A stretch of 64,000 nt of DNA from Allodiplogaster sudhausi (taxonomy: Eukaryota; Nematoda; Chromadorea; Rhabditida; Diplogasteridae): the NCBI GenBank assembly GCA_945643635.1, contig CALZFC010000009.1:3138501-3202500 (forward strand), given 5' to 3'. The notes below the pieces were generated by a model. That model ran no database searches, was not told where the DNA came from, and saw nothing but the letters and a program-made list of their open reading frames with translations. The position numbers and the translations under genes were made by a program. Each line of letters begins with the position of its first letter. Within the stretch, counting starts at the first letter, position 1. Of this stretch, positions 1-64,000 are shown in pieces.

Positions 1-1189
1 TTTCCATCAACATTCTCTCTCACTCTCAATTTTATCTATGACTCTGCCTTTCTCTCTCTCTGTCTTCCTTTATCTACTTGCTGATCACTCACTTCCTCTC
101 CCTTTCTCTCACCCTCTCTCCTTCTCTCTTTCTCTCTAGCATCTCCAGTATTATATACAAATGGTAAGGTATACCTTTGGGTATTTAAACCAAAGAGTCG
201 GAAGATTCCAGTACAAGGTTTCCATTACATGGTAGGTAATTAATTATGTTGCTAATTAAAGGTCTTTGGGAACGAGAAAGAGTAGAAAAAGATAAAGTGA
301 AAGAAAGAACAAGGTAAAAGATTAGGAAGAGAAAAAATAGAATACATTCTTCTTTTTATCTGCACTAAAGAACTTTTTTCTACATATGTATGTACATACA
401 TGCTTATATTAGTATACCCGGGCATAATAGTTTACAGATTTGCACTACCAGGTCGTTCTCCTGCTACTGACCATAAGGTTTACTTATTTTAGAATTAAAT
501 GTCTTATATGGCAATGTGATGAAATCAATAAGTGTATTGAGCAAAAGAAAAATTATTCCTCTTTTTAAGCTACTGGTGAGCATATATTCACAAATACACT
601 GAGTATGATGGCTTGTGGTCGCTGAGACAGTAGGAATTGTGGGGGAGGGGGGTTGTGTGCTGCGCAGGGAGACCCGCCCCTCCATCCCTTAACCTTCCTA
701 CAACCATCTACACATCGTCTATTTCTAGTATGTCAATCTTAGAGAACCTCACCGAGCCGGTACTTCTTGGGCAGAGAGATATTTCTAGTTGTCATAACTG
801 ATATGATCATTTTATCACCCGTGTTCTACTTATTGTTAGTCTTGTTACTCGGAACATGTTTCATTTGTGCTCATTCTGCTTTTCCACTCTCTCTCACCTT
901 CTGTCTGTCTCTCTCTCACTCTTTTCTCTCTCTCCCTCTCTTTCTCTCTTTTCTCTCTTTTCTCTCTCCCCCTCTCTCTCTCTCCCTCTCTAGAACCCTT
1001 CTTGCCTGAATCTTTCCGAATTTCATGTTTATTGCAGGAATTGTTTACACCTCAGAAGTGCGAAGTTGGCAGCGGCGAGAAGTAGTCAAGAAGTGTGAAG
1101 AGAAAGAAGCTTTCTGATTCTCTAGAAGGGAGTCCCCTCCCTCTTCTCCCTCCTTCCTCCACTCCTCCATCGCGCGTTCTGCATCGTCC
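1..1189. other. upstream non-coding region with CT tracts
   Basis: No convincing exon is seen. The stretch holds pyrimidine-rich low-complexity DNA at about 40-140 and 885-1000. Reading frames here are short and made of Ser/Leu/Phe repeats from the CT tracts. It includes the 5' flank of the TIKI-like gene that starts at 1190. Confidence 0.6.
885..1000. repeat. (CT)n low-complexity tract
   Basis: Pyrimidine tract of imperfect TCTC repeats upstream of the TIKI-like gene. It generates spurious Ser/Leu-rich reading frames. Confidence 0.85.
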
Positions 1190-1818
1190 ATGGCAGCGGC
1201 TGATGGTCTCCTCTCCTCCTTCGCTCTCATTTCTCTCCTCCTCGCTCTCGAATCTCATGCAAAGTTCAATCCTTGCCGCACGCCGGTCTGTATTTTTCGA
1301 AATGACACATCGCTTATTCTCCTTTCCGGTTAACAATTGTGATTTGAAGGGAAACCGAAGTCTCTTTCTGTGGTCGGTGGAAGAGACCGGCCGACGAAGT
1401 CGTGGCTACTTGTTTGGCACGATTCATGTGCCTTACACGTCCGTCTGGGATCAAGGTTTTTCTTCACTAATAATTTTTCCGTATTCGTCAACAATATCTT
1501 TTTCTTTCTTTTCTGCTTACCATTATGACTATTGTTGCATTCCATTGTTGCATGATGACTGTTGTTGTCGCTGATCGGAGGTGCTAAGCCAAGTATTAGC
1601 TGGTGCCAAGGACATGGAGCAGCCATATTTAGACACATTTTCTACTTTGTCAAAACGGGCTTGTGACTGGACTCCAGTTGACTGGCATGTCCACCAGTCT
1701 GGGCAGTTCCAATGGCAGCCAACCCCAAGCACTCCCCGATTCACACCTCACTGAATGGACTGAGGCGGACAAAGAGGGAGTGAGAGAGAAAGCAGAATGA
1801 GAGAGGGGAGGGAAAGAA

Positions 1819-1867
<49 letters not shown>

Positions 1868-3305
1868 GAGAGAGAGAGAGAGCGAGGGAGAAGAATGTCG
1901 GCTGCAGCGACAGCAGCAAGAGCGCCTCTTCATGTGCCGGGAACAATGGCAAGGCGTCTTCGCACCCTCGACACGGAAGGTGAGGCAAGCCACGGGGAGA
2001 GAACTCGCCCGGCACTCACGCCTCATATTCACGCTCCATTTCAAGGCATCCGGGAGATGAAGACATGAGAGAGAAGGTGATGGAGAGCGAGAGAAAGAGA
2101 GACGATGAAGAGAGAAGGTGATGCTAAGCGGTGGAAAGAGAGAGGGGGAGAGAGAGAAAGAACGAGAGAGGGAGAGTGTTGGTTAGATGGGAGAATGAAC
2201 AGACTATCGAACGGCATATCTTTACTTGGATGCGGAAACAATTCCATAAAAGGAATGGAAGGGCAGAACAATTTGGTTGCAGCCCAGATGTTTATTCTAA
2301 GAATGTAGTAGAAAGCTGCGTTTCGTTGTCTGCGCTCATTCTGATGGCGGGCCCACTAAGCAGAGCAGCCACATGCACATAATGAGCGTTTCTCTCTTCA
2401 GCTCGCACTGCCAACTGCTGTCAACTAATTATGCAAAACACAGCTAATAAACGTTGTCTCCATTTTTTCGCATGCAAATTTGTTGTGAATGAGGCACGCG
2501 TTGATCTTGCACGAAACCGCGCTCTGAAATGAGCTGATGGCGAGAAGAGGCAACTTGAAATGAGCCTGATTGAAGTGTCTGACCGAGTGAAGGAGGCGTA
2601 CTCGCGGGCGGATACCGTAGCCTTCGAGGTCGACCTCCACGACGAGTCCACCATGAAGCGGCTCATGAGATGCAAGAATCTTCGCAAGCGCCAGAATGCA
2701 CTCTCCTATTTGCCACACGAAGTCTACCGGCGCATTCAGAAACGTACAATCTTCTCTGATTTGATAGTTTTGAACTAGTAACAATCTTGAAGCTGCACAA
2801 TATATATATTTAGCAGTATTATCTGCGATATTTTGCAGTGATGGCCAGCGTGCGCAACGCGATGCTCGTGGCGGCGAGGAAGCAAGCAAAGACACAAGAA
2901 GAGCACGAAGTGGCCGACGAGAAGGCCATGGATGTCTATGCTGCTCTCATTGGTCTCTTTCTTTTCTTTCTTCTAATTCCAACAATTAGCTCTCCCTCTA
3001 GCTCTCTGACTGTGCAGCACCATCAAATAATAACCCCCCGTCAAGTTTACTCGTTGTCGCTGTCCCACAAACATAACTCGCTGGTTCACGATGAACCTTT
3101 TCTTCAGACTGTTCTACCCCCTTCAGTTCACGTAGTTCCTATCCTCCATCTATTCAAGTCTCTTTTCTTTTCTCTTTCTCTCTATCTCATTTTCTAGCCC
3201 TCTGTTATTCTCTCTGTCCTTCGCTCTATCTCCATTGCTTTCTCCAAGTCCCGCACTAGATGCGCCTATGGCCCATCTTTAGTGTACTCTCTCTTTCTCT
3301 CTCTT

Positions 3306-3355
<50 letters not shown>

Positions 3356-5526
3356 GCAGCATCTCGCCCTTGTCTGGGGGAGTGCAAGGAGTGAGAACGA
3401 TTGTCAGCAAACAAACAAATCCACTCGCCTTCTACGGTCTCTCCTTGACATTATGAGTGGGATAGCACACGGAAACAGGCTCATCCCCTTTATTCCATCA
3501 GGCGAGTAGCAGTGATTATGTCAATATTATTTTAACAAATTAGACTTAAAAAACAATAATAAATGTGATGTGATTAACCCAGTAAATGGAACCCTTATAT
3601 GCTTATCACTTGAGGAGGCTGGGAGAGGAAACGGCCAGAGTGGCTGCTGTTTCTGCTGTACCAACTCTGCGAGAACATTGCTGAGAAAGGAAGCAGCGGC
3701 TCGCCGATCCTCGATCTCTTCCTGGCCGAGAGAGCTCTCGCAGACGGAAAGAGAATCCTCGCCATTGAAAGCGTCGATGAGGCTCGTTCATTCCATGCTA
3801 TCCATCTAATTCGTACTAAATGAATCCCCTTTTTCAGCAGTGCAATCCGATCACAACAGTTAGCCAGGAGCAGGTGAGCAAATGTTTCCTTTTCTTCTTC
3901 TTCTTTTCTTTTGCTTATGTTTTCCCATGTACTTGCCATTCATGAGACAATAGTGTCATCATACAACAACCAGGGCAAGCACACATTGGGATCAGTAGAG
4001 AGATGGAGAGAGCTTGAAAGAGGGACTGGCGGTTAGCAGAGAGGCAGAGACGGAAAGTACGAGAGAGAACTAAAGAAGTCAGGAAAAAAGAGAGAGCGAA
4101 ATAAGACAGTAGGAGAGAGAGAGGAGAGAGGAGAGGGAGAGAGAGAGGAGATAGTGAGAGGGCGGGCAGGAGAAGAAGACCATTGCCCCAGTCCATCGAG
4201 GGGTCACTTGCGTGACCGTGGCGTGAAAAGCATAATGAAGGATGTGACTTTGTGTCCTCGCGACGTCTTTTGTATGGCCGCTCCTTGGCCATATGCAGTG
4301 TGGAGAGGGCTGGGAAGCACTTGAGGAGGCAGCCGGAAATGGCACTCTCTGCCAGGCGGACATCCGGGCAGCGGCACAATTACTTCCCGCTAATGCAACA
4401 TTCCATTACACACAAAACGTGCATTGCCGTGAGCAAGTTACAAACTAAAACAAAAAGGCATTAGCATTATAAAGACTTTTGTAATTAGTGCTTACTGAAA
4501 TGAACAAAGTATTCTTTGAGTTGCTCTTCTCCATAAACTACACACTCGGCTACCTCGAGAAGCTGCACGTCAACCCACACGTGGATGTGATGAGAAAGAA
4601 CAGATCCATAGACGACCTTGTGGCTGGCTACCGTTGTGGCCAGCTTGAGGAAGCACTCAATGCCGGCAGTTCAATCCTTAGAAGGGATGTCATCTTGTTC
4701 GACGAGGCGGCCAAGAGACAACAGCATGTCAGCTCTTGCTCATTGTATCAGAAGGTTTCTTCTTTGGATTATGAAGAAAACAACCTTTTTAGATTGAAGA
4801 TCAGCTAAAGAAGGACATAATTGTGACGAGGAATGACCGAATGGCCCGTCGAATTCAGTCCATGCTTCACGCACATTCCGGCAGCAAGCTCTTCATTGCT
4901 ATTGGAGCAGGCATGTTGTATTCCTTTCTCATGGCCTTTACTTTCTTCATTGCTTACAGGCCATCTCGTGGGCGAGAATAACGTGCTTGACCATCTGAGA
5001 CAATTGGGATTCGCTGTATCACCTGTCCATCAATTGGATGAAGTGTTAGTTGAGAGAAGAAGAGAGAGTAAGAGACAAAGAGCGAGAGAGGGAGAGATAG
5101 AGGAAGAGAGAGAGAGAGAGAGGACGAAGAGAGCGAGAGAGAAAGAGAGCGAGAGATTGAGGAAGAGAGAATGAGAGAGGACGAGAGCGAGAGAGAGAGA
5201 GAGAGAGCGAGAGATAGAGGAAGAGACAGAGAGAGAAAGAGCTAAAGAAAGGGGGAGAGAGTGAGTGCAAAGATGGAAAGAGTGACTTCATATGTATGTT
5301 TTATTATAATAACAAGAGAAATGATTTAAGCTCCTACATGCGGAACCTTCCACGTGACCAGAGATTCAATTCTCTCTGGGTTAGAAGACCACCCGCTGAC
5401 GAAGACATTGACGTCCGTTTGGAAGTGTCCGAGCTGGCAGAAAACTCAAGAGCCTCCCTCTATTCATTGCATTCCTTGCTGATCAATTGTAGTATTATTG
5501 CATTAGCATCCTGCTGTCTGTATTGA
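1190..5526 (+). CDS. TIKI/TRABD2-family metalloprotease (Wnt-inactivating type)
   Basis: Ten exons in agreeing phase: 1190-1285, 1350-1455, 2576-2743, 2839-2952, 3615-3772, 3838-3873, 4521-4727, 4793-4910, 4960-5042 and about 5362-5526, giving roughly 416 aa. Residues 1-23 form a signal peptide ([11 protein letters not shown] core). The TraB/TIKI domain follows, with [41 protein letters not shown] and GAGH in the order seen in animal TIKI proteins. The His, Glu and GAGH positions expected for metal binding are all present. RFNSLWVRR and a hydrophobic C-terminal tail ([11 protein letters not shown]) match the membrane-anchored tail of the family. Known family role: membrane-tethered protease trimming the N-terminus of Wnt ligands at the cell surface or in the secretory route. 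The exon 8/9 intron appears to be GC-AG. The last intron is GA-rich and its acceptor is uncertain, as are the first intron's boundaries. Confidence 0.88.
1797..1890. repeat. (GA)n tract in intron 2 of the TIKI-like gene
   Basis: Near-continuous GAGA repeats with few interruptions. They lie inside the long second intron (1456-2575), which has a second GA-rich stretch at about 2060-2175. Confidence 0.85.
3283..3355. repeat. (CT)n tract in intron 4 of the TIKI-like gene
   Basis: About 70 nt of TCTC repeat inside the 662-nt intron 2953-3614. It could serve as an extended pyrimidine tract, though it lies 260 nt from the acceptor. Confidence 0.85.
5046..5270. repeat. (GA)n tract in last intron of the TIKI-like gene
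   Basis: Purine-rich GAGAGA array making up most of the intron between the GAGH-containing exon and the final tail exon. It keeps reading frames open on both strands and so blurs the exact splice boundaries of the last two exons. Confidence 0.85.
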
Positions 5527-5591
5527 CACTTAACTTCATGCCCTAAATTATTTCGGATAGTAGATGTGTTAGAGAGGAACGTTGTTTTTTC

Positions 5592-5904
5592 GGGACCGTG
5601 TCAAAACAGCAACGACATTTGCGCAAAGATCCCATAACTTTGTTCAGGGTGATCGTACCGGTTCAACCAATATTCCGCGCGATTGCTCTCATTGAGATGA
5701 ATTGAACCATATAGGTTTCGCAGTTCTTGGACAGCAGGTAAAAAAGTTGAAAATTTGAAATTTAAGCTTCAGTCACAAAAGTGCTATCGTTGGATAGATC
5801 TTGTAAAGAGAAATTGATTGGTGCTAATTTATCCGCCTGCGATAACAATGAAGAAAGTTATGACACTTCTAGCGCAAATGTCGTTGCTGTTTTGACACGG
5901 TCCC
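5592..5904. mobile_element. MITE with perfect 33-bp TIRs and 8-bp TSD
   Basis: The left end 5592-5624 starts GGGACCGTGTCAAAACAGC and is the exact reverse complement of the right end 5872-5904. The element is 313 bp with no coding potential. It is bounded by an identical 8-bp direct repeat GTTTTTTC at 5584-5591 and 5905-5912. An 8-bp duplication is typical of hAT, P or Merlin-like DNA transposons. The GG terminus is reminiscent of Merlin, but this assignment is only a guess. It sits in the spacer between the TIKI-like gene and PARG. Confidence 0.93.
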
Positions 5905-6087
5905 GTTTTTTCAATGAACGGGTTGATGAAATAACTTTAAAATTTTGCTCGTAATTATGTTTGGTAGTTGTTACGTTCGAAATGATTAATTTTAGTGCAG
6001 CGCCTTCCTTATAATATATGCGGGTGACAACACGATAAAACTAATCCATATTCCTAAACAGATGAGCAGTATTCATTTTCGTTTTAA

Positions 6088-8769
6088 ATGAAAAATATTC
6101 GGGAGTTGATGAGTGTTGCGAAACGTCGGAAACATTCCACGTGCAGAAAACCGGATCATCCAAGAGCATCACTAGACATCGCTCACCCATTCAGTTCCTT
6201 TTAGAAATGCGTAGGATGCCGCACATGTGTCACAGTCAGATTGTGCAATGAATCATATTGTGCAATATCTGCTCTGTGGTTCGTTGCAGGCGTCACTCTT
6301 CAGTTCATCGAAGACGACTTGGCGCATTCGCAGAATAACTGTACCTACTCCATGGAATACTCACGTCGTAAAGACTCGCCTACTTCTTCTGGCACCATGT
6401 CTTCTATTCTTGCCAAACCGGAGTTTTCGAAGTGGTCTACATTTGTGACATGTTTGTTTCGGATTTCTACTAAATCTTCTTCTGTAGGTGCAATTTGAAA
6501 TAAGCAAAGCGCACCAAAATTAAGTGGAGAAGCCGCATGCCAAAGACGACTGTTCGGATGTATTCCTCTACGACGTCACGGCCTTTGAGAAGAGTGAATC
6601 CGAGTGCTTGAGCCGTCCTCCTGCGCCTAATCCTCCACCATCGAATCGAACGAATGAACATGGCGACGGCAGTTGTGTTCAAATGCCCTTTGAGGCATCC
6701 GACCTTCTCCTCAATGGCCGCCCGAGAAATGAAGTTGTTCGGGAAGTCATCTCCGATTTCGCAAGTGGACTTCGCGATTTCGACCACTTACAGGTTTGAC
6801 GTCTGATTCTCTTTTTATATCTTCACTACTTTTCATTGTTTAGACCGGGATTGCTAAATTCAACCGCGAGGTGAAGATCAGGTCGCTAAGAGCCATTATT
6901 GGCGGCATCGCCGATGAAGTCGAAAGAAAGAGGAGAGAGGAAAAAATGTTGCTTTTGCTTACCCGGATAGCGCAGGTTGCAAACCAAGCGGATGAGCTCT
7001 TCACTCAGGTTCTTTTTATACTTTTATGCTCGTTAAATTGTCATGTCATCCTTGCTACGTGCAGAACCTGCCAGTTCTCTCCGCAGCCAGTGCTGTTCGT
7101 TCCGTGTCACTGTCTCAGAAGCAATCAGCTTGCATCCTCGCTCTCGCCTTCTTCTGCACCTTTCCTTCTCAACGTCTTGTCTTCGACAATCTAGCAAAAA
7201 AACGAAGAAGGATCAACATGACTCGGTCTGCTCGCATTTGATCTCTTTAGTTTCCATCATGTTTATGACTTTTGGTTACAAAAAACTTTGCAATATATTA
7301 CTGTACGTGCTTTTGAGCTTCCATACCAACACGGACGCACTGGCGCTCGAGAAGATGAAGATTATTCTTTCGTACTTCACTCAAGTAACCTAATTTATTT
7401 TATTTTCTTTCTTTATTTAAGGTGTACATTAAGTAACACACGTGGATACATATATATGTAACATGTATTTGTGAATCAGTTCGCTCAGAGTCTCATCAAT
7501 TTCAGGTTACAAATGAGATGCCGATTGGGGCTATTTCGATTCGGAAAGTGGAATGGACAGAGGAAGTTGTGGACTGGCGAAGCAATGAGACGCTTATTTC
7601 GAACGCGAAGCTTTTAGCACGACACGACTTTCTCATCGAGGATGCCGATGGATTTCTCCAGGTTTCACTTCAAGAGAATTCCGCAATGAAAAATGGTGTG
7701 AGAGGTCTTCCTGACGAGTGTTTCATGTCTCATCAGGTTGACTTCGCGAATAAGTACATTGGCGGCGGAGTTCTTGATCATGGTGCAGTCCATGAAGAAA
7801 TTCGCTTCCTCATCACCCCTGAACTCCTCATTTCACTCCTCATCTGCGAGAAGATGACTGACAACTTAGCCTTTGTCATCACTGGCGCTCAGCGCTTCTC
7901 CAATTATACTGGGTAAATCATTCGTTCCAATTAGTCAGATGGCTTCTGCATGTTCATTGCTATAAGCGTGATGTTCAGATACGGTTCGAAGCTCCGTTTC
8001 TGCTCGTCCCCACCAAGGAGAGAGGAGTTGCGAGATTCCCTGGGACGCGCCAACGTCCACGTGGTGGCCATGGATGCTACGCCGTATCGAAGGGGCAAGG
8101 CAGCGCAGTATGAAGAGGCCGCATTCAAGCGGGAACTTGTCAAGGTTTTAATTTTTCTTAATTCCCTGTCAGAGTAATATCGCAGCGTTGTATACGGTAA
8201 CTCCATTCGAGTTCTGTAGAATTCATTCCAATGAACTATAACAACGCAATCTTTGAATACTGAGAAGTTCCGGTGGAAGTTGATGGGGGTGATTTTTTTT
8301 CAATTTTAAGCTATGTATTTCGTTTGAGGTATGCGCCGGATTCTCGCGGAATGAGGAAGACCCAGCGAGGCCAGTCGCGACCGGGAATTGGGGTTGTGGC
8401 GCGTTCAGAGGCGATGCTCAACTCAAAAGTACGAAGTATTGTGCAAATTGCCGAAGATGTTGTTAAGTCAAAAAATCCATTCCTAGGCCTCATTCAACTT
8501 GTGGCCGCGGTAAAGACAGGACGCGACATCGCTTATTTCACCTTTGGTGATCGCGAACTCGCTAGCGATTTTGCACGCATTTATGAATGCCTCTGCAATC
8601 TGCGCGTCACCATTGGTATATCCCTTTTTTTATATTTCTACTTGCTTTATATCCAACAATTCAAATTATATCTTCAGGCCAGCTCTACTTGTGGATCTCG
8701 GAATACCCTGGGGATTCCTCAATGTTTTCTCATATCGAGATGAATTGTGATCGTTTGGAAAAATGGTGA
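6088..8769 (+). CDS. parg: poly(ADP-ribose) glycohydrolase (PARG)
   Basis: Hydrolyses poly(ADP-ribose) chains to ADP-ribose after DNA damage. Phase-consistent exons: 6290-6367, about 6525-6793, 6844-7008, 7065-7225, 7318-7384, 7506-7661, 7737-7912, 7979-8144, 8329-8428, 8487-8615 and 8678-8769. Recognised blocks in family order: VQMPF, a helical region ending ALAFFCTFP, VDFANKYIGGG, then VLDHGAVHEEIRF, FVITGAQRFSNYTGY, VAMDATPYRR, ATGNWGCGAF, and DIAYFTFGDREL. The macrodomain fold with the GGG loop, catalytic Glu pair, clasp tyrosine (YTGY) and GNWGCGAF is complete. The signature reads HEE where the family almost always has QEE. The N-terminus is unresolved: ATG 6088 opens a lysine/arginine-rich 38-codon frame (KRRK) that could be a first exon carrying a nuclear signal. 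Confidence is high for 6525 onward, low for the start. Confidence 0.9.
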
Positions 8770-9855
8770 AATTCACGACCATAAAAGATGAAGAATGCGT
8801 TTTCATACTATGATTCTGTGAATCACTTACCAAGATTGGGAACAGGAAACTGAAGAAAATCATGATAAAGTGTCAGAAAGTAACACATGTTCCGCAGTGA
8901 TCCCCATTGATTCAGACAGATCACACTATCTGCTTTTTTTTTAAAGAATCCTAAGCGATGAGGAGATGGAATGCATCTGATATGTTAAAAAGCACTTCTT
9001 GAACAACATGCATTGTTGTACAGAGAGGACTATATCAAGTACACTAAATTAACATACCAACTCATGCGTTGAGCATCAAAGGCCCTGGCGTCTTGATATA
9101 ATATATTAGTAAGATTGTTCGTTCTTTCTATATTCTGCTCTGTGACTTTCCTAATGCTTTTGACTACAAGTTGCTGTTGAAACTCTCCGACCTTTTCTCT
9201 CCTAGGTTTTTAGCGGGACCTCAGGGTTGTGTATCCCCGCCACTGTCAACTAGTTTATTTTAGTTTTTGTTTCTCCACTGCATTTGTCGATTAGGTTCGA
9301 TTGCCACTAATTAGGTTCACTCTGAAGTACTAGAGATAAATGGGCGGAAAGTGTGTTCTATGTACATACATGCTATGTATGTTTCTTAATGTAGTACTTA
9401 CCATTACCAAATTTCGAATTTTATCTTATAACTCAATATTCGTTCGCTCTTGAATTCAGCGCACCTAAGAAACGTGCCTGGTAAACCAGTGTTTTAGCCA
9501 CGATAAATATTATTCGACAGTCCGATAGTTTGCAATATGCTTTAGTTTAATGAATCACGGTACGACACGTGTCTTAGGCGAATCTTGACTTTAGCCAAAT
9601 GTTAAGGATTCGAGCGGCCAGCTTCATCGGATGAGAGCGAGCGCATCTTCATTGGCTGTCGTCATGGAAACTGAGGTGGGAAGCGATAGATTAGCCGTGC
9701 ATTCCCACTTTCGGCCACTCGCATCGAGCGAGTGTCGGCCTCCCCACTTTTTGCTCTCAATCTCATCTTCGCTACTTTACGCTGGACACACTATCGTATA
9801 CCATATTCGATACATGTATGCTGCAATCTTTACGATGAAATGTTGTTGAGAAGTG
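8770..9855. other. intergenic spacer, no gene seen
   Basis: AT-rich spacer between PARG and the next + strand gene. No exon with a plausible start or splice context was found. It includes the 3' flank of PARG and presumably the promoter of the gene at 9856. Confidence 0.6.
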
Positions 9856-11180
9856 ATGGCTGTGCCACCAGCGGAGGCGGAGATTCTGGAGGCCGAGCCC
9901 TTCTCGCCGCTCCTCGCCCTCGCTCATGCTGGTGTCATTCTACGAACTAGCGCACAGAGTCTGCTGGACGCTGCATTGAAGAAGACTTCCATTATCATGG
10001 CCTCGCCTTCTGGCGAGAACTTCTATCTTCTACTGTTTTCAACTTCCGTGGTATCTATTGATTTTTTTTCTCTCATATTTTGAAATTTTATTTATGATGC
10101 TGATTTAGATTGGCGCTTTCTTCGGTTTCCTCATCTTTCACTTCATCTTCGTTCGACGACAGAGAAGAGAAATCGAAGAGGAAGAGGAAGATGGTGTTGT
10201 CAAGGCGAAGAAGAAGAAGAGTGAAGTATCGGAGACCGAGGATGCCATGCGCATGTTCGAGGACAACCGCGAGGAGGGAGCATGTTAGCTAAGAGAAGAC
10301 AGTACTCGCGGTAATACATTCAAATTTCATGATTTTAGATGTTCCCGCCATAATCCGCGGCCGCTTCAACAAGGAGGTCAACGCGAACCTTCGCCGTTAC
10401 AACGACTCCGTTGGAAAACTGATTGAGGTGAAGTTTGGAAGAGGATTCCGGGAGAGAATGAGGTTTATGTTAAGATGAACGATGACGATGAGAATGAAGA
10501 GGACGAAGAAGAGAAGGAAGGCGGCAACGCGAGCACCGAGGAGGAAGACGATGAATCGGACCTGGAAAAGATGAATGACTTGGAATCGATCAGCGAGAAC
10601 GACGAGATCGAGGCTGACAAGGACAAGGTTTGTTGAATTATAATGTTAGAGATAACAAACAGCCAAACTAGAAGTTTCTTCGTTTCTATAATTATGCTCT
10701 ATAAAGTAGCCATGAATGTAGAGCCCTATAACTTTGTTTTTTTTTCTCAACTGATGCTTTGAGAATGGTGCGGATCCGGCATCTGTTGGGATGTCCACTC
10801 TCGGCGAGCAAGAGATGATGAAGCGTCTCGGCAAGCTGCACGGCAAGCTGGCGACGGCCAAGCTGCGCAAGGAGTCCATTCGAATCCAGGCCGAGATGTC
10901 GCAGAAGCAGAGAGACGAAGTCAGCTCAGCCATAATCTACACCATTTGCCAAACATTTCTTAATTATTCATGCATGGTAAAAAGTGCTCGAGCGCTCAAG
11001 GATAAAATCCAGTTTTTTTTCTATTAACGAAATCTTAATAAAATATTGTTTCAGGAAAATAAAATTCGAGCAGAGCAACTAGAGTCGATCTTAAGTCTAA
11101 TGATGGCTGATAAAGACAAGTTTGGCATCGATACTAAAGAAGAGCTTGATGAACAGATGGACAGCCTCTACAACATCTAA
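9856..11180 (+). CDS. single-pass acidic coiled-coil protein with MXRA7-like C-terminus
   Basis: Six exons in phase: 9856-10050, 10109-10283, 10339-10427, 10475-10627, 10764-10919 and 11055-11180, giving about 297 aa. One membrane segment spans residues about 56-80 (FYLLLFSTS, IGAFFGFLIFHFIF) and is followed by an Arg-rich stop-transfer (VRRQRRE), so the long C-terminal part is probably cytosolic. Then come a KAKKKKSE stretch, a Glu/Asp-rich segment (residues about 154-204) and a charged helix. The C-terminus EQLESILSLMMADKDKFGI followed by DTKEELDEQM resembles the end of vertebrate MXRA7 (EQLAAIFKLM...FGEM). RIC-3-like chaperones share a TM-plus-coiled-coil layout and are the main alternative. 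Function is not known. Intron 3 is only 47 nt. Confidence 0.72.
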
Positions 11181-11249
11181 TTACGTCTTTCTGTCGATAA
11201 ATGATGCAAGATTGTTTAATTTTTTTTATCACACCGAGTTGTGCATTGC

Positions 11250-11251
<2 letters not shown>

Positions 11252-11296
<45 letters not shown>
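11252..11296. repeat. (TA)n microsatellite
   Basis: About 22 TA repeats some 70 bp after the stop codon of the MXRA7-like gene. Confidence 0.95.
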
Positions 11297-11299
<3 letters not shown>

Positions 11300-11600
11300 A
11301 TCTATATGACTTCCTCTAACCCGATCCTTCAACCAAATACTTATGTACAAGAGCTATGTACACAACCGAAACAAGTGATCTCATATTAAGCACCTCTAGA
11401 ACTTTCAATGGCATATGTTTCGCACTGATTTCAACTGGAACGTGAAGAGAGAGCACTAGTTGGCGTTTGTTTTCCTTATGTATCATGCCGTTGTAGTTGT
11501 CACGGTTAATTATTAGAGCTATTCAATGGTACGCGTTAGTCATTCAGAATCATAAAAAATGGTCATTTCTCTAAGAAAGCCATGTCGTTTACATTATTCC

Positions 11601-11606
11601 AATGCC
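11601..11606. other. left target-site duplication AATGCC of the giant palindrome
   Basis: AATGCC immediately precedes the first palindromic base (11607) and recurs immediately after the last one (26544-26549) in the same orientation. The expected chance of an exact 6-bp match is about 1 in 4096. Confidence 0.7.
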
Positions 11607-11629
11607 ATGATGATAGTGCTCATGTTCTT

Positions 11630-11790
11630 GGTCGATCGAAATTTTTCTAAGTCCAGAACTCCCGTTGAAATTTTCGACCGCTATTTTTCTAAGTCCAGAA
11701 GTCTCAGTTGAAATTATCACCAGATATTTTTCTAAGTCCAGAACGTCCCGTTGAAAATTTTCCCGTAATTTTTCCAAGTCCAGGATTCAT
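11630..11790. repeat. terminal ~44-bp tandem repeat array (left end)
   Basis: Four units spaced about 44 bp carry the core TTTTTC(T/C)AAGTCCAG followed by GTTGAAATTTTC. The mirror copy occupies about 26360-26520. The AAGTCC core also recurs irregularly further inside the arm (for example 11821, 12207, 12598, 13067). Confidence 0.85.
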
Positions 11791-11796
11791 TCCACC

Positions 11797-12960
11797 ATGT
11801 TCTTGGTCGATCGAAATATTACAAGTCCAGGATCCTGACAGGATCCGAACCTGGGTCGCTTGCGTCGTAAGTCCCCGCGTTACCAATCGGCCAATCGTCC
11901 ATCATACCAAGTAGCAAGTGAAGATGTAGACATTCGTGTGGAAGTGATCATACATTAAAGATCACACATCATTCACCGGAGGGGGGAATATTGTCAAGTA
12001 TGCTGGCTGAATTATCGCAAGTCCCGAACACTGAGAGGAATCGAACCTGAGCCGCTTGCGTCGTATGTAGTATCGTTACCAATGGGCTATTCGGTCATCA
12101 TACCAGATTGCAAGTGAAGATGTAGACATTCGTGTGGAATGTGATCATAAATCACATGATCACAGATTATGCCCAGGGGGGTAATATTTTTCAGCCAGTG
12201 GTAATATCACAAGTCCGGAATAAATACAGCAATTGATATTGCCCCGAGGAGGAATCGAACCTGGGACCTTACGATTTGAAAACGAACACACTACCAATGA
12301 GCCAATCTGACGTCATACCAACTCGCATCTGAATATGTAGACATACAAACGTGTATGTAGAAGCGATACATATTTTCCCAAAAACCCCGTAAATTATTCA
12401 GATACAGGAATATTGTCCAAGTCCGAAACCCCCCCTGAATATTACTTTTAAAATCATGCAAGAACATATTCACCAGTGTACATGTATCATACCAACTTGC
12501 AAGTAAAGATGTAGACATTCGTGTGGAATGTGATCATACATCACATGATCACAGATTATGTCCAAGGGTATAATATTTTTTAGCCAGTGGAAATATCACA
12601 AGTCCGGAATAAATAGAGCAAATGATATTGCTCCGACAGGAGTCGAACCCGAGCCGCTTGCGTCGAAAGTTGTATCGTTACCAATGGGCCAAATGGCCAT
12701 CATAACAGATTAGAACTGAATATGTAGACTTTCGTGTGAATGTGATCATACATCAGAGATCACAGATCATACCCCAGGGGAGATTCACTCCTCGTTTTTA
12801 ATTTCACAAGTCCAGATCTCGGCCAGTAGACATATGTATCACAAGTCCCGAATAAATACAGCAATTGAATTTGCCTAAAGGAGAAATGCAACATCGGAAT
12901 TTTTGATTTGTAAACGAACCACTACCAATGTGTCAATGAGCCAATCGGCCGTCATACCAG
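11797..12960 (-). repeat. array of tRNA-like (Pol III box) modules, left arm
   Basis: At least four clear modules on the minus strand (about 11835-11905, 12034-12105, 12245-12316, 12634-12705) and a decayed one at about 12880-12955. Each has an A-box-like TTGGCTCATTGGTAG or GGCCGATTGGTAACG, then GACGCAAGCG, then a B-box-like GGTTCGATTCC. Between modules lies a shared segment with TGTGATCATGTG and CACACGAATGTCTACATC. The module plus linker repeats every 200-400 bp. Acceptor and anticodon stems do not pair well, so these look like tRNA-derived, SINE-like sequences and not functional tRNAs. Confidence 0.7.
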
Positions 12961-13139
12961 CTCCCAATTGAACGTGTGCGCATACATACGTACATGTACA
13001 AGTGACAAGTTATACAATAATATATTCCCAACTCCAAACACTCCATGAATTTATATCATTACATTTTCACAAGTCCAGGAAGAATGAGTAGTGAGAGGAT
13101 GAACAAACTGTACGGAAATATTCTCCAGTGTACAAGCAT

Positions 13140-13915
13140 AAATTAAGAACAAGTATTTCAATGTACTCTATTTAGTATATTGGGCCCAACATTTAGGCAG
13201 TACAATGACAGTTGGCAATGCAAAGACATGAATCGTTAGTGCATACATATAGTACAATGAAAACAGCAAATGAGGGATGTCAATAGCTGTGTATAAAGTA
13301 AGAGAAACTATTATCGAAAATCTCGAAATAAATAAATGAAGGAAGAAAGCTATCGGCCTCCCTGTAATATTAGTTACAAAGATATAGGCATTCATACGTA
13401 TATGTTCAAGTGATACAATAATTTATTCCAAGTTCAAAAGCCTACCTAGAATAATTCACCATCGTATTTTTCCAAGTCCATTATAATTTTTTTCCAGGAA
13501 GAAGAAACATACATAATTTATAGTATGCATCAAGAACAAGTATTTCAATGTACTCTATTTAGTATATTGGGCCCAACATTTAGGCAGTACAAAGACAGTT
13601 GGCAATGCAAAGACATGAATCGTTAGTGCATACATATAGTACAATGAAAACAGCAAATGAGGGATGTCAATAGCTGTGTATAAAGTAAGAGAAACTATTA
13701 TCGAAAATCTCGAAATAAATAAATGAAGGAAGAAAGCTATCCGCCTCCCTGTAATATTAGTTACAAAGATATAGGCATTCATACGTATATGTTCAAGTGA
13801 TACAATAATTTATTCCAAGTTCAAAAGCCTACCTAGAATAATTCACCATCGTATTTTTCCAAGTCCATTATAATTTTTATCCAGGAAGAAGAAACATACA
13901 TATTTTATAGTATGC
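13140..13915. repeat. 387-bp tandem duplication in left arm
   Basis: Two adjacent copies at a period of 387 bp, each containing a 75-codon minus-strand frame that differs at two residues between copies. The mirrored copies in the right arm (24368-24595 and 24755-24982) keep exactly the same two differences. The tandem duplication therefore predates the arm duplication or the last homogenisation of the arms. Confidence 0.9.
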
Positions 13916-13979
13916 ATCTGCCTCTAAAATGACGACCAAGTATTTAATGAACTCCAATCGGTAGACGTAAATTATTTTG

Positions 13980-14760
13980 TCAATGTTAGTAAGTCGATTG
14001 TTTCAAGAAACAGAAGTGATGAACGCACGTTACAATGTTATTTAATTCGATTAGCCTATAACAAATAAGCTGTGATACGAGGAAGTTCTACAGAAAAACA
14101 ATTATATTAGAATACACAACTAACCAAAAAATTGTTGTTATAGTTCAATAGTCAGATACATAACTAATGTATATCCAATAAGTTCAGTTCGAATTACCAA
14201 TTCAAGTATGCAACTTATGAATATTATGTACATACAAAAAGGAATTGTCAATGAATGGTTAACTCATATATCATATCAGTTGGACGTAAATAAAGATATA
14301 CATTGCCAACGCCAAGGAAGGCATCTAGAACGAAGCCACAAACAATACATTTGATAGCGAAAGTCTAACAGTTACTTTGCTTCCTACTCTATGCACTAGT
14401 AATATTGAAATTGACGATGTGAAAGACGATCCGTTCTTCATTGTCTGTTACCACATGTTTGACAGATTCTACTCATCTTACATTTCGACCTTTTTATAGA
14501 ATGTCTAAGAAGAAATCGTAAGCGTGAATTATTTGTCAATGTTAGTTGGTCGATTGTTTTACGAAGCATATGTGGATGTACTCAAGTTTCACATTAATGT
14601 TGTTTAACTCGATTAGCCTATAACAAATAAGCTGTGATACTAGGGAGTTCTACAAAAAAACAATTATAAAACAAGACACAACTCACCAAAACAATTCTTG
14701 GTGAAGTTCAATAGTCAGACACATAACGAATATATCCATTAAGAATATTGTGTACATACA
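13980..14760. repeat. diverged duplication in left arm
   Basis: A segment around 14040-14110 (GATTAGCCTATAACAAATAA and its context, with a GTTCTAC motif) recurs around 14605-14675 with substitutions. It is an older internal duplication at about 565-bp spacing, and it is mirrored in the right arm. Confidence 0.75.
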
Positions 14761-17103
14761 AAACATATTCACAGAGAATGGTTAATACATATATCGTATC
14801 AGTTGGACGTATATAAAGAAGATGCTGCAAACACGGAGGAAACCAAGTGTGCATCACAAACAATACATTTGATTATGAAAGTCACAAATTGCAAACAGTT
14901 ATCTTGACTCCTTCTCTATGCAATACCAATATTGAAAGGTGATTTTGCTGTCGTTCTCGATATGTAATATGATCTGTTCATCATTGAAGAAACTTTCTTG
15001 TCAATACAACAGTAGTATTGAAAGTAATGTTGGTTCCATATTCGAAATGGAATATGATCATCATTCATTGTCTAATGTAAGGTCAAAATGTTGACAGTTT
15101 CCTCCTCAATGTTTTTCAATCATTCTTGGTACATCGAAATATTACAAGCCAAAGAACACCATGGTGAACAAGAGTGCAAGTACTCTACATACATTGTTTA
15201 TTGCACACCGAGGCCGGAACATATTGAAACGAAATCGTATTATTAATAATAAATTTACTGTGGGGCACCACAGGAGGTGGGATATGCTATTGAGTATGAG
15301 TCGGAATCACATATATATGGGGTTCTATCACTAAGGAAAGCGCAGTAGAAGTTTAAGAGACCACATAACTTCACAATTTTATCATACTAAAAAGAATAGA
15401 AGTTGAGTCAAAGATCTAAGAAAAAAAAAAGATTAGGGCTATAGAAATATAGTGTTTCTAATCTAATTCGTTGTGGTTTTTTAGATGACAGACTAAAGAA
15501 AAGAGAGTTCGCAGGAATGGTGGATCGGTATCCAAATTGTGCTGGACTTAGAAGATTATGTTTGTTTAGGTAATTCAGTATGAGGATACAAATTATACGT
15601 TCTATTACCTTGGAGGTTGAGGAGATTGGACAGAAGGGTTCCCAGGATCAGACAGTTCCCGGGATCAGACTTAATACATTTTTGATTATAAACAGGACGC
15701 ACTATCGCAGTAAGTAAATGAATATGTAGAAGGAACTGAATGAACATAATAAAAACTGGGATGCAAGAAATAGTAGAGGTTTCTTTCATGTAAACATATG
15801 GAATTTAGCCGGAGGAGGTAATATTTCTAAATGAAAGGCTGAGAATTTTTATTCATTTATTCATTTATATGTACATCCAAAGGGGGATATGACATGAAGA
15901 TAATTGAACAACAATTCACGCAGCAAGAGCATGGCATGTACGCAGAATTTCCAGTACATAATATTAGATGAAAAGAGAAGAAAGAAATTATGTAACTAAT
16001 AGAAACGATATGTAGACTCAATGACACTAAAGTACAATAGAAAAGTAATAGATAATATATAAAGATAATTATTTAGAGGAGCGTTTACGCATTATTCACA
16101 AGGATATTTAGTATAAGTGGACGAGGGTACAGATAGTTGACAAGACAGAGTATGATACATAGTTGAAATGCACTAACACATACCACAACCAAAGTGCTGA
16201 AGTTAATGCAAAATGGAAAGATACTAGTCATGTATGGCAAAGGTGTGACGAGGTAGAAGACTCAGAGGATTGGACATTACATATCATGGAACTCAACATA
16301 GATTTTATTGTTCTTCAAATGACAGCTTAATAGTTATGTTTCATATGTCTAAGTAATCATATGTCTAAGCAATAGCACACTCACCACAATGAAGATACAT
16401 TTCAGCTGCATTCTGAAAGGACTCCATCTTAATTACAATAAAAGGAGGAATGACAGACTAAGGCTTCTTAGCCTCAACAGTATTCATTCGGTAGGAGATG
16501 ATATATGATGGAGTGAAGTAAAAGGTCTATCTATGCATCTATGTATATGGTACCTATGCCAACGAACTACATTAATTTTACAAGATTAGTAGGACTGAGC
16601 ATATTTTGTTATTATTTAGAGAGTTACACGATAATGGATGCACACTTTCCAATTCGTTTACTTGCAATTTTCTCATGTTCATACAAGTGGTATTAAAAGA
16701 AAGATTTCTGTATGCACGAGTCAGTAAAGTTGTAAAGAGGAGAGGGGTTAGCAATAGTGTGGGAAATATACATGAACTTTTCCGAACTTTTCTATTACTC
16801 CTAAATCTTTGTAACTGTTTATTTATTTAATTATGTTAATCAAAGCGGGCATGATTTAACAACATTTGACGTAGCAATAGTGTGGAATAAATATAAACAG
16901 AATATCCTAAACACAAGAAGAACATTTCATGAAGCCATAACATATTTAACAAGTATCATTTCTCGTAATATATACTTAAAATAAGTTTTATCATTATCAT
17001 ATCTACAAGGATTTAGAAGAAGAACATATATTTCACAGAACAATGTAGGTATTAAGCGAAATTGGGAAAGGATGCTTTACAATCAGCAGCAGTCATCTTG
17101 ATC

Positions 17104-17550
17104 TTATAGCGCCACTGAGAGAAATTCCAGAGGGAAGAAAGCGTTGTCGGCTGACGAAACTAGAGGTATGTTAGGGGCATGCACTTGTGAACCATGTTGA
17201 CAGAACATGTATTCCTGAATTATTCGATTTGTAAAACAAATAAAAAGAATGGCAGTAAAATATAAAAAAAAGACCTGAATGGAGACCCTGACAGGTATTA
17301 TACCGAGAGAACTGTGATGCCCTGCGACATTCAATCGAGCAGTGATGCGCGTCGATGAGTTTGAGCCTGGGAGAATGCGTGGCTGATTGATGATGAAGTT
17401 TTCGATGAGGTGGTTAGTGCGAATTCGTTCCTTTCGAAGGATGTTATTGATTGAGTCAATCTCGTCCGTTGTGAGAGTACTCGTCGCCAAGTGTGAAGAA
17501 GAGATATATAGGGAGAGGAATGAAGTCTGGCAAGACCATGATCGCTGCAA
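17104..17550 (-). pseudogene. gene-like reading frame inside left arm (unrecognised)
   Basis: A 148-codon frame with a higher GC content and more coding-like codons than the surrounding arm. The middle part (TTDEIDSINNILRKERIR to IIPVRVSIQ) looks coding. It is followed by a possible 60-nt intron (GTCTTT...TTCAG) in the same frame and a short second exon to the stop. An AG acceptor precedes the frame, so it may be an internal exon of a captured gene fragment. No family was recognised. The exact copy at 20600-21046 is on the opposite strand in the other arm. Confidence 0.4.
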
Positions 17551-18359
17551 CTCTGTTTATCATTGAAAGCATTACCAATTTTATAAATAACATCAACACT
17601 TACGATAATAATTATACATCAAAGAAAAATTGAAAAAAAAAATGTAAAAAAAAGAACTAATAGTTTGCCGCTGTAAGTAGCGAGACATAAACCAACAAGC
17701 AAATCAACAATCCGATATCTGCGAAGGAAGATGTAATTCTTATCAGTCCTTAGGATCATAAAGGAGAGAGCTAAAATATGTGACAACTAAAGTGAAGAGA
17801 AATAGTATAGGTTAGAAGACATAGAAACAAAAACACGAAAAAAATAAATAACGAAAACAGAGATACTTGTTCTTCACCATTTTATCTGTTACTTTAGACC
17901 ATGGCTATCCTTAACTCTATTGAATTTTGAAAACATTATTTAAAAATCTGATACACACCATCAACACATTCACTAATAATGATACATCCAAGAAAATGAA
18001 TGATATGTAAAATGAAAAAAATTCATAGCCATTCTAAGTAATATATATGTAACAAGGACAGTGAAGAAAAATAGTATTGGTAAGAAGACTTAGTAAAGGC
18101 AACAAAGATTGAATAAATCTTACTTCATAATTTCTTCAGTTACATGTATGTTCTATTTTCTTTGTATTGGATGTTGCACCATAAGAAACGTTTGAAACGT
18201 CACCTGTACAAAAATTCTTTATTTGGCCTGTTAAAAACAAACTGTGATGTAATGTTTATTGACTGTGCTGACCTTGTCTATGCCATGAAGGATTTTGTGA
18301 CTGAAGATCACACTTTGCGTTTTGTTCTTACTTAAATAAATTTGTCGAAGAACATTAAT

Positions 18360-19012
18360 GCAACTACTTGGACAAAGAGAGAAATAGAGAAGAAGTAATA
18401 CAAACCTTAGTGTCACATTTTGGAATCTTCCTGGTAAATGTTTCTTACAATCAGACAAGACACTTGTTCACAAAATTTAAGACACCACACGCAAGAAAAA
18501 AAATCACTTACATCAACGTTGTCGTACTTTGTCATATCGTTGTTGGAAACTTAATGAACTATCTTTACCAATTATATTCGGAAAAAGAAGACATAGACAT
18601 GTAAAATAACATGTAAAGTCAGTATTTAGACAATGAGAGAAATAGACAAGAAGTAATACAAACCATAGTGCCACATCTTGGAATCTTACTGGTAAATGTT
18701 TCCTACAAACAGATACTTGTTCAAACACTTTAGAAAAAATATGCAAGAAAAAAATCACTTACATCAACGTGGTCATACTTTGCCTTATCGTTGTTGGAAA
18801 CTTAATGCACTATCTTTACCAATTATATTCGGAAAAAGAAGACATAGACATGTAAAATAACATGTAAAGTGAGTACTTAGATAATGAGAGAAACAGACAA
18901 GAAGTAATACAAACCATAGTGTCACATCTTGGAATCTTGCTTGCAAATTTTTCCAACAAACAGACAAGACAAATGAAGACAACAGACTCAAAATTGGTTG
19001 TTCACACAACAT
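18360..19012. repeat. ~250-bp tandem repeats next to the spacer, left arm
   Basis: About 2.6 copies of a unit of about 250 bp, with anchors TGTTGGAAACTTAATG at 18541 and 18792 and CATGTAAAATAACATGTAAAG near 18597 and 18849. The units differ by several substitutions and small indels. The same array is mirrored at about 19137-19790. Confidence 0.85.
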
Positions 19013-19037
19013 AAGAAAACATACTACGTAACCAGTT

Positions 19038-19111
19038 CGCAACGAATCACCCCTCTCAAATTGTCTCTGTAATTTTTCTAAGTCCAAAATCAAAGTTGAA
19101 ATTTTTCATCT
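19038..19111. other. 74-bp unpaired spacer at palindrome centre
   Basis: This is the only non-palindromic part of the element. It contains one TTTTTCTAAGTCCAAAATC...GTTGAAATTTTTC unit, the same repeat that forms the outer ends of the element. The arms meet it at AACCAGTT (left) and AACTGGTT (right). Confidence 0.9.
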
Positions 19112-20599
19112 AACTGGTTACGTAGTATGTTTTCTTATGTTGTGTGAACAACCAATTTTGAGTCTGTTGTCTTCATTTGTCTTGTCTGTTTGTTGGAAAA
19201 ATTTGCAAGCAAGATTCCAAGATGTGACACTATGGTTTGTATTACTTCTTGTCTGTTTCTCTCATTATCTAAGTACTCACTTTACATGTTATTTTACATG
19301 TCTATGTCTTCTTTTTCCGAATATAATTGGTAAAGATAGTGCATTAAGTTTCCAACAACGATAAGGCAAAGTATGACCACGTTGATGTAAGTGATTTTTT
19401 TCTTGCATATTTTTTCTAAAGTGTTTGAACAAGTATCTGTTTGTAGGAAACATTTACCAGTAAGATTCCAAGATGTGGCACTATGGTTTGTATTACTTCT
19501 TGTCTATTTCTCTCATTGTCTAAATACTGACTTTACATGTTATTTTACATGTCTATGTCTTCTTTTTCCGAATATAATTGGTAAAGATAGTTCATTAAGT
19601 TTCCAACAACGATATGACAAAGTACGACAACGTTGATGTAAGTGATTTTTTTTCTTGCGTGTGGTGTCTTAAATTTTGTGAACAAGTGTCTTGTCTGATT
19701 GTAAGAAACATTTACCAGGAAGATTCCAAAATGTGACACTAAGGTTTGTATTACTTCTTCTCTATTTCTCTCTTTGTCCAAGTAGTTGCATTAATGTTCT
19801 TCGACAAATTTATTTAAGTAAGAACAAAACGCAAAGTGTGATCTTCAGTCACAAAATCCTTCATGGCATAGACAAGGTCAGCACAGTCAATAAACATTAC
19901 ATCACAGTTTGTTTTTAACAGGCCAAATAAAGAATTTTTGTACAGGTGACGTTTCAAACGTTTCTTATGGTGCAACATCCAATACAAAGAAAATAGAACA
20001 TACATGTAACTGAAGAAATTATGAAGTAAGATTTATTCAATCTTTGTTGCCTTTACTAAGTCTTCTTACCAATACTATTTTTCTTCACTGTCCTTGTTAC
20101 ATATATATTACTTAGAATGGCTATGAATTTTTTTCATTTTACATATCATTCATTTTCTTGGATGTATCATTATTAGTGAATGTGTTGATGGTGTGTATCA
20201 GATTTTTAAATAATGTTTTCAAAATTCAATAGAGTTAAGGATAGCCATGGTCTAAAGTAACAGATAAAATGGTGAAGAACAAGTATCTCTGTTTTCGTTA
20301 TTTATTTTTTTCGTGTTTTTGTTTCTATGTCTTCTAACCTATACTATTTCTCTTCACTTTAGTTGTCACATATTTTAGCTCTCTCCTTTATGATCCTAAG
20401 GACTGATAAGAATTACATCTTCCTTCGCAGATATCGGATTGTTGATTTGCTTGTTGGTTTATGTCTCGCTACTTACAGCGGCAAACTATTAGTTCTTTTT
20501 TTTTACATTTTTTTTTTCAATTTTTCTTTGATGTATAATTATTATCGTAAGTGTTGATGTTATTTATAAAATTGGTAATGCTTTCAATGATAAACAGAG

Positions 20600-21046
20600 T
20601 TGCAGCGATCATGGTCTTGCCAGACTTCATTCCTCTCCCTATATATCTCTTCTTCACACTTGGCGACGAGTACTCTCACAACGGACGAGATTGACTCAAT
20701 CAATAACATCCTTCGAAAGGAACGAATTCGCACTAACCACCTCATCGAAAACTTCATCATCAATCAGCCACGCATTCTCCCAGGCTCAAACTCATCGACG
20801 CGCATCACTGCTCGATTGAATGTCGCAGGGCATCACAGTTCTCTCGGTATAATACCTGTCAGGGTCTCCATTCAGGTCTTTTTTTTATATTTTACTGCCA
20901 TTCTTTTTATTTGTTTTACAAATCGAATAATTCAGGAATACATGTTCTGTCAACATGGTTCACAAGTGCATGCCCCTAACATACCTCTAGTTTCGTCAGC
21001 CGACAACGCTTTCTTCCCTCTGGAATTTCTCTCAGTGGCGCTATAA
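20600..21046 (+). pseudogene. mirror copy of the gene-like frame, right arm
   Basis: Same translation as the minus-strand frame at 17104-17550, here on the plus strand. If expressed, the two copies would give identical products from divergent positions. The acceptor-like AAACAG lies just upstream at about 20593-20598. Confidence 0.4.
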
Positions 21047-24000
21047 GATCAAGATGACTGCTGCTGATTGTAAAGCATCCTTTCCCAATTTCGCTTAATA
21101 CCTACATTGTTCTGTGAAATATATGTTCTTCTTCTAAATCCTTGTAGATATGATAATGATAAAACTTATTTTAAGTATATATTACGAGAAATGATACTTG
21201 TTAAATATGTTATGGCTTCATGAAATGTTCTTCTTGTGTTTAGGATATTCTGTTTATATTTATTCCACACTATTGCTACGTCAAATGTTGTTAAATCATG
21301 CCCGCTTTGATTAACATAATTAAATAAATAAACAGTTACAAAGATTTAGGAGTAATAGAAAAGTTCGGAAAAGTTCATGTATATTTCCCACACTATTGCT
21401 AACCCCTCTCCTCTTTACAACTTTACTGACTCGTGCATACAGAAATCTTTCTTTTAATACCACTTGTATGAACATGAGAAAATTGCAAGTAAACGAATTG
21501 GAAAGTGTGCATCCATTATCGTGTAACTCTCTAAATAATAACAAAATATGCTCAGTCCTACTAATCTTGTAAAATTAATGTAGTTCGTTGGCATAGGTAC
21601 CATATACATAGATGCATAGATAGACCTTTTACTTCACTCCATCATATATCATCTCCTACCGAATGAATACTGTTGAGGCTAAGAAGCCTTAGTCTGTCAT
21701 TCCTCCTTTTATTGTAATTAAGATGGAGTCCTTTCAGAATGCAGCTGAAATGTATCTTCATTGTGGTGAGTGTGCTATTGCTTAGACATATGATTACTTA
21801 GACATATGAAACATAACTATTAAGCTGTCATTTGAAGAACAATAAAATCTATGTTGAGTTCCATGATATGTAATGTCCAATCCTCTGAGTCTTCTACCTC
21901 GTCACACCTTTGCCATACATGACTAGTATCTTTCCATTTTGCATTAACTTCAGCACTTTGGTTGTGGTATGTGTTAGTGCATTTCAACTATGTATCATAC
22001 TCTGTCTTGTCAACTATCTGTACCCTCGTCCACTTATACTAAATATCCTTGTGAATAATGCGTAAACGCTCCTCTAAATAATTATCTTTATATATTATCT
22101 ATTACTTTTCTATTGTACTTTAGTGTCATTGAGTCTACATATCGTTTCTATTAGTTACATAATTTCTTTCTTCTCTTTTCATCTAATATTATGTACTGGA
22201 AATTCTGCGTACATGCCATGCTCTTGCTGCGTGAATTGTTGTTCAATTATCTTCATGTCATATCCCCCTTTGGATGTACATATAAATGAATAAATGAATA
22301 AAAATTCTCAGCCTTTCATTTAGAAATATTACCTCCTCCGGCTAAATTCCATATGTTTACATGAAAGAAACCTCTACTATTTCTTGCATCCCAGTTTTTA
22401 TTATGTTCATTCAGTTCCTTCTACATATTCATTTACTTACTGCGATAGTGCGTCCTGTTTATAATCAAAAATGTATTAAGTCTGATCCCGGGAACTGTCT
22501 GATCCTGGGAACCCTTCTGTCCAATCTCCTCAACCTCCAAGGTAATAGAACGTATAATTTGTATCCTCATACTGAATTACCTAAACAAACATAATCTTCT
22601 AAGTCCAGCACAATTTGGATACCGATCCACCATTCCTGCGAACTCTCTTTTCTTTAGTCTGTCATCTAAAAAACCACAACGAATTAGATTAGAAACACTA
22701 TATTTCTATAGCCCTAATCTTTTTTTTTTCTTAGATCTTTGACTCAACTTCTATTCTTTTTAGTATGATAAAATTGTGAAGTTATGTGGTCTCTTAAACT
22801 TCTACTGCGCTTTCCTTAGTGATAGAACCCCATATATATGTGATTCCGACTCATACTCAATAGCATATCCCACCTCCTGTGGTGCCCCACAGTAAATTTA
22901 TTATTAATAATACGATTTCGTTTCAATATGTTCCGGCCTCGGTGTGCAATAAACAATGTATGTAGAGTACTTGCACTCTTGTTCACCATGGTGTTCTTTG
23001 GCTTGTAATATTTCGATGTACCAAGAATGATTGAAAAACATTGAGGAGGAAACTGTCAACATTTTGACCTTACATTAGACAATGAATGATGATCATATTC
23101 CATTTCGAATATGGAACCAACATTACTTTCAATACTACTGTTGTATTGACAAGAAAGTTTCTTCAATGATGAACAGATCATATTACATATCGAGAACGAC
23201 AGCAAAATCACCTTTCAATATTGGTATTGCATAGAGAAGGAGTCAAGATAACTGTTTGCAATTTGTGACTTTCATAATCAAATGTATTGTTTGTGATGCA
23301 CACTTGGTTTCCTCCGTGTTTGCAGCATCTTCTTTATATACGTCCAACTGATACGATATATGTATTAACCATTCTCTGTGAATATGTTTTGTATGTACAC
23401 AATATTCTTAATGGATATATTCGTTATGTGTCTGACTATTGAACTTCACCAAGAATTGTTTTGGTGAGTTGTGTCTTGTTTTATAATTGTTTTTTTGTAG
23501 AACTCCCTAGTATCACAGCTTATTTGTTATAGGCTAATCGAGTTAAACAACATTAATGTGAAACTTGAGTACATCCACATATGCTTCGTAAAACAATCGA
23601 CCAACTAACATTGACAAATAATTCACGCTTACGATTTCTTCTTAGACATTCTATAAAAAGGTCGAAATGTAAGATGAGTAGAATCTGTCAAACATGTGGT
23701 AACAGACAATGAAGAACGGATCGTCTTTCACATCGTCAATTTCAATATTACTAGTGCATAGAGTAGGAAGCAAAGTAACTGTTAGACTTTCGCTATCAAA
23801 TGTATTGTTTGTGGCTTCGTTCTAGATGCCTTCCTTGGCGTTGGCAATGTATATCTTTATTTACGTCCAACTGATATGATATATGAGTTAACCATTCATT
23901 GACAATTCCTTTTTGTATGTACATAATATTCATAAGTTGCATACTTGAATTGGTAATTCGAACTGAACTTATTGGATATACATTAGTTATGTATCTGACT

Positions 24001-25189
24001 ATTGAACTATAACAACAATTTTTTGGTTAGTTGTGTATTCTAATATAATTGTTTTTCTGTAGAACTTCCTCGTATCACAGCTTATTTGTTATAGGCTAAT
24101 CGAATTAAATAACATTGTAACGTGCGTTCATCACTTCTGTTTCTTGAAACAATCGACTTACTAACATTGACAAAATAATTTACGTCTACCGATTGGAGTT
24201 CATTAAATACTTAGTCGTCATTTTAGAGGCAGATGCATACTATAAAATATGTATGTTTCTTCTTCCTGGATAAAAATTATAATGGACTTGGAAAAATACG
24301 ATGGTGAATTATTCTAGGTAGGCTTTTGAACTTGGAATAAATTATTGTATCACTTGAACATATACGTATGAATGCCTATATCTTTGTAACTAATATTACA
24401 GGGAGGCGGATAGCTTTCTTCCTTCATTTATTTATTTCGAGATTTTCGATAATAGTTTCTCTTACTTTATACACAGCTATTGACATCCCTCATTTGCTGT
24501 TTTCATTGTACTATATGTATGCACTAACGATTCATGTCTTTGCATTGCCAACTGTCTTTGTACTGCCTAAATGTTGGGCCCAATATACTAAATAGAGTAC
24601 ATTGAAATACTTGTTCTTGATGCATACTATAAATTATGTATGTTTCTTCTTCCTGGAAAAAAATTATAATGGACTTGGAAAAATACGATGGTGAATTATT
24701 CTAGGTAGGCTTTTGAACTTGGAATAAATTATTGTATCACTTGAACATATACGTATGAATGCCTATATCTTTGTAACTAATATTACAGGGAGGCCGATAG
24801 CTTTCTTCCTTCATTTATTTATTTCGAGATTTTCGATAATAGTTTCTCTTACTTTATACACAGCTATTGACATCCCTCATTTGCTGTTTTCATTGTACTA
24901 TATGTATGCACTAACGATTCATGTCTTTGCATTGCCAACTGTCATTGTACTGCCTAAATGTTGGGCCCAATATACTAAATAGAGTACATTGAAATACTTG
25001 TTCTTAATTTATGCTTGTACACTGGAGAATATTTCCGTACAGTTTGTTCATCCTCTCACTACTCATTCTTCCTGGACTTGTGAAAATGTAATGATATAAA
25101 TTCATGGAGTGTTTGGAGTTGGGAATATATTATTGTATAACTTGTCACTTGTACATGTACGTATGTATGCGCACACGTTCAATTGGGAG

Positions 25190-26353
25190 CTGGTATGACG
25201 GCCGATTGGCTCATTGACACATTGGTAGTGGTTCGTTTACAAATCAAAAATTCCGATGTTGCATTTCTCCTTTAGGCAAATTCAATTGCTGTATTTATTC
25301 GGGACTTGTGATACATATGTCTACTGGCCGAGATCTGGACTTGTGAAATTAAAAACGAGGAGTGAATCTCCCCTGGGGTATGATCTGTGATCTCTGATGT
25401 ATGATCACATTCACACGAAAGTCTACATATTCAGTTCTAATCTGTTATGATGGCCATTTGGCCCATTGGTAACGATACAACTTTCGACGCAAGCGGCTCG
25501 GGTTCGACTCCTGTCGGAGCAATATCATTTGCTCTATTTATTCCGGACTTGTGATATTTCCACTGGCTAAAAAATATTATACCCTTGGACATAATCTGTG
25601 ATCATGTGATGTATGATCACATTCCACACGAATGTCTACATCTTTACTTGCAAGTTGGTATGATACATGTACACTGGTGAATATGTTCTTGCATGATTTT
25701 AAAAGTAATATTCAGGGGGGGTTTCGGACTTGGACAATATTCCTGTATCTGAATAATTTACGGGGTTTTTGGGAAAATATGTATCGCTTCTACATACACG
25801 TTTGTATGTCTACATATTCAGATGCGAGTTGGTATGACGTCAGATTGGCTCATTGGTAGTGTGTTCGTTTTCAAATCGTAAGGTCCCAGGTTCGATTCCT
25901 CCTCGGGGCAATATCAATTGCTGTATTTATTCCGGACTTGTGATATTACCACTGGCTGAAAAATATTACCCCCCTGGGCATAATCTGTGATCATGTGATT
26001 TATGATCACATTCCACACGAATGTCTACATCTTCACTTGCAATCTGGTATGATGACCGAATAGCCCATTGGTAACGATACTACATACGACGCAAGCGGCT
26101 CAGGTTCGATTCCTCTCAGTGTTCGGGACTTGCGATAATTCAGCCAGCATACTTGACAATATTCCCCCCTCCGGTGAATGATGTGTGATCTTTAATGTAT
26201 GATCACTTCCACACGAATGTCTACATCTTCACTTGCTACTTGGTATGATGGACGATTGGCCGATTGGTAACGCGGGGACTTACGACGCAAGCGACCCAGG
26301 TTCGGATCCTGTCAGGATCCTGGACTTGTAATATTTCGATCGACCAAGAACAT
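25190..26353 (+). repeat. array of tRNA-like (Pol III box) modules, right arm
   Basis: Mirror of the left-arm array, in readable orientation on the plus strand. Modules lie at about 25195-25270 (decayed), 25445-25516, 25834-25905, 26045-26116 and 26245-26315. The best B-box is GGTTCGATTCC at about 25889-25899, preceded by TTGGCTCATTGGTAG at about 25848-25862. Confidence 0.7.
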
Positions 26354-26539
26354 GGTGGAATGAATCCTGGACTTGGAAAAATTACGGGAAAATTTTCAAC
26401 GGGACGTTCTGGACTTAGAAAAATATCTGGTGATAATTTCAACTGAGACTTCTGGACTTAGAAAAATAGCGGTCGAAAATTTCAACGGGAGTTCTGGACT
26501 TAGAAAAATTTCGATCGACCAAGAACATGAGCACTATCA

Positions 26540-26818
26540 TCATAATGCCAGTTGGTCCTTTAGAATGAGCCCATGTTTCCGCTGTTTATGCTTTGATCTT
26601 GCGCTTCGCTGCATGAACAGAACATTATTTTGAGAAGAAAACGCGTAGCATCTTGAAAGACCTTGCGTAGTTGAGTGTAATGCTGAGTTCAAGCAGCTCT
26701 TGAGGAAAAAAGACTTCACAGACTCGAAGAGTAAGCTCATCCCGAGTGTTTGGAGAGGCTTGTCGAAAACTGCGGACAATGTCCTGGCGTTAAACTTTTT
26801 GTACGATTTACGTTTCAC
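26540..26818 (-). other. weak 92-codon ORF abutting the palindrome
   Basis: Basic, serine-rich frame with no recognised domain. Its 3' end lies exactly at the insertion point of the palindromic element. Reading across the empty site would close the frame two codons later, so the element sits at the very end of this frame. Coding status is unproven. Confidence 0.2.
26544..26549. other. right target-site duplication AATGCC of the giant palindrome
   Basis: Direct repeat of 11601-11606, abutting the last palindromic base. Confidence 0.7.
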
Positions 26819-28252
26819 GTCGAAGTGAGAATTTGAATGAGCTATGCACGTTCGCTTCTGAACAGACTTTCCTTACTAGAACAACTTCTGGTTGTTTAAT
26901 CTCGGCCATATTTTACCGTCCGTTCTGGCTTGTCCGATTGCATCTGTTACAACGCCCAAGGAATCGAGGGTGAACGGCACCAACATTGCGGAAGATTAAG
27001 AGGGGAAATGCTATCTGAACATCTGTGATGCTAGCCTTTCTATCGCTTTTTCTCTTTCCTTCACTCTCGCCCTCCGTTTCTCTCTGCTTCTCTCTTTCTC
27101 TCACTCTCGCTCTTTCTTCTCTACTTTCTCCCACTCCTATTCCTTATTGTTAACCCCTCACATCTGGTCGATTCGCTCGTTCAACCGCAATGTAAAGAAA
27201 CAGCGATGCTACATAGCGTGAGAAAAGACTTTGTTGTCGAAGAAAGCCGAGAAGGCCGAGAGTGGAATTGTTTGCAAGTGCGGAAGAGGGGGCGGGGGGA
27301 GAAGCTGAAGGAGAAGCTGGAGATGAGGCAGATGAGGAAAGGTGAGCATCCTATCCACTCCTCTCGCATTGAGACCGCCTACTCCTCCGCAGATTTCACC
27401 AACCACTTCTCTTCTCTCAAAGACTCCCCCGCTCTGTCCCTCTCTGTCTCATTCTCTTATCACTAAAACGATCGTTTGTTGTTCTAGTCATTGTTTCAGT
27501 GAAATTGTTAACTGTACACGAATGCTTATTACTGCTACTGAACGCCATCTTTCCTGGATTTATCGCCCAATTAATGCATGATCATTTTCAATCAATGCTA
27601 AGAAGTTGCTCTATCACCTTCTGAATGCCTCGTAAACATGACGGATATCCCGTAAACATTCTGGAAATTTGAAGCCCCATAGGATCATCCGCCTTTTTTT
27701 CGAGAGCATTGACAAAGCGAAGTTTTCTTTCTTGCCATCGGCTATGGCTACAGCATTAACAGTTGTTCGAGTCTCGCTCTCTTTCCCTCTCTTTCCCTCT
27801 CCTCTCCCTCTCTTTCCCTCTCCTCTCCCTCTCTTTCCCTCTCCTCTCCCTCTCTTTCCCTCTCCTTTCCCTCTCTTTCTCCGCTCCCTCTTCTCTCACT
27901 CCCCCGCTTTCCTCTCAACACTTTCATCACTAGCAAGGCAGCACCAGAAGGCACTGGTCGCTGACGCGGGACAAAAAGAATGTGCCGAAAGGAACGGTGA
28001 TGTTGGGAGAGGAGAGAGGAGACAGGCGTGCGACCGCTTCCGCAACCACTGACCCTCCCCTTTCAGATGAACCCAACCAGGCACAGGATCAGCGTGCTCT
28101 TGTTGGAACTCCTGCTCTTGAAAACCCCTTCGCCCTTCCTAGAGTTTTGCTGAATATTTCCGATGTTTTGATAAATATGAACCGAATCGCTCGCCGTATC
28201 TTTGATGTGCCAATGAATTTTAAAGATATTTTTTCTTGAGTGATTTTCCGCC
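26819..28252. other. spacer and 5' flank of the Ig gene
   Basis: Contains pyrimidine-rich tracts (27040-27130, 27770-27900). A possible spliced leader exon ends at about 27340 with a GTGAGC donor, and an open frame runs from 27982 to 28239. I could not join these to the Ig gene in phase, so they may be 5' UTR exons or noise. Confidence 0.4.
27778..27876. repeat. 21-bp minisatellite
   Basis: About four to five copies of CTCTTTCCCTCTCCTCTCCC plus one base. In one frame it reads as a seven-residue LFPSPLP repeat, which is a by-product of the repeat and not a protein. Confidence 0.85.
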
Positions 28253-29292
28253 ATGGCGCCGCCAGCAATTTACGGCGAACCCAAGATTATCTCGAATGAG
28301 GGCAGCGTAATCCTTGAGGTACTCTTCAGACCTTATTATTTAATTTTTTTCTAAACCTATTTTCAATAATTTAAAAGTAACACAATTCAGGTGCTCGTCA
28401 CAGGTGCTGATCCCGAGAAAACTCAATGGTTCTACACGAACCGTGAAATTGACCAGAATGAGACGTACATCTTCTCCCACTCTGACGAGGGGGGCGGCCG
28501 CAAGGCGCTCAGGTGTGAAATCAAGGTTAGTACATCATTCAGTTCCTTCTTATGGTTAATATCTTCTTTAGAAAATTATAATATATACCATTCCGTTTTA
28601 CTGACTATTTTTCACAGGACTTTGACAAGCCGCTCGCCGGAGAGTACAAGGCAAAGTTCTTCAGTGCAGACGGCGAGAACAGCGCGACGTTCACAGTGCA
28701 AGCAGGAAGTGTGTTGTATTGCCTATTCTTTCAATTCTCTACTTATTTTTTAAAGATGGAATTTGAACTTTGGTCAATATTAAACATATGGAATTGCGAA
28801 AGTAGTAAAGAAGGGTTTGTTGAGACGCACCCGACTTCCACGACAAGCCGCATATTGTGCAGCGAGACGGCGGCAACATCATCGTCATCAAAGTGCGCGC
28901 AAAGTCGCATCTCGAGATGAAGGCCGAGTGGTACAAGGTCAGTCCCCCCCTTCCTCTCATACACTTCTTACTAATTGTTTCTTAATTCTTATTCTATTTC
29001 CTTTCAGGACGACAAGCCCGTTAAGTGCAATGATCGCGTCAAGGCCGTCGTCAAGAAGGACGACAAGGTCAGCGCATAGTTCATCCCGTTGCTCTGAGAA
29101 AAAGAGCATCAACAATTTATCGACAACCAAACATAACTTATTGATTGACTGCATGCTCTTCAGGATCCGGAAGGCTTCCAGTTCCTCCTCGAGATCACTG
29201 GCCCGCAGAAGGACGATGAAGCCAAGTACAAGTGCGTTGTCAAGAACTCCGAAGGACAAAACCAGCAGTCGCTGAACCTCGTGTTTGATTAA
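28253..29292 (+). CDS. two-Ig-domain (I-set) muscle-type protein, DIM-1/titin-like
   Basis: Six exons: 28253-28318, 28391-28525, 28618-28708, 28825-28937, 29008-29067 and 29164-29292. All introns are in phase and the product is 197 aa. Ig domain 1 (residues about 5-97) has VLVTGADPEKTQWFY, the Trp of the core, and LAGEYKAKF near the F strand. Ig domain 2 (about 99-197) starts APDFHDKPHIV and has KAEWYKDD and DEAKYKCVVKN, with a canonical Y-x-C. Domain 1 has Val and Ala in place of the usual disulfide cysteines, common in intracellular muscle Ig domains. There is no signal peptide or membrane segment, so a sarcomere or dense-body role is likely. Codon use is GC-rich, as in a highly expressed gene. 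The nematode DIM-1/UNC-89/titin group is the nearest match by eye. The exact orthologue is uncertain. Confidence 0.85.
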
Positions 29293-32200
29293 GTAACTCA
29301 AATAACATTTTCGTCCTCAACACATTTTATCCAACTTGTTTTCTGTTACATTTACCTAGTCAAGAACGAATCATGAAGGAAGACAGTCAAAGTGATCAAA
29401 TCATTGGAGGTATCAAGCTCACATTGAACTTGAATTGTGCATCCTATTTGTTCGTGCTATTTCCACTTGCTAGAAAAGCGTAGGAATTAAATTAAAAATG
29501 CCATGATAAACCTATGTTCTTCCTGTACGATCGCTTTCTTTCATGTAGAAAAGCTTGTAGAGATAGTAACTGCCACAGCAGCTTCCCAAGAAATACCCCC
29601 AAATTGAATATATTGAAAAGATAAATTGAATATATAACAGTTGTTATGTCTATAGCCATTTTACCGCCCGACACAGACTTCTCAAGCAAACTTATTTTCC
29701 CAAGGGATCTCGAAATATGGATTCTCGGATGAGGTTTGTTCTACGGTCAAAGTCTGCTGAGAGAAAGAGCCGTCGCGAGAAAAAAAAACCAAGATGCATT
29801 GCCGGGAGAAAGCTCAGCTCACATGGATTCAGATTTATGACGAGCCCATTTAGGTTATGTGATACGGAGAGAAGTAGACAAGCACCTAACAAAAAGGAAG
29901 ATTGAGATGCCAAAGAAGGTTTTTTTTTGTGATTGCCTAGATATTCCGAAGCGATCTGGCGATTCATGTGAACTTCTTTTCTTTACTTCAACCTTGCAAC
30001 TCTTAGAGTGTCGACCATGCGGCTACTTTCCCAGGAGACTTCGCACCAATTGACTCGGCGTCGAGATGTCTATATCTCTATTCTTCTCTCTCTCCCTCTT
30101 TCTTTCTCTCTCTCTGCTTCAGACAGATATGAGTTGCGGATATCTGCCATTATGATGGCGCCATGTTTCTATGCACGGCCTTGTCTTCTCTTACCTCCCA
30201 ACTTACTTTCCATTTCTTATTTCCATGCTCTTTTCAATATCGAGTTCAGTTTTTATAAAAATAAAAAAAACCTCCTGCAAAAATATCTACAATATCTAAA
30301 TACACCGCGATTGTTCAATTAGTTGTTGACCCCATTTATGATACCTATGTACAGTTGCACATACATTAATTTTTCTACCATGAACTTCAGAGCGAGGCCT
30401 AACCTTTCTCTTCCTCGGTTTTGCCTTCTGAATGGCGGGAAGTGAGACGCTGCTTTGTCTCTCCTTTTCTCTTTCTTTGCGGCTCTCATGCGCTTTCCCA
30501 CAAACCTTTGTGCAGGCACACGAATAAGGAAGGAGTTAAGCGACAGAACTGATGTCTCAACGCCTCCTCTCATCATTCAAGTAAAGTATGTATGCGTCCT
30601 TCATTCACACCATTATTGCGCATGCATATACTAGCATATTTTGTTCTGAATGGACTCAATCAGAGTGGCAGAGAGAAGCCACCTTTGTCTCGATGTTCTC
30701 TGCCGATTCGTGTTGGATTGCATTAGCAGCAGCTCCCCTGGATGGAGGAGACTCCGTTGTGGTGTGTGCCACGAGTGGCTGCCATCTTCTCCTTCGCTCC
30801 TCTTCTCCTCTCCTCTCGCACCCTCCTCCTCTCGCTTTCTTTGTCTTAGTCGCTTTCTAATGAACTTGTCAGACCATCCATCTATCCGGCGCGCTGTTCC
30901 GTCTCCGCAGCAACTTTCCATGTCTCCACCGTCACACGGTATCGAGGCTTAACTCGCGAAGGACTGCCATTTCTTCCATCAAATTAATGGCACCGCCCCC
31001 TTTTGTTTCAGTCGACGTCTTTCTTGTGGTGGGCAGCAAAGAGGGTGAGAGGCTGGCCGCCTCGACTTACCCTTGGGCCACATTCTCAAAGAAGAGCCAC
31101 ATCAGTTTTTGGCGCTGTTCTCCCCTCTCAACCCCTTGAGCCATGTCAAATCGGTCATCCATCAAGCATGGAAACAAGGAGAAATGGGATGTCTGCGAGA
31201 GAGGCACGAGAAAGGAGAGGGGCCAGAGAAGCCAGAGGACTCGCAGAGAATGTGCAATCCGCTTCTTCTTCTCTCATCTCTAAAGATTCATTCTTTTTTC
31301 CAAGTTTGATAGCAAAAGATGGTGATTGCTTTATTCCTGTGTTGGTCTAAACAAGAGGAAATGCAAATTACTATCGTGTTTCAGTCCCTATTTGGTAACA
31401 AGAAAGCATAGACTTCTGGAACTTGTGCTTGTCTACGCCAAACTCATCCATCTTTCCCCCTTTCGCTTCTCCAAATCTCTCGATCCGTTCGTTTAATCAT
31501 TCCGTGTTACATCGGCACCGTCTTGGTTGCGCTTTTACTCTCTTCCGTTCCTTGCGTTATTAAGGCAGGTGAAGCAGGAGTTGATGTGCCAATTCTGCAT
31601 CCCCGTAGTCATTTCCATCTGCTGGATACCTTCATCAGTCATAGAATAGAATAATTCCCCAAATCGATATTTGTTCTTCCGAACTTTTGTGCCGTCTAAC
31701 ATGTTTGTGATCTGATTTTGCTTTGTATTTACGCTCTTTTTTTAAGACGAAACTTGTTTTCTGGTGATGTATTTATGGAAATGACATTAGAGAGTTGGTT
31801 ATATTTTCCCGGCAAACATTGCATGAGAATGATGTCTTCTTTCTCTTCTCCTCCCCCCCCCCTTCCCCGCCACCGGGCAATTGTCATGTTGTGGAAGATG
31901 CGACAGGCATGGCCGTCTTCTCAGCAGCCAAGGCGAAACGGGTCGCGTCTGCCGCGGTGCGCTCCCCAAAACGCAATTGTAACAAAACGGATTATTTACG
32001 TCTGTAGGAGAGGGAGCGAGAGGGCGGAGCGGGCTTCCGCTTCCAATAGTTAGCATCTATCCGATGCGCTCTGCGGTAGCAGTCTAACATCGAAGATCTA
32101 CTGAACGTTCGTAGAACTTCCTGAAAAGCAAGCTAGTTGGCTAGTAATTCTTCTTATTACAAGTACCAAAAATTAGATGAAATGCCCATTGATTCTTTTT

Positions 32201-32354
32201 CACGCGTAGGATAACGTCATGTACAATTTATTTATATATAAAACCTCTTATGGTCATGCCTGTCTACAGTGCCTCTCAAAACATTACCTTTCCGAAATCT
32301 CCCATAGCATTGTAGTGCGCAGTCATCATTTAAACGAGAGTTTTTTTTTGTTAT

Positions 32355-32365
32355 AGAGAGAGAGC

Positions 32366-32411
<46 letters not shown>

Positions 32412-32422
32412 GAGAAGGAGAA
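32355..32422. repeat. (GA)n microsatellite
   Basis: About 65 nt of nearly uninterrupted GA repeat in the spacer between the Ig gene and the GPCR. Confidence 0.9.
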
Positions 32423-32929
32423 CAGATGGCGGTAGCGGGCTACTCTTCAATGCATTCATACCTGACGATGCGGACCTTCTCCGCCTCGATGCCTCGAAAC
32501 GTCGCGGCCACTCAATTCGCCCCCGTCGTCCATGAGAACCCGAGTAGTCTACTCTAGACTCCAGTAGCGCGCTCGCTCACTCTCTCAATCTCACACACTC
32601 TCTCTCCCTCTCTCTCACCTTCTCTCTCTATCTCTAACCCTTCTTCTCTCTCTGTCTCTTTCTTCCTCTCTCCCATTCCTTTAACTGTACATCCTAAAGC
32701 GTAGTCTCACACGCTTCTCATTTTGTCTCTCTCGCCCGTTCATCTCTTTTTCATTGTCCTTATGCATCTTCCTTCTGCTTACGCATGCGCATTCGCGGCG
32801 TTTGCAGTCTCGGGGCGATTTTCATGAAAATGATTTAGCACTTTTCTCGGAGATCACGACACAGGTGCTATTGCATTTTAAAAGATCCAATGAGCAGCTG
32901 GTAAACGAAACAGCGTATGAGAGGAAAAG

Positions 32930-32979
<50 letters not shown>

Positions 32980-33485
32980 GGAAGGAAAAAGTTGGAGGCT
33001 TTCCTTCTGGAGACGGCGTCACTGTTGCTCGATGGACTATTACATCAAGGCTAAGAGTAGAGTACTCCTTGCTTTCTTAAGAATCTCGTCAACTTGAGCA
33101 TCTCTTCCTCTCTTCAATTCTCTCCGCTCTTTACGTCCTTCCCACTTCGTACTCAACTCTTCTGAATGCTCATGGGAAACGTCAATCTCTCAGGATAACT
33201 TAGAGGGAAATATTTAAATAGAGATAGAGAAAGGTGAAGGAAAGAGAGGCTTAGAATGAAATATGGTATCTTGGTCCTTGTAGAACAGCTCAGGTTGGCG
33301 TGCTACATATGTATATATGTTCATCGCCTGCAGATTGAGACATCACAAAATTAGCTCCTAGAGTGTACCTTGTTGAGGTGAAAATTTTTTACCATTATGC
33401 CGTTGGATTTCCATTATTCTGGCCTGCACATCTACTCTGCCTTTTCCTGCATATCCGTCGTATTTCTGCTTGCGCTTATTGTTGA

Positions 33486-33668
33486 TTGCTTTGCTATGTT
33501 GTTGCTTGCATTGGCGTAGGCCTCTTAGAGTGGAAATGCATGGTCTCCCCTGCAACCTTTCTCCACTCTGACTACTCCACCGGGACGATGAGACATCTCA
33601 TTAAGGAGCACTCAAGTAAGCGGCAGACGAGGAACTTAGCCATGGCCGAGTTCCGGAGTCAGGGCTGA
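33486..33668 (+). other. possible BED zinc-finger remnant
   Basis: The frame contains WKCMVSP and STGTMRHLIKEH, the spacing of a BED/hAT-type finger (C, then S-x-L/M-x-H-x4-H). The second cysteine is missing and no transposase follows. At best it is a decayed transposon fragment. Confidence 0.15.
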
Positions 33669-34279
33669 CCCTCCTTTCTCTCTCTCTCTCTTGTTTGTGC
33701 GCGAGTGCTTTGATGTCCTCTGCTGGCCAATACTCTGTTTCGGCAGCCCTCACTCAGCTGTCAGCTTCTCCTTCTCCTCTTCTTCTTCTTCCTCTCGAAA
33801 CTCCTCTTCTCTCAATTGCCAACTCCTAACTACCCTTCTACTTCTTTTCTGCGTTTCCCCTCCAGGTGGTCTCTTTCGCGACTCCAGCCAATTTGTAAGG
33901 CGCACTTCCCAATTGAATCAAGTCTTGCGTCGCAGTGGCAATCCTCGTTCACTCCCTCCGGTCAATTCTATCCAATTCTTCAAAGTTCCTTAATTTCTGT
34001 AGGAATTTCACTCCTTCTTTAACTCTTCATTATCACCCCGGTCCCATTGAATGCATCCGCGTTAAGAAATTGCCTTTATCTGAACAGCGTTATGTTTCGT
34101 TTCGTGGATTCGAGTAAAGAAATACATCATTCATTCAGAAACACACATTCTGGTGGGAAGAAAGAGGAGCGACGAGCACCACTCACCTCCCCTCTCATTT
34201 CCCTCCCCTCTCCTATTTCTATCTCTCTCCCTCCTCGTCATTTTCTCTAACTCTCTCTAAATAGAGTGGTTGATCCTTG

Positions 34280-37200
34280 ATGCATTCTACGAATGTTGCC
34301 TCCCCATCGATGCGTGTGAACGGGTCGACATCGTCGGTGGAGTCGGAGAGGGTGGGGATTCTGGACGTGCTGACCTTCGCTGGCCTGGAAACTCTCGGCT
34401 CGCTCGCCATCCTCGGCAACATCAGCCTCATCGTTGTGCTCCTTCGCAACAAGTACCTCAATCGTGCCAGGTTCTACTCACTTTCATCTCAGCTGCCATT
34501 AAAAAAGATCATGGTGTCAATCATTACCGTACGTGTTGCTTGATAATTTAAACTAATTGCTTACAGCCTTTTTGATCGTTGTGTAAAAATTCTTTTACTG
34601 ATAACCAATAGGGTAAGTAGGAGAAAAATCGTTATCAATGAAAGGTTGTATAAGTACTAACGAAAATGCAAAAAAAAGGATATTTAATTTATTTATTTGG
34701 GTTTTTTTCTTCTTTAATTTGAATGACAACCAAGCTTGCACTCGATATCATAGCAACTTTTTTTTAACAAGTACACTCCATGTTAAGACATCCCATTTAA
34801 TGTTGGGGAAAGATGTAGATTCGTGAGAGTCTCTCTTCTGATCCCGAGCTGGCAATGAAGTGTGATGTGAGTATTTGAGGGGTGCTGAAAGGAAAGAGGG
34901 GGGGGGGGTCTTCCTCCGTACCCATGTCCGAGTCTCCAGACAAGACACTGCCGTCCGACTCATTCCTTCACTAGCCTTAGACTCATCACATTCGACGGAC
35001 TTAGTCAAGTGTGTGCCACGCGATGTGCTCCCAGGGGAAATCCAGGATAACCGGCCACGACGGGGTAATCCCCCCAGGCTCAGCCGTCCTGACACCTCTT
35101 TTTCACTTTGCTACCAAATACTCGGTCAGACAAGAATTGAAACTTTTGCGGTATCGAAGATGCTTAATCATCTAAATCTGTCTGATATTATTGCACGAAA
35201 ATATCTCAAGCAATTTAAAACTTCCAGCACATTTATTGTTCCCTTAAGGGTTTAAGGGAACAATAAATGAAAATGAAGGGGAAGCCTAAATAAGATAAAC
35301 TGAAGCAATGTATGCGATCCCTCTGACAGCTTCACCCTGATGCTGAGTCTGGCGATTGCGGATGTGCTGCATGGAGTCGTGACGACTTCCTTCTTCTTCC
35401 CGCCCATCATCCTCAAGTACACTCACGTGGGAACCATGGCCATACGCCTCTTCAACATCGTCGACTGGACAGCGTGGGCAGTCACTCTCACGTTCGTTCG
35501 TCCTTCCACTTCATCTAAGATCCCTTTTCTCGGCCAAGTCCTCATAGCCAGTCAAGAACTAATTGCTCGTTTTAAGACATATATCGGCAATTTGCCTCGA
35601 TCGCCTCGTCGCCATTATGCTTTATGGCAAGTACAACCAGCTTGTGACGATTACTCGAGTTAGCAGATATTGGTACGTCTTCTGGAACGAGACCCCTGCA
35701 AGAGTCTAAAGTGTGATTAGCACTCATCTTCTTCAGTGTTTTCTGCTGGACCTTCTTCTTCTCTCTGAACAGCTTCTTCTTCTGCTTCAATCTTTGCTGT
35801 CTCACGCAGCCACTCGCTGATCACAACTACTACACATTCGGATACGCTCATCAACTTGCTCGTTTGTTCTCGACTTTTACATGTTGATAGGAGCTATTTT
35901 TAATACTAAATATATTTTTTTAATATTTTAAATAAATCACATGTTGTTTCGAATATATTTAAAATGCATCGTAATAATTAAAATAATTGACAGCTCGCGT
36001 GAATGCGTACACCCTGAGCTACACGCCGCTGGAGGTGCTGACCATCTGCATTCTCTCCATCTCCAATCCCATCACTCTCGTCCAACTCTACCGAAGACAC
36101 AAACGGAAGGTCGCTTTGCGGATGTCAGTGAATACAAATATGCAGATAGTTGAAGAAATATGCGATGCACCTGCTCCGTTTTAATCTTTCTGCACAATTT
36201 TCTTCAGCTTTTTTCTTGCCTTTTTATCGCTTTTTTCTTGTTCGCCTGCAGTTTCAAGCTTGGGAAATAAATTAGAGTGCGTTAATCAAAGGATATTGCA
36301 TAATTGGCATTAATCTTTTAGAGTTTTGTACAAATTATCAGCCGGCGTGTGTACAGAAAGTGCAAATGGATGCATTCTCAAACGTTTCTGAATTTTCTTT
36401 TTTGCAAAATGTGCAAGTAGAGAACGTAAGCATGAATGCATGCGTTAGTTGGACTTGAAAATGTCTGGGTACAGGCATACTGACATTGTAGAACAACTTT
36501 ATAGTCTAATCATGTTGAAGTTAGACGTTAGTGGAAAGTCTCCTTTTAATGTATGATAACAGTAGTAGCAACGTGGCGTAGATTTGTCGTGCCCAAAAGG
36601 GCGACGACGCCAAGATGGAGGGCACACGGGAGGAGTTGTGATGTTTAAGGCAGGGTTCGGCCCGGATGGACGGCTCTCTTCTTGGCGTGCAACGGTCGCA
36701 ATGGCAGAGGTAGGGAGTAGAGACGGGGCCTCCCTGTAAAGTGTTCCCTTTGTCTCACGCATCGTACAGCAAAAGCATTTCTGGCAATTCATCGAAAGAG
36801 AGAAACAGTCCACACGCTGATGCGTATGATGACATCCAAATCCCTTTGTCCGCCCACCGAGGAGGGATCCCAAGACATTCGAAAATATTTGTAGATTCCG
36901 GCCAGCGATGAGATCCATTCGGAATGAAGCAGACGCAGAGTGAGCTTGTCTCTCTTAGCCGATTCCCTCTTGCTTGCCTTGTTCTGGCTGCCACTCTCTC
37001 CTCACCCCTTAGTTCTGCTCTCCTCTCGCACGCACTTTCACTGCGCTTTCTACTGGGAAAGCCCTCCTCGGTTCTCTTTGTCATGCGCCGTTCCATAACT
37101 CGGCTAAGATGTTTCCCGTGGCTTCTCACTGACTGCTTGCACGTGCACCGAATTGCTCCTCTCACTGGTCGCCTACTCTCTTCCATCATAACCACAATAG

Positions 37201-39475
37201 AGATGGCTCACCGTTTATGATTTCTCTAATATGTTCGCGGCTGCATTATCACAAGATGTGTTGTTCTCGTTCAGTTCTGTACAGTTCGAAGGCATCGTCC
37301 TACTGATCCAATCTTTCCTCTAACCCAACACTTTCTCTCTTTCTCCAGTCCCCGTGTCGTCGATGATGAGTGCCCCAGGCATGAGACATGAGAAGAAGAA
37401 CAAGAAAAGGATTCGAACGAGTGTAGACGAAGAAGTGTTCTTTGTCTTTTGAGGGCTAGCAAGATGTTGCTGGAGATGTCGATGAAGATGGGCAGCCGAC
37501 ATGCCGGGCACGAAGTGCGAGATGTGGCCACCAGAAGAGCCAACCGACAACAGCAGCGCATTCTTGTTCAAGTCAATATATTCTCTTTCACTCACTCTTT
37601 CCATTAGTCTCACTTTATCCCCATTTTGTTTCCCTTATTACATCTCTAATACAATGAACTGTTTGGAGATCTCGGTGGTGGCACTGATCTTCTACGCCTA
37701 CATGACGGCATATTACATCTCGTATTACGTCTCGTTCCTGCAATCGACCGCGACAATGATCTTCAACTCATTCTTCTACTCGACAACTCACATGATCAAC
37801 CCCGTCATCTACTTCTCACTCAACAAGGTTCCGTCTAGTTCTTGAAGCAGTGACAAATTCAATTCCCGTGTGCACTTCACAGGAGATGCGAGACCAGCTC
37901 GGAGACGCACTCAAAGCTTACTGCCGGATGTGGACTTGCCAGCCTTCTCCGATCGTTGCGCCCTCTCGATCCAACACTCATCGAGAACACACGTGCGTAC
38001 TATCAGTTTCATAAAAAGAAAGAAATGCTAACAACTCACACTAAATGATAAAATACCAGTGCAATTAAAAAAATTATTTCTAATTGTTATCACTTTACAG
38101 TGTGGATCGTACACTCGCAAGCTGTGCAACTTACAGCGAAACCGTGCCTTTCCTGTCATCGTCAACCAATTATAAGTCAGTCACTGTTCGACTGACAATT
38201 ACCATCACCATTTCAATGAATTGCAAAACCCAATCATGTCAATGTGATGCCATAGTATTTTAGACGATGATAAGATTGATGCAATTGGACACCGACTAAC
38301 AGAAACTTCGCGAACCATGGCGAATATAAATCAAAATACAAATGAATTATTAATGATTAGTAGGGAAGAAGATTTAGTCGTTGGGATAGATGATCACTTC
38401 AGAGATCATTAATGTGAGATTGTAACAATTTAGAGTGACCGGAAGCACTCCATCACCTCTAGTGAAGGACGAAAAGGGAGCGACCGCCCAGCTTCTCGAT
38501 GTGGGCGAGACTCTAGCAGAGGATGTTGACGGAGAGGAAGCAGAAGATTCAGATGGGCCTTTTAGAGACGCTCGCCTCGTGGTCTCAGACTCTCGACAGA
38601 GTCAGAATGGTTAAGCACCTGTAGCAAACCGAATTACACGCTATTCTCTTTCACTTGCAGAGGAAAATTGGAATATCGAGGGCCTCGACGATAAAATGAG
38701 AATATCAGAGCGGCCGAAATACCTGAGTGGACTGCTGGACTCTCTGGATCATCCGCTCTCAGATGTCAGCAGTGTCTCTCTTCCTTCTTGCGACAACCTG
38801 AAGGTACCACTTTTCATATTAAAAAAAATACTTTTGATAAGATGTAATGTTATACAGAATCCGACTGGTATTAATGGGACGGTGAAGGCTATTCGGAAAA
38901 ATAATATTAAAGCACCACGTCTCCAGACGTCATCTTCATTGGATGTGCCTTCGAAGAGAAGCAATGGCAGGTTGGACGAAGAATATTTCGAATGATTAGA
39001 CGGATGCTCACTCATAGCTTCATCCGTCTGTCCAATACTCTGCAAGTGATCTCTCGCCAACCTTGCCATGTCTCCGACATGGCATTCCGGCAGTCTTCCA
39101 GCCTTTTCGACGCGAGTTCTCTCATGTCCACCGATGGTCACGACTCCACGGCCGGAGAAGTCGAGGACGACGCTAATTTTGTCCAAGGTCGCGGGTCAAG
39201 TCTGAGAGCCAAGTTGGTGCCTTCTGCCACCATGTACATACATATAACATTCTTTACTCTGTACTCATGAGAGAACCTCTGCCTTCAGACTGATCGGAGA
39301 CACGTTCTCTTCGGACAGACTGTCAGGCGCCTCCTCGTCGTCGCCCTCCTCCATGACAGCCACTTCCTGGAAGAAGATCGGTCCCCTCAGCGACTCGGTC
39401 TGTCTTCGGCCAAGCACCTTCATCGATAGCAGCGACGACAACGATGACGGAAATCATCCAATAGCTTTTCTCTGA
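34280..39475 (+). CDS. class A (rhodopsin-like) G-protein-coupled receptor with long cytoplasmic tail
   Basis: Exons: 34280-34470, 35330-35491, 35577-35672, 35737-35861, 35994 to about 36115, a third-loop exon ending 37571, 37669-37827, 37883 to about 37994, and several tail exons to the stop at 39473-39475. TM1 carries ILGNISLIVVLL (Gly-Asn), TM2 LSLAIADVLHG (conserved Asp), TM3 end reads DRL in place of DRY, and TM7 NPVIYF matches NPxxY. TM6 (ISVVALIFYAYM) lacks the usual CWxP. The N-terminus is short with one NGS sequon and no signal peptide. The third intracellular loop is long and basic. The tail (over 300 residues by my reading) is acidic and Ser/Thr-rich, suggesting phosphorylation or arrestin binding. 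The ligand is unknown, and I cannot place it in a named subfamily. Tail exon borders are approximate. Confidence 0.8.
35230..35269. other. perfect 18-bp stem hairpin in GPCR intron 1
   Basis: CATTTATTGTTCCCTTAA, loop GGGT, then the exact complement TTAAGGGAACAATAAATG. It lies about 60 bp upstream of the second GPCR exon. It could be a small foldback relic or an RNA hairpin. The stem is short for a miRNA precursor. Confidence 0.85.
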
Positions 39476-40279
39476 CTCTTTCAAAGCCCCCTTTTACAGT
39501 CTGAAAAGCTTCCAATGGATAGACTATTCAGCATCATGTTCGGGTTCCATTTCAGTTCCTTACTTGGTCGTTTGTATGCTTATTATTCTTACAATAATGC
39601 AAAATTCCCGCAAAATTATTTTCTTCCCTTGTTCGGGTGAAGTCTTGGTCAAATATTATTTATGTATCGAATTGTTTTTTTTAAATTTTATTGATAAAGA
39701 TTTTGACATGCTCTTGTTAGGCTATGAGTTTCTCACATGTTTGGAGATGATGAGTCATTTTGTGTTAAAGTTTTGGAGCATCTGTAGATGTGATAAGCGA
39801 TGAAAGAATCTGGAAAGTCGTTGATTAGTCGTGATTCGTGCACTCAAGACAGTGCACTCCTCTCACGTGCTGCTCGGCCAATTGGTTGATCGGAGAAACA
39901 GTCTCTCTTTGCCGTGTACTGTGCTATTGCTTAAATTTCTCTTAATCTCTCACTCTTTGCACTCTCTTCTCTCTTCCCTCCTTTTTTCCTTCTCATCTCA
40001 CATTCTCTCCTCGCTCGGTTCTTGCTCCTCCTATCTTCGCCATATGTAGCGTCTCTTTCAACGAAAGGCGACAACTGAGGAAGGACAGAACCTCTGAGGT
40101 GAACCGGCTCTTTTCTCTCTCCCCATTCACTTCTCCTTACCCATTCTTGCTCTTAATCACACTGCTAATCATCACCTATCAATTTTTTTATCGTCTCAAC
40201 TTTGAACAACTTTGATGCTATATTTTCTAAATAATTTCAGCATTAATCTTTAATGACAACTTTTTGAATTCTTTTTAGG

Positions 40280-41966
40280 ATGTCATTAACTGAGTTGATC
40301 GCGAAGCTTCGCGAAATCTTTGCGGATGACCAAGTGGATGTGGACGAGGTGATGAAGGCTATGGAATCATACAAAAGCAACCGCGCAGACTGGCTCAAGT
40401 ACGCGCAGTTCGACATGAACAAGTCAGTAATCTCTCTCTCCCTCTCTCTCTCTCTCTATTTTTCTCTGTTTCTCTCTCTCTCTCTCTCGCTCCCTTCTTC
40501 CTTTCCACTGTCGCTTAATAATATAAAAATAATTGTCAGGTACACCCGCAATCTCGTCGATATTGGCAATGGCAAGTACAACTTGATGATCCTTTGCTGG
40601 GGGCCGAGCATGGGCAGCAGGTTTGTCATTCAATGCTTAATTGATGTTAAGGAATCTTTATTTCTTTTAAAAATGAGTGCTACAGACCATCGGGCAAATC
40701 AATGACGAAACGTGATCATTTAGCATTCACGACCACACTGATGCGCATTGTTTCGTGAAGGTCCTCGATGGACAATTGCAAGAAACAAAGTATGAATGGC
40801 CTAAGCCAGATTCGGACGAGCCCCTCCAAGTCAAAGAGAGCACCGTCTACGATAAAAACGGAGTCTCCTACATGAGCGGTATGATTGTTATTATTAATTT
40901 TTTTTATTATATTTTCATAGTTTTCATGCCATATCAGCTGTTTCATATTTTGCCTTGCGAGGCTGCTCAAAAGACCAATCACGTGGCTCAATTGTGCGCC
41001 AAAGGAGTCAAGCTGCCTGGCGACACCTTGACAGAAATGTGCAGACTGCCACAGAAAGAGAGATATAGAGAGAAACTTATTAATAAGAACAACAGTAAAA
41101 CGATAAGGCAGACAACATGTGAAGCTATATTAATGTTTAGAACGCGCGAGAAAACAGCAAACGAGACAGGGAAAAATCGGAAGGAAAGAGTGTAGATTGC
41201 TGAGTAAATTAGACTGTGCACTTCTTGAGTGAAGTGGCAGCAAATTCGAGAAATTCGCTAAAACGAGCCATGTGGCCCTCCTAATCGTCTCGAATTTTCT
41301 TATTTGTCCCCAGTGCTGTTCTGGGGTCTCAACACCGGTTTACTGAGTGAGAGCATAAGAACAATAAGATGATAAATCGAATACTAAAAATGGATTAATA
41401 AGAACGACAATTTGATGATAAATCGATTAATAAGAACACTAAGATGATCAATCGATTAATCAAAATTCTCTCTCCCGCTATTCCTTCAGACACCCTCGGC
41501 TTACATCGAATGGAGAACTTGAGTCACTCTGACGGAGCCGTCTCTCTCCATCTCTACATCCCTCCATATCTCACGTGCAATGCCTTCGATGAGGTTGGCC
41601 ATGGCCAATCTTGCAATTATTTCGAGTTTCTTTGCCAGTCATTTTCTCAACAACAATTGTTAAGTCGTGTTGACATTTGAAATGAAATTGAATTAGTGAC
41701 TAAGAGTCGATTGTTTCTTTTATCACAAGTAATTGAAATTTGACGATGAAAAAGAAAGTAGCGATGTTAAACGGAAACTGCATCTGCAATTGAATGAAAC
41801 GTGACAACCTCAATTTCAGCGGACCGGACGGAAGACAAAGTGTCAGGTGACATTCTATTCAAAGTACGGCCAAAAGGTGGATTACCGCGGTAACAAAGAG
41901 GGCACAGTTGTCGATTTCCCAACGACCGTCGACTACCCTACCACGGTCTGCAACACCACCGCGTAG
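40280..41966 (+). CDS. cdo1: cysteine dioxygenase type 1
   Basis: Oxidises L-cysteine to cysteine sulfinate, the first step of cysteine catabolism toward taurine and sulfate, in the cytosol. Five exons: 40280-40422, 40540-40620, 40724-40878, 41490-41593 and 41820-41966, all in phase, giving 209 aa, close to the ~200 aa of animal CDO. Seen residues: [18 protein letters not shown], then the cupin motif [13 protein letters not shown] with two iron-binding histidines and the cysteine of the Cys-Tyr cofactor. [10 protein letters not shown] supplies the third histidine. SLHLYIPPY carries the cross-linking tyrosine. The thioether pair and all ligands are intact, so the enzyme should be active. Intron 1 is almost entirely a CT repeat. 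Intron 3 (611 nt) contains three imperfect copies of a unit with GATAAATCGATTAATAAGAA. A TTTTTAG acceptor-like sequence ends one base before the ATG. Confidence 0.96.
40426..40500. repeat. (CT)n tract in CDO intron 1
   Basis: Pyrimidine repeat filling most of the 117-nt first intron of the cysteine dioxygenase gene, downstream of the donor. Confidence 0.9.
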
Positions 41967-42484
41967 ACCGAGTCTCGACTTAACACTGTCCATCTTGTAT
42001 CATACGATACCGATTCTCGCCTTCTTAGTATATTTACCTTACTTGCCTTGATGCCAGCCATCTGGAAACGTTCACATGAAGATAGGCAACTGTCAACAAA
42101 AACGTGTTTTATTACGGTAGGATTCTGTTGATTGCTCATACAAGTTCTTCACACTTATTCCTTATGTTTTTTTAAATGTCTCTTGAGTAGTCATCCTATG
42201 GACTGACAACGGCTTTCAGTAAAATGTGATATTAAAGCTTATTATGGTTAAAATGAAAATCGCTTGTATTCTTCGCACATATGCTTATTATGTGCGCATA
42301 TTTTCAACGTTTTGATTTGAAGCTCTTATCAATTGTAGATTAAAAATAGAAAGAGTTCCGAATCAAAAAAGGGATATTTTCTTATGTGTATACATACATA
42401 CATGCATATATGTTCATACAAAGAAGTCCGTACAAGGAAGAGGGTGACATGAAAGAAGAGGGCGATGAGAGGGCTGTGGAGGAG

Positions 42485-42502
42485 GAGAGAAGGAGAGAGA
42501 GA

Positions 42503-42542
<40 letters not shown>
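42485..42542. repeat. (GA)n microsatellite
   Basis: Uninterrupted GAGA repeat of about 55 nt within a purine-rich region. Confidence 0.9.
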
Positions 42543-42545
<3 letters not shown>

Positions 42546-43274
42546 GGAGAGGAGGAAGATCGTACGCCGATTCGTTAGTGCTCTCCTGCATTCTCCCGGC
42601 CTGTTCAGCAGCAGAAGGGATAAGGGAAGGATGGCGAGATGCGATTTGATTATGAGAGATGCAGCAAAGACAGCAGAAGCAGCAGAAACAAGAGGAAGAA
42701 AAGACAGAGCCTGAGTGGGAGGAGGAGCGAGGCCACAGTTCCCCCTTCTCTTGCTCTTCTCCCTCTCGTTCTCTCTTCAAAAAGGAAAGCAACAGCTTCC
42801 GCTTTCATCCATTGGACCATCGTCTTTTTAGTATTATATGTTTCCATCTGATGTCGTTCGCCCTTGTTCTTCAGTTTTCTCCATGCCATTCGTTGCAGTA
42901 TCCACGCAATTTTTCTGTAGGCTTGATAATTAAAGCAGCAATATGTTCTTCCGACTTGCTTCATCATTTTCTTGCAAATGTAAAATGGACATGCTCGCTT
43001 GGCAAAACTGTGCTATTGCTTTCGGATTTTGAATCCAATTGTATAATCAACCGTAACTTTATTTTTAATTTTCCTGATCTTGTCTCTCTAAAACACATGC
43101 TCTCTCGCCCTTTGCTTAGGCAAAAGGCATGAGTTTTAAGTGGAGTTTTGGCTCTTTTAATCACGAGAACCTGGATCGCAGATAAAGAGAATGCCGGAAG
43201 GTCAATGAGGATTCTCCGTGAAGGCGAACAAGATGCATGTTCTCCGTTCTGGTTGTCTTGCTGTTATCGTTCAT

Positions 43275-43296
43275 CTCTCACTCTTTCTCTCTCTCC

Positions 43297-43347
<51 letters not shown>

Positions 43348-43350
43348 ACT
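43275..43350. repeat. (CT)n microsatellite
   Basis: About 70 nt of CTCT repeat, opposite in strand asymmetry to the GA tract 750 bp upstream. Confidence 0.9.
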
Positions 43351-44787
43351 TTTATTTCTCTCTCTCCCTCTACCCTTCATCGTCCCGTTCTGCCATCCTT
43401 TCCTTTTCTTCTGTTCAACCGCTAAATCCTTTAATTCCACACTGGTGAGCGCAGTGAGCGAGAGGAACAAGAAGAACAAGAAGCAAGAAGAGAAGTTCTT
43501 GTACTTCTGCCCTTGGGGCGACACCTTCCCTCTCCGACAGCTGCAATTTATTGCATTAGCAAATGATTCCTGGCTCTTCTGGTCCTCGGTGCAAATGCAC
43601 AACGAAAAAATTTCAGCTGTGATGAAGTTCTTTTGAACCCTCTCCCGCTTTGCAACCAATATTCATTTGTGGCACTAGAGTAAGTTCGGCCGCGTGAATA
43701 ATGCAATGCTATAGGTCATATTCTGGATGCAACAGATATATACATATGCTTGCAAGGGTTATTTGAATGGCCTTATATTGAACCGAAATTCCAAGAACTT
43801 TATAATAGACTTTCTTGAGCAGAGCGTATAAATCATAGACAACATAATTTTATTATAATATTCATGCAGTTCGTGCTGTTTCTTTCCTCCAGCTGCTGTC
43901 TAGTGGATCACATCTTAGATGGTGTGCATCTCTTTGCTAGTCTGGAGACGGAAGGTCGGGTCGAAACCTTTAAGCTGTCCTTGGAATGGGGATAGAAGGG
44001 AGGACGGAAGCACTAGATGAGTGATGATGAGCGCCGGCCATTCTTACGTCTTCCATCGCTCGCTCGCAATCCTCGTGCGAGACGAGGAAGAAGGAAGGAA
44101 TGAGAAGGTGGAATACGACGGATAGCCCAGACTGGCCCACGTCCAATTGTTCCTATGACGAATGAATTATGGATGCCCCCATCATCCAGAAAGGGACTAG
44201 AGGTCACACGGTGGGCGGTGATGTTCGAGAGAGTGCGTGGAGGACGTGATGTCAGATGTCCCTGAGAGTGAGAGAGAAACGAAGAGTGTGAGAGAGAGAG
44301 AGCACCGACAGTGTCGACGTAGTCTCGCAATTTGTCAGTACTTATCTAAGAATGAGAAAGGGTGGGTTACGGTCCCTCTAGCATCTCGCTTTTCTAAGTC
44401 CACTGCAGCATCCTGAGTCATGTGTGATGTTGCCGGGCACTCCTGGCAAGGCCTCTTCCCCGCCCGCTATGGCTGGCTTCCATTTCCGTTGTCAAACTCT
44501 GTGCCATGCGCCTCCCCTTCTCTTTCTGTCTCCAGCACAAGTGCTAATTCTGCCACGCCTTTTTGTCGACAGAAAGATATCAGAAAGTCGTGTTCCCTTG
44601 TTGCCGATCTCCCCCATTTCCGTGCAAGAAGATAGTGAATGGATCTTCTCGCCATCTCACACCTCCATCAATCTCTTTCTCGTGTTACATTCGGGGGTTT
44701 TCCCCCTCTCAGGTCATGTGCCACACTTTCAGAGCATCTCTTGTTCTTCTCCGGTCGTCGTGAGCTGCGACTGCCTCCGCCAAGGCA

Positions 44788-45971
44788 ATGGCGCTCATCT
44801 ATGCGAATGCAGTGAACAAGCGAATGGGGAGTCAGGTAAGTAGACAGAATTCAAGTGTAGTGGGTGTGCGAGGGAGGCCGGAGGCGCTGCTTTGTCATTC
44901 TGTTTGCCACTGTGGCTGGCGACAGGTTGGCCTCTCATTTTGCTTGCATGACATTGGTGAGATTGGCTGACTCCCCTAGCAGGTCCGCCGCAAGAAGTCA
45001 GAGTGCTGCGACTCGTCCCGTGCCTGCTCGCCATGCCCTGCGTCCTTGAAGCACAAGCACTCCATGGAGGTGGTCCCCCTCCGCAAGAAGTCAGCTCCTC
45101 CTTAAATCCGTTCTCTACTTCAAAAGATCCAAAAAAAATTTAGTAATCAGAAGGCAAATTAATTCAGTGATTAAAATTGATAGCAACAATATGAAGAAAA
45201 AGATGGATGTTGGTTGAACAGAAGAAACAACTATGTATTCTTTGTTCTCGCTTCTCTAATTTTCGTGGAATGAGAGAAGAGAGAGCGAGAGATAAGAAGG
45301 GGAGAGAGGGGCAGAGAAAATAGGAGCGCATCATTATCGGCCTCTCTGCGTCTCCTTTCCTTCTCCTGTCAAAAAGCGTGAAAATTGCATTTGCCGTGGC
45401 GTCCCCTCTACATCAGAGTCTTGCCTCCTATCGAGGGAAGAGATCGCACTCTCCTCTCTGTCCAAGTGGAAGGCGAGAGACGGGAACGGGCGGATTCTCA
45501 AAACCAAATTAGTAGAAGCTCTGTCTTTCATTGGCGTGCGACTCTGTCTCTCTGCATTCACCGAATAGAAAACATCACAAACTGCCATATGTCGTCAATT
45601 CCCTTGATTGTTTCAAGTCAAGAAGTCTCTTTGGAATACAGTAGATAAAAAATTTATCTTTACCAAATATCGAACAAAAAATTGGGAGATGTAAGTGAAT
45701 TAAGAAGCTCAACGTCATCATGTCTGTCTGCCTCGGCCGACCAAACCGTGTGCTGCTCTCTTCAGCCAGACCCCTCGTCGCCCTGCACAAATGTGGAGCA
45801 TAGACCGGTGCAACGGTCAAAAACGACGCAAGAAAATCCTTTTCCATTCATCCCAAACTCTCATTTCTGACTTTCTCCTCATCTCATACATACATGAAGC
45901 AATACTGCTATTTTTCTCTCTCTTTATCTCTTTTCGCGAACAAATGCATAGTTAAAGGCAACGTGACGGAA

Positions 45972-46013
<42 letters not shown>

Positions 46014-46921
46014 GAGCTATTGAATTCAAACAAATAGACCATGACGTGTCCCTAATTAGGACCCGGAAGATCCGTAATGAAATTGTTGCATCATTGGAAA
46101 GAGTCATTGTTTCTTCGTTGTCGTAGAAGGGGTAGAAGGGTGTCTTGAGGAGAGAGGACGAGCAGATGAGAGAAGACAGAGAGATGCTTTCAGATGTGCA
46201 GACATTGCGCATTCCGAGGAGAGATCAGCGCGGCGCAAGCGGAGTTCTCCTGCATTCCATTCCAACAGAAAGCAAACTGCCAAGTCGTCTTCCGCTGATG
46301 AAAACACCAAGAAGCAGATCAAACACGTCAGTTAATGGCCAGCCATTTCTCACCAGTGCGACATTCACATTTATATCCTGTCGACTTTGACGCAACGACC
46401 ACCAAAGTAGGAAATCAAAAAAGAAAGATAAAACACGCGAACCAGGATTAATTGGCTCCACCACCCCTCTGCTCATTGCGAATGTGGCATTTATACCACA
46501 GCTTGGTTTATTTCATCTTTCTTGTTGTATAGACAGGTTTTATCTGTTCTCCAAAAAAACAAGAAGCAAATAAAAAGATCGAATAAGTAAATCGATATTC
46601 CAGAAGTACAATTTGGAACACGAGATGCGCGGGCTTTCCGTGGATACTGGAGGGGAAATTGAGAACAGGCCAGTCTCAGCGTCCTCCTGTCCGCGCCATA
46701 GAAGCGCGAGTATCGAGGACAACAAGGAGAGGTTAAGAATCCTGTTTGCAAGTAACGATGAAATAAACTCATTATGTTGAAGGAAGAAGCAGCGTGAGAA
46801 TGCCTTCAGTCGTATCAAGCGAAAGTTCAGCAACTGGAGAACTCCTCCCTCGACGACTCCGCCACCCCCCGCACTTCAAACGACTCCTGCTACTCCTTCC
46901 ACAGCGGCAGCAATCGCTTGA
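44788..46921 (+). CDS. hypothetical basic protein, 210 aa, six exons
   Basis: I reconstructed this chain by phase: 44788-44835, 44983-45069, 45766-45815, 46150-46330, 46604-46731 and 46783-46921. Every junction agrees in phase and the frame closes at a TGA. Features: start MALIYANAVNKRMGSQ; a Cys/Lys-rich segment (RRKKSECCDSSRACSPC); a charged helix (REDEQMREDREML); a Ser/Arg-rich region (PRSRSNTS, CPRHRSAS); a basic helix RKKQRENAFSRIKRKFSNW; and a Pro/Thr/Ala-rich tail. There is no signal peptide or membrane segment. The Ser/Arg clusters look like phosphorylation sites, and the terminal basic helix could bind membrane, RNA or calmodulin. I recognise no family. Exon 3 (50 nt) is the least certain. 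Confidence 0.6.
45970..46015. repeat. (GA)n microsatellite in an intron
   Basis: GAGA tract in the intron before exon 4 of the hypothetical gene at 44788-46921. Confidence 0.9.
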
Positions 46922-48892
46922 TCTCCTCTCTATTCTCTCCTACACTCTTTGAATTCGAAACCCATTCTGCTGATCTCACTGAGTAATTTGATCAAATATT
47001 GGTTTTTGGAAACTCGCCTCTCCACGAGACTGATTGATATGTATATTTCGGTTGAGGTGCGAGTCATCCATGAATTTTGCATGTATTGGTATGAATGAGA
47101 CACGTGTCTCTGCATTGCATTTTTTCTTGTTTTGATCAGATTAAACGAGAATGAGTGACAGAAGGCAAAAACGATTACCACGATTGCCACGACTCTGTGC
47201 ATAATAAGTATTGCCAAGGTGTCCTCAATTCTCTTGTATATGTGCTGTTTCATATCGCCCTGCCCGATGTTGTTAAGTCACTCTCTCTTCATTCCTTCTC
47301 TTTATTATTCATACTGCAATATTTTATTTCCTCTTCCTTGTCCGCGTCATAGAAGTGTTGCAGAGCGTTTTATTGTATACAGTTTAACTGGCTCAGTATC
47401 CCTAAACGTATTGAATATTCTTCCAAACTAACTGGTCACTCATCTGGCCACAGTCTTCTGTGACAACGCGCATCCGATTTCCACTTAAACAACTTTGATT
47501 GAGCAATGCAAAAAATTCTAATAAAACTAAACTACTCTTGCGAGATGACTGCAGAAGATATGCTTAATCCACTGGGTAGTTTTCATGATTAACATTTGGA
47601 TTGGATGGGGAGCATACATATTTGCACAGGTACATTTATGCACGCAATGTCAAGGCATGTACATGCAATAAAAGAGCACGCGCATTTCAGAACAAATACA
47701 GAAATAATGTGCAACTTCATTCTGATAAAAGATGCGCATAATAGAAAAGGAAATATGGTTGTTGGAAGGATGGCAAATATACACTTACTTTCATCACTGC
47801 TATAGGTCAACAAGGAACTAAATTTTTGCTTGAATACCAAACCGATTAACAAATGGTGTACTAGCCCAAAAAGGAACAGAAATATACAATACATGGCTCG
47901 ATACTTTAAAGATTATCCCCGACACATTACACAACCGGTTTTCCAGCCCACGTTTGCCACTAGTTCTCTCGGCTTTAATATCTCTGCTAGTTTGCTGTTG
48001 CCATCAGTGGCACATGACTCGCTCTCTGCTATCATTCAGCTTAAAGATGCCGCCGACAAAAACAGCGCGGTCTGGGGTCATCGACCCTCTCTTCTCCATC
48101 CATTACAGCCTCCTCCCCTCAAACCCACATGACCGGGAAATGGTAAACAGATCAGAACATGCAGACAGCCTTCCATTCTTTGATCCATGTTCACACCTTG
48201 CGCTTAAAAGAGCTTTCTACTCTTAGAGCACTTTTCGATCGTTCCAAAGCGATGAACTGAAAACCGGCTGGGGAGCTACATACCAATCAGGAACGCTTTG
48301 GAATTTGGTGACGCCAGTGATGAGGAACTGAGTCATCTGACTTCTTCAGAAATCACTCAGGTCTCGTGACAGTGAGACGCCCTTTTGAGCAGTGGGAATT
48401 GTCATTATCAGTCCTGAGCTGCAGTTCGGAACGACTTCCTGTGTCCTTTTGCGTGAGCAGTTGCGAAGAGGGTTGACGTTATCGACCTCGTTCAAATCGT
48501 TATATATGTATGCTCCAGTGGCCATTTCTTCGTAGAACATTAATGAAACGTGTCTTCCTTTTGAACAAAAACTAATAATTAAAATTTTTTCTCAACTTTA
48601 AAAGAGTCCTTTAGAACATTTCTCATTATTCTAAACGCAATTTTTTTTCGCCTCCCTGTTCATTGTTTGCATTGGTGATTATCAAAACCCTGCTAAGCAA
48701 TTGTTTTCCAGTGGTAATGCTAACTGACAGGCGCGTTAAGGTTTGCAGAGATAAGCTGAAAGGAAGAGTGAGGAGAGAGATGGAGGGAGGGAAGCCAAAA
48801 TAGGGGGGTAGGCGTATATAATGGTGAGAGGGAGAGCAATCGCTCCGCGTGGACTGATCATTCCCTCTCTCTCTTCCATTCCTTCTGCAGCA
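46922..48892. other. spacer, no gene seen
   Basis: Two-kilobase AT-rich stretch between two unrecognised + strand genes. Short frames only, none with flanking splice signals that agree in phase. Confidence 0.5.
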
Positions 48893-49771
48893 ATGGCCTT
48901 CATAGCTCCCTTCGTCGGTCGTGACTATCCACTCTATGGAAAGAACGGAGAGGAGTCGAGATCCGTCTCCGTCAGCTTCTCCTCCCCTCGCAAGAACACG
49001 CTGCCCTCCTCTTCTTCGTCTGCAACGCCTGTCATCTCCTCGGCTGCCAAACGACATCAACAAAGACCGAATCAGACAAAGCCTCGCAGTCGCACGGGCA
49101 AGTCTCTCTCTCTCTTTCTTTCTCTCGCTAAGTTTCTTTCTCTCTCACACTGTTCTCAAGCAGTTTTCCATATTTCAACATAAGAAAGATTATTCAACAT
49201 TGAATTTGATTGCTTTCCAGTATCGGAGAGCAAATCGTTTGAAATGCTTCTCGCACAACGTGAACAACGACTCGCTGACTACAAGAAAAAGAAACAGGCG
49301 AATATCAAGTCAGTTTTTGACGTAATTTTATTTTCTTTTTGGGTAGAAATAAATAGAGAAAAAGATTTCTCAAAAAATATTCTTACCTTAGATCAATTTG
49401 TAAGAGTGAGCAGCTGCTTGCAGACGCCGTCACACTGCCGTTCTACGAAAGATCTCCGAGCAGAGTGAAACAGGCGACAGAAAGGAGGACGACCTTGTCT
49501 TCGATCGCAGATCGCATGGATTCACAACTCTCGAGCGCCTTCGTGAAGTAAGGAAATCACTTTATATGTACGTCATATTTAGTCTACGATCCTGTCATAT
49601 TTTAATTCGCATATTTAGGAGCCTGAAGATGAGAACAACGAGAACTTCACTCCCGAAATGACCTCTCAACCGGTGCAGCGGAGCATTCACCGACAAGAGA
49701 ATCCATCTTCGGACAAGAAGAAGAAGCCTTTCTTTAAGTTGCTTCGCTGGATCGCCAAATTGAGGCTGTAA
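48893..49771 (+). CDS. hypothetical protein with basic amphipathic C-terminus, 189 aa
   Basis: Four phase-consistent exons: 48893-49097, 49221-49308, 49424-49547 and 49619-49771. The first intron seems to use a GC donor (GG|GCAAGT), since the GC-AG junction is the one that keeps frame. Features: an N-terminal MAFIAPFVGRDYPLYGK; a long Ser/Pro-rich linker; a short charged helix (FEMLLAQREQRLADYKKKKQ); an acidic patch (EPEDENNENFTPEM); and a C-terminus KKKKPFFKLLRWIAKLRL that would form a positively charged amphipathic helix suited to membrane binding. An acceptor-like CTTCTGCAG ends two bases before the ATG. I recognise no family. Alternative frames in exon 3 are open, but only this one joins both neighbours. 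Confidence 0.62.
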
Positions 49772-50800
49772 GATTGTCTAAAGGCATTCCATTTCAGCTA
49801 GCCATATCTCTATCATTGATGCTTTCTGATAGGACTCACCGCATAGAATCTTTACTTGTATATTTGAGACATAGGGATGACCAACCAATATGTATATAAT
49901 TATTATTTTTTCAAGTATAATGCAAGGGTATGCGGAATTGTGCCGCCGTTGCCGAGCTACGTATATTGTGAACAAACTATTCTTGATATGCTGATTATTT
50001 TGCTTGTGATCAATCTTTGTTTATGTAAGCTTTAATTGTGGAAGAATTATGGCTATATGCATAGCAAGCAATATTTATCAGTAAACCGTTACTCTTCGAA
50101 TAGCTGTATATACCAGTAAGCGACAGGCATGAGTATTTCGTAGAAGAAGAGAACGACACTCTTCGCTGAACACATACATACATACGACCTTGGGAATATA
50201 TATACGATCGGCAGTAAAACTCTGATATATTCTACTAGGAAATAGTTAAAATAATGTATTCTTTTTCGGTTCTCAAAAAAACATAATGGCGTAACGAGTA
50301 ACAGAAGTGTAAGATTGTAAGCTGTCACCAGTATTAAATATTGAGAAGGCTAAATTAGGCAACAATCCATGAATAGCATCATTCATGCTGTTCACTCTCT
50401 TCAAGTAAAGGAAAATGGAAATCAAAGATGAAATGTTCTCGAATGTGCTCATGAGATATGAATGTCTCTCGCAATATCTTATCTTTTTCTCATTTCTTCC
50501 GGATGAAGAGAGAGTAGTCCTCGTCCGAGTCATCAAAAATGCCTTTCGATCCTGCGAAAAGTCACTCGTAAAAAATAGTTTCATTTTAAGATTCAGCAGT
50601 GAATAAATTGTTGTGTCTTCGGTGTCCAGATACAAGAATGGTTTGGACGTGCCAGGCAACCCATTATGGCTGATTTGGATTCTTATCAGTAGCAAGCGAA
50701 AAGGCGGCTCGTTTCGCCGACAAGCCAGTGGGAAAGAAGTCTTCACGAGAATTATGAAATATCAAACGCTTTTTGAAGGCAGCAGAGAACAGACGGGATG

Positions 50801-50847
<47 letters not shown>

Positions 50848-51044
50848 GAGAGAGTGGAAAATTCGGGTGAGGAGGATCAGACAGCAAGAGTGGGGGTACT
50901 AGCTGAAAACAATGGTAAGTTAGGAGATAAAAGGGAATGGCGAAAGGAAAAACCGAGAAAGGGAAGCAGAGATAAAAAAGGATTAAGAGGGTTTCCCCAA
51001 TAGTCCTTCTTTCTTCAAGAGCAGCGACTACTCTGGGCACTTCT
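49772..51044. other. spacer with GA microsatellite
   Basis: No supported gene. A (GA)n tract lies at about 50805-50853. This is the convergent interval between the plus-strand hypothetical gene and the minus-strand FAM21 gene, so it should hold both 3' UTRs. Confidence 0.5.
50805..50853. repeat. (GA)n microsatellite
   Basis: GAGA repeat of about 48 nt in the convergent spacer. Confidence 0.9.
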
Positions 51045-54000
51045 TTAGCTGATACGAGAAGCGGGAATGCCGCTAAGCAAAAAAAGAAGATAGATAAGAC
51101 CGCAGAGGCTCCATGAGTTCTTCTCAATTCCGAACAACACGGTTGACAAACTTGTTCCACTTGAAGATGCAGGAGGCTTAGAAGTAGAGGTTGTAGAAGA
51201 GGAAGAGGGCTTGAACGGAGACTGTCCTGACGCCTTCGCGGTCTCGGGAGTCCTTATTGGTAGACTCGCATTAAGAGTTTTTGATGCGTTGCGAGGAGAA
51301 GAAAAAGCGTCTTCTGAATCCGTATCGAACAGCGTGTTCCTCTTCTTCTTGGAAGACTCTTTCACATCCTTTCCCGCACTTGGCGACGATGCCGGCAGCT
51401 GTTCTCTCCTTAAAGTGACCATAATCTTACTGTTTTAATCTAATATATTCTTGCTTCTTCCTAGCATTTTATGTCATTTCTGAAAAGTCTTGAGGCTAAC
51501 TCTGGGTGCATCCTATCCTTTTGCGAAACGGTCTCCTTCGCGACATTCTCGAGTTCTTCCAAGATGTCGGCTAGTGGATCATCATCATTTGCTTTTGTCA
51601 TTTGGGAATTCCTCGGGCTCAGTGGTGGATGAGCTGCCGAAGTCCTTGGCACGGGAGATGGTGTCGTGGTAAGACTATCAGTTTTTCCTTTGGGATGCAA
51701 AGTAGAAGGTGGTTGGGTAGAAGCCATCGAGTGAGAAGCTGGCTTCTCAGCTGTGATAGACTGTTTGACATCTGCGGTACTTTTCTCAGCGGCGTTAGCG
51801 TCCGGTGCGGTTCGGCGGCGGCAAGGAGGCCGAGCTCGACCCTCAACGAATTACGTAAGTTCCAAGCATCTAGGTAAACTTTATGCAATGAACGTTTACT
51901 TTGTTGAGCGATGTGAGCAGTCCGCTCTGTTCCTTATACGCCGGCTCAACCATCTGTGCTGGTTGTCTGGCAGGTAGCGGACGAGCAAAGGGAAGTCTTG
52001 GCGCATGCATGTCATCGACCGATCTTGCCTCGGGTGCATCCTGCACGCATTCAACACCACCATGTATGTATGTATATACAAATATATATCTACATACATA
52101 TTCTTTTTTATACTAACCGGGACGGGTCTGTTAAAGAAAACTTCGGATCTTGGCCGGGCAGCGGGACCTCCCTGCAAACGCAGAAAATCTATTATCTTCA
52201 TACCTCATGAATGCCATTAAAATATCCGTATAAGCTTGACAGAAGAGCATACCATCATAGGATTTCGTAGTGCCAGCTTGCTCGCGAGTTCATTTTTAAA
52301 GTTGGGATTTTTCCTGAACATCTCCTCCGTCGGACTGCTGTTGTCTTCGCTGTCGCAATCTGACTGAGCTGAGTTCTTCTCCGGCTTGTTCTAAAAGGAA
52401 ACAATCGTTTGTTACGACAAAGAAACGGTTCCTTTTATCGGAAAGGAGAATGCAAAGAAACATTGGAAAAGAGGGGTGGTTAATAAGGTCCGGAGTGTTA
52501 ATACAAAGGCTCACTCAACTGAGACAAAATAAAATACCTCTTCGTCACCGCCTTGACGGGCCGAGGTGTCTTTCTCCTCTGGCAAGCCAACCGCCGAGGG
52601 TTGGCAAGAACTTGACTCCTCTTTTTCCGCTGGTACAACCAACTCTTTCTCTTTCTTGCGTTCCTCTTCTTTCTTCTGAAAAGAGCATCCAAGTTGCTCT
52701 TAGCAACAGAGTCGAAACAATCAAACTGTTGAAAAAGCACAACGCGAACCTCGTTAACCGGATTGGGAGTCGGAAGAGGCTGACTTGGTTTCGCGACTAC
52801 AACTCCGTTTGAATTGGCAGTCGAGGAGGGTGGCAGACGGGCAGCGGTCGTAGTGGCAGTCACTGCAGCCGCTCGCTGCAATTGATCGGTGCTGCTCTTT
52901 TGAAGGAATCAAATGAATCATGCAAATAAGCATCGCAACCACAAACGTCGAATTGTCTTGTCATCGACTCTAAATAATGCATCAGGCAGGCCAGACAGAT
53001 GTCAGTTCTCGTAAGCGCTGGGGTAATACATGAATGGCTGGTGAGCATGAACCAATACGTATGCTGCCAGCGGCATGGTAGGTGCCCAGCTGTCTGTGAC
53101 ACCCGAAACTGGCGCTCAAAATGTCTTTCGACACCTCAACAAAGGGAAACGACAGCCGAGGCCACGCGGCGGCTGCCATAGCGAAAAAGAGAAGCGGATT
53201 TCCAGCGCCAGAAGGTAAAGGGAAAGCTCCGCAAACAAGAGAGCGCCTACGTAAAGTGGGAGTAAGTGTATGCGCGAGAATAAGAGTCGGTGAAAGAACT
53301 GTTCTATCACAGAGAGGGCACAGAAGAGTAGGAAACAGAGGGTGTGAGAAAAAAAGAGGGAAAATACAGAAAGTGGCAATAAGGAGAGAGGAAGGAGAGA
53401 AAGGTAAGAGTGGAAAACATGAACATGTATCTTATGCGTGGGGGGGGGGGGTCCAAACAGTAGGTGATGACTCTGATCGATGGAACTGACTACACATGAC
53501 ACCATTCAACAGACTCTCAACACTTGAATGGCATAGGAAATAAGCACTTTGGCGAACAATTTGCAGACGGACTCAAAAAGGGAGCAGGGAAAGAAGAAAT
53601 GAAAAGTGTGCCTGATTCATCTGTTTCGAATGTACAAGCAAGAACAGCAACGACTGGAAGTGGTTTGCCACTCGGAAGACTTCGAGGCATCTATTACACA
53701 TTGGCTAGGAAGGGAGCGAGCCGCTAGAGAAAAGAACGTGATCACTCCCCTTTCTTTCCTTCTCTAATCGACCACACTTCCTTACACTGCGTTTCACTAA
53801 ATAATGTATGAAAATGGAATGGATCGTAATGAAAATTAAATATTGCTTGAAGAAAAGAAAAGAGCGTGCATTGTGGGAGAGTGTGCATAGTTGCAAAATC
53901 TATGAGATGAAATGTAAACTAGGCTGCATAACTAACGTGACTTGTATGAATCAATGTATGTATATATGTTGTGCCAATCTATTTGAATGAACTAATGCAA

Positions 54001-56640
54001 GCTGTTTCTAATTTGTGTGACTATTACATAGTTTGCCTTAGAGAGGTAATTAAACTTCGTGTAATCCTGCAAAAAAAAACTAAACGTCACGAAAGGATGA
54101 CCGTGCAATTCGATAGTATTCAAAGGTTTTGAAAATGTTTGTCTTTATGTTGAATCATATACCATAAATATTACCTTGGGGTTTGGCTTGAAGAGGTCGT
54201 CAAGATCAGAGTCGGAGTCGAAGAGACTCTTCTGGAGTGGAGGCTTCTTTGCCGTCGTGCTTGCCGATTTCGACGCAGTGGGCACTTGGACAGGCTTTGC
54301 TTCAGCGGCAGCTTTCAAGGATGATTCGATCTTAAATGAATGTACAGTAATACAGATTAGCTTTTGCTTGTGACCAACCTCTGAAGTGGTGCTTGACTTG
54401 GGTTGAGGCGCAGTCTGTTTTGCTGGAGCAGGTGTTGCTTTTGTTCCATTCTAAAAGGATATTGTTGCAAGCTGTAAAATAAATAATACAACAGTACCTC
54501 TTTCTTCAACGTTGACAGTTTTCTCGTTGCAGCCGGCTTGAACAGATCGGAGTCAGAGTCGGAGGAGTCATCGAATATCGATTTCCCCGGTGCCTGAAGC
54601 GAAACGATTTATTTTAACTCCACCATCTATTTGTTACCTTTTTCTGATTGGCCGACAACTTCGAAGGAATGGGAAGCTCGGATGAGTTTGCAACCCTTTG
54701 AGGAGCCGCGCTTTGATCCACTTTCTGTAGTTGGGCAATCCCAGTATCTTTGGAAGGCGGAAGAGAAGGCTGAGGAGCTGTTGCGGTGTGCGTCTTTTCT
54801 TGGTGTGTCTTTTCCGGCTTTGTAGGTTGTGGCAGATTAGTCTGCTCTTTTCCTTCGTGTCGTGCAGCAATAGCTGCCGCGATTTGGGCTGCGAGCGCAG
54901 AATGCGGCCGCACTCCTCCAATCGGCGCCTTCTCGTGCACAGGCATCGAAGTGTCAGTTTCGGCCAGAACCTTCTACAATAAGCAACTAATGGTTCAGTT
55001 TGAGGTGAACTCTTGTGATTGAAGTGTGCTGAGCGATAAATAAAACATTTTCTATTGAAGTGTGTAGAGCGATAAATGAAACATTTTCTAAGTCAACTTG
55101 ACTAGCCTCTTCTGTTACAGCTGCAACTGATGTTGTTCCCTTGTTTTCCGACCCCGAGGAGGCGAAAGACCGAGCTGACTTCGAATCTTCTTCACCACGC
55201 TGTTTCCGCTCTTCAGTCGCAGACCGAGAACTTCGAAACTAAACAGGAATATATCATACACCGAACAGGAAATAATGAAAAGTAATATGATGTACTTACA
55301 CTCTTTGCAAACATGTCATCGTCCTCAGAATCGTAGTCGAAAATTGACTTCTTTGTCGAAGCAACACCTCGCGATCCTCCCTTCTGCGCCGGTACATCAT
55401 CAATGGGCCTGAGAATTTAGTAACGTCTTGTGAAAGTACTTCGACGAATACAAGGAACATAGCATAAAAAATAGGTACTTCTTAAAGTTATTTGCTGTGG
55501 CGGACGTCCCTGTCGCGTCAGAAGTTGATTTCGATAAGCCATTCGACGCAGCAACGACAGTGGATGGTGAAGGCGTTGTACTGGGCAAGAGTGCATTACC
55601 AGTTGGAGATACTGCCGTGGACAATTTGGGAGGGAGAGGTGGTGGAGGAGGAGGGGGTGCAGGCGTTGCAGGAACTGGATGAGATGACGACGGCTCAGTG
55701 AGTGGTGAAGCTCTTGTGGAGATTGATGCACTTTCTTTTGTGCTCTCTTCTTTGGCACGAGCTTCCAGGAATGCAGACGAACCAATAATTGGCGGCAACT
55801 GACGGATGTATTTGCTCTGGAATGAAGATATCGGAGAATTCATTTCAGTTTTTCAGTAGTACTCAATAACCCATCAAAGGATTATTGAACAATGGCCGAT
55901 CACTGACAACTGGTTGATATTGGATAAATGGATCATCTGGAGCATATCCATCGAGCGGCTTGAAGCGAGCATCAACGGCATTCAAGCCTTCTCTGATTGC
56001 TGCCTTCACCTCACGAAGCGCAGACGCTTGGCGATCAGAAACAGACGTCTCAAAATGAACGTCGATAACATAATCAGAATTTAAATTAAATATTACTTGT
56101 TTTTGAAATTGTATTTGTAATACTAACTGAAACGCGATTTACGGGTGACTGCTTCCTTATTGGCTTGAAGTCGTCCTCCAACACTCTCTTAAGTTCAAGT
56201 TATTTAAGAAGAGCAAACGTCAATTAATCAATGCCTTTTATATAGCAACTAAACGACAGATTCATTGATATATGTTTATGCTCCAAAATCTCTGACACAA
56301 TGATGAACCTGTTCAATAAATTGCCTGGAGGAGAAGAGGCCGATGGAGGCATTGACTGCATTGACAGATTCATCAATTCTGTCGACCCTTTTCTTTGCTT
56401 GCCCTAGCTCCTCCGTTAGCCTCTCCGTTCTTCTCGCCACACTCGTTACCAACGATTCCAGAGCGGTCACCAGCTAAACTATTAGATTTGCTCACGCACT
56501 CATTGAGAAGGCATCTGAGAGCCATTGAATTGTAATGTAGATGATAAGTCAATGAAATGGCAAAAAGAAATGAATACCTGACTGTCGTCGCCAAGAGTCC
56601 ATGCTGGACCTTTCCTTCGAAACCGTTCCCAATCAGTCAT
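51045..56640 (-). CDS. washc2: FAM21/WASHC2, WASH-complex subunit
   Basis: Tail subunit linking the WASH actin-nucleating complex to retromer (VPS35) on endosomes. I assembled 18 exons in phase, about 1005 aa: 56640-56578, 56473-56309, 56187-56128, 56048-55911, 55816-55479, 55408-55300, 55238-55098, 54973-54638, 54593-54498, 54450-54379, 54330-54175, 52896-52750, 52675-52538, 52390-52253, 52171-52118, 52040-51900, 51841-51501 and 51429-51045. The N-terminal head (residues about 1-130) starts MTDWERF and has SIGLFSSRQFIEQRVLEDDF and YIRQLPPIIGS, matching FAM21 (QFIENRVYDEE, YIDRPLPYLIGS). The long disordered tail carries LFa-type acidic repeats: IFDYDSEDDDMFA, IFDDSSDSDSDLFK, LFDSDSDLDDLFK and LFDTDSEDAF. 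Human FAM21 has about 21, so this tail is short. A run of seven prolines follows the head. The last 25 residues are unexpectedly hydrophobic (LCGLIYLLFLLSGIP), so the true 3' end may use another exon. Confidence 0.86.
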
Positions 56641-57160
56641 GTTGCTGAGCTGGATGCATCCTGGAAAATGCATATAAAATAGAAATTTCCGAATGTTGCT
56701 GGCTAATTATTAATGTTGTCAGAGATTGTTGTAACGAAAAATATTTTCGCGAAATGTTTTTGTCTGTCATGTAAAGACGTGCAGCTTGACTTGTAATACG
56801 TATGCACTTACTATCTACCATGTATATTGCGTAAGTGAAGAAAAAATAATATGCATCAGTAAATATTTGCAGTTGTTTACTTAAGAGAAAAAAAAAAGAA
56901 AAGCCATACATATACGAGGGATCCCAATCTGATTAATTGTATGTACATAAAAACAGTTTAATTATAGTGCGTTTCCCCTGTGACATTTGCAGCACTCGAA
57001 ACTATTTAGCGGTACTGGCAACACCAAAAAACAGGCAGTAAGCGCAGCACTCATTTGTGAGGTCATTGCCCTTATTGGATTTATTTGCATTATTTCAAAT
57101 TTATTTTTATTCTAACATTAAGGAATCAAATGCCACTTATGTGATGTAAAAGTGACTGGA
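56641..57160. promoter_or_regulatory. shared divergent promoter region
   Basis: 520-bp spacer between the start codons of FAM21 (minus) and the Vps3-like gene (plus). No further gene is seen. It should hold the promoters and 5' UTRs of both. No specific element was recognised. Confidence 0.5.
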
Positions 57161-60100
57161 ATGGCGGCTGATATCTTCCGGTTGGACGAGGTGGCGAATC
57201 TCGAGCACATATTCGCTGATTCTGCTGAGGTTTTAACTATTTTTAAATGTTTCATTTACTTTGTTCGTTAGTTTACCATTTGATTCTGTATCTTTTTGTA
57301 GATTTCTGATGTAACGGCAGTATCCCACCAGCTGTATCTGGGCACTACCCTCGGTTTCATTCATCGTGCTCCCATCAAGAACGATCGACTCGTCTGGGAG
57401 CAGCGGAAGAAGATTGCAGAGGTTGAATAAATTCCTTTTCTGATGTCACTTTTGTTGTTCGTATTTACGTAAAAGTGTGTTGTTTAGGGTGCCGTCAGAT
57501 GCGTGTTCTACAATGATGTTTGCGGGATACTCGCATGTGTTGCTAATGACACGCTATTCCTACTGGATGGCGACACTCTTGAAGTAAGTCGCTTTTCAAG
57601 TGATTTAAGAGTGACTTTTTAGGTTGTTTTTTTAAAGGATTTGCACAAACGGAAGAATATCCGCCTTCTTGATCTCAATGTACGACAAGCAGTTGCCCAC
57701 TATCCAAGGATGCAGTACGCAATTACGACCACTAAGAATCAGGTCACACATTTTTTTTTCTGATAAACCACAAGGTCATTTACGTAGTCTGGGATTCAAT
57801 TTATATGTTATGTTTGTATTATTAGGTTTTGTTGTGCCACTTTGTTGACGGAAAAGAGCAAGAACTCGCGAGATTTGGAGCGGATGGTCTAATTCGCGCC
57901 ATGTCACTCAATGGGTCTGTTTTCCTGGAAAGATTCAATTTGCCACGAATGTTCCGTGTCTCAGAAGTTCTCTGCTTTTCGTGACTCCGACAGGCTGCTT
58001 CTGCCACGAGTGGACATCGAAGGCAAGGCCCGTGCCTCTCTTCGCTGCTGCTTCAGCCGATTCACCCATCACTTGCGCCCTTGATCAGCAGGTTTAAAAC
58101 CAAAATAAATCGCCCAATGGTCAATTCTTTATCAGCGAATACAATATAGACGATTTAAAAAAATGCCAGGTGGTTTTCCCGTTTATTGATATTACTTTCC
58201 CAGGCGACTTTTCTACTGTCCACTATGCGTGGAATGGCTGTTTTTGTTAATTCACAAGGACAAGCAACGAGGCCTCCGCTCGTCAATTTGGTATGATGTT
58301 TTCTATGCTAATTCATCATGCGGGGATGGTCAATGATGCTGTTGTTTTCTAGAGTGGAGTCACCGTTTCAATTCGCTGCCATGATGAATACATCTGCGTT
58401 CTAACGAATAAGCTGCTCTCCGTTTTCGAGTTGGTATAGATCTTTAAAATTTTATGGTTGCTGTATAGATCTGAGTTGTTAATTTGAGCGTGGCTGACGG
58501 TAGCCTCCGTCAGGAGTTGCCTGTGCCTCTCGGAGTGTCTGGCTTGTCCGTCCGTGAGAGAACAGCATTTCTCTTCACTCCTTCCAGCCTTCACAAAGTC
58601 ATTGAGAGTGATTGGATACAGAAGGTCGGTTGGTGTATGATATTGGCTAGTTTGTGGACTGCTATGATCATTGCATTGTCTAGTCGACTGCTTTACTCGA
58701 GTCTGGCGACTACGACCGCGCACTCGACGTTGCTGAGAAGGAGGCAGCCACTCGAGATCTCGGTGGCGCAGAATACGAGGTTTTGGCGGAACTCTGGGTC
58801 TTTTCCTTATCGTGCTGTAAAGAAAATTACTTTTCAGCACGTCATGGCTGTTCGTGTTGAATGCGGTCTAGCTCTGGCTCATTCTGGCCAATTCGAAGTG
58901 GCATCCAGCGCTCTCATTGCTGGCCATGCTCTTCCGTCCAAGGCTAGTTCAATCTTTGGTATAAGTTGAAGCCTTATTGTTGCAACATCATTTATTTTAA
59001 TCTTGGAGTAAATCAATAAATAATTCATTATTGTGGGGTCCTGCCTGTCTGCTACTATCTTATGTATCACCCACTTGTTTCTTAAGGTGTGGGACCACTT
59101 CAAAGATCGCGTATTGGAAGCTGGCGAGGATAAGATCGGCCTGATTACATTCTTGATTGACTTCTTCACCCACTGCTACCAGGAAACAGTTGGGGAAGAT
59201 GAACGAAAGGTTCACTTATAATATCTCTCTGTGGTATTCCTTTAGCATATCTTGATTGTTCATTTGAGGTTTCTGGAACCAACATTTTGATGCTTCGTTC
59301 TCATCTGGAGAACTTTCTGAGTGCCGATGACTTCTCATGCTACACTTTTGATAGCGAACAACTACTCGGTTTCTTGGCGGATAAGAAGGTTTGTCTGTAA
59401 AACGAGAGGCAAGGGGAATTAGTACGCTTTTTGTTATGGAGGACGAGTTGTTTTAAACAAAAAAAAACTACAATAAATATATCGCGTTTGGGTGGCAATT
59501 TTGATTTAATGTTCATTAGCGAGTGTTTTAGATGGCGATGTCAATGTTCGAGCTTCGTTGCTTTCTCGCCTCGTCTCATGCAAATCCTTCAGAGAAAACA
59601 AAGCTGCTCTTGGAAGCTTTTGAGCTTTTCCGTCACGAAGTTGAAGTGTCATCTGAGGAAGACCAGCCGATTCTGATGCAACATCTTTTCTACGCGGTTG
59701 GCAAGTAAGCTGTTCATGGTCACTAAATCTTTCCTGTCGTATGGCTCTCTTTCAGAATAAATAGTAAGGATATCATTGCTGATCAACTTCCTTGGCTGTA
59801 CTCCGCCGATTCCGCGCAAGTTGTCAATGTATGCTAATTTGGATGGGAACGGTATATATATATCCGAAAATTCTACAGATCCTTTGCTCGAGCCAGTACA
59901 TCTTCGATTCAAAGTTGCTGAGGAAGACAATAAAATCTGCTGCTCTGCTCACGGAGGTTGGCGATTAACTGTGAGCTTCCCTATTCAAACGTCGCTTGTT
60001 AAGGTAGTTGATTCTTATCTCACAAGGCCAGAGCTGTCAGCGAACAAAGAAGACCTGATAAGTCTACAAGTTTCTCTGTTATCAGGTTTTCATACGGATT

Positions 60101-61117
60101 GTTATTCATAATCTCATTTGCTCATATATCACCTATTCTAGAAGATGAGGAAAATCCACGGTGCTTTGACAAACTGGCTCATCTCGTGATGGATGAAGAT
60201 GTCGCTGCGAAGGTTCTTCTCAGCCTCCCCTCTCCAAGAGAGCCTCTTCGAACACTCGCTATGCACAGGGTTTATTTTCGAAGTTTTTATAATTATGAAT
60301 ACATTGTAATTGATTATAGAAGAACCCATCTCGATGTCTTTCTCTGCTGCACTCCTTGCAAAGTGAGCGTTCCCGTTCTCTCGCCACTCTCCTCCTCCAG
60401 CGCCATTCCTCTCAGCACACTCTTGTTGTCGAATATCTCCAAACCCTCCTGCAGCACATGTCAGTGTCCTAGCTTGTTCTGTTTTTCGCAGGATGATACA
60501 AGTGCTCTTGTAGATAAACAAGACTGACAATTTCCATTCTTAAACTCTAGGACATCTTCTGGCCATGGTGTTCCTGAGGCTGTTCGGCATCACTTGGCGG
60601 ATGTCATTTCACTCCTTCCACCCGACTACGACTTCCATAAACTCCTCAGTCAACTGCCAGCCGAAATCCCGCTTGTATGTCATGTGTTTCTCTTGTGCTC
60701 AAGAAATTGAACATCTAGCTACAGCAGGTTACGATGGTTACTGTAGTGTAATATTATTTCAGAACGAATTCCTACAACTGCTTTCCCCCTTCCTGTACAA
60801 GCTGCGTCTTCAATCGGAGATGTCCGCGGTAGGGAGAGCGTGTGCAGAGGCAGCGGAGCACTGCTCAGCACGGTGCTTGAAGGGAACCATGAACAGTCGA
60901 CCTCCCTTCATGGTTTCTTCTTTGCTACTCTTTATCTTCTCGGCTTCTTGACCCGTACTGCTTGTAGCTGGATGATGGCCGTTGCTGTGCCGTCTGTGGC
61001 TCTGCCCTCGCTCCCCCCGCCCGGCTCGTCTCTCTCCCTTCTGGCTTCGTCGTCCATGATTCGTGCCATCCACACAAGAATCTTTGTCCGGTCACAAATG
61101 CTCTTTTCAGTCCATAG
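57161..61117 (+). CDS. Vps3/TGFBRAP1-like CORVET subunit (VPS39 family)
   Basis: CORVET tethers early endosomes via Rab5. The N-terminal CNH beta-propeller is encoded by 57161-57229, 57302-57421, 57488-57583, 57638-57742, 57826-57914, 57965-58091, 58204-58290 and 58353-58433, all in phase. Helical repeats follow from 58514-58624 and 58684-58779 (ALLESGDYDRALDVAEKEA) and later exons (about 59088-59211 with LITFLIDFFTHCYQE, 59281-59388, 59532-59708, 60150-60270 and others). The final exon 60968-61117 encodes a C-terminal zinc-binding module, RCCAVCGSALAPP and VVHDSCH, ending NALFSP. This C-x2-C...H-x2-C end is the Vps39/TGFBRAP1 domain 2 pattern (human CQICQ...VHTHC). IDFFTHCYQE resembles VDFLTYCLDEE of TGFBRAP1, favouring Vps3 over Vps39, but the choice is not secure. 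Several middle exon borders are approximate. Confidence 0.8.
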
Positions 61118-64000
61118 AGAGAGACGATATATCATAAACTATGTAGATTATTTATTATTTTCCTAACCTAAACGGCGATTGTTTCCCAAAACGAAACACG
61201 AACACTGTGATTATAATTCAACGTGGTGCTTTAACAGTTGCTAATAATATATAAGTAATGATCGATACTATTCTAATTTGTATTTTGTTATTTTGTTATA
61301 TCGATTAAAGGAACTCAAATGTTTCGAAGTATTACAGATGACCCATTTCATAAAGGCTCTTACATCAGCTAAGGCAGAAAAAAAAGGTAACCATGTAGAC
61401 TACGGTGCGCGCCTGCGCTGTTTTTTTCCCATCAGCAGAGCTTCAGTCCGCTGATAAATAATCGATTGCTTGCAAGAAAATATGTTGATCGGAAAGGGGA
61501 AAAATTATTTAGCAGTTTTTAGTCGCGCTGTCCACTCGTAATTCAGCACGTACTGACAATAGGCTCTATCCAACGCTCTAGTGGTCCCATGAAGCAAGAA
61601 CCAGCTTTCTTCCGCTCTCCATTCGCTAGTGCATTGACCTGGAGAATATAGAGGTAGAGCATAGAAAAAAGCGTGAAATAAATGAGCAGGGCTGAATGAG
61701 AGAGAAAGAGTAATGAGGAAGGGATAGCGTCTAGAATATCACTGCGAAGGTGCGCAAACAGCTTGTGCAATAAAATAGCCTAATTAGACCTCGATTAATC
61801 TCTGTTATGGTGACTGGATATAGCTGTTGCAGTTGGTCACCACTATTGGTGTGGCATCCACGAGAGTGATAATGGCAGAAGGATGCCCTCAAGTGCGCTG
61901 TCCTCTCTCTTGTGCAGAGAGAAGCTGACAGTTTATGCCATGCTCGAGCCCGCCCCCAGCAGTGTCCCCATCTTTTCCCCTTATCTTTCCTCTATCCGCA
62001 ATCTCAGCTTTTCACTCGCAACGGCTTCTCAAAGAAGAACCGACGCCGAGTCGTTCAACCAGCCATTTCCTCCTCTTTTTTCTGAAATGAGCCACCCTAG
62101 TGTAACCCTTTTTGACGCCGATACGCTAGTGCGACCTTGAATCGGCCACATAAAAAAGTTGCTGCTGGGGCAGAACGAAATCGAAAAAAAACATTTCCCC
62201 TTATTCCTTTTTATTCTTTCGAACAAATAAGTGCTTCGCTCTTCTAGTCTTCAATCAACATCTCATGTGACTCGATTAGTCATGTCGCTTAGCAGAGAAG
62301 TTTTCCCCATTTGTATCGTTTATATAAATGTCGTTACATGTGTGCAATTTCGTTCTACTGCCTTGAATACGAGTAGTACGGATTTAGATTTTGAAAGGTG
62401 GGAGGAGAGTTGTGGAGAGCAACGCGAGTTGAGCGGAACGAAGGGGGAAGGGCCGGTCCTTCCAGACTGGTGCCAAGTGCATTTGCCCTTTAGCCGGCGG
62501 AGGGACACAGAGTAGCCTGGGGCTGCACTTGCACTTCCTGCAGTTTCACTCCTTCTCGGCTGCAGTGAACTTTGTCTTTCTGCCAGACCTAGCTCTTCTC
62601 TCACATTGCCCAGCAATATCTTCCCACTCTAATACTATCACGTGTTCCAGAGAAAGCAGCATTAACAAGCTTGCTCATGGTCAGCACAACTGCTGTAGTG
62701 AGAGTGTTGTTTCTCTCACCCTCCATTTAATTACTGACACGTCTTTAAGTTTAAGTAAAGAGCTGGGAAAGAGGGAGAAGCAGAAAGATCAGAGACTGGA
62801 AGAGGCTGTGAGTGAAAGAAAAACACAAAGAGAGGAGACAGAGAGAGAGAGAGTTAGTTGCTGCCGGAACGTGGCTCATTACTTGACAATCCCACGTCAT
62901 TCCCTGTTTTGATGACTGGGAGCAGCTTGCGTAGTGACCGCGTGGCTTGGCAGTCTCTAGTGCTTCCTTCTCCCATCCTTACGCGTCTTTCCTGTCGTCA
63001 CTCCAGACTCACCAATATGCACATCTTTCCTTCCTCATGCGTCAGTCTCCTCCTCTCTGCCTCGATCTCATTCAACAACATTTATTCTAGCTGTCTCGTG
63101 ATATTATCGTGGATTTTTCTCTGGAGCTTTCCTGAGATTTGCCGTTGATAATGATTATCCGATATTTGAAGGGTGATACATGGATGTTGAGTAAGAAATG
63201 CATGAAAGGCGTGGCTCGCCATGTTTATCGTGCAAAATTCTATTCGCCGACAACAGTAAACACTTTTCGCTTTGATTCAGTACTCTTATTTCTAGACCCT
63301 CTTTCTAACTTGACCGCTTTTTACCCATCTTAGGGCATCAATTAGAATGCCAAAGAAAGGGGTAAACAGGATGGGTACCAGGCTGAACAATCCTATTCTG
63401 TTTATATTGTTGATGACGTCTTCCATGGACTCACTACCCTTTCTACCTAACCTATTCAATTCATTTCTTTTGTTTCACCCATGGTTTACCTTTGTCTTAT
63501 CCTTCTAATGCAACAGCTTTGAATTATACGTGATTCACGTATATTACTCAAATGGCGCAGGTCTCATGTATAATAAGTCAATTTCATTCTTTTGGACATA
63601 AAAGAACTAATATATAAAAGAATAAGCATAATGAAAACGTACTATGACAAGGTCTGAAGTACGATTCTTTCTAGTAAATGTAGTGTGAACTTGATTTCCA
63701 CAAGTACTGTATCTCATGTTTGGTAAACGTCGCTGCACTTTTGAGTTTGTTCTGAAAGTGCGTGTCTTTCAAAAGAATGTATAGAAGCGAGTGTTGGTCT
63801 GCAAGTTGCGTTGTTGTGTTTGTGTGTGCTTGATCTATGGTGGACGAACTCTGATCGTCCTCTTCAGTTGCTCTTCTCCCCGCCCACCCCCCCCCCAGCG
63901 TAGTTTGTGCTTGTGTACTCTAGCGTATTTGGCGAATGAGTGCGTATCCGCGACCGTACTCTTTTTTTTTGTTCGGTTCTTCATCTCCTTTTTTCTTGCA
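61118..64000. other. downstream region without convincing gene
   Basis: Contains the 3' flank of the Vps3-like gene. A 127-codon frame at 62529-62912 has no recognised domain and reads through a GA-rich stretch. Poly-C runs lie near 63886-63897. No exon chain could be built. Confidence 0.5.

What the first reader, a model, noticed from the sequence alone, without database searches (positions are those of the whole stretch)
11601..26549. 15-kb near-perfect palindrome bounded by a 6-bp target-site duplication
The arms (7431 and 7432 bp) are inverted copies around a 74-bp spacer. Identity stops exactly at 11607 and 26543, and both edges touch the same direct repeat AATGCC. A fold-back assembly error or amplification chimera gives no reason for a direct repeat there, whereas insertion of a mobile element does. 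No known transposase is encoded, so this would be a giant non-autonomous inverted-repeat element of unnamed type, or one using an unfamiliar enzyme.
Basis: partly seen in the sequence, partly recalled or inferred. Interest (0 to 1): 0.92.

Follow-up and report, generated by a model that had tools for sequence, protein, structure and literature searches.

The report
Snap-back palindrome of a virus-like transposon
This 15-kb near-perfect DNA palindrome, in what is probably a nematode genome, is an inserted, gene-poor relative of a virus-like giant transposon (Polinton/Maverick); it likely formed when replication folded back and copied one end twice, and since relatives with one and the same palindrome centre sit at four separate places, such palindromes probably move as palindromes with borrowed enzymes.

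Summary
In detail: arms 11607-19037 and 19112-26543 match at 99.97% around a 74-bp spacer, and AATGCC abuts both ends. It is a mobile element, but not of unknown type. Its terminal pattern occurs 240 times in its own genome, 0 times read backwards. Relatives with these termini carry a retroviral-type integrase with chromodomain, a family-B polymerase, an adenovirus-type protease and a capsid-like protein: Polinton/Maverick.

Of 40 elements read at both ends, 36 have an exact 6-bp target duplication. Of 37 pairs from a list of termini, 16 have two different ends (15 with an integrase match), 15 the same end twice (2 with a match), 1 is mixed, 5 unclear. Palindromes are built from the left end or the right end. 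One intact hairpin centre sits at four loci, so palindromes move as palindromes.

Best reading, inferred: snap-back (copy-back) defective genomes of a protein-primed linear replicator, integrated in trans. Assembly artefact and in-place conversion explain less. I found no report of this for Polintons in a limited search.

The parts
11601..11606 (.). target-site duplication AATGCC, left copy
   Evidence: exact 6-bp duplications at 36 of 40 family members
26544..26549 (.). target-site duplication AATGCC, right copy
11607..19037 (+). left arm of the palindrome, 7431 bp, begins ATGATGATAGTGCTCATG
19112..26543 (-). right arm of the palindrome, 7432 bp, ends CATGAGCACTATCATCAT
19038..19111 (.). spacer, 74 bp; lies inside both arms of the untrimmed relative C166a, so here the centre is asymmetrically trimmed (left arm runs to C166a half-position 7373, right arm re-enters at 7301)
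11607..12409 (+). Polinton terminal repeat (about 0.8 kb, shared with coding copies), left
   Evidence: 96.6% to the coding copy C29
25741..26543 (-). Polinton terminal repeat, right
12771..19037 (+). gene-poor core shared with other palindromic copies (about 91-98%), left arm; boundary approximate
19112..25379 (-). gene-poor core, right arm; boundary approximate
17104..17556 (-). 150-aa frame related to a 143-aa Polinton frame of unknown function (L022:3766-4194)
20594..21046 (+). mirror copy of the same 150-aa frame
11637..11783 (+). subterminal 42-bp tandem repeats, left
26367..26513 (-). subterminal 42-bp tandem repeats, right
13145..13918 (+). two tandem copies of a 387-bp unit, left arm (mirror at 24232-25005)
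18365..18966 (+). 2.4 tandem copies of a 251-bp unit near the centre, left arm (mirror at 19185-19778)

Best explanation
The palindrome is a non-autonomous Polinton/Maverick insertion with a 6-bp target duplication, and its two arms likely arose when protein-primed replication of a linear element snapped back at its growing or displaced strand and copied one end a second time. Shown: the termini, terminal repeat and 6-bp duplications are those of coding Polinton-type elements in the same genome; palindromic copies carry the same end (left or right) at both termini; one hairpin centre, with a loop of about 5 nt, is shared by palindromes at separate sites; copies differ in their end segments, yet the two arms of one copy agree. 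Inferred: such a fold-back molecule keeps the origin and integrase site at both ends, so enzymes of coding copies would replicate it and integrate it at a new 6-bp target. Each copying through the hairpin would make the arms equal again, and the long hairpin's centre tends to be trimmed afterwards, which would leave the 74-bp spacer seen here. It would thus work like the snap-back defective genomes of adenovirus-type replicators, but fixed in a germ line and mobile.
For: Family: terminal 600 bp found elsewhere (56 matches from 40 scored of 331 candidates); 240 termini against 0 for the reversed control pattern. Coding relatives: rve 5e-9 and Chromo 3e-7, DNA_pol_B_2 4e-9, Peptidase_C5 1e-4, all above Pfam cut-offs; capsid relatives include Caenorhabditis and Pristionchus proteins, the former with a double jelly-roll match. 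Insertion: exact 6-bp duplications in 36 of 40 elements. Copy-back topology: coding copy C245 reads inverted right end for 5.1 kb, then jumps to direct sequence running to the right end again, so the left end and the polymerase region are missing; C237 has the left end twice. On one shared core the end modules differ between copies (left in C166a; right in C35, C268, C44, C125, C261; repeat only here), the same on both arms each time; coding copies are left/right in 3 of 3. In the list of 37 pairs: same-end 15, of which 2 have an integrase match; left/right 16, of which 15 have one. Mobile as a palindrome: the 161-bp centre is intact at four loci, three at 100%; two of these have different duplications, CATAGA and TGCCTT. 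Over 1 kb of core, arms of one copy are 99.8-100% alike in the 6 copies with both arms, while copies are 95.4-99.9% alike.
Against: No free linear, hairpin or packaged form was seen; replication and trans-mobilisation are inferred. Arms are not always equal: C261 inner arms 95.9%, C237 96.8-98.3%, C1:2125415 ends 96.4%. That both arms of a long palindrome carry the same end follows from being a palindrome, so one search is not an independent test. In the 37 pairs, the 9 new same-end cases were judged from 107-450 bp inside each end, not from whole arms. Most of the core (about 6 kb) showed no clear relation to the coding copy C29 apart from the 150-aa frame (output cut; 73), so its origin is unclear. 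The window's own centre is trimmed, so its snap-back point is known only through relatives, and the search with the window's own centre did not complete. At C245 the switch shows at most 1 bp of shared sequence, which does not favour annealing-guided switching there; C44 shows a 7-bp GACCTTG match at one switch.
Confidence: 0.74

Rival explanations
1. In-place conversion: a full Polinton inserted first, and afterwards host break-induced replication or gene conversion, primed by the shared terminal repeats, overwrote one half with an inverted copy of the other.
For: Terminal repeats of about 0.8 kb at both ends would prime it, and the target duplication would survive. C245 and C16:5022866 carry coding arms and may be single events.
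Against: The same palindrome centre at four loci, three identical over 161 bp, with different target duplications at the two where both ends were read, needs a palindrome that moved. Palindromes share a gene-poor core that was not found in the coding copies read.
Confidence: 0.12
2. Assembly or library fold-back artefact.
For: This assembly does hold suspicious fold-backs: C29:708296, C18:2287524 and C46:689218 have inverted host flanks, mirrored at 100% in C29 at 3, 6, 12 and 25 kb and over the 20 bp fetched in the other two. No reads were available.
Against: The window element stops exactly at family termini with a direct 6-bp duplication and unrelated flanks. The three suspicious cases differ in just this respect: no duplication, inverted flanks. 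The arms differ by one substitution and one A, and relatives at other loci share the centre.
Confidence: 0.05
3. A giant inverted-repeat transposon of new type with its own unknown enzyme.
For: No known enzyme is encoded in the window element; the 150-aa frame has no Pfam match.
Against: Termini, terminal repeat, duplication length and the related frame all tie it to coding Polinton-type elements in the same genome, many with an open integrase frame.
Confidence: 0.03
4. Palindromes formed by snap-back and move in trans, but arm equality is kept by host gene conversion between arms (as in primate Y palindromes, recalled), not by copying through a hairpin. This rival concerns that step alone.
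For: Arms within a copy are 99.8-100% alike in 6 copies; host arm-to-arm conversion is known elsewhere (recalled).
Against: C261 and C237 keep 2-4% arm differences within long segments, so host conversion is not fast here.
Confidence: 0.2

Closest known systems
Polinton/Maverick elements (Polintoviricetes); nematode Polintons
   Same: 6-bp target duplication, long terminal inverted repeats, about 15 kb; relatives with the same termini have integrase, polymerase, protease and capsid-like genes. PMC4028283 (passages read) gives 15-20 kb, pPolB, RVE integrase, FtsK-like ATPase and cysteine protease.
   Different: This copy has none of these genes and is one end in two mirror copies; inverted arms of 7.4 kb instead of about 0.8 kb; starts ATGATGA, not the AG recalled for many Polintons.
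Snap-back / symmetric defective genomes of adenoviruses (recalled, e.g. the symmetric recombinant of adenovirus 12; searches listed no paper on them)
   Same: Same end at both termini, inverted duplication around a short loop, other end lost, needs helper proteins (recalled).
   Different: Those are free or packaged DNA in infected cells (recalled); these are germ-line insertions with target duplications that have multiplied.
Invertron-type linear plasmids (kalilo, pAL2-1; PMC1864894, passages read)
   Same: Protein-primed linear DNA with terminal repeats; the paper invokes a snap-back mechanism and panhandle intermediates, and inverted flanks of integrated copies.
   Different: There the host mtDNA is inverted around the insert; here the element itself is the palindrome and the window's host flanks are unrelated (three other loci with inverted flanks are suspected misjoins).
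Foldback, TU and Galileo elements (recalled)
   Same: Very long inverted repeats with internal tandem repeats, few genes.
   Different: Other transposase families and duplication lengths (7-9 bp, recalled); here termini belong to a Polinton.

Membership tests
Polinton/Maverick | 6-bp target-site duplication | tested here: met
   AATGCC; exact in 36 of 40 elements of the family
Polinton/Maverick | long terminal inverted repeats, element about 15-20 kb | tested here: met
   0.8-kb repeat shared with coding copies; 14,937 bp; the 16 left/right copies are 12.0-17.1 kb
Polinton/Maverick | retroviral-type (rve) integrase | tested here: met
   In relatives with the same termini, not in this copy: rve 5.2e-9; 109 genome matches from 106 of 384 candidates scored
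[quoted passage not shown]
   DNA_pol_B_2 3.8e-9 on one frame of C29, above cut-off; the protein-priming subdomains were not tested; absent from this copy
Polinton/Maverick | adenovirus-type cysteine protease | tested here: met
   Peptidase_C5 22.2 bits, cut-off 21.3, in C29; not in this copy
Polinton/Maverick | packaging ATPase | tested here: inconclusive
   P-loop frame; best Pfam AAA_22 and Pox_A32, both below cut-off
Polinton/Maverick | double jelly-roll major capsid protein | tested here: inconclusive
Polinton/Maverick | 5'-AG terminal dinucleotide (recalled as common; not a criterion in the passages read) | tested here: not met
   Starts ATGATGA, as do the coding relatives
Snap-back (copy-back) defective genome of a protein-primed replicator | same parental end at both termini, inverted, other end missing | tested here: met
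   8 palindromes with scorable modules are left/left (2) or right/right (6) (follows from their palindromy); C245 lacks the left end; the window copy has a repeat-only end module, alike on both arms, so its own parental end cannot be named
Snap-back (copy-back) defective genome of a protein-primed replicator | short loop or unpaired stretch at the centre | tested here: met
   About 5 nt in C166a, 74 bp here, longer in others
Snap-back (copy-back) defective genome of a protein-primed replicator | free linear DNA with protein-linked 5' ends, helper-dependent copying | not testable with these tools
   Needs DNA from animals
Foldback/Galileo-type transposon | termini of a P-, hAT- or similar DDE transposon | tested here: not met
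   Termini are those of coding Polinton-type elements

The most novel reading that the evidence does not exclude
Polintons have self-propagating hairpin satellites: fold-back genomes that carry two identical origins and integrase sites, live on the enzymes and perhaps the capsids of coding copies, re-copy one arm from the other at each round, and have come to make up about 40% of the family's insertions in this animal (15 of 37 sampled pairs). They would be the germ-line record of defective interfering genomes of an animal virus-like element, possibly limiting it.
Probability: 0.35. Interest if true: 0.87.

Novelty: new variant of a known kind. Interest (0 to 1): 0.73.

Why it matters
How Polintons copy their DNA is mostly argued from their polymerase gene (recalled). 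Palindromes made of either end, with copy-back breakpoints and shared hairpin centres, are the footprint expected from strand-displacement replication of a linear, end-primed molecule before integration. They make that model testable by sequence alone in any genome with recent Polintons. They also point to a class of parasite of the parasite (defective, mobile in trans) that transposon annotation would list as an unclassified inverted repeat.

Tried and rejected
Considered and rejected: a tRNA-like or other known RNA in the arms (ARAGORN 0 on the window; Rfam only two matches, both below gathering score). A known transposase in the window element. Relatives of the 143-aa Polinton frame in the large protein collection: none of 22 candidates passed. 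Structure prediction of the capsid frame: switched off. The shuffled-partner control is uninformative, because it counts self-pairings (expected about 1 in 27); I use 0.00036 instead. C29 was at first my reference coding copy; its flanks proved to be inverted, so it counts as a miss for the target duplication. C67:211595 and C67:387009 have mirror-image flanks and are probably one insertion duplicated, so the 40 elements are at most 39 independent insertions. The first 12 elements were chosen by similarity to the window end and favour palindromes. The 37 pairs were formed by eye from the 100 termini listed of 240 (26 of the 100 stayed unpaired) and include 9 of those 12. Three of the 37 have inverted flanks and may be misjoined: C18 (counted same-end), C29:708296 and C46:689218 (counted left/right).

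Literature: ten searches. I read passages of PMC4028283, PMC6431247, PMC1864894 and PMC11071308, and search listings of the rest. I saw no report of palindromic Polintons, but the nematode Polinton paper of Jeong 2023 is not held, so absence from print is not shown.
Full report
Observation. The palindrome is as described: arms of 7431 and 7432 bp, 99.97% alike (one substitution, one extra A), a 74-bp spacer, and AATGCC directly outside both arms. The host flanks are unrelated to each other. The window lies in an assembly of 351.8 Mb in 382 contigs. The closest named relatives of a capsid-like frame in sister elements are from Pristionchus (60-64% over half the length) and Caenorhabditis remanei (43%), so the host is probably a nematode; it is not named.

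What family. The terminal 600 bp recur in the genome: 56 matches from the 40 scored of 331 candidates. A degenerate 27-mer of the terminus occurs 240 times (109 forward, 131 reverse, up to one mismatch), against 0 for the same pattern read backwards. Stretches around 11 further pairs were read. Three of them (C29, C60, C166b) carry long frames, and C245 carries part of the set. Pfam finds an rve integrase with chromodomain, a family-B polymerase and an adenovirus-type protease above cut-off, and an ATPase-like frame below cut-off. The 435-aa frame has no match of its own, but its C. remanei relative matches the double jelly-roll domain. This fits the gene set given for Polintons in PMC4028283 (passages read). 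The window element shares the first 0.8 kb with them at about 95%. It also keeps one 150-aa frame related to a Polinton frame of unknown function (49% over 76 aa, E 7e-22). It is therefore a non-autonomous member or derivative.

Target duplications. Of the first 12 elements (the window and 11 others), 10 have an exact 6-bp duplication, C245 has 5 of 6 and C29 has none. Of 28 further pairs, 26 are exact. The three misses without any duplication (C29:708296, C18:2287524, C46:689218) all have inverted host flanks. In C29 the mirror holds at 100% at 3, 6, 12 and 25 kb and is lost at 50 kb; in the other two it holds over the 20 bp fetched. Collapse of the near-identical terminal repeats by the assembler would give just that (inferred). 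These cases show how an artefact may look here; the window element does not look like one.

Palindromes in the family. Seven copies (C9, which is the window; C166a, C35, C268, C125, C44, C261) share one gene-poor core at about 91-98%. A core probe matched at 95% or better in the 40 scored of 89 candidates (2 of them the window itself), often as opposite-strand pairs. C245 is a coding palindrome: 5.1 kb of inverted right end, then a jump to direct sequence that runs to the right end again, without the left end and polymerase region. C237 has the left end at both termini. In the 9 palindromes of this set the end modules differ between copies (2 left/left, 6 right/right, repeat-only here) and agree between the arms. 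The agreement follows from their palindromy; what is informative is that one core carries different ends in different copies, on both arms alike. The three coding controls are left/right.

Census. From the 100 listed of 240 termini, 37 inward-facing pairs were formed. Beyond the 0.8-kb repeat their ends are the same in 15, left/right in 16, mixed in 1 and unclear in 5. For 6 of the 15 whole arms were read; for the other 9 only 107-450 bp inside each end. The 15 comprise 6 left/left, 4 right/right and 5 with repeat or core only. An integrase match lies inside 2 of the 15, 15 of the 16, the mixed one (two copies in opposite orientation), and 2 of the 5 (Fisher, same-end against left/right, 7e-6). 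Integrase counts are lower bounds: 106 of 384 candidates were scored.

The centre. In C166a the arms run to a loop of about 5 nt. The window's spacer lies inside both arms of C166a, so the window centre is trimmed: left arm to half-position 7373, right arm from 7301. C44 and C268 keep the same hairpin tip but have lost other parts of the arms. The 161-bp centre is intact at four loci, at 100% in C166, C27 and C6 and 94% in C340, and in diverged form (74%) in C262; parts of about half its length occur at 13 further loci, and 47 bp of it in the window (all 25 candidates scored). The C6 centre is the middle of a pair with its own duplication, TGCCTT; C166a has CATAGA. A palindrome has thus moved as a palindrome. 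In C44 one switch near the tip shares GACCTTG.

Arms change together. Over a 1-kb stretch of core, the two arms of one copy are 99.8-100% alike in the 6 copies with both arms there, while copies differ by up to 4.6%. Exceptions elsewhere are C261 (inner arms 95.9%) and C237 (96.8-98.3%), and C1:2125415 (ends 96.4%).

Mechanism. Inferred: during strand-displacement copying of a linear, end-primed molecule, the strand folds back and copies itself to the end. The product has the same origin and integrase site twice, needs no genes of its own, and is integrated by the integrase of coding copies with a 6-bp duplication. Copying through the hairpin would explain equal arms; host gene conversion is the rival for that point alone. 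Trimmed centres fit the known instability of long palindromes (recalled). In-place conversion fails to explain one centre at several sites. None of the replication steps was observed.

Known or new. Polintons are known, snap-back genomes are known for adenovirus-type replicators (recalled), and invertron plasmids are discussed with snap-back and panhandle intermediates (PMC1864894, passages). I saw no report of mobile palindromic Polintons in ten searches, but the nematode Polinton paper is not held.

Noticed in passing
G000 C29:708296-724115 (L004, L005, L042-L051), C18:2287524-2305775, C46:689218-703050: Family elements in the middle of inverted host flanks, 100% mirrored out to at least 25 kb in C29; probably misjoins through collapsed terminal repeats, otherwise recent large inverted duplications.
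   Followed up: partly
G000 C248:1455248-1473638 and C126:611105-615161: A second integrase lineage (about 60% identity) also occurs as opposite-strand pairs 3.3-6.6 kb apart; palindromes may arise in a second Polinton lineage too.
   Followed up: no
G000 C44:111100, 123016, 134932: Three copies of the palindrome core on one strand, spaced by exactly 11,916 bp: a tandem array or an assembly repeat.
   Followed up: no
G000 C16:5022866-5037215 (L064, L065): Element with two integrase frames in opposite orientation and partly different ends: probably a coding palindrome.
   Followed up: partly
36 target sites: Target hexamers lean towards a symmetric NACGTN-like preference, as expected of an integrase acting on both strands.
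   Followed up: no
G000 C67:211595-218655 and C67:387009-393257: Two elements with mirror-image flanks, so probably one insertion within an inverted duplication.
   Followed up: no
window 7437-8743 and 40716-41195: Host gene exons with Pfam matches to poly(ADP-ribose) glycohydrolase (strong in the first exon, below cut-off in the second) and cysteine dioxygenase.
   Followed up: no
window 17104-17556 (-) and 20594-21046 (+): The longest open frame of the palindrome, related to a Polinton frame without Pfam match or database relatives; whether it is used is unknown.
   Followed up: partly
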